Virus record (IMG/VR): IMGVR_UViG_3300044617_002006
Coordinates: 1 to 24,957 of that record
Source of the DNA: a virus
Reading direction: 5' to 3' (one strand)
DNA: 24,957 nt
Both the position numbers and the translations under genes were made by a program. Below are positions 1 to 24,957 of this stretch, piece by piece (position 1 is the first letter of the stretch; each line of letters opens with the position of its first letter). Under the pieces are notes generated by a model. The model searched no databases, was not told where the DNA came from, and was given only the letters and a program-made list of their open reading frames with translations.

Positions 1-621
1 TACAGCCACTCCATTAGCTTCGGCATGCGGCCAAGCGATTTGCAATGCACGGTTGAGAACGCCAGTAGAAAAAGCTGTCCAAAAACAATCTGGTTCGCAT
101 AGCTCATAGGCAACTTTGACAAGCATAGCCGTGACGAGTTTATGCCGCAACCCAAGAGGCACGAAAAAAGCGTTATTCTCTTTAGCCCATTTAGAAGCGA
201 TTAGGTTTAAATTAGGCATCGCAGCGATCCGGTGGAAATGGTATTCGCAGCCATGTTCTATGCACCAAGCTTGGTGGTTGGAAATTTCTTTCGACGAAGG
301 CATGAACAAGACGAGTTTCTTGCCATACATTTTGCAGAGTTTGGTCAACGAAATTCCTGCAAAGCCGCAACGAGGCTGGACATAGACAATCGTATCGCTA
401 GGGCATGTGGCAATAAGAAATTCCCCGGCTCTGGCTTTAGTGCCTACATCAATCAGATCTTCGCGCACAACGTAGCGCCCTTCATGAGTCTCGATGACTG
501 GTGCCGGAAAAGAACTTTTGAAGTCGCCTACCATCTCGAGATACTGGTCGCGAGTGTAGATGGCGTCTTGGTTTACTTCTGAAGTTGTTGCTGAAAATTT
601 TGGTATTCTTGTTGAGTCCAC
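1..621 (-). CDS. PLP-fold (Trp-synthase-beta/ACC-deaminase-like) enzyme, C-terminus off the window
   Basis: The minus-strand frame is open from a stop at 663-665 to base 1, so at least 207 residues are present and the C-terminus lies outside. It resembles the fold-type II PLP enzymes (cysteine synthase, ACC deaminase, D-cysteine desulfhydrase). The pattern is a VVRED strand, then GTKAR with Lys62 as the likely Schiff-base lysine, an alternating beta/alpha stretch with GKKLVLFM, a VPLGL segment, and TGVLNRALQIAWPHA near the edge, corresponding to the phosphate-binding region of this fold. The GTG at 621-619 is the only usual start that keeps the conserved-looking YTRDQYLEMV helix; ATG at 534 is the alternative. 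Neither has a clear ribosome binding site. It overlaps the upstream pyrophosphorylase-like gene by 49 bases, suggesting coupled translation. The exact reaction is unknown. Fold assignment is fairly secure; substrate is inference. Confidence 0.7.
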   Translation of the reverse strand, partial: MDSTRIPKFSATTSEVNQDAIYTRDQYLEMVGDFKSSFPAPVIETHEGRYVVREDLIDVGTKARAGEFLIATCPSDTIVYVQPRCGFAGISLTKLCKMYGKKLVLFMPSSKEISNHQAWCIEHGCEYHFHRIAAMPNLNLIASKWAKENNAFFVPLGLRHKLVTAMLVKVAYELCEPDCFWTAFSTGVLNRALQIAWPHAEANGVAV

Positions 622-1538
622 AGTTTTTTCAGAGTTGAGTTGTTTTTGTAAGTCTTGCCGCCATTAGCTCGAATATGGTCCTTTGACTGGTATTCCAAGA
701 AATAACGTACAGGATCGCATAGCCTAGAGTCTTCGATAGAATACGGCACAGAATTGTACCGATCAGCTAGAAATGAAATTGCCTCATCCGGATTGCAACG
801 GCCGAAGATAGCTTTGATGCACTTTTGAGCATTTGTACCGGCATAAATCATGCTATGGGGGTTAACGTAGTTTGGATAGTATTCGGCAATGTCGGCAGCG
901 AAAGCTGAAAGCACGAACGTTTGCCGCTTGAATCCATTTTCTTTGAGGTAAAGATTGCCTTTGTCCACAATTTCCTTTATGTCTTGTAATGAATCGACGA
1001 TCTCAGATTCAATGAACTTCACGAGGCCGTAGGCATGCTCGAGAATATACGTCTTCAGTCCGATAGAAAACTGCGGAAGAAGATAACCTTTGTTGTCGCT
1101 GAATTTTGAGTCAGGCAAATCTTGAAGCCACTCTTCATAGCGGTATCGGCCACTCAAAATACTTTTCACAATCCAAAAATTGCCGAATCCATGGGTTGAT
1201 GGCACGTAATTGATCCCAGAACCGCATAGTCGGAATAGGTAATAAAGCATGAGCTTGTCGATTCTACGCGCGACCTGGTGGTCCTTGAATCGAATGCCAT
1301 GCCCTTTTGGGTCGTCTTCTCCTTTATCTAAAGCCTCAAGAAAAGAACAGAAAGCTGCGTATCGCCGGTCAAGCATGTCATAAATTGGGACACGGAATAT
1401 CAGGTCGTCGTTGACTTCAGCTTCAATCTCTTCAAGCGAAAGTCCTCGTGTTTGTTTGTCAAGAAAGTAGCGTTGCATCCGCAAGCTTTTGTTATGATAG
1501 TCGTCTAAAGCTTCAAGAATTTCGGATTTGATTTGCAT
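573..1538 (-). CDS. aGPT-PPlase-like protein (tentative)
   Basis: A 321-residue, mostly helical protein. The frame extends upstream to ATG 1637, but that would overlap the preceding gene by 125 bases. The ATG at 1538 overlaps by only 26 and is preferred, although no clear Shine-Dalgarno is seen for either. Recognisable signatures are a YLFRLCGSG segment (GSG at about 106-108), HGFGN at 116-120, NKGYLLPQF at 149-157 and a C-terminal DPVRYFLEY at about 275. The order RL-GSG, HG-aromatic-x-N, then N-x-x-x-(L/I)-P-x-F recalls the alpha-glutamyl/putrescinyl-thymine pyrophosphorylase families described in thymidine-hypermodifying phages. Those enzymes displace pyrophosphate from 5-pyrophosphoryloxymethyl-dU in DNA with an amino acid or amine. 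This match is from memory of the pattern, not from an alignment. The neighbouring PLP enzyme fits such a pathway. Confidence 0.5.
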   Translation of the reverse strand: MQIKSEILEALDDYHNKSLRMQRYFLDKQTRGLSLEEIEAEVNDDLIFRVPIYDMLDRRYAAFCSFLEALDKGEDDPKGHGIRFKDHQVARRIDKLMLYYLFRLCGSGINYVPSTHGFGNFWIVKSILSGRYRYEEWLQDLPDSKFSDNKGYLLPQFSIGLKTYILEHAYGLVKFIESEIVDSLQDIKEIVDKGNLYLKENGFKRQTFVLSAFAADIAEYYPNYVNPHSMIYAGTNAQKCIKAIFGRCNPDEAISFLADRYNSVPYSIEDSRLCDPVRYFLEYQSKDHIRANGGKTYKNNSTLKKLWTQQEYQNFQQQLQK

Positions 1539-2400
1539 AGTATTTTGGGCGGATATGGACAGATTGGCGTGGCTCCATGATTTCGTTTTCGTATTGCTCG
1601 ATATTCTCATACCAGGCTTTAGGCCAGCAATGGACATCTAGCCCAGACTCCATAAGTCTTGAGTTGAATTCATTGACGAGAAATGCGCGGTCCGCTTGTG
1701 AGCCATAAAAAGGCTGGCCTTTGTAAAGTCCTGTGCCTGGGATTTTTCTGGATTCAGATTCTACAGGAAGCAGGCAACTGACCTTTGCCTTACAACTCGC
1801 TGCAAATTGTAAGTATCGATCAACGAGGGCGTGCATAGATTGCAACGCTTTCAATGGATCTGGCTGACGACAAAAATGAAAACGCACGTCGATATTTCCG
1901 AGGTATAAAAAGTCAGCCGCTTTAGGATTTTTCATGAAGCCCCACAACGTTTGCCCGTCTCGACGCTCGATAGCGTGATCAGATCCCGGCCAGACAGATA
2001 TTGAATGACTATCGCCAAGGACGAGTTTGTCTCTTGATGGTAGAGGCATGAATGGAATCTCGCCGTCGAAGTCGTATTTTCCAGGCAATCGCTTTTGCAG
2101 GAAGTCAGCAAGATTGAAGCCGTCCATTTGATAAACTTCGGCAGTCTCAAAAGCGGCGGCAAGTTTTTCTAAGCGCAAGAGTACTGCTTCGCCGATGCCG
2201 CCAATGATGTTAAAAGCCCCGGGTTTGAAATTTGGTCCATGGTTAATAATGATTCGATCAAACTTAGACCAATCGCAGTCTTCGCTGACGAAGACGGCTT
2301 CCGGGTCAACGAGTGAACGTACGAGCCGGTTCCAACCCGCAGAATGACTATTGAGGCTACTCGCCGGGTTATTCAAGATTCCAGCGAAAGCCGTTTTCAT
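1513..2400 (-). CDS. SGNH/GDSL-like phage protein
   Basis: A 295-residue protein of unknown role. It carries GDSH at 129-132 after a hydrophobic strand (KLVL), in the position of the nucleophile block of SGNH/GDSL hydrolases. LYLGNIDVRFHF follows at about 166-176, and there is a late SVH (His282) that could be the catalytic histidine. A clear Asp-x-x-His block is missing (QSVH instead of DxxH), so hydrolase activity is uncertain. The start overlaps the helicase stop as ATGA (2397-2400), indicating translational coupling. It sits between the helicase and the aGPT-PPlase-like gene, so a role with DNA modification is possible but is inference only. Confidence 0.6.
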   Translation of the reverse strand: MKTAFAGILNNPASSLNSHSAGWNRLVRSLVDPEAVFVSEDCDWSKFDRIIINHGPNFKPGAFNIIGGIGEAVLLRLEKLAAAFETAEVYQMDGFNLADFLQKRLPGKYDFDGEIPFMPLPSRDKLVLGDSHSISVWPGSDHAIERRDGQTLWGFMKNPKAADFLYLGNIDVRFHFCRQPDPLKALQSMHALVDRYLQFAASCKAKVSCLLPVESESRKIPGTGLYKGQPFYGSQADRAFLVNEFNSRLMESGLDVHCWPKAWYENIEQYENEIMEPRQSVHIRPKYYANQIRNS

Positions 2401-3743
2401 AGCATTCCTCCGGCATTAAGTTCTCCATCTGACAACATCGATAGATTCTCAAGTTTCTTCTCAACGGTCCTGGCTATCTTTTCTTCAATGCCTTCCGATG
2501 AATAGACGATGCGCTGGACTACCGGGCTTTTTGCGTTGGCGCGCACAGCTCGGCCTAAAGCTTGAATCAGCGTGATCGCTTTGTAAGTCGGGAAGACGAT
2601 AACATGGCGCGGGCAATCTCCATGAGTGTCGTGTAAATCAATTCCTTCAGCTGCAGCATCAACTTGGCAAATGATAAGTTTGATTTGATTGCGCTGGAAA
2701 TAGTCAATGCCATCTTTACCCACGCGGGTATTGGCCGTAGCGCCAGAAATAATGGCATGAGGAACATGTTCGAGTTGTTTTGACAAGACGTGGATGGTCC
2801 TGGTAAACTGGACGAATATGATGACTGATTCGCCTTCAACCAACCTGTCTTCAATTTCATCAATGAGAGATGGCAGTTTCTGGATCTCAGCGCGCTGGCG
2901 GTTTCGCATGTGCAAAATTCCACCGTGCGGATTGCCATCATACTTCTCCATGTCAGCTTCTTCACGCTGGTCTATCTCAGCTATAGCCGTCTGAGCCCAA
3001 ACAGGTAAAGATTTTGGCGGATCCCAAAGTTCTACGTAAACCTCAGATTCAGGAAAACTGCCTTCTTCCATCAATTCTTTTTTGCGTAGGCGAATTCCCC
3101 AACTAGAATCTTTGCCGAACAAGTATTGGTGAAGGCCTTTGAGCACGCGCTCGCGATCTTTTTGCCGGAAATATAAGCCGCCGAAAGGAGACTTGCCACA
3201 ACCATTGCGGCGGCACCAGTTCCAGAAGTCATTGCCCAATGAATGCAAGTCACAACAAAATCCAATAGCCCGCATCTTTAAAGGCGAGTCTGCGACAGTT
3301 GCGCTAAGCCCAAGAGTGAACGCATTCGGGCATCGCTTGCATGCGATGACAAGTTCTGCATTCAAACTCTTAAGCGCTCCGCCGCAGTGTATTTCATCGA
3401 TGATGACGACCGTAGGCTCTTTAAGTTGTAAGTTGAAACCTGAGACATGGCCTTTAGAATTAAGCGGGAGGAAGAATCCATTCTTGCCATTGCGGGCTTT
3501 TTCCCAGCTCAGCAAGAAAACGGGCTCAATACCAAATTGCGCTAGCGCTTCTTTCCACTTCGTGAGCGTACGAGCTTTGCATATCACAGCAACTGGGTTG
3601 TCAAATCGCAAACACGTGCCGATAGCCGTGAAAGTTTTTCCAATACCAGTATCTGATCCATCAAGCGCAAATTTCTTTTGCAGTAAAATATCGGCTAAAT
3701 CAGATGCTGCAGTTTTTTGATATTGGCGGAGTTCAATTCGCAT
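2397..3743 (-). CDS. SF2 DEAD/H-type helicase (SNF2-like organisation)
   Basis: A 448-residue two-domain superfamily 2 ATPase. The N-terminus begins with a Q-motif-like LRQYQ at 5-9. Motif I is GSDTGIGKT at 29-37 with Lys36. Motif II is DEIH at 116-119, and motif III is SAT at 147-149. In the second RecA domain there are IIFVQFTRT, a QVDAAAEGIDL segment (motif V) and QALGRAVR at 394-401 (motif VI with the arginine fingers). It should bind DNA and hydrolyse ATP in replication, recombination or remodelling. The length is that of a compact phage helicase without accessory domains. It begins just inside the preceding small membrane-protein gene and couples to the SGNH-like gene downstream. Confidence 0.92.
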   Translation of the reverse strand: MRIELRQYQKTAASDLADILLQKKFALDGSDTGIGKTFTAIGTCLRFDNPVAVICKARTLTKWKEALAQFGIEPVFLLSWEKARNGKNGFFLPLNSKGHVSGFNLQLKEPTVVIIDEIHCGGALKSLNAELVIACKRCPNAFTLGLSATVADSPLKMRAIGFCCDLHSLGNDFWNWCRRNGCGKSPFGGLYFRQKDRERVLKGLHQYLFGKDSSWGIRLRKKELMEEGSFPESEVYVELWDPPKSLPVWAQTAIAEIDQREEADMEKYDGNPHGGILHMRNRQRAEIQKLPSLIDEIEDRLVEGESVIIFVQFTRTIHVLSKQLEHVPHAIISGATANTRVGKDGIDYFQRNQIKLIICQVDAAAEGIDLHDTHGDCPRHVIVFPTYKAITLIQALGRAVRANAKSPVVQRIVYSSEGIEEKIARTVEKKLENLSMLSDGELNAGGML

Positions 3744-3933
3744 AAGTTGTATCTTGACCGCAGAGTGGGCATTCTTTGAAATTTGCTGAGTTCCTTTCTG
3801 TCCACGTCATAAATGCCGCGAATAGATAAATGGCTACGATTACAGCGACGGCGGCATAAGCCGAGAATTTTTTAGGATATTCCCAAAATCTTCTTGATAA
3901 AGTCGACGAGTTTTTGTGTTCTGGGTTTCGCAT
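3733..3933 (-). CDS. small membrane protein with CPLCG knuckle
   Basis: A 66-residue hypothetical protein with one strong hydrophobic segment at about 24-45 (YAAVAVIVAIYLFAAF). A cytoplasmic-type CPLCG knuckle sits near the C-terminus, giving only one Cys pair. It overlaps the upstream gene end by 62 bases and the helicase start by 11, consistent with a packed operon. No strong ribosome binding site is visible before ATG 3933. It could be spurious, but the coherent membrane helix supports a real gene. Function unknown. Confidence 0.5.
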   Translation of the reverse strand: MRNPEHKNSSTLSRRFWEYPKKFSAYAAVAVIVAIYLFAAFMTWTERNSANFKECPLCGQDTTYAN

Positions 3934-4054
3934 AGTCTTTAGGACTGAGCAATCGCATATAAATTTCAGGCGCTAACAGCGGGCGATCGCCGAAATAGTC
4001 TGTTGCGTGGCTTACAAGTTTACTTTGTTTTGAAGGCATAGGTTTAGTTTTCAT
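3872..4054 (-). CDS. hypothetical protein, 60 aa
   Basis: A basic 60-residue protein of unknown function. The frame is open to 4132, but ATG 4054 is chosen: it has an AGAGG purine run about 6 bases upstream and overlaps the upstream stop by 11 bases, typical of this operon. The C-terminus (KLVDFIKKILGIS) is an amphipathic helix. No recognisable domain. Confidence 0.6.
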   Translation of the reverse strand: MKTKPMPSKQSKLVSHATDYFGDRPLLAPEIYMRLLSPKDYAKPRTQKLVDFIKKILGIS

Positions 4055-4385
4055 CGTCTTCCTCTTTGATTCCTTGTTTAATGACGAATCGCAAGTATTC
4101 TGCCATCGACAAAGCAAATCCAGCATTGACATGGCTGATATTCATCATGCCTGATATGAATGCGATGCGGCACAGCTTCAGGGCGAAGTCGTTGTCGACG
4201 CCTTCTAAGCAGGTTTCTTGGAAATTTTCCCAAGCCTTATCGACGTCGATCTCAATGTTTGAAATGTATTTTGTGGGTCCGGACATAGTGGTTGGAGTTA
4301 CGATAACGTTGCATTTTTCGCACCAATAGACTTTGCCATGCGGGCATGGAGTCTTTTGGACGCTGACTATTTCTTGAAAACCCAT
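4044..4385 (-). CDS. hypothetical protein with CxxC zinc knuckles
   Basis: A 113-residue protein starting MGFQEIVSV. Longer in-frame starts reach 4460 but would overlay the 40-aa membrane-protein gene, so ATG 4385 is preferred. An N-terminal CPHGKVYWCEKC (about 14-25) looks like a small zinc-binding site. The rest is helical and ends in a highly acidic tail (KEEDDEN). Similar small phage proteins start with a histidine/cysteine knuckle, but I do not recognise the family. It is coupled to the 60-aa gene downstream. Confidence 0.65.
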   Translation of the reverse strand: MGFQEIVSVQKTPCPHGKVYWCEKCNVIVTPTTMSGPTKYISNIEIDVDKAWENFQETCLEGVDNDFALKLCRIAFISGMMNISHVNAGFALSMAEYLRFVIKQGIKEEDDEN

Positions 4386-4489
4386 AGAGCAAACATTCCA
4401 AGAAGTAAGACTGGGCCGATCTTGAACAAGAACTCGATGAAGTAATCGATGGAGCGGCATACCGATTCTGGGTCAGATAAGTCGATCAT
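4367..4489 (-). CDS. 40-aa single-pass membrane protein
   Basis: A small open frame whose ATG (4489) overlaps the stop of the upstream gene as ATGA. The product starts MIDLSDPESV and has a hydrophobic segment GPVLLLGMFALWVF at about 25-38 followed by two lysines, so an N-out/C-in single-pass protein is likely. It overlaps the next gene by 19 bases. The coupling and the clean membrane helix make it credible despite its size. Function unknown. Confidence 0.55.
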   Translation of the reverse strand: MIDLSDPESVCRSIDYFIEFLFKIGPVLLLGMFALWVFKK

Positions 4490-4668
4490 AAATTGGCCGC
4501 GTATTTGAGTGCGGATTCGTAATCAGGAAAGAATCTGGATTTGCCTGAAATTTCGATGATGTAATATCCATCTTCGTCGCGGGTTACAGCGGCGTTAGGA
4601 TAACCTTGTTCTCGAGCACAAAGCGCGAGTGTTTCTAATTCGTCGAATACTGATTGAGGTTTTTGCAT
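4486..4668 (-). CDS. hypothetical protein, 60 aa
   Basis: A 60-residue acidic protein with an amphipathic N-terminal helix, a beta hairpin around DEDGYYIIEISG and a final YESALKYAANL helix. This looks like a small alpha/beta domain. It is separated from the zinc-ribbon gene upstream by 14 bases and couples to the 40-aa membrane gene by ATGA. No family recognised. Confidence 0.65.
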   Translation of the reverse strand: MQKPQSVFDELETLALCAREQGYPNAAVTRDEDGYYIIEISGKSRFFPDYESALKYAANL

Positions 4669-4682
4669 GGGCTTATTTTAGG

Positions 4683-4841
4683 TTAGGATAGTTTGAAATC
4701 CCGTGGTGGTGCGACTGATTTGTTAGATTGGCAGATACAGCATTTGCCATAAAGCCATTCAATATCAGATGGAGTTTCGCTACCGAATTTGGAAGCGCAC
4801 TCGACGCATAACCACGAAGGGAATTTTGAAAGCTTACTCAA
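4683..4841 (-). CDS. small CxxC/CxxC zinc-ribbon protein, TTG start within the tRNA 3' end
   Basis: The frame is open to ATG 4931, but the N-terminal half of that reading is the tRNA-Leu gene and is not protein-like. The remaining 52 residues contain WLCVECASKFG and GKCCICQSNKSV, a treble-clef or ribbon-like pair of CxxC knuckles, then APPRDFKLS. Small phage proteins with two CxxC pairs followed by a (T/P)xPRDF tail are familiar. The only usable start is TTG 4841-4839, inside the tRNA acceptor strand, so start and expression are uncertain. Confidence 0.42.
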   Translation of the reverse strand: MSKLSKFPSWLCVECASKFGSETPSDIEWLYGKCCICQSNKSVAPPRDFKLS

Positions 4842-4920
4842 GGCGGGACTCGAACCCGCACTCCGCTGTTTGCGAAAAGGGATTTTAAGTCCCTTGCGTC
4901 TGCCATTCCGCCACTTGAGC
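4835..4920 (-). tRNA. tRNA-Leu(UAA)
   Basis: An 86-nt cloverleaf on the minus strand. The acceptor is GCTCAAG pairing with CTTGAGT, with one terminal G-T. The D arm has the usual GG. The anticodon stem AGGGA/TCCCT encloses a CTTAAAA loop, giving anticodon TAA. There is a long class II variable arm, and a T arm GCGGG-TTCGAGT-CCCGC. Discriminator A follows, with no encoded CCA. The long variable arm and anticodon both indicate leucine. It lies inside the early minus-strand operon and probably supplements host decoding of TTA codons. Confidence 0.95.
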
Positions 4921-4927
4921 GCTGTCT

Positions 4928-5143
4928 TCACTTAGACTTTTTGGTTTTAGTTTTGGGCTTGTGGTTTTTCCAGCGTATTGCAGAGCCTTTGAGTCCGGCT
5001 TCGCGTTTAGCTGGATGGTCGGCGCCTGAAAGCCCGCCGATACGGCCACGGATTTGGGCAATCTCTTTGACAGTCCATTTTCCGTGCTTCAGCATTTCCC
5101 TAAGTCGGGAAATTTCTTTCAAGCGCTCCTTCTTAGATTTCAT
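4928..5143 (-). CDS. basic hypothetical protein, 71 aa
   Basis: A very lysine/arginine-rich 71-residue protein starting MKSKKERLKEI. ATG 5143 overlaps the upstream stop as ATGA and has GGA a few bases upstream; it is preferred to ATG 5161. A WTVKEIAQIRGRIGGLSG segment could be a short helix-turn-helix. The C-terminus is a KTKTKK tail, so nucleic-acid binding is plausible. The tRNA-Leu follows directly downstream. Function unknown. Confidence 0.65.
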   Translation of the reverse strand: MKSKKERLKEISRLREMLKHGKWTVKEIAQIRGRIGGLSGADHPAKREAGLKGSAIRWKNHKPKTKTKKSK

Positions 5144-5448
5144 TTTCCGTTGTCGAACCAATTCTCCAAAAGTTTTTCCCAGTCTGCTTCTGACATAGCG
5201 AGAAGAGCTTTGCGGCGAAGAGCCGCGTACTCAAAAACTTCTTTGAGGTCTTTGCGTAGATTTTTTTTGTCTTCCTCTTTAACAGAGTCAACTACCGCAC
5301 GGCTTAGACTGCGCAAGCGGAAGTTGTAATCTGGCTTCAAGACGCTTTTGGTTGAGCTCGCAACTTTCTTGGCGATCTCCGTCTTGGCTTTGTCTGCAGG
5401 TGATATGCGTTTCGGTTTGGCGATATTCGCCGGTGTGGGACTACTCAT
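5140..5448 (-). CDS. hypothetical protein, 102 aa
   Basis: A basic, predominantly helical protein with a low-complexity N-terminus rich in Ala, Pro and Lys, and a helical C-terminal half (LRKDLKEVFEYAALRRKALL). Both ends couple to neighbours through ATGA overlaps (5448 with the upstream gene, 5140 with the downstream one). No recognised domain; possibly a nucleoid- or DNA-associated small protein, which is inference from composition. Confidence 0.65.
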   Translation of the reverse strand: MSSPTPANIAKPKRISPADKAKTEIAKKVASSTKSVLKPDYNFRLRSLSRAVVDSVKEEDKKNLRKDLKEVFEYAALRRKALLAMSEADWEKLLENWFDNGK

Positions 5449-5804
5449 TTGTGTGTGGTTTTACGAGCGCTTGTTTTCTTGGAGGACTTGCTCGATTGGT
5501 TTTCTCCAAGCTTTGCCGCCTCCTCATACGCGAGGATTTTAACGGCAAGATTCTTCATATTTGGACAAAGGACTTTCACAGCGCCTATCGGCGTGTTACA
5601 ACTTTGAAAATGGTAAATGAACGAGGATTCCCAATTTCTATGCAAATACTTGCCCGTCGTGAAAGCATACTCAGGAGGGTTCATTCTGCAGCATACGAGC
5701 AATTGCCATGCTGGATCGATGTACTCAAGCGGGAGCGTACCGTCAGGCAATAGCACTTCGCTATAGTTTTTTGGGATGGGCAAAAAGTGGAAAGGTTGGC
5801 GCAT
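5445..5804 (-). CDS. hypothetical protein, first gene of minus-strand operon
   Basis: A 119-residue protein, the 5'-most gene of the leftward operon. The first 95 residues look like a compact mixed domain with three cysteines (VCCRMNPPEY, CNTPIG, LCPNM). The last 25 residues are a Lys/Ser/Thr-rich disordered tail (KSSKKTSARKTTHK). No family recognised. Transcription presumably begins in the short divergent gap to its right. Confidence 0.65.
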   Translation of the reverse strand: MRQPFHFLPIPKNYSEVLLPDGTLPLEYIDPAWQLLVCCRMNPPEYAFTTGKYLHRNWESSFIYHFQSCNTPIGAVKVLCPNMKNLAVKILAYEEAAKLGENQSSKSSKKTSARKTTHK

Positions 5805-5866
5805 ACGAGACGCATTGAAACAAGCTGCCAGCTAATTTAACACAACAAAATACTACGTAGAAAAAA
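5805..5866. promoter_or_regulatory. divergent intergenic region
   Basis: These 62 bases separate the leftward operon from the rightward genes and must hold the leftward promoter if the operon is transcribed from here. It is A/T-rich toward the right. A TTGAAA at 5815-5820 is a possible rightward -35, but no convincing -10 follows at 16-18 bases. No operator-like palindrome stands out. Confidence 0.35.
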
Positions 5867-6196
5867 ATGCTTACTCTTGGGATTAAGTCTATTGGAGAAG
5901 AATACGACTGCACAAAGTGCGGGGCGTGTTGTTCATTCAAATGGAGTTGGCCCGTCTTAAGAAAAGACAGAGCCGACGCGGTTAAAATTCCAATTGAAAT
6001 GCAACGGCAGGATTATCCGCTTTTGAAAACATCTGACGCCGGAAGATGTGTAGCATTGCGAGGTGAGGTTGGCCAATGCGTGTCGTGTTCGATTTATGCT
6101 GATAGGCCAGATGCTTGCCGGAAATTTGTGCCCGGGTCGACCTTGTGCAAAGAAGCTCGGGCTAAGTTTGGTATTAGTGCAGGAAGTGCAGCTTAG
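5867..6196 (+). CDS. YkgJ-like CxxCxxCC cysteine-cluster protein
   Basis: A 109-residue protein with the YkgJ-family signature CTKCGACC at 15-22 and additional cysteines in QCVSCSIYADRPDACRKF. This matches the zinc/iron-chelating domain family (Fe-S or Zn binding). Members occur in many bacteria and phages and their biochemical role is mostly unknown. The start has only a run of A residues upstream. The last codons and stop overlap the first GTGCAG repeats of the adjacent iteron-like region, so the C-terminal GISAGSAA may simply be repeat sequence read through. Confidence 0.85.
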   Translation: MLTLGIKSIGEEYDCTKCGACCSFKWSWPVLRKDRADAVKIPIEMQRQDYPLLKTSDAGRCVALRGEVGQCVSCSIYADRPDACRKFVPGSTLCKEARAKFGISAGSAA

Positions 6197-6465
6197 TGCA
6201 GGATTGAAAATTGAGTTCCTGCACTCGATAGGTTGTTGATTACGTATAGCTTAAGCTGTATAGTGCAGCTTGTGCAGGATTTTTCCCGGCTTCCCTAAGG
6301 GAACGGCTTATTCTCCTCCAAAATCCATAAGAAAAGAATAGCTAGGTCCCCCACGGGAAAATGAAAAAAGAAGCTGCACAAGCTGCACTAAAATAAATAA
6401 TGTATTGAAAAAGAATAAAATAAATAGTGCAGAATAGTAGTGCAGGATAGTGCAGGATAGTGCAG
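6177..6465. repeat. GTGCAG iteron-like array (candidate origin/operator)
   Basis: Twelve GTGCAG hexamers in 289 bases. Nine are on the plus strand (6177, 6186, 6196, 6263, 6272, 6427, 6440, 6450, 6460) and three on the minus strand (6219-6224, 6374-6379, 6383-6388). Within clusters the spacing is 9 or 10 bases, about one helical turn. The fuller unit is TAGTGCAGGA. An A/T-rich stretch lies at 6389-6426 between clusters. Helically phased iterons beside an A/T-rich tract resemble plasmid and phage replication origins; multi-site operators are the alternative. Confidence 0.7.
6261..6390. repeat. inverted repeat spanning the iteron region
   Basis: The left arm begins TAGTGCAGCTTGTGCAG (6261-6277) and the right arm ends with its exact complement (6374-6390). 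The arms continue inward with matching TTTTCCCG (6280-6287) and CGGGAAAA (6354-6361), the right arm holding about 9 extra bases. The central 66 bases contain a small TTCCC/GGGAA hairpin (near 6291-6303) but no gene. It could form a cruciform or long hairpin. A miniature mobile element with terminal inverted repeats is an alternative reading. Confidence 0.75.
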
Positions 6466-6479
6466 CATAGGTAAAAGAT

Positions 6480-6983
6480 ATGTCCGATAGATTCAAGCCA
6501 TGTGAAGAAGAATGGATGCGCATCATTGGAAGTGACCCTGGAAAGCACGGTAGTTTGGCGTTAATTGAAACGGACGGATCTGAGTTCAATATCGTGGACT
6601 GTCAAAACATGCCTGAAGATGAGCAATGCTTAGTAGATTTGCTAATTGAGTGGTGCGCGCAGGCTGAGCATGTTTTTATTGAAGCCATACCTAAATTTGC
6701 AGGTGAAAATCGATCGGCGGCTTTCATGGCGGTTCTTTATGGAAACTATAAGTTTGTATGCGGAGCTGTACGAATGCATAGAGGGCCTAAATTGCATGAA
6801 CTCGGGCCTGTTTTATGGATGAACGCGGCGATCCCTGCCAAAGAGCGTAGTCGTGACCGGACAGAAAGAAAGCGTCAATTGCTAGAGCTTACCAAGCAAA
6901 CGTGGCCGAACCGTAAGTGGACGCTACAAAAAGCAGATGCGCCATTGATTGGAAAATACGGTTTCTTGAGATCTACGACTTAG
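6480..6983 (+). CDS. RuvC-like Holliday junction resolvase
   Basis: A 167-residue RNase H-fold nuclease. Key acidic residues appear in the RuvC order: Asp19 in IIGSDPGKHG, Glu68 in VFIEAIPKF, and Asp153 in KADAPLIGKYG near the C-terminus. The protein length fits phage RuvC-like endonucleases that resolve branched DNA before packaging. An ATG at 6516 would start just before RIIGSDPG, as in many family members; ATG 6480 has a weak AGG about 11 bases upstream. It lies between the iteron region and the terminase genes, consistent with work on replicated concatemers. Confidence 0.85.
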   Translation: MSDRFKPCEEEWMRIIGSDPGKHGSLALIETDGSEFNIVDCQNMPEDEQCLVDLLIEWCAQAEHVFIEAIPKFAGENRSAAFMAVLYGNYKFVCGAVRMHRGPKLHELGPVLWMNAAIPAKERSRDRTERKRQLLELTKQTWPNRKWTLQKADAPLIGKYGFLRSTT

Positions 6984-7029
6984 AGATTTTCAGTGTCATA
7001 TTAGCATTGCTCGGGCTAACAACTTCAGC

Positions 7030-7527
7030 ATGGCTAGCGAAGCGGCACTGCGACTAACACCACAAGAACGTGAGTTCCTAGAGCTCCACGTCATTGATGG
7101 CATGCCTATCTATCGCGCATACGAAAAGGCCTACCGCAGGTTCTACCTCACCACTCGCGGTCAAGTTCCTGTGCCGACTTCGCTAGCCAGGCTGGGGAGG
7201 ACCGTTTTAGACAAGCCAGCGTCTCAAACCTATATCGAGGAACTGAAATCCAAACTCGCCGATAGGGCTTTGCAGAAAAGATTTCTCTCATTCGATGAGA
7301 AACGAGCTTTCTTAGCGGATATCGTTAGAGCCAAAGCTGGACTCGTTGACGGAGCTGATGCCGTAGTCCAAGAGTTCAAGCTTAATTCGGATGGAACGAC
7401 GACAGTGAAGTTGCCGTCTAAATTGCAAGCCCTCGAAATTGATTCGCGATTGATGGGAGAGTTTAAGGATTCTGTTCAAATAGAGGTTTCTGAAAAAGTC
7501 TTGGAGTTCAGTAAAAGTTTTATCTGA
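7030..7527 (+). CDS. terS: terminase small subunit
   Basis: A 165-residue protein directly upstream of the large terminase. The N-terminus is helical and DNA-binding-like (LTPQEREFLELHVIDG, then IYRAYEKAY), resembling the helix-turn-helix of small terminases. A central helical oligomerisation region contains SFDEKRAFLADIVRA, followed by VKLPSKLQALEIDSRLMGEF, a pattern common in this family. It should recognise the packaging start site and regulate the TerL ATPase. It ends 2 bases before the TerL start. Confidence 0.85.
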   Translation: MASEAALRLTPQEREFLELHVIDGMPIYRAYEKAYRRFYLTTRGQVPVPTSLARLGRTVLDKPASQTYIEELKSKLADRALQKRFLSFDEKRAFLADIVRAKAGLVDGADAVVQEFKLNSDGTTTVKLPSKLQALEIDSRLMGEFKDSVQIEVSEKVLEFSKSFI

Positions 7528-7529
7528 CC

Positions 7530-9461
7530 ATGGTCAAAAAAGGCGCAAAAATGTCCTACCACAAGTCGGGCGTGCGTAAGAAGCAAAAGCTAGAACACGT
7601 AGAACCGCCTTCTACAATTTCCGAGTCCGAATACTTAAAGCATGCGTACGCACTCAGAGAAGTCCATAAAGAAACAAACGACTTGTTTGGTCCGGCTGAG
7701 TATTTATTGAGGAACTGCGTCAAAACGAAAATCGGCGAATCTGTAACGCTAACGACGAAAGATTGCGAGTTCCTCATTTGGCGGTTCATTCAGCGGTTGC
7801 TTTCTCTTGACCAATACAAAGCCGCCGCCATCGTATCGTGGGGACCAGATCTTTTCACGCCAGAGCCGCACTGTACGCAACTAGTTTGGGAAGGACTACG
7901 AGCGCATGCAAAGAATCTAATCCAAGGAGGAGGATCGCTATCGAAGTCTTATTCTGGCGCTGTATTTTTTGGCCTAGATTACATGCGCGATCCGGAATGG
8001 ACCTGTATAAAAGTTCTTTCTGTAACGCGACAACATGCAGTCACAAACGTATTCGCGCACTTAAAGAATCTTTTGCAGAACACGATCGTGCCAATACCGA
8101 ACCTCGTGCTGAAGTCTGATTCTATCCGAGTCAACAATGACGATAAGCAAGGAATCCATCTGACGTCAATTCCTCAAGGTGACGACGGCAAAGGTCGCTT
8201 GCGTGGTTTTCACCCAGTGCCACGACCTGAAGAACACCCGCAGTTTGGCAAGTTGAGCCGCATCTCGTTAATCCTAGACGAAGCTGAGGAAATACCTGAA
8301 GGAGTTTGGGAAGACGTCAACAACATTTTGCTGACTGAAGAATCGCAAGACAGCCGAGTCAAAGTATTCGCAGCCACAAATCCGAAAGATCGTAATAGTA
8401 AGTTTGGCATACTCGCTGAGCCAAAGAGTGGATGGTCTTCAATCGACATCGACGTTAATGAGACGTGGACGTCGTCCAAAGGTTGGAATGTAGTCCGCCT
8501 CGATGGAGCGCGCTGCGAGAACGTTGAACAAAAGAAAATCGTATTTCCTGGTTTGCAGACTTGGGAAGGTTTTGAGAGACTGTTGAAATTAGGATCCGAC
8601 AATCCTGAGTATTTCACGATGGCGCGAGGTTGGTTTCCAGAAGCTTCAGCTTCTACAGTCATCGTCAATGAAAGCATGTTCGAGCGAGCAAAAGGCTACT
8701 ATTCATTTAGCGGGCCGACGACGGCAGCTGCCGGAGTCGATTTGGCTTTTGACGGAAATGACATGGTTTTTTATACGCTAGTGCGATTCGGATTGGCATT
8801 CGGCTGGACTGACATGGTTGGAGACTTCCACAAGTTTAAGTCGCCAAAGCGTGTCATACAAGTCGAGCAGCAGATTCCGTTAGAGAAAAAGGATACGCTA
8901 GAGCAATGCCGCGCCATTATGCGTTTGTCCAATGAAACGTCAGTCAAGCCGAGATGGCTATCGGTCGATCGAACTGGCAACGGCACTGGAGTTCACGATG
9001 CCCTAAAATCAATGTTCGGTCCCGACGTGTTTGGCGTCATGTTTAGTTGGTCCTCGACAGATACTAGAATCTTGGACGACGACACTGAGACTTGCCAAGA
9101 GCGTTACCACGATATTGTGACAGAGATGGCTTTCGCAGTGCGCAAATTTATCGAAACCGATTTGATTAAATTAAATCCGGGAGTCAATTGGAATTCGTTA
9201 GCTCGAGAGACAGTGACGCGACGCTATTCGCAAGTCGGCCGAGGGATCCTGAGGATTGAGCCAAAGAAAGATTTCAAAAAGCGATTTAATAACGTTTCGC
9301 CTGACCGCTTCGACAGTCTCATAGTGGCAGTCCACGGCGTCCGGATGAATGAAGGCATTTCGACATCCATGGTTGAAGATCCAGTTCAACAGAAACGGCG
9401 GTTCGTAATGCCTGAACATGGCATCGTAGATCAATTAGAATTCATCGACATGTCCGTATGA
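7530..9461 (+). CDS. terL: terminase large subunit
   Basis: A 643-residue packaging motor. The ATPase domain has a variant Walker A, GGGSLSKS at 133-140 with Lys139, and Walker B ILDEAEE with Asp250 and Glu251, followed by the coupling-type ATNP segment. The RNase H-like nuclease domain has Asp404 in GVDLAFDG, Asp480 in SVDRTGNG, and Asp592/Asp595 in PDRFDSL. All three acidic positions expected for the metal site are present. The start could be Met1 or Met8 (7551). It couples to the next gene through an ATGA overlap. It translocates DNA into the procapsid through the portal. Confidence 0.95.
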   Translation: MVKKGAKMSYHKSGVRKKQKLEHVEPPSTISESEYLKHAYALREVHKETNDLFGPAEYLLRNCVKTKIGESVTLTTKDCEFLIWRFIQRLLSLDQYKAAAIVSWGPDLFTPEPHCTQLVWEGLRAHAKNLIQGGGSLSKSYSGAVFFGLDYMRDPEWTCIKVLSVTRQHAVTNVFAHLKNLLQNTIVPIPNLVLKSDSIRVNNDDKQGIHLTSIPQGDDGKGRLRGFHPVPRPEEHPQFGKLSRISLILDEAEEIPEGVWEDVNNILLTEESQDSRVKVFAATNPKDRNSKFGILAEPKSGWSSIDIDVNETWTSSKGWNVVRLDGARCENVEQKKIVFPGLQTWEGFERLLKLGSDNPEYFTMARGWFPEASASTVIVNESMFERAKGYYSFSGPTTAAAGVDLAFDGNDMVFYTLVRFGLAFGWTDMVGDFHKFKSPKRVIQVEQQIPLEKKDTLEQCRAIMRLSNETSVKPRWLSVDRTGNGTGVHDALKSMFGPDVFGVMFSWSSTDTRILDDDTETCQERYHDIVTEMAFAVRKFIETDLIKLNPGVNWNSLARETVTRRYSQVGRGILRIEPKKDFKKRFNNVSPDRFDSLIVAVHGVRMNEGISTSMVEDPVQQKRRFVMPEHGIVDQLEFIDMSV

Positions 9462-10078
9462 AAAAACAAAAACATAGACTCACGTCCGTCATGACCGGCA
9501 TAGTTTGTCCTGGAGGATGGCATAAACCAGAAAAGAATAGCCGCGGCGATTTGTTGCCAGAACCAATTCGAGCCTCTACGTATGAAGACCTAATTGACGC
9601 GGTTATAAAGTTTCGAGTAGATAATGGCATTCCAGTGGCTGACGCGCAAGGTGACATAGACGAGTATATCTGCACAAACTTCCCATTTATGTGCCATGGA
9701 GTTCCTGGCGCGGAAGTTTCTTTTGCGGTCAAGCATATCCCGCACATCGTTTCGCTTACGGATTCCATGCTACAAACCATGGAGAAGCAGTTGCAAAACC
9801 ATTCCATAGAAAACATCGAGTTGAAGTCTGAAGCCCAACGACGGGCGAACATTTGCCGCCATTGCCAGTTCAATGTTCGTTGGAATAGTGGTTGCGGATC
9901 CTGCGTCGAAGCTGTTAACAGGCTTTCTGGAATCCTTAGAATAGGTAACTCGGTTGATCGATCAAAAGACTTGCGGGCCTGCTCGATTTTAAAGCATGAA
10001 AATAGATCGGCAATTTGGCTAAAGCTTGACAAGATTGGAAAAAGTTCAGACTTGCCAGCTCATTGTTGGGCTAAATGA
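9458..10078 (+). CDS. cysteine-rich hypothetical protein
   Basis: A 206-residue protein between TerL and portal. The N-terminal half includes an acidic DAQGDIDEYIC segment and a helical region. The C-terminal half is a cysteine cluster: ANICRHCQFNVRW, GCGSCVEAV, LRACSILKHE and a final HCWAK, probably one or two zinc sites. The next gene carries a related Cys-rich pattern and the two overlap by ATGA. Such pairs occur in some uncultured-phage head operons; the function is unknown and may be structural or a packaging accessory. Confidence 0.7.
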   Translation: MKKQKHRLTSVMTGIVCPGGWHKPEKNSRGDLLPEPIRASTYEDLIDAVIKFRVDNGIPVADAQGDIDEYICTNFPFMCHGVPGAEVSFAVKHIPHIVSLTDSMLQTMEKQLQNHSIENIELKSEAQRRANICRHCQFNVRWNSGCGSCVEAVNRLSGILRIGNSVDRSKDLRACSILKHENRSAIWLKLDKIGKSSDLPAHCWAK

Positions 10079-10326
10079 CTTGCAAAACTTGTCCGATGAA
10101 GGTTACAAAAACATCGGTAAAGACAGCCGCAAAAGCCGCTTTGCGCGTCGCCGGCCAATTAGCCAAGATGAAATCGGTGCTCGTTCCTGAAGCTACCAAG
10201 CAAAAAAGATTGTCTATCTGTGAAGCGTGTGGTTACCGGGATGGCATGCAGTGTTCTAAATGTCTTTGCCTTATTCGCGCAAAAACCATGTTATCAACTG
10301 AAACTTGCCCAGACGGAAAGTGGTAA
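10075..10326 (+). CDS. small zinc-ribbon protein
   Basis: An 83-residue protein with an N-terminal CKTCP, a basic Ala-rich helix, then ICEACGYRDG, QCSKCLCLI and ETCPDGKW. The last part resembles a zinc ribbon or double knuckle, a pattern common in small phage proteins. It is translationally coupled to the preceding cysteine-rich gene and lies three bases upstream of the portal gene. Role unknown. Confidence 0.75.
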   Translation: MTCKTCPMKVTKTSVKTAAKAALRVAGQLAKMKSVLVPEATKQKRLSICEACGYRDGMQCSKCLCLIRAKTMLSTETCPDGKW

Positions 10327-10329
10327 TCT

Positions 10330-12624
10330 ATGAATGATGCTGCTAAAAATGATCTAGTAGATCCGCAAACAGGTGAAATCCTGCCAGCGACCTTGACTTT
10401 TGAGCAAGCATACCAGACCTATAAAAATTTTGTTCAGGACAACCGCGAACGCAACAATAAGAATGCGGCTATTTCAAGAAAACTTAATGGCGAACAGCCG
10501 TGGAACCCTAAAAAACTAAAGGCTGCCGGACAATCATGGCGAAGTAACCGTCCGACTGGTTTCATGTCCTCGCTAATTAAAAGGCTCACCCCTCCTTACA
10601 AACAAGTCGTCGACCAATTGCCGCTATTGACCTACAGTAAATTTCCTACGGCAGAAGCTGGAAGCGAATCCGCTCAAGATATTTTCCGCAGAGAAATTAC
10701 TGACTGCATACGTCAATGGGAAGGTTGGCCTGACTTTGTGTCTCAGCTTGTTGAAGAGGATATTTGTTTTGGCTATGCGGCTGTTGGCCGAGAAGATGAG
10801 TTTAGTTGGCACCCTAAGATGCATCGTTCTGATGAGGCTATGTTCTATGCGGGTTGTCCACAAGATGCGTCAAAGATAAAAGTCTGGGCTCTTAAAGAAG
10901 ATTTCTTTATTGATGAAATCGTTGAGACGGTTAAGAACGTAGAAGTCGCAACCGATGCTGGTTGGAAAGTCAACAACCTCATTAAGAAGCTCAACACGGC
11001 ATCTAGACAATTCGATGACCGCGGCAATGAAGAAAATGCGCGGATTACTGAAGACTTAATTCGTGAAAATAATTTAGCCAGTAGCTTCACGTCTACCATA
11101 CGAGTCGTCAAAGCCGGACACTTGTTTGCGACAAATCCAGCAGGAGGAATTGACCACTATATTTTTGATCGGACTGACGGAGTCCCGCTGTTTTTCCGCC
11201 GCGCACGGTATTCTCGGATGGACCAGTGTCTATCCGTATTCACAGCTGAAGTTGGAGATAGAACATTGCATGGATCGCGCGGAGCTGGACGAGCTTTGTA
11301 CAACACGCATGTTTCAGTAGAACAAGCCCGCAATTTGATCCAAGACGCCTTGCACTTGAATGGTCTTTTACTGATGCGCCGTTCGTCAAAATCTAGCTCT
11401 GGCGTTTCAGAATCTCCAGGTTTGACGGTAAACCACCCTTTCGCGATCGTCGGAGAAAATTACGAAGTCCTAGAGAAAGTTCAGTTCCAAGTAGACTCAG
11501 AATCGTTCTTCGCACTGGATCGAGCGGCAACTCAACAAGCAGAAATCGCGATCGGGGCTTTTATGCCTGGTCAAATTTTAGACCAAGGCGGAGCCCGTCG
11601 CACGGCTTCTGAAGTCAACTACGTGGCTTCAATCGATGCTCAAATCCGCGCGGGCATGCTTGCTAGGTTTGCTGATCAAATGTTTAGCCTGGTAGATCAA
11701 CTTCAACGGCGCATCTGCAGTGCCGAAATTATTTCGATCGCCAATGAAATTTTCATGCAGTCTACTCATTCTGGCAAAAGCGCAATCTTTGACCTAGAAA
11801 CGTGGAAGAGTTTAGAAATTTTGGAAAACACCCAAGATTTTGTCTACATCGATATTCCTGGTTACGTTGACCGCGATGCGGTAGCTTGCGTCATTAAGAT
11901 GCTGTCTAAGGGACTAACGCCTTTGCAAATCGCGATTCTCGCCAACTCGTCTTCTAAAGCTAGTGTCGATGACGCAATTGCTTCTCAATCTGGAATACTT
12001 GACGCTGTTGTGTCTAGATATTCTGCCGACCCAATGATTGACGCAGTAGAATTGCGCCGCCGCGATATTGCGGCAAAACTTGGAGCTAACGCTGCTGAAC
12101 GCTTATTGAATGTGGACTTAAGTCCAATGTCTACTTTAAAACAACAGCGGCAGCAACTCATAGAGTTGACGTCGATGATGGCAGGAACGCCGATGCCAGT
12201 AGACATCACAGATGAAGATAAAGTCCATGTTGACGTCATCATTAGTAGGATTGCGCCGATGCTTTCTACTGATGACTTAGGATTCGAGTCGGTAAAGCCA
12301 TTTTTGGGAATGGCAATTCAACACGCAGAATTGCATTTAGAATCGGCTATGAAAAAAGGCGTCAATGAAAAATCTTTTTCTGAAGTTGGCGCTATCATAC
12401 GGGAAGCCAAAATGCTTTTACAAGAAGCAACCATGGAAAACCAGGCACAGCAAATTGTATCTCCAGCAACTTCAGGTAGAGCTGTTCCTGCTATTCAAGC
12501 GTCAACTTCAGTCCCGCAAAAGTCTATCAATTTAGAAAATCCGCCGACTCCGGAAACGGAAGTCGCTAGTACGATAGAGGGCATCGCGAACCCAATACGT
12601 CCTACTCCGCCAAAATCCTCATAG
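10330..12624 (+). CDS. portal (head-tail connector) protein
   Basis: A 764-residue protein in the portal position between terminase and scaffold. The size is that of large podovirus-type portals. Supporting features are an early basic region followed by SSLIKRLTPPYKQVVDQLP, a long mixed core, GQILDQGGARRTASEVNYV at about 415, and a following long helix with MLARFADQMFSLVDQLQRR. Conserved TAxEV-type motifs before long helices are characteristic of T7-like connectors. The C-terminal 90 residues are Gln/Pro/Ser-rich and likely disordered. Assignment rests on position, size and this motif; no alignment was possible. Confidence 0.8.
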   Translation: MNDAAKNDLVDPQTGEILPATLTFEQAYQTYKNFVQDNRERNNKNAAISRKLNGEQPWNPKKLKAAGQSWRSNRPTGFMSSLIKRLTPPYKQVVDQLPLLTYSKFPTAEAGSESAQDIFRREITDCIRQWEGWPDFVSQLVEEDICFGYAAVGREDEFSWHPKMHRSDEAMFYAGCPQDASKIKVWALKEDFFIDEIVETVKNVEVATDAGWKVNNLIKKLNTASRQFDDRGNEENARITEDLIRENNLASSFTSTIRVVKAGHLFATNPAGGIDHYIFDRTDGVPLFFRRARYSRMDQCLSVFTAEVGDRTLHGSRGAGRALYNTHVSVEQARNLIQDALHLNGLLLMRRSSKSSSGVSESPGLTVNHPFAIVGENYEVLEKVQFQVDSESFFALDRAATQQAEIAIGAFMPGQILDQGGARRTASEVNYVASIDAQIRAGMLARFADQMFSLVDQLQRRICSAEIISIANEIFMQSTHSGKSAIFDLETWKSLEILENTQDFVYIDIPGYVDRDAVACVIKMLSKGLTPLQIAILANSSSKASVDDAIASQSGILDAVVSRYSADPMIDAVELRRRDIAAKLGANAAERLLNVDLSPMSTLKQQRQQLIELTSMMAGTPMPVDITDEDKVHVDVIISRIAPMLSTDDLGFESVKPFLGMAIQHAELHLESAMKKGVNEKSFSEVGAIIREAKMLLQEATMENQAQQIVSPATSGRAVPAIQASTSVPQKSINLENPPTPETEVASTIEGIANPIRPTPPKSS

Positions 12625-12640
12625 CCGCGCAATAGTTATT

Positions 12641-12907
12641 ATGTCAAAAATATCCTGGTCGCCTGAAGACGCGAACGCTTTTCGTGAGTTTCTAAGACGC
12701 GTTCCTAAAGAAAAAATATCGGCGATCATGCGGTCAATGTGTCCTGCAGTTTTGGATTCGGATATTGTCTTAAAAAATGACGCGGAATCAATTTCTAGAA
12801 TCGCGTCTATGAAATCCGGTTGGGAAGAATATGAAGAGCGCTTTTTCGCCTTGGCAGATCCGCCTAAGCGCGAATCTCCGGCAGCTGAATATCGAGACAT
12901 GACCTAA
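12641..12907 (+). CDS. hypothetical protein, 88 aa
   Basis: A small mostly helical protein between portal and scaffold. It is charged, contains a FREFLRRVPKEKI helix and ends MT just before the scaffold gene. No Shine-Dalgarno precedes ATG 12641. No family recognised; a small head-assembly accessory is plausible from position. Confidence 0.65.
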   Translation: MSKISWSPEDANAFREFLRRVPKEKISAIMRSMCPAVLDSDIVLKNDAESISRIASMKSGWEEYEERFFALADPPKRESPAAEYRDMT

Positions 12908-12911
12908 ATTT

Positions 12912-14183
12912 ATGGCAAAACAAAAAAACGTAACCGAAGAAGGAGTTCCTTCGTCATTAGACTTAGGAAATGTAGAAACACCGTCGCAATCAGACCTCGA
13001 TAATCTTGAGGAAGCTATGACTGCCGCCGGCATTACGGATGAGGATACGCCAGCGCCATCGCCAGCTACAACATCGGATGCCGACACACAAACTGACCCT
13101 TCTGCGCCAGATACCCAAGAAGGGCTGACAGAAGGAATCGATTCTAAGCCTGTTCAAGAATCTGAACCGGTAATCCCGTCAAACGACTACGATGCCATAG
13201 ATCTCGATCGAGTTAGTGCCCCCGAAGATGTAAGTCCGCGGAATTTAGTCAACTTCAACAAACTTCGTGATGTGGCTAAGCATTACAAGACGCAAGCCGC
13301 CGCCGTTCCAGAATTACAACAGCAAATCGCAAGTTTGAGAAATTCGGCATCGTTGCCAGAACAATACGCAAAAGAGCTCAGCGAATTGCGTATGTTTAAA
13401 AAGATTTTTGACACGGAGAACGATCCAGAGTTTAAACAGCAATTCGATGAAAAAGTCCAGTCTTTAGACCAAGATGTTCTCGCTATCTTAATGAAGAATG
13501 GCCTGTCGCAAGAGACAGCTAACCAAATCAAGTCCGCAGGAATAGATAAAATTTCACCGCAGTGGTGGGAAAACTCTATCTTCAAAAAGATTTCGTTTGT
13601 TGATCGCGAGCGAATTCAAAAGAGACTGGCCGAGCGAGCTGATGTTGTTGAGCAGAAGTCTAAAGAGATCGAACGCTTTAACCAAGACCGCGAAACATAC
13701 TACGCGCGTCAACAAGAGCAACTTGTAGAGCAGCAGCAACAGTTAGAATCTCAAATTTACGACCATGTGGATGTTTTAACTGCTAAAGTCCCATGGGCGC
13801 GGTATCAAGAAATTCCGCCCAACGCCACTCCTGACCAAGTTAAGCAGATCGAGTCGCACAATCTGACCGTACAAGAGCTCGATAAGCAATTTCAAGAGGC
13901 ACTGTACCCGACAACACCGCAGTCTAGGGCTGAAGTAGCGGCAGCGGCAGTCGCGAGTACGCGCTTAGCGTCATCCGTCCAAGATCTGTCTAAGCGACTG
14001 ACAGATTCAAATGTTCGTGCTGAGAAATTACAAAAAGAGCTTGACGCGATACGTTCTGCAGGAAAATCGCCGTCCGCCAGAAGCTCGTCAAGAAAAGCTT
14101 CTTCGGACGGTCCAGAAACTGGAAAGCTTTCCGACGAAGACGCCATCGAACAAGGATTGCTAGCGGCTGAGTCTGCGTTATGA
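12912..14183 (+). CDS. scaffolding-like protein
   Basis: A 423-residue, highly charged protein. The first 110 residues are acidic and Ser/Thr/Pro-rich (disordered). The middle is a long coiled-coil-prone region: SELRMFKKIF, then AERADVVEQKSKEIERF, then a Gln-rich QQEQLVEQQQQLESQ. The C-terminus is basic and Ser-rich, then acidic. Acidic N-terminus, coiled coil and charged C-terminus placed between portal and capsid are typical of scaffolding proteins that guide procapsid assembly. It overlaps the dioxygenase start by ATGA. No sequence motif is diagnostic, so the call is by architecture and position. Confidence 0.75.
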   Translation: MAKQKNVTEEGVPSSLDLGNVETPSQSDLDNLEEAMTAAGITDEDTPAPSPATTSDADTQTDPSAPDTQEGLTEGIDSKPVQESEPVIPSNDYDAIDLDRVSAPEDVSPRNLVNFNKLRDVAKHYKTQAAAVPELQQQIASLRNSASLPEQYAKELSELRMFKKIFDTENDPEFKQQFDEKVQSLDQDVLAILMKNGLSQETANQIKSAGIDKISPQWWENSIFKKISFVDRERIQKRLAERADVVEQKSKEIERFNQDRETYYARQQEQLVEQQQQLESQIYDHVDVLTAKVPWARYQEIPPNATPDQVKQIESHNLTVQELDKQFQEALYPTTPQSRAEVAAAAVASTRLASSVQDLSKRLTDSNVRAEKLQKELDAIRSAGKSPSARSSSRKASSDGPETGKLSDEDAIEQGLLAAESAL

Positions 14184-14755
14184 ATCAAGATAACGACTTC
14201 CACCAGTCGATATCGTCGGTGGTCGTAGTTCCAAAAGTATTTTCTCCAGGAGAATGTGCTTTCATACGAAGTCTTGCCGACGATATCGGCATGACTCGGG
14301 CCGAAGTTTACGAAAAAGATTCTAGTTTACGGTTTTCAACTGCTCGCACATGCTCGAATGCCTGGATTGACGTTCTTCCAGAAACCGAGTGGATCTACAG
14401 TAAGATTCTCAAGGAAATTACTAGAGTCAATTTTGAAAAATTCAGGTTTGACATCAACAACTTCCAATCCGCGACACTGCTTAGGTACAAACCTTTTCAG
14501 CAATTTAAGTGGCACGTAGACATCATCGATGGCCCTGATCAGCGGAAACTAACTTGCGTTATCAATTTGACTGATCCAGCTCAGTATATAGGAGGACAAC
14601 TTGAAGTTGACGGTGACTGGGAAAATAAAGAACTAGCCCGTAATCAAGGTTCCGCGATTATTTTCCCTAGTTTTCTGCGCCATCGGGCAAAAGCTCCTAT
14701 ATTAGGCACTCGTTGGTCTTTAGTTCTTTGGCAAACAGGAGGCCCATGGAAATAA
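14180..14755 (+). CDS. 2OG-Fe(II) dioxygenase (prolyl-4-hydroxylase/PKHD-like)
   Basis: A 191-residue double-stranded beta-helix oxygenase. The iron triad is visible: His112-x-Asp114 in FKWHVDI and His168 in FLRHRA. Arg178 (GTRWSLVLW), 10 residues after the distal His, is the expected 2-oxoglutarate ligand. The LRYKPFQQFKWHVD lead-in and the GGQLEV turn are typical of P4H-type enzymes. It should hydroxylate a substrate using O2 and 2-oxoglutarate. It sits inside the head operon, overlapping both the scaffold gene and the first glycosyltransferase, so a virion protein is a plausible target. Confidence 0.9.
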   Translation: MNQDNDFHQSISSVVVVPKVFSPGECAFIRSLADDIGMTRAEVYEKDSSLRFSTARTCSNAWIDVLPETEWIYSKILKEITRVNFEKFRFDINNFQSATLLRYKPFQQFKWHVDIIDGPDQRKLTCVINLTDPAQYIGGQLEVDGDWENKELARNQGSAIIFPSFLRHRAKAPILGTRWSLVLWQTGGPWK

Positions 14756-15540
14756 ACGAGCTCGGAAAAATTACAGGACTCAGCCAGGAAGATTATAAAT
14801 CAGAAGCTCAAGAGTGGATAGGGCGAGATTTATTCGTAGCTTTTCCCTGCTATAAGCACACAAATCCTGTGACAGCTTGGTGTTTAGTGGCTATAGCGCT
14901 TGACTTAGGCGTAGAAAAAGTCAGATTTGATATGGAGATCGGCGACGCGATGATTTACCATGCCCGCAACCGTCTAGCAGAAAAATTTTTGGCGTCTGAG
15001 TCAAACTGGCTTTTGTTTTTAGACGATGACATGATTGTGCCTATAGGTCGACCTGATTTTTTCAAAGCAATGTCTCGTTTGCCCAGCTCGTATTCCACGG
15101 CTGCGGCATCGTTGCACACGGTCAACCGTTTAATTGGCCACCAAAAAGAACTAGTCGGCGCTTCATATTTTGCGAGGCATCCAAATGGACGAGCGATAAA
15201 TAGTTTGCACGCGGATCCCGAATATCGTCAAAAAGTTTGTTCCTTCCATGACGGCATCCTACCTTGCCAGTGGATAGGAACTGGATGCATGCTTATCCAC
15301 CGAAGTATTTTTTTAGCGATGAAAGAAAAGTTTCCGGAGCTAGAACCGGAAAATTCAGAGATGCCGTGGAATTTTTTCCAACCTGGAATTGATGGGAAAG
15401 GCGAAGACATTGCATTTTGCTCTAGAGCTATTGAGTGCGGGTTTACCCCGCACGTAGATACTTTTTTGCAGGCTATTCATGTAGGCTATGGAACGTATGG
15501 AGTCCATACTTCTAGCATATATAACGAAAACACGCTATGA
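14746..15540 (+). CDS. GT-A-fold glycosyltransferase-like protein
   Basis: A 264-residue protein. ATG 14746 is chosen over 14713 because AGGAGG lies at 14737-14742, although only 3 bases away. LLFLDDDMIVPI (DDD at 93-95) supplies the metal/nucleotide-sugar binding acidic cluster of GT-A enzymes. A WIGTGCMLIHRSIF segment and GEDIAFCSRAIECGF resemble the acceptor-side GxGxxL and ED motifs of family 2-type transferases. No membrane segment is present, so it is cytoplasmic. It overlaps the dioxygenase by 10 bases and couples to the next gene by ATGA. Donor and acceptor are unknown. Confidence 0.8.
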   Translation: MEINELGKITGLSQEDYKSEAQEWIGRDLFVAFPCYKHTNPVTAWCLVAIALDLGVEKVRFDMEIGDAMIYHARNRLAEKFLASESNWLLFLDDDMIVPIGRPDFFKAMSRLPSSYSTAAASLHTVNRLIGHQKELVGASYFARHPNGRAINSLHADPEYRQKVCSFHDGILPCQWIGTGCMLIHRSIFLAMKEKFPELEPENSEMPWNFFQPGIDGKGEDIAFCSRAIECGFTPHVDTFLQAIHVGYGTYGVHTSSIYNENTL

Positions 15541-16943
15541 ATGTTTACACAGTATATTCTCAAAGCCACGTAAGACTTTTTGAAAAACACTTTTTGCCAT
15601 CTTTCGAGACGGCAAATTCAGCAAAAAAACTTTCTCTATTTGCTGCGCGCATAAGCCAAAAAAGCGAAACCGGGGAATTCGAATCGCCAGGTTTTCGCGA
15701 AACTATGGCAGATAAGTTGACCGCGATATTGACTGCTATCCATGACAATCGCGAAAAATGGTTTTTGTTTTGCGACTGTGACTGCCGATTCTACGATGAT
15801 TTCGCAGAAGATATTTTTCGATACCGGGAAAAAAAAGTTGACGTTTATTTCCAGGATGATTTTGGGGGAAATGAAGCGCAGCCCCTGCTTTGCGCCGGTT
15901 TCATGCTTATTCAAGCTAACGAAAAATCAGAAGCACTTTTTAAGACTTGCCTTGAAAACTTGCATAAGTTCCGCGATGACCAAGCTGCAATAAATTATTA
16001 CAAAGACATGATTCACTGGAGGACGTTGCCTCCAGAAAAATACTTTTCTGTTTGTCACGCGCTAGGCCAGCTTGTATGGACTAAAGAAACTTTTAAAGTT
16101 CCGATAGGCATTAAAATGCACCACGCAAATTGGACTAGAGGAACCGAAAATAAAGAGCGTTTGCTTAGCTATGTCTTTGAGCAGACGACAACAAAATTTG
16201 CCAATTCGCAAAGTTTGGTAAAATATCCTTTGCTTTACGCGCTGCAAGTTTACGATGCTGAAATTCCAAAAGCTATAGAGCTTGCAAAATTTCATGCCAA
16301 ACTTAGTGACTATAATCCGTACTTAGGCGCAGCTTGCCTGCTTGTTTACCGTAAAGATTGCCCTAAAAGTCCCGAGTTGGAAAAGACACTAGAATACGCA
16401 TTCCCAAATTTTTCTGTCTACCGTTCTAAACGCCGTGACAAAGGTTTTCCGGAAGGATCAAACGCTTTGTGGTGCGAAACCATGCAACAAGTCGCAGCTT
16501 TGAATCAACAACACCGTTTATCAAGTGAATTCGTTTTAACTACAGAAGCTGACGCTTATCCCATCGCTAAAGACTGGATACCTAAATTAACAGAAGCTTG
16601 GCGCAGAAGTAAAGCTAGTGTCGTAGGATGTTGGCATCCTTACATAGGTATCGGCGATTCTAAGTGCGGGCATATCAATGGAAACGCCATGTTTGCTCTA
16701 AACTTAGCCATGCTAGATTCTAAGTTTGTCGGTTGCCCTGGACAAATTGGGTGGGATTTGTATTTTGCAGAATCTTTTAAGGCTATCGGGTGGGCAGATG
16801 TTCCAGAAATAAGAAACTGGTATAAGCGCACTCAAATTTCGGCGGCAGAGCTTAAGAAATTACAGTCTGAAAATTGCGTTTTTTTGCACGGCATTAAAGA
16901 TAGTTCTGTTGTAGATTTGCTAAGAAGTATTTGGTTTGACTAA
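15537..16943 (+). CDS. two-domain glycosyltransferase-like protein
   Basis: A 468-residue protein that looks like two nucleotide-sugar transferase domains in tandem. The N-terminal part (1-220) has FLFCDCDCRFYDDF with DCD at 80-82 (DxD), DDQAAIN at about 145, and IKMHHANWTRG, a late histidine site as in GT77/GT-A-type folds. The C-terminal part (about 290-468) has LTTEADAYPI (EAD at 337-339), HINGNAMFA, GWDLYFAESF and CVFLHGIKD. Each half seems complete by itself. It is coupled to the preceding transferase by ATGA. Function is predicted from motifs only; it may add a second sugar. Confidence 0.75.
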   Translation: MNVYTVYSQSHVRLFEKHFLPSFETANSAKKLSLFAARISQKSETGEFESPGFRETMADKLTAILTAIHDNREKWFLFCDCDCRFYDDFAEDIFRYREKKVDVYFQDDFGGNEAQPLLCAGFMLIQANEKSEALFKTCLENLHKFRDDQAAINYYKDMIHWRTLPPEKYFSVCHALGQLVWTKETFKVPIGIKMHHANWTRGTENKERLLSYVFEQTTTKFANSQSLVKYPLLYALQVYDAEIPKAIELAKFHAKLSDYNPYLGAACLLVYRKDCPKSPELEKTLEYAFPNFSVYRSKRRDKGFPEGSNALWCETMQQVAALNQQHRLSSEFVLTTEADAYPIAKDWIPKLTEAWRRSKASVVGCWHPYIGIGDSKCGHINGNAMFALNLAMLDSKFVGCPGQIGWDLYFAESFKAIGWADVPEIRNWYKRTQISAAELKKLQSENCVFLHGIKDSSVVDLLRSIWFD

Positions 16944-16963
16944 GTAGCAAATTTAGTTGTATC
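16936..16963 (+). promoter_or_regulatory. possible weak promoter for capsid leader
   Basis: TTGACT at 16936-16941 overlaps the stop of the transferase gene. A TGTATC lies at 16958-16963 after 16 bases. The -35 is close to consensus but the -10 is poor. Transcription would start near 16970, just before the structured leader. Weak evidence. Confidence 0.25.
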
Positions 16964-16982
16964 AAAAAATGTTTTAGTCGTA

Positions 16983-17109
16983 TGAGTTTCCCACGAGTGA
17001 TTGCCGGAAGCAATTAGGGAGCGACAGACTTGCTGTAGCAAACAGGCCGCAAATTGTCCTAACGTGCCGAGGACGGAAAACAACCAGGAAACTGGTCAAC
17101 CGAAACTCA
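16983..17109 (+). ncRNA. structured RNA leader before the capsid gene
   Basis: A 127-base noncoding stretch folds by inspection into a closed multibranch. The outer helix is TGAGTTTC (16983-16990) with GAAACTCA (17102-17109). Inside are hairpins ATTGC/GCAAT (17000-17014), TTGC/GCAA (17030-17041, possibly extended by GCG/CGC), GTCCT/AGGAC (17056-17074), and ACCAG/CTGGT with a GAAA tetraloop (17083-17096). CACG (16992-16995) can pair with CGTG in the third loop, suggesting a pseudoknot. It ends 22 bases before the capsid start, so it is a cis-acting leader or a separate RNA. No known ribozyme or riboswitch consensus was recognised. Confidence 0.65.
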
Positions 17110-17131
17110 AACTTAAACACGTTAAAATTCT

Positions 17132-18367
17132 ATGCCAAACGATTGTATTGCACTCAGCACTGTGACTGAGTTTGCTGCAAAAGACACAAACCGTATCGTG
17201 GGACAAATCGGCAAAGTTCTTGCTCGTAAGTCCCCGTATATGAACATCCTCAAGGGTGGAACAATTCCGAACGTTTCGGATGTCGTCCGCTCCGTTGTCC
17301 AAGAACGCGCCGTTATGGCGTCTTCTTTAGCTGAACCTGAGTTCATCAACGACGTTAGCCTTTGCGGGCAGGGCGCCGATGCCGATGAAGTCGGTTCTAC
17401 AGAATACCAATATCAGCTGCAATCTTTGCGCGGCCGCGGTCCCCGCGTTTGCGTGAAGACCAGCCGCGCGGCTTTCAAAGGCGCTTATCTCCAGGCGCAG
17501 ATGGCCTTGGAAAAAGGTATTCTTCAAATCATGAACTCAGATATTCGCGCAACGCTTCTCAAGCGTTCCGGCGTCAAGTTCCTGGCTAAAAAGGGCGTAT
17601 CCTTCGACAACCTTGTTACAGGCGATGCGCAGAAAATCGACCAGCCTTTTTATAACGCATTGCCCGATGCGCAAATGAATTTCCGCACGCTCTATAAGCT
17701 CGGTTCTCTTCTCCGTGAAGACCTCCTGGCTGAGCCTTTTGGCACAGAGCGTGGAGATTTCTTCATGGTCATTGCTTCGATCGACCAGATCGAGGCTTTC
17801 CGCAATGATGCTGACGTCAAAGAGGATCTTCTCTATGTGACGGCGGGCTCGTTTAAGCTTGGCAATGATGCCCTGACTGGTTACCAGTTCCAAGGCTATC
17901 GTGGCTTTGCACTCGGAATTGATAGCCAACCTTTGCGTTTTAACACCATTACTCCTGTTACAGGAACTGGTGGCGCCGTGGTTGGAGCCATGCCTAACCT
18001 TATCGAGCCTGAAATTGGCGTCAATGTCAACAATGGCAAAGGTGCCCGCCGCAATCCCGCTTGGATCACAGCCCAATATGAAATCGGGTTCTTGATCGCT
18101 GGCGATAGCTTTGCGCGCTTGACGCCTGAGCGATACAGCGGTGAAGGAACCTTCAAATTCGCGCCTCAACTTGCTATGGGCGAACTTGAGTGGGTTGCTC
18201 AACGCGACAATGACTGCAACCTGTTCCTCGATTACGGGCAGCATATCTACCAGATCAGCCGCGCTTACCAGCCGATCCGGCCGCATTGCATCGTCCCATT
18301 CGCCTACAAGCGTTGCCAATTCAACACTGGCCTCGAAGCTTGCATCTCTAGCTCGACCGGCCTGTAA
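17132..18367 (+). CDS. major capsid protein (HK97-fold inferred)
   Basis: A 411-residue protein immediately after the portal, scaffold and modification genes, in the position and size range of a major capsid protein. An N-terminal SPYMNILKGGTIPNVSD stretch, a central helical domain with LLREDLLAEPFG, and a beta-rich C-terminal half (RNPAWITAQYEIGF) fit the HK97-like pattern. Codon choice is more G/C-ending than in its neighbours, suggesting high expression. No Shine-Dalgarno is seen before ATG 17132; the structured leader lies upstream and a strong hairpin downstream. Capsid role is by context; fold is inference. Confidence 0.8.
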   Translation: MPNDCIALSTVTEFAAKDTNRIVGQIGKVLARKSPYMNILKGGTIPNVSDVVRSVVQERAVMASSLAEPEFINDVSLCGQGADADEVGSTEYQYQLQSLRGRGPRVCVKTSRAAFKGAYLQAQMALEKGILQIMNSDIRATLLKRSGVKFLAKKGVSFDNLVTGDAQKIDQPFYNALPDAQMNFRTLYKLGSLLREDLLAEPFGTERGDFFMVIASIDQIEAFRNDADVKEDLLYVTAGSFKLGNDALTGYQFQGYRGFALGIDSQPLRFNTITPVTGTGGAVVGAMPNLIEPEIGVNVNNGKGARRNPAWITAQYEIGFLIAGDSFARLTPERYSGEGTFKFAPQLAMGELEWVAQRDNDCNLFLDYGQHIYQISRAYQPIRPHCIVPFAYKRCQFNTGLEACISSSTGL

Positions 18368-18379
18368 TTGAATCACCCT

Positions 18380-18422
18380 GCGGTCCCCTCACAAGATAAA
18401 CTTTCTTGTGAGGGGATACCGC
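18380..18422 (+). terminator. strong hairpin after capsid gene (possible terminator)
   Basis: A 13-bp perfect stem, TCCCCTCACAAGA (18384-18396) with its complement (18404-18416), encloses a 7-base loop. A further GCGG/CCGC pairing follows below a 2-base bulge. No uninterrupted T tract follows, so it may act as an attenuator or protect the capsid mRNA rather than terminate fully. Confidence 0.6.
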
Positions 18423-18441
18423 TCGGATTCTTACTTAAGCC

Positions 18442-19185
18442 ATGAAAGATTCTAGGCAATCTCCTTCAGCATACCGGCCGGGAGCTACGGATCTTTGCGA
18501 CTATACGTTTGAAGTCGCTGGCGCCACTACTATCCCGCGCCGCAATGTTTATTTTGGTACTCGCCCTCCAACTTCTGCAGATGACGACACTAAAGATTTT
18601 CGTCGCGGATCGCGTTGGATTTTCGGCGCCCGCATCTTCGAATGCACAGACTCGACTGAAGCAAATGCTCAATGGACAGAGGCCGGAGCAAATGCTTTAG
18701 CGAAACGTTTAATCGTAACGCCATTATGGTATGATTTAACGGGCGTTTTCTTTTCTAATTCCGCGTATGTTCCTGGGGTGCAGATAAACACCCCGGCACT
18801 AGGACCTGGCGGAATGGCGAGTTTTGGTTTTTACCCAATCCAAAGTTTCAATTTTTTATTCAACCCCTTCTTAGTTTTAGGAGCCAACCGTACTTATACG
18901 ATCACGATGGCCGTCCGACTTCAAGCCGGAGCCATCGTGGGAACGGGATTGCGAGCGTGCTTGCGCCAAGTTGTCGCGAATGTTGGCGAGTCAGGAATTA
19001 ACGGTTTACTCGATTTTGCGGCTTCGACTGAGTATTCTTCAGCAGAATCCGCTGTTCAAAATTCTGGAACAACTAGTCAATTCATGTATTTTCGGTCTTA
19101 TTTTGCAGCAGCAGGTGCGCAAGCCGCGCCAGTAGTTTCTTCTGCTAGAATCAATGACGTGACAATTTTTATTAGAGAAGTCTAG
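18442..19185 (+). CDS. virion appendage/fibre-like protein
   Basis: A 247-residue protein. The N-terminal part contains GTRPPTSADDDTKDFRRGS, then RWIFGARIFECTDS and a nearby AQWTEAG. The P-x-DD-x(n)-GS-x-W-x(n)-C-x-D-x(n)-W spacing recalls attachment segments in phage fibre proteins. The rest is Gly/Ala/Ser/Thr-rich and beta-predicted, like a jelly-roll knob. It is the first gene after the capsid hairpin. A receptor-binding or head-decoration role is inferred. Confidence 0.55.
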   Translation: MKDSRQSPSAYRPGATDLCDYTFEVAGATTIPRRNVYFGTRPPTSADDDTKDFRRGSRWIFGARIFECTDSTEANAQWTEAGANALAKRLIVTPLWYDLTGVFFSNSAYVPGVQINTPALGPGGMASFGFYPIQSFNFLFNPFLVLGANRTYTITMAVRLQAGAIVGTGLRACLRQVVANVGESGINGLLDFAASTEYSSAESAVQNSGTTSQFMYFRSYFAAAGAQAAPVVSSARINDVTIFIREV

Positions 19186-19187
19186 AT

Positions 19188-19616
19188 ATGACAACCGACG
19201 AAGTCTTACAAAAAATTAGCAATCTAATTGACGGGCCTCAAGTCGAGCCGACTCAGATTATTGCGCGTAATAGTGAAGTTCTTTTGGCCTCTGGCAACAA
19301 TCTCCAAGCTGGAGACCAGTTATTCCTTTTCCGTCGAGCTGACTCCATTTCGTATATCGAAGAAATTTTACCCTACAAAGCTGATGCGTGGCTCGACCTT
19401 TGCGGTTTTGGGCCATCTAAATTAGTAGCGCTGCTTGATCTCGAAAACAAACTTTTAAAAGCGCAAAAAACCTCTGCGAAAATGTCAACAGTGCGTATAT
19501 GGGTTGACGGAGTTTTAGCTTTAGCTTTACAAAATCCAGAAAGCCGTTTTGATTGGGCCAAACCTCCTTATTCTTTTAATGAAGCTATCCAAGAGGCATT
19601 AGCGCAACTCGAATAA
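19188..19616 (+). CDS. hypothetical structural protein, 142 aa
   Basis: A 142-residue mixed alpha/beta protein starting 2 bases after the previous stop and ending 2 bases before the next gene. Segments such as GDQLFLFRRADSISYIEEI suggest a beta-rich first half and a helical second half (DLENKLLKAQK). No known family. Its place between two fibre-like proteins suggests a virion component. Confidence 0.6.
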   Translation: MTTDEVLQKISNLIDGPQVEPTQIIARNSEVLLASGNNLQAGDQLFLFRRADSISYIEEILPYKADAWLDLCGFGPSKLVALLDLENKLLKAQKTSAKMSTVRIWVDGVLALALQNPESRFDWAKPPYSFNEAIQEALAQLE

Positions 19617-19618
19617 CT

Positions 19619-20773
19619 ATGTCCGCAATAGACACTCCAGAATTTAGGCGTCTAGCTCTTTTAGCGGCAGGCGTAGATCCCGCAAAAATACCCCCGATTC
19701 TGGATACTGCCGAATGGCGCAGGATGATCCTGGTCGCTATTGATGCCATGTCCGGTGGCGGAAATTTAGCCGAGCCAATCATTAGTTCTGGGGGTCTCAA
19801 TGCGCTCACAACAGCGCAACAAGCGGAGATCAAAAAAGGTTCCTTAGTTATAACCACAGACGGGCGGCGTTTTATCTATAAAGGAGTAGGCAGCAAAACT
19901 GTCGAAGAGAGTTACGTAGAGCTAGCCGATATTACGCCAGTCACTTCGCAAACTTTCCAAGTTCAGAACGTTTCCATCGGCTCGTATTCAAATGGCGTAA
20001 ACATTTTGGCCGGTACGCCACTCGAAACTATTTTTCGGAACATGCTAATACAGTTTAGCGCGCCGACACTGTCTCTATCTTTTAGCGCCGGAACTCCATC
20101 GCTAGTCGAGTTGCGCGAAACATGGGGCACAACTATTTTTAGAAATTATGCGCCGAATAACTCGCCTGGAACCAATGGCTACAATCTTTTTAGATTCAAT
20201 CCTAACCCGGTATCTATTGACTCCGGCAGTTCAACCGTGCCGCTTTCGTGGCCAATTGCGCCTGCGCCGCTTTTACAGAATACAGAGTTTCGGCTCGAAG
20301 TCGCCTACCAAGGCACTGGCGGAAATCCCCAGTTGGATCCCGGTGTTGTTTCGGCTTCTGCATTTGTCAATGTCGGGCGCAAGTCTTTCTTTGGCGCTGA
20401 TACGCAAACTGCGGCTGTGTCAAATTCAGCCACGGTTCGCGCACTTGTTGGAGGAGCAGGTTCTTCTGGCGGGACAATCAATCTTGGCAATGGGTCAACC
20501 TATACGCTAAAGATTCCTGCGGGGTCGCGTCGCGTCACGATCGCGTATCCCGCGTCCATTACTGACAACCTTTTGACTGACGGAAGCGTGCGATATGTAG
20601 AAGCTGGAAACATTGAAGTCCGCTCGTCATTCGTCGAAACTTTTGCATCAGGAACAACCCGGATCCAAGTCAGTTCTGCCGTTGCCGGACAAGATTTGAT
20701 TGACTACAAAGTCTACACGTATCTTGCCCCGTCGGCGTTTGGAAATGACGCCACTTACGTCATCACGATATGA
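19619..20773 (+). CDS. fibre/tail-appendage protein
   Basis: A 384-residue protein. The first 45 residues are helical (TPEFRRLALLAAGV). A segment GSLVITTDGRRFIYKG followed by YVELADITP is frequent near the N-terminus of phage fibre and appendage proteins. The remaining sequence is beta-rich with many Ser/Thr/Asn/Gly, including GGAGSSGGTINLGNGSTY, as in repetitive fibre shafts or Ig-like domains. It couples to the next gene by ATGA. Probably a trimeric surface protein; receptor unknown. Confidence 0.65.
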   Translation: MSAIDTPEFRRLALLAAGVDPAKIPPILDTAEWRRMILVAIDAMSGGGNLAEPIISSGGLNALTTAQQAEIKKGSLVITTDGRRFIYKGVGSKTVEESYVELADITPVTSQTFQVQNVSIGSYSNGVNILAGTPLETIFRNMLIQFSAPTLSLSFSAGTPSLVELRETWGTTIFRNYAPNNSPGTNGYNLFRFNPNPVSIDSGSSTVPLSWPIAPAPLLQNTEFRLEVAYQGTGGNPQLDPGVVSASAFVNVGRKSFFGADTQTAAVSNSATVRALVGGAGSSGGTINLGNGSTYTLKIPAGSRRVTIAYPASITDNLLTDGSVRYVEAGNIEVRSSFVETFASGTTRIQVSSAVAGQDLIDYKVYTYLAPSAFGNDATYVITI

Positions 20774-21981
20774 GCGCAATTTCTCTTCCAATCAATTTCA
20801 AAGCTCTAGGTCCATTTCCTATCGATGCTTCGGTTGTTTTTTCTAGTCTATCAGCATTGCAGTCCCATGCATCCGGGCCTACGTCTTATGGCGGTCAAAT
20901 TTGCGCGGTGTCTAATTCTACGCAAGACGCAGTCTACCGCATAAATTTTAACAAATCTTTGACGCAACTTCCGACGATCCCTCTTAAACTCCAAGCGGAT
21001 TCAGTTGAAGCGGCTTTAAACATCGGCGCGGATATTGTCCCAAATTTCCCGCTTAATGCGGGCGATTTGCTTATTTCACCAAAAATACTAACATACCAAA
21101 GCACCGAATTAGTAGTAGAGTCTGCAACTGTTGCTGGAGCTGGCACGCCGAACGTAAATGGAGTCTACGAAAGAAACTTCAATACAAACAAAAAACCTGC
21201 TTACAACCGCGTTGCATCGGGATCTTATGTAGCCTCAATACGGTGGTTTGACGACGGGATTTCAAGATTTTGGTATATCATGGCGACTCCGCAAAATATA
21301 GGTAGCGGAGAGCAATTGATTTACAAAAATGACGGCTCTCTTAATGACGCGTATTTACGATACACTTCTACGCAAGACGTTCCAACTCCAAATTTAGTCA
21401 CAACTTGGGTTTTAGCCGGAACCCCTGGATCCGTTTCGCCATTACCTCAAAGCATAACTATCCAACCAGGAGAGCCTGGGGATTATGTTCGTCGCTTAAA
21501 TGTTGGTATCCCGTCCCCAGATCCCATAAATCCCGGCAAAGTCAGGTACGAACTATCGTTTTCAGCGAGTGGGAATAACCGCATCGTAGATATTTACCAA
21601 ATAAGCGTCCGCCGAACTGATATTCCAAATAGCCCATGGATTATAGCCTCAAATATCTTGCTAAAAGATATGCTAGGCACGCCAAGTTTTCCATCTTGTA
21701 CGGTGGGAAATCTTGATCCGTCTCCGGCGGTTTACGAGTTTAGGGTTATTGCGCTATCTACTTTAGGAGGGTTTAGATACGTCCGGTCTGATGGTGCGAC
21801 AGTCTTTTTAGACTCTAAATTTGTTGGAGCAACATCGGCAATGAACGGACTACCTGGATTAGTTCCAGAAGCTACGCCAGCGGATCGATTAAATTATCTT
21901 TGCGGAGATGGTACGTGGAAAAATCCGTCAAGTCAATCAGTAACCGAAGGCTTTGTCATAGCTATGGCTATTTCTTTATAA
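20770..21981 (+). CDS. fibre/tail-appendage protein with GLVP..DGTW motif
   Basis: A 403-residue beta-rich protein. The C-terminal region reads GLPGLVPEATPADRLNYLC then GDGTWKN (about 360-388). This GLVP-DGTW motif is common in fibre and collar proteins of diverse tailed phages. The middle has strands separated by Pro/Gly turns (SVSPLPQSITIQPGEPGDY) that may form fibronectin- or Ig-like domains. It is coupled upstream by ATGA and separated from the next gene by 2 bases. Confidence 0.7.
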   Translation: MSAISLPINFKALGPFPIDASVVFSSLSALQSHASGPTSYGGQICAVSNSTQDAVYRINFNKSLTQLPTIPLKLQADSVEAALNIGADIVPNFPLNAGDLLISPKILTYQSTELVVESATVAGAGTPNVNGVYERNFNTNKKPAYNRVASGSYVASIRWFDDGISRFWYIMATPQNIGSGEQLIYKNDGSLNDAYLRYTSTQDVPTPNLVTTWVLAGTPGSVSPLPQSITIQPGEPGDYVRRLNVGIPSPDPINPGKVRYELSFSASGNNRIVDIYQISVRRTDIPNSPWIIASNILLKDMLGTPSFPSCTVGNLDPSPAVYEFRVIALSTLGGFRYVRSDGATVFLDSKFVGATSAMNGLPGLVPEATPADRLNYLCGDGTWKNPSSQSVTEGFVIAMAISL

Positions 21982-21983
21982 TT

Positions 21984-23270
21984 ATGAAACAGCAATTCAA
22001 CGGAACCTACACATTCACCCCCTCCTCCGGGGTAGTCACCCTCAATAATATCAACATCCCCCTTGAGCGGCTCTACCTTATCGTCAACACGACCCGCAAC
22101 ACGCCAATCTTTAACTTTGCTGTTAGCGGATTGGGGGCAACCCGCACGTTCAATTCTCCAAATACCTCTTTTGACGTTGCTTTTGATACTTCGACCCACT
22201 CCTCTACGGACAGTTTGGCAATTATCTACGACGACGGCGTAGCAAGTGCAAATGGTCTCGATATGCAAAAGGCGCAAATCACAAATGGCGCCGGCACAAT
22301 GGCAGCGACTGTCCGCGATGGAGGTTCTGGGTCGCCACAAAATAGCGATTCTCAGCTTGTCGTCGGTTTGCATCCGGCTTCGGCTGCCATTCCCGTAAAA
22401 ACTAAAGACGGCTTAGGCAACGATTTAGAATCCGCAATCGCCGACCCGACAAGCGGCGCTCGTGGCCTTGTTGTTCGCAACCTTCCTTCAGGAAACCAGA
22501 CTGTCAATTTGGTCAACGTATTGGGGACTACTGCCGCAACTATTAAGGGGAGCACCACGCCGGCAGTTGCGTCAGATACTTCTCTAGTTGTTGCCCTAAA
22601 CCCGAACACTCCTGCAAGGATCGGGGACGGTACTAACAATGTAGCTATCAAAGCCGCAAGCACGTCGGCGGTTGCGGCAGATACTTCTCTAGTTGTTGGG
22701 CTAAGTCCAAATTCTAATGTCGTCCGTGTTGAAAATAACGGCAACGTCTCACTTCCTATCGCTATTGCTAATTCAAGCAATACGGCGCAGGCAGTTTTGC
22801 GAGGCGCGACCGAGGCCCTCGCTCCAAATAATATGTGCCTTGCAGTCAAAAGCGTAAATGTCGTTCGCCTAAGCGGGGACACTCTCATTGAGGAAAGGCG
22901 ACCAGACTCTTACAGCGACACCACCCGAAGAGAGTTTCTAAACCTAGCTAACGGGGTTACGGCCACGGTTTACCAACGATCTTCCAGTGCTCGGCGCATA
23001 CGCCTCGTTCAAATCATGCTGGGATGGAACTACGCCTCAAACCCCGATGGAGTTAACCAATATGGAAGGTTTCAATTAGAGTTTTGGAATGACGCCGGAG
23101 CTTGGGTGGAAAATTTGTTTACGGCGCGGTTGCAGTCGGGGCAGTTGCACAGGCTCGACTTTAACTACGGGGTTTTGTCTCCCGCCGTAGGAGGCTCTAT
23201 CCGCATTAACAACCAAACCCCCGGAACACCTATCAATCTTAACTGGTTCGCAACCGTTTGGGAGGAATAA
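21984..23270 (+). CDS. repeat-containing fibre protein
   Basis: A 428-residue protein starting MKQQFNGTYTF. ATG 21984, 2 bases after the preceding stop, is preferred over ATG 21900, which lies inside the preceding gene. It has a beta-rich N-terminal domain, then four diverged copies of a unit roughly A-x-(V/I)-(R/K)-x(n)-SDTSLVVxLxPN at about 35-40 residue spacing, then a C-terminal domain (RRIRLVQIMLGW onward) with many aromatics. Repeats and context indicate a fibre or baseplate appendage. The second and third repeats are nearly identical in DNA, suggesting recent duplication. Confidence 0.7.
   Translation: MKQQFNGTYTFTPSSGVVTLNNINIPLERLYLIVNTTRNTPIFNFAVSGLGATRTFNSPNTSFDVAFDTSTHSSTDSLAIIYDDGVASANGLDMQKAQITNGAGTMAATVRDGGSGSPQNSDSQLVVGLHPASAAIPVKTKDGLGNDLESAIADPTSGARGLVVRNLPSGNQTVNLVNVLGTTAATIKGSTTPAVASDTSLVVALNPNTPARIGDGTNNVAIKAASTSAVAADTSLVVGLSPNSNVVRVENNGNVSLPIAIANSSNTAQAVLRGATEALAPNNMCLAVKSVNVVRLSGDTLIEERRPDSYSDTTRREFLNLANGVTATVYQRSSSARRIRLVQIMLGWNYASNPDGVNQYGRFQLEFWNDAGAWVENLFTARLQSGQLHRLDFNYGVLSPAVGGSIRINNQTPGTPINLNWFATVWEE
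22566..22698 (+). repeat. near-identical 28-bp direct repeats in fibre gene
   Basis: The 28 bases at 22566-22593 recur at 22671-22698 with one mismatch, 105 bases (35 codons) apart and in frame. They encode the AVASDTSLVV and AVAADTSLVV repeats of the fibre protein. This is consistent with tandem domain duplication or recombination within the gene. Confidence 0.75.
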
Positions 23271-23272
23271 CT

Positions 23273-23623
23273 ATGATCACTTATCTGTTCACGGACACAA
23301 AAAACAAGCAGCATTCAATTGCTGAATACGAAGGCGCTCAAGTCCAGTATTGGCAAATGCTCTTTTCAGAGTACACGCAGGCTGAAGTTGAGGCTTTCAT
23401 AAAAGCCGAAGCTTTGCTTAAGCTCGGGCGAGTTGATGAGATTCCAGATTTAATTGAACCATTTGTATCTGGGGAAAATACAATCCAGACCACCAATGAG
23501 CCGCAAGTCGACGAGAATGGGGACCCGGTTCTTGCAGAAGACGGTTCTCAAATTTTTAAAACCATCATAACTGGAGCAGATACGCGTAGCTTCATGAAAA
23601 AGTGGCAAGACGAGAATCTTTAA
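23273..23623 (+). CDS. hypothetical protein, 116 aa
   Basis: An acidic 116-residue protein. ATG 23273 is chosen because GGAGGAA lies just upstream; an in-frame ATG at 23258 overlaps the fibre gene. It is mostly helical in the middle (YTQAEVEAFIKAEALLKLG), and DENGDPVLAEDGSQIFK looks like a turn-rich linker. Small genes next to fibre genes often encode chaperones or assembly factors, but no family is recognised. Confidence 0.6.
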   Translation: MITYLFTDTKNKQHSIAEYEGAQVQYWQMLFSEYTQAEVEAFIKAEALLKLGRVDEIPDLIEPFVSGENTIQTTNEPQVDENGDPVLAEDGSQIFKTIITGADTRSFMKKWQDENL

Positions 23624-23626
23624 CCT

Positions 23627-23893
23627 ATGGACATCTATAAAACGATCGAATTCGTCACTGAAGCCTCCACAAAATCCGATCGTTGGATGTTCGTGGCTCT
23701 TTTAGCCATCGGTATTTTTGCGGGCTATGGAATTGTGAAATTTTTAACTGCTAGAATAGATAAACTTCAAGCAGATCTTGAAAAGCAAAACAATGAGTTT
23801 ATCCAATATCTAAAAACGGCTAACTCAGAAATGCTTCAAGTCGTATCTAGCGCAAAAATTATCTTTGAGAAAGTTGATAGAAAACTAGGATGA
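23627..23893 (+). CDS. membrane-anchored coiled-coil protein (i-spanin- or holin-like)
   Basis: An 88-residue protein with one transmembrane segment at about 21-40 (FVALLAIGIFAGYGIVKFL), then a charged coiled-coil region (DKLQADLEKQNNEF) to the end. This is an Rz-like i-spanin topology, though a holin cannot be excluded. It overlaps the lipoprotein gene by ATGA, and adjacent inner-membrane and lipoprotein genes are the usual spanin arrangement. It would act in the last step of lysis by fusing or disrupting the outer membrane. Confidence 0.6.
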   Translation: MDIYKTIEFVTEASTKSDRWMFVALLAIGIFAGYGIVKFLTARIDKLQADLEKQNNEFIQYLKTANSEMLQVVSSAKIIFEKVDRKLG

Positions 23894-24117
23894 AAAGTAT
23901 TGCCTTAGTTTTCGCTCTATTCTGCGCTGGATGCGTGTCAGTTCCGATTCCTCCATTTGGAAATGAACAACAGCGTGGTAGCTTAGGCGATTTAAAAATT
24001 AGCGTCCAAGTTTCGTATATTCCAAAAAGCTCCCCAGAAAAAGAACCAACTGATTCCGCCAAATTTGCGTGGGAACAGTTTAAACTAACAAAACCAAAAC
24101 TACTAAAAGACAAATGA
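23890..24117 (+). CDS. lipoprotein, possible o-spanin
   Basis: A 75-residue protein with a lipoprotein signal: MKSIALVFALFCAGC, with Cys15 as the likely lipidated residue. The lipobox is imperfect (CAGC rather than LAGC). A short Pro/Ser-rich mature region follows (YIPKSSPEKEP). It is coupled to the coiled-coil membrane protein upstream and the holin-like gene downstream. An outer-membrane spanin subunit (Rz1-like) is the best guess, and it supports a Gram-negative host. Confidence 0.6.
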   Translation: MKSIALVFALFCAGCVSVPIPPFGNEQQRGSLGDLKISVQVSYIPKSSPEKEPTDSAKFAWEQFKLTKPKLLKDK

Positions 24118-24287
24118 AAATCCTGAACGTTATTCTTGAGCGCCTTAGCGAAAATTCTACTTGGCGAGGGCTTATTCTCGTAGCGACTGCGCTAGGCGTT
24201 AAGCTTGAACCTGAACTTCAAAATGCTATCTTGGCAGCAGGTCTTGGCCTTGTAGGCTTAATCAATGTCGCGCGCAAAGGAAAATGA
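24114..24287 (+). CDS. 57-aa holin-like membrane protein
   Basis: A small gene in an ATGA chain on both sides (24114 with the lipoprotein, 24284 with the endolysin). The 57-residue product begins MKILNVILERL and has two hydrophobic stretches, LILVATALGV and AILAAGLGLVGLINVA, separated by KLEPELQN. The hairpin topology and a basic C-terminus (RKGK) fit a small class II holin, and the adjacency to the endolysin supports this. The exact family is not recognised. Confidence 0.65.
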   Translation: MKILNVILERLSENSTWRGLILVATALGVKLEPELQNAILAAGLGLVGLINVARKGK

Positions 24288-24736
24288 AGCTCGATCAGAG
24301 AACGGAAAAAAATATAGCATCTTTGCATCCTAAGGTGCAAGAAATGGCCCGTTCTTTTATGTCGATAGCTGTCCCGCAAATGAAGTCGCATGGCTTCAAC
24401 ATTCAAATTATTAGTGGGACTCGTACTTGGGCGGAGCAAGATGCGCTCTATGCAAAAGGGCGCACAGCTCCAGGGAAAAAAGTTACAAATGCTAAAGGCG
24501 GATTCAGCAACCATAACTTTGGGATTGCATTTGACATTGGACTTTTTAGAGATGGAAAATACTTTGGGGATCATGCGCTATATACGACATGCGGCGAAAT
24601 CGGGGAATCTCTAGGTTTTGAATGGGGCGGAAGATGGACTAAATTTATTGACCGCCCGCATTTTCAAGCAAAAACAGGATTGACGATGGCGCAGATGCGT
24701 GCCCGAGTCAACGCGAAACAAGACCTATTTGCTTAG
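24284..24736 (+). CDS. endolysin, M15-family L-alanyl-D-glutamate peptidase
   Basis: A 150-residue single-domain zinc peptidase. Motifs are SNHNFGIAFDIG (His77 and Asp84 as zinc ligands) and WGGRWTKFIDRPHFQ (Asp123 as catalytic base, His126 as third ligand), as in VanY-like phage endolysins such as T5 Lys and Listeria Ply500. ISGTRTWAEQDALYAKGR is the typical upstream substrate-side segment. It cuts the stem peptide of peptidoglycan. No signal peptide is present, so export depends on a holin. It ends the lysis cassette. Confidence 0.93.
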   Translation: MKLDQRTEKNIASLHPKVQEMARSFMSIAVPQMKSHGFNIQIISGTRTWAEQDALYAKGRTAPGKKVTNAKGGFSNHNFGIAFDIGLFRDGKYFGDHALYTTCGEIGESLGFEWGGRWTKFIDRPHFQAKTGLTMAQMRARVNAKQDLFA

Positions 24737-24784
24737 TGGGATATTCGTGTATTCGCAACAAACTTCTCGAGCTATCATAAAACT

Positions 24785-24957
24785 ATGTCAAAGACTATCG
24801 ACCTCGGAATTTCACCGGTAAATCCAGAAAGCATGGCGACAGTCGTCGAAATAGATGATGCGCCAGTCAAAATAAATTACCCGTCTTTGTATATTAGCGG
24901 ACGCGAAAATTTAGATGACGCTCCTGCTACAGGTTCTGAAGGAACGGCAGTCATTCA
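24785..24957 (+). CDS. small head-decoration/staple-like protein, partial
   Basis: The first 57 codons of a gene running off the right edge. It starts MSKTIDLGISP and contains INYPSLYISG then APATGSEGTAVI. The YPSLYISG-x(n)-G-x-A-x-I pattern resembles small phage capsid staple or decoration proteins whose N-terminus lies on the shell. That is a memory-based resemblance. The 48-base gap before it may hold a start signal but shows no clear Shine-Dalgarno. Confidence 0.5.
   Translation, partial: MSKTIDLGISPVNPESMATVVEIDDAPVKINYPSLYISGRENLDDAPATGSEGTAVI

Follow-up and report, generated by a model that had tools for sequence, protein, structure and literature searches.

A large uncultured group of viruses of bacteria carries a structured RNA element ahead of its capsid gene. 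This element represents a new RNA family within a known category, that of regulatory leaders, and its target is unusual. Judging from its sequence and position, the element would form the structured 5′ terminus of the capsid mRNA and would most likely act in cis to switch translation of whichever gene comes first on that transcript, a reading in which our confidence is about even. The original prediction had placed a structured RNA leader before the capsid gene of the window, by which we mean the whole stretch of DNA analysed, an IMG/VR record of 24,957 bases; its core claim of a conserved RNA element stands, whereas the fold drawn for it does not.

The capsid gene and its surroundings

The noncoding gap that had been noted upstream of the capsid gene is present between two ORFs of the window (16944-17131). 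A nucleotide-sugar-transferase-like ORF (Pfam PF03407) borders it on the 5′ side, and the first gene 3′ of the element is that of an HK97-type major capsid protein (MCP; 17132-18367, + strand, as are all element features below). PHROG and Pfam searches with the 411-residue ORF gave no match; a Foldseek search with its AlphaFold model, which is weak (mean pLDDT 53), returned the LME-1 phage capsid as top match (E 1e-4) and phage capsids throughout the following ranks. On this weak model, the assignment as a capsid gene holds. The capsid start indeed lacks a Shine-Dalgarno sequence, as had been remarked, but this is not special: few of the 28 listed genes of the window have one, so its absence here is a general genome trait and provides no argument.

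Directly 5′ of the capsid gene, positions 14180-16943 hold a 2OG-Fe(II) oxygenase gene, an ORF with a weak glycosyltransferase match and the nucleotide-sugar-transferase-like gene, which perhaps serve virion or cell-surface modification. A tRNA-Leu(taa) gene occurs in the window (4835-4920, −) and in one relative (L111:3877-3962, −).

Distribution of the element

Relatives of the MCP were drawn from IMG/VR (59-89% identity among those aligned), and upstream of the MCP most of them share a common core, an AGGCCG strand followed by a hairpin with the loop AGCGUGCCG. This core was scanned as a DNA pattern over the whole collection, ignoring the MCP. A crude regex motif parser produced many false matches, and a covariance model (R1), for which 38 leaders of the main clade were used and only nested helices were included, took its place. 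Of 100 loci with MCP relatives, 97 match R1; of 24 long phage records, 23 contain a single match each, and the 24th, L019, has a diverged copy that was seen by eye. Half of the 100 pattern-scan loci are R1 matches, and all 50 of these lie on the same strand as, and upstream of, an MCP homologue, at a distance of 70-290 nt apart from one at 1168 nt. In several relatives with a distance of ~1.1 kb, a gene with an FGE-sulfatase domain intervenes and the element stands directly before that gene. Each phage record thus has a single copy, which always precedes the capsid gene or the FGE-like gene ahead of it, and the family shares with riboswitches a structured domain that is conserved in the leaders of one type of gene. 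The intervening FGE-sulfatase-domain genes have a signal-peptide-like start (L276:1486-2445, L254:1448-2428, L231:1470-2444), and in L040, L043 and L056 a larger distance from leader to capsid match arises because the capsid genes apparently have an N-terminal extension.

The Rfam search that had been proposed places the element in no known family. At the gathering score, Rfam 15 detected only the tRNA in the window and left the element unmatched there and in 13 relatives; permissive E-values likewise yielded no match to the element apart from one chance miRNA (E 2.6). A tRNA-like or tmRNA reading was rejected, tmRNA being found neither in 13 relatives nor in the window. The suggestion of a novel cis-regulatory element is supported by the lack of an Rfam match, the single copy per phage record, the fixed gene position and the strong covariation described below. 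A direct DNA similarity search of isolate phages yielded chance matches only, and no capsid homologue was found in isolate phages or in the host genomes searched; hence there is no cultured example and no known host. In the open literature we found no capsid-gene leader RNA of such kind described, a 2017 set of 224 candidate RNAs lying outside the scope of this search.

Consensus fold and covariation

The family consensus comprises two kissing hairpins followed by two H-type pseudoknots. Main-clade leaders open with a small hairpin, a CGG of which forms a kissing contact with a CCG in the loop of the next hairpin, and continue with H1, the pseudoknot PK1 (in L298, GGUUC-UGAUAGG-GAACC-GCAAGA-CCUAUCA) and the pseudoknot PK2, in which AGGCCG pairs with the loop of hairpin B. 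Compensatory changes, whose absence was to count against the prediction, were found both in the window clade and in the wider family: across 76 distinct sequences, both-side changes occur at 23 of 27 pairs, a level reached by none of 500 shuffles, and 94.7% of cells are paired versus 71.9% in shuffles. Because PK1 and PK2 both lie outside the model that made the alignment (R1), their covariation is not a fitting artefact; the nested stems are also visible in an independent MAFFT alignment. PK2 is kept through extensive replacement of its strands, with GGACGA/UCGUCC in L019 and L020, AGCCG/CGGCU in L032, GGACG/CGUUCC in L223, GGCUG/CAUGCC in L309 and GGGCC/GGCCC in L329, and at 44-48% MCP identity it persists with the new sequences GGGCC/GGCCC and GAGCC/GGCUC. 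In L305 it was recognised by eye as CGGCG/CGCCG, the automated pseudoknot finder having missed this locus, where stem B has 4 bp. Paired columns contain 59 G-U cells versus 20 A-C cells, which fits an RNA made from the capsid-coding strand.

Folding energy had been offered as a second measure, and for 16983-17109 it is ordinary rather than better than shuffled sequence (z −1.27; 19 of 200 shuffles equally good). Folding of single sequences was discarded as a criterion, because even relatives that covary massively are indistinguishable from shuffles by this score (z +0.2 to −1.5); given the pseudoknots, a folding energy no better than shuffled is uninformative.

The element in the window

The window matches R1 at 17040-17074 (27.5 bits, E 2.7e-6), and only in the 3′ half of the element, that is, in the PK2 strand and hairpin B. 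There AGGCCG (17044-17049) pairs with CG(U)GCC (17063-17068, U17065 bulged) in the loop of hairpin B (17054-17076), whose core is GUCCU/AGGAC (17056-17060/17070-17074) and whose stem covaries in relatives. PK2 and hairpin B are unchanged in the window clade; the PK2 pairs are invariant there and covary in relatives, so PK2 in the window rests on homology with the wider family. This pairing takes the place of the CACG/CGTG pseudoknot of the original prediction, which we rejected because the same CGUG serves the covarying pairing with AGGCCG.

In the 5′ half, the kissing hairpins and PK1 of the family are not found in the window, and two hairpins stand in this part. The first (16998-17016, UGAUUGC-CGGAA-GCAAUUA) has compensatory changes in the window clade with 100% of cells paired; the second (17021-17039, GCGACAG-ACUUG-CUGUAGC, 7 bp) sits where relatives have PK1 and replaces it, with both-side changes at three pairs and 87% of cells paired. 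L018, the sister of the window clade, retains PK1. Several hairpins are present, as had been proposed, and close relatives share the ones at 16998-17016, 17021-17039 and 17056-17074, of which the last is invariant among these relatives and covaries in the wider family. A 5′ segment UCGU...ACGA (16978-16996) may occupy the position of the relatives' H1 and kissing region, although this is a low-confidence alignment made by eye with UCGAAUGGCUCACGCACGAG of L018.

The predicted GAAA-tetraloop hairpin (ACCAG-GAAA-CUGGU, 17083-17096) is present in the sequence and in the MFE fold, and close relatives appear by eye to have a hairpin of other sequence at this place. The 8-bp outer helix that was to enclose the hairpins (16983-16990 with GAAACUCA, 17102-17109) can form in the window and is compensated in L021 and L022 and partly in L017, but it is absent from L002-L014; it is thus not a conserved feature, and we rejected it as a feature of the family.

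Seven nucleotides 5′ of the start codon, CACGUUA (17118-17124) is complementary to UAACGUG (17060-17066) in the PK2 loop, and the two could form a start-proximal alternative helix. The shuffle p for this pairing is 0.06 against the whole element and 0.0007 against hairpin B, a comparison chosen afterwards; close relatives do not keep it. A direct repeat with a spacing of 21 lies before and at the start of the element (16952-16962, TTTAGTTGTAT; 16973-16983, TTTAGTCGTAT).

Predicted alternative helices near the start codon

Most leaders of the main clade contain, ~20-75 nt downstream of hairpin B, a strand that can pair with the 3′ arm of B and the nucleotides directly after it. This helix C reuses the arm of B, so stem B with PK2 and helix C are mutually exclusive. 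Over 47 leaders, the duplex score is 17.5 for a leader's own strands versus 14.3 for swapped and 12.4 for shuffled ones, and individual cases are formed by different sequences (GGAAGUGACA/UGUCACUUCC in L273, GUGCGAUC/GAUCGCAC in L231, GGGCUAC/GUAGCCC in L266). The strand just 3′ of helix C is in turn able, in many relatives, to pair beside or over the first start codon. This helix E reaches p<=0.05 in 17 of 39 leaders versus 2 of 39 in a coding-region control (Fisher p 1.8e-12 versus 0.10), values obtained with mononucleotide shuffles and after the pattern had been noticed. Helix E, too, is formed by unrelated sequences, for instance AAUCAUUUUG/CAAAAUGAUU over the AUG of L231 and others in L242, L216 and L309, and it occurs in phages in which the FGE-like gene comes first (L254, L231). 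When a leader's own helix E is compared with pairing to the start regions of other leaders, its standing is moderate (median rank 0.26), because the UUAGAAAAC motif is widely shared and leaders are partly interchangeable; several relatives have no convincing helix E. An onward pairing of the C strand, helix D, is clear by eye in several leaders and not significant in most. In the window clade the C-D-E chain was not found, helix C being absent. Mutually exclusive helices linked to an expression signal thus appear in many main-clade relatives, whereas the search of the window clade revealed none. A GUUCAAGCAGAAC-like hairpin, common to many leaders, lies 3′ of helix C and before the start codon in L224, L249 and L254.

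Promoter-like sequence and terminators

The non-redundant loci scanned for TTGAC-N16-18-TAnnnn number 56, and in 42 of them the 3′ end of the best match lies 2-8 nt 5′ of the element, where random placement within the scanned stretch would be expected to put about 1 in 5. The match is weak in single sequences, the window included, where a possible sigma-70-type promoter (TTGACT-N18-TATCAA, 16936-16965) has a shuffle p of 0.24 and a second scan gave no match. The recurrence of promoter-like sequence just 5′ of the element suggests that a transcript probably begins at the element or close to it, and we infer transcription from a neighbouring promoter. Scans of the leaders of L224 and of the window revealed no intrinsic terminator on the coding strand, and inspection of other leaders by eye revealed no hairpin with a U-run before the gene. 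In a distant group (L330-L341), a TTGAC stands ~150-190 nt 5′ of the capsid start and ~17 nt before a conserved CACTTCT that replaces the normal −10 box; this is possibly a different promoter type.

Proposed mechanism and alternatives

The explanation that we favour for the structure, position and copy number of the element, and for the alternative pairing seen in relatives, is a two-state fold with a translational output. While the pseudoknot domain is folded, the start region would be open and capsid protein made; once the domain opens, helices C and E would form and initiation would be blocked. Candidate triggers are small (a metabolite or an ion), proteinaceous (the capsid or some other protein of the phage) or kinetic (the speed of co-transcriptional folding). 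In the window clade, which is without helix C, regulation would proceed directly via the pseudoknot domain, perhaps through the pairing of 17060-17066 with 17118-17124. The missing coding-strand terminator in the two scanned leaders was counted in favour of a translational switch. In a bolder form, which we put forward tentatively and consider somewhat improbable, the element would found a new class of RNA switches and be the first such switch known for a tailed-phage major capsid gene. Its two pseudoknots in tandem would respond to a metabolite, to an ion or to how far capsid assembly has progressed, and competing helices would pass the signal on until the capsid start is closed.

The same anatomy would also fit a protein-binding operator or an mRNA stabiliser. 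As an operator, the tandem pseudoknots would be the site at which a phage protein (capsid, scaffold or RNA-binding protein) blocks initiation on the A-rich leader in the manner of gp32, and the capsid autoregulation site of the original prediction is possible in this form. We consider such an operator unlikely, if worth keeping in mind: the regulated gene would encode an abundant structural protein, and the layout is that of the T4 gene 32 operator, in which a pseudoknot precedes an A/C-rich leader that has little structure and extends to the start codon (PMC535899), but an operator alone would leave the conserved exclusion between B and C unexplained, and FGE-first phages have another gene first after the leader. 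Rather more doubtful is a knotted 5′ end that protects the capsid mRNA from end-dependent decay. The element adjoins promoter-like sequence, and its distance to the first gene varies from 46 nt (L278) to well over 100 nt, so where it lies with respect to the transcript start may be more important than its spacing from the start codon; stability would, however, require neither exact alternative pairings nor a start-proximal partner strand.

An RNA-based processive antitermination element of the put- or EAR-like kind, acting on polymerase for the late operon, could be expected to be promoter-proximal, single in each record and ahead of capsid and tail genes, as this element is; its location midway within the structural gene run and the predicted helix E, for which antitermination has no explanation, make this very improbable. 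Several ribozymes have compact multi-pseudoknot folds, and the fold of the element is of this type, but the earlier suggestion of a ribozyme-like or processing RNA found no support and we give self-cleavage or processing still less credence, as the element matches no catalogued ribozyme in Rfam and its pseudoknot strands are swapped wholesale among relatives (L019, L223, L305, L329). That the element is a chance structure, one of many folds of an ordinary spacer, agrees with its ordinary nested folding energy but is hardly credible; homology speaks against it, and covariation refutes it for the family.

Promoters and gene order are the usual explanation, for the most part, of how tailed phages match the amount of shell protein to that of scaffold and portal and to the supply of genomes. 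An RNA domain kept across phages whose capsid proteins are ~45-60% identical, while its own sequence is replaced, points to selection for control, at the level of RNA, of the virion protein that is made in the largest amount. Compactness, testable base pairs and alternative states also characterise the family.

Comparison with known systems

The cyanophage manA and wcaG motifs are likewise phage-borne candidate structured cis-acting RNAs; they are linked to sugar, exopolysaccharide or light-response genes (PMC2864571), and both fold and gene differ from those of our element. The STAXI motif shares with it the presence of more than one pseudoknot in tandem but repeats a single pseudoknot and occurs close to genes whose products bind or handle DNA (PMC2864571), whereas our element has two different pseudoknots before a capsid gene and matches nothing in Rfam. 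Translational riboswitches resemble it in general architecture: at their 5′ side lies a domain with a pseudoknot, and the final stem of this domain is in competition with a helix farther downstream that is linked to the start region. Unlike them, the element is not near metabolic genes and not in Rfam, its gene context gives no hint of a ligand, and the window clade is without the competing helix.

The T4 gene 32 mRNA carries a translational operator composed of a 5′ pseudoknot and then a loosely structured A-rich leader that reaches the start codon (PMC535899). By sequence, our element has this layout of a 5′ pseudoknot followed by an unstructured leader to the start codon, and both are leaders of phage mRNAs in which the pseudoknot is of the H-type. 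We saw no sequence relation between the two, and the element differs in its kissing pair, its two pseudoknots, its capsid target and its competing helices. By this analogy, the T4 gene 32 operator is nevertheless the closest thing that the element may work like.
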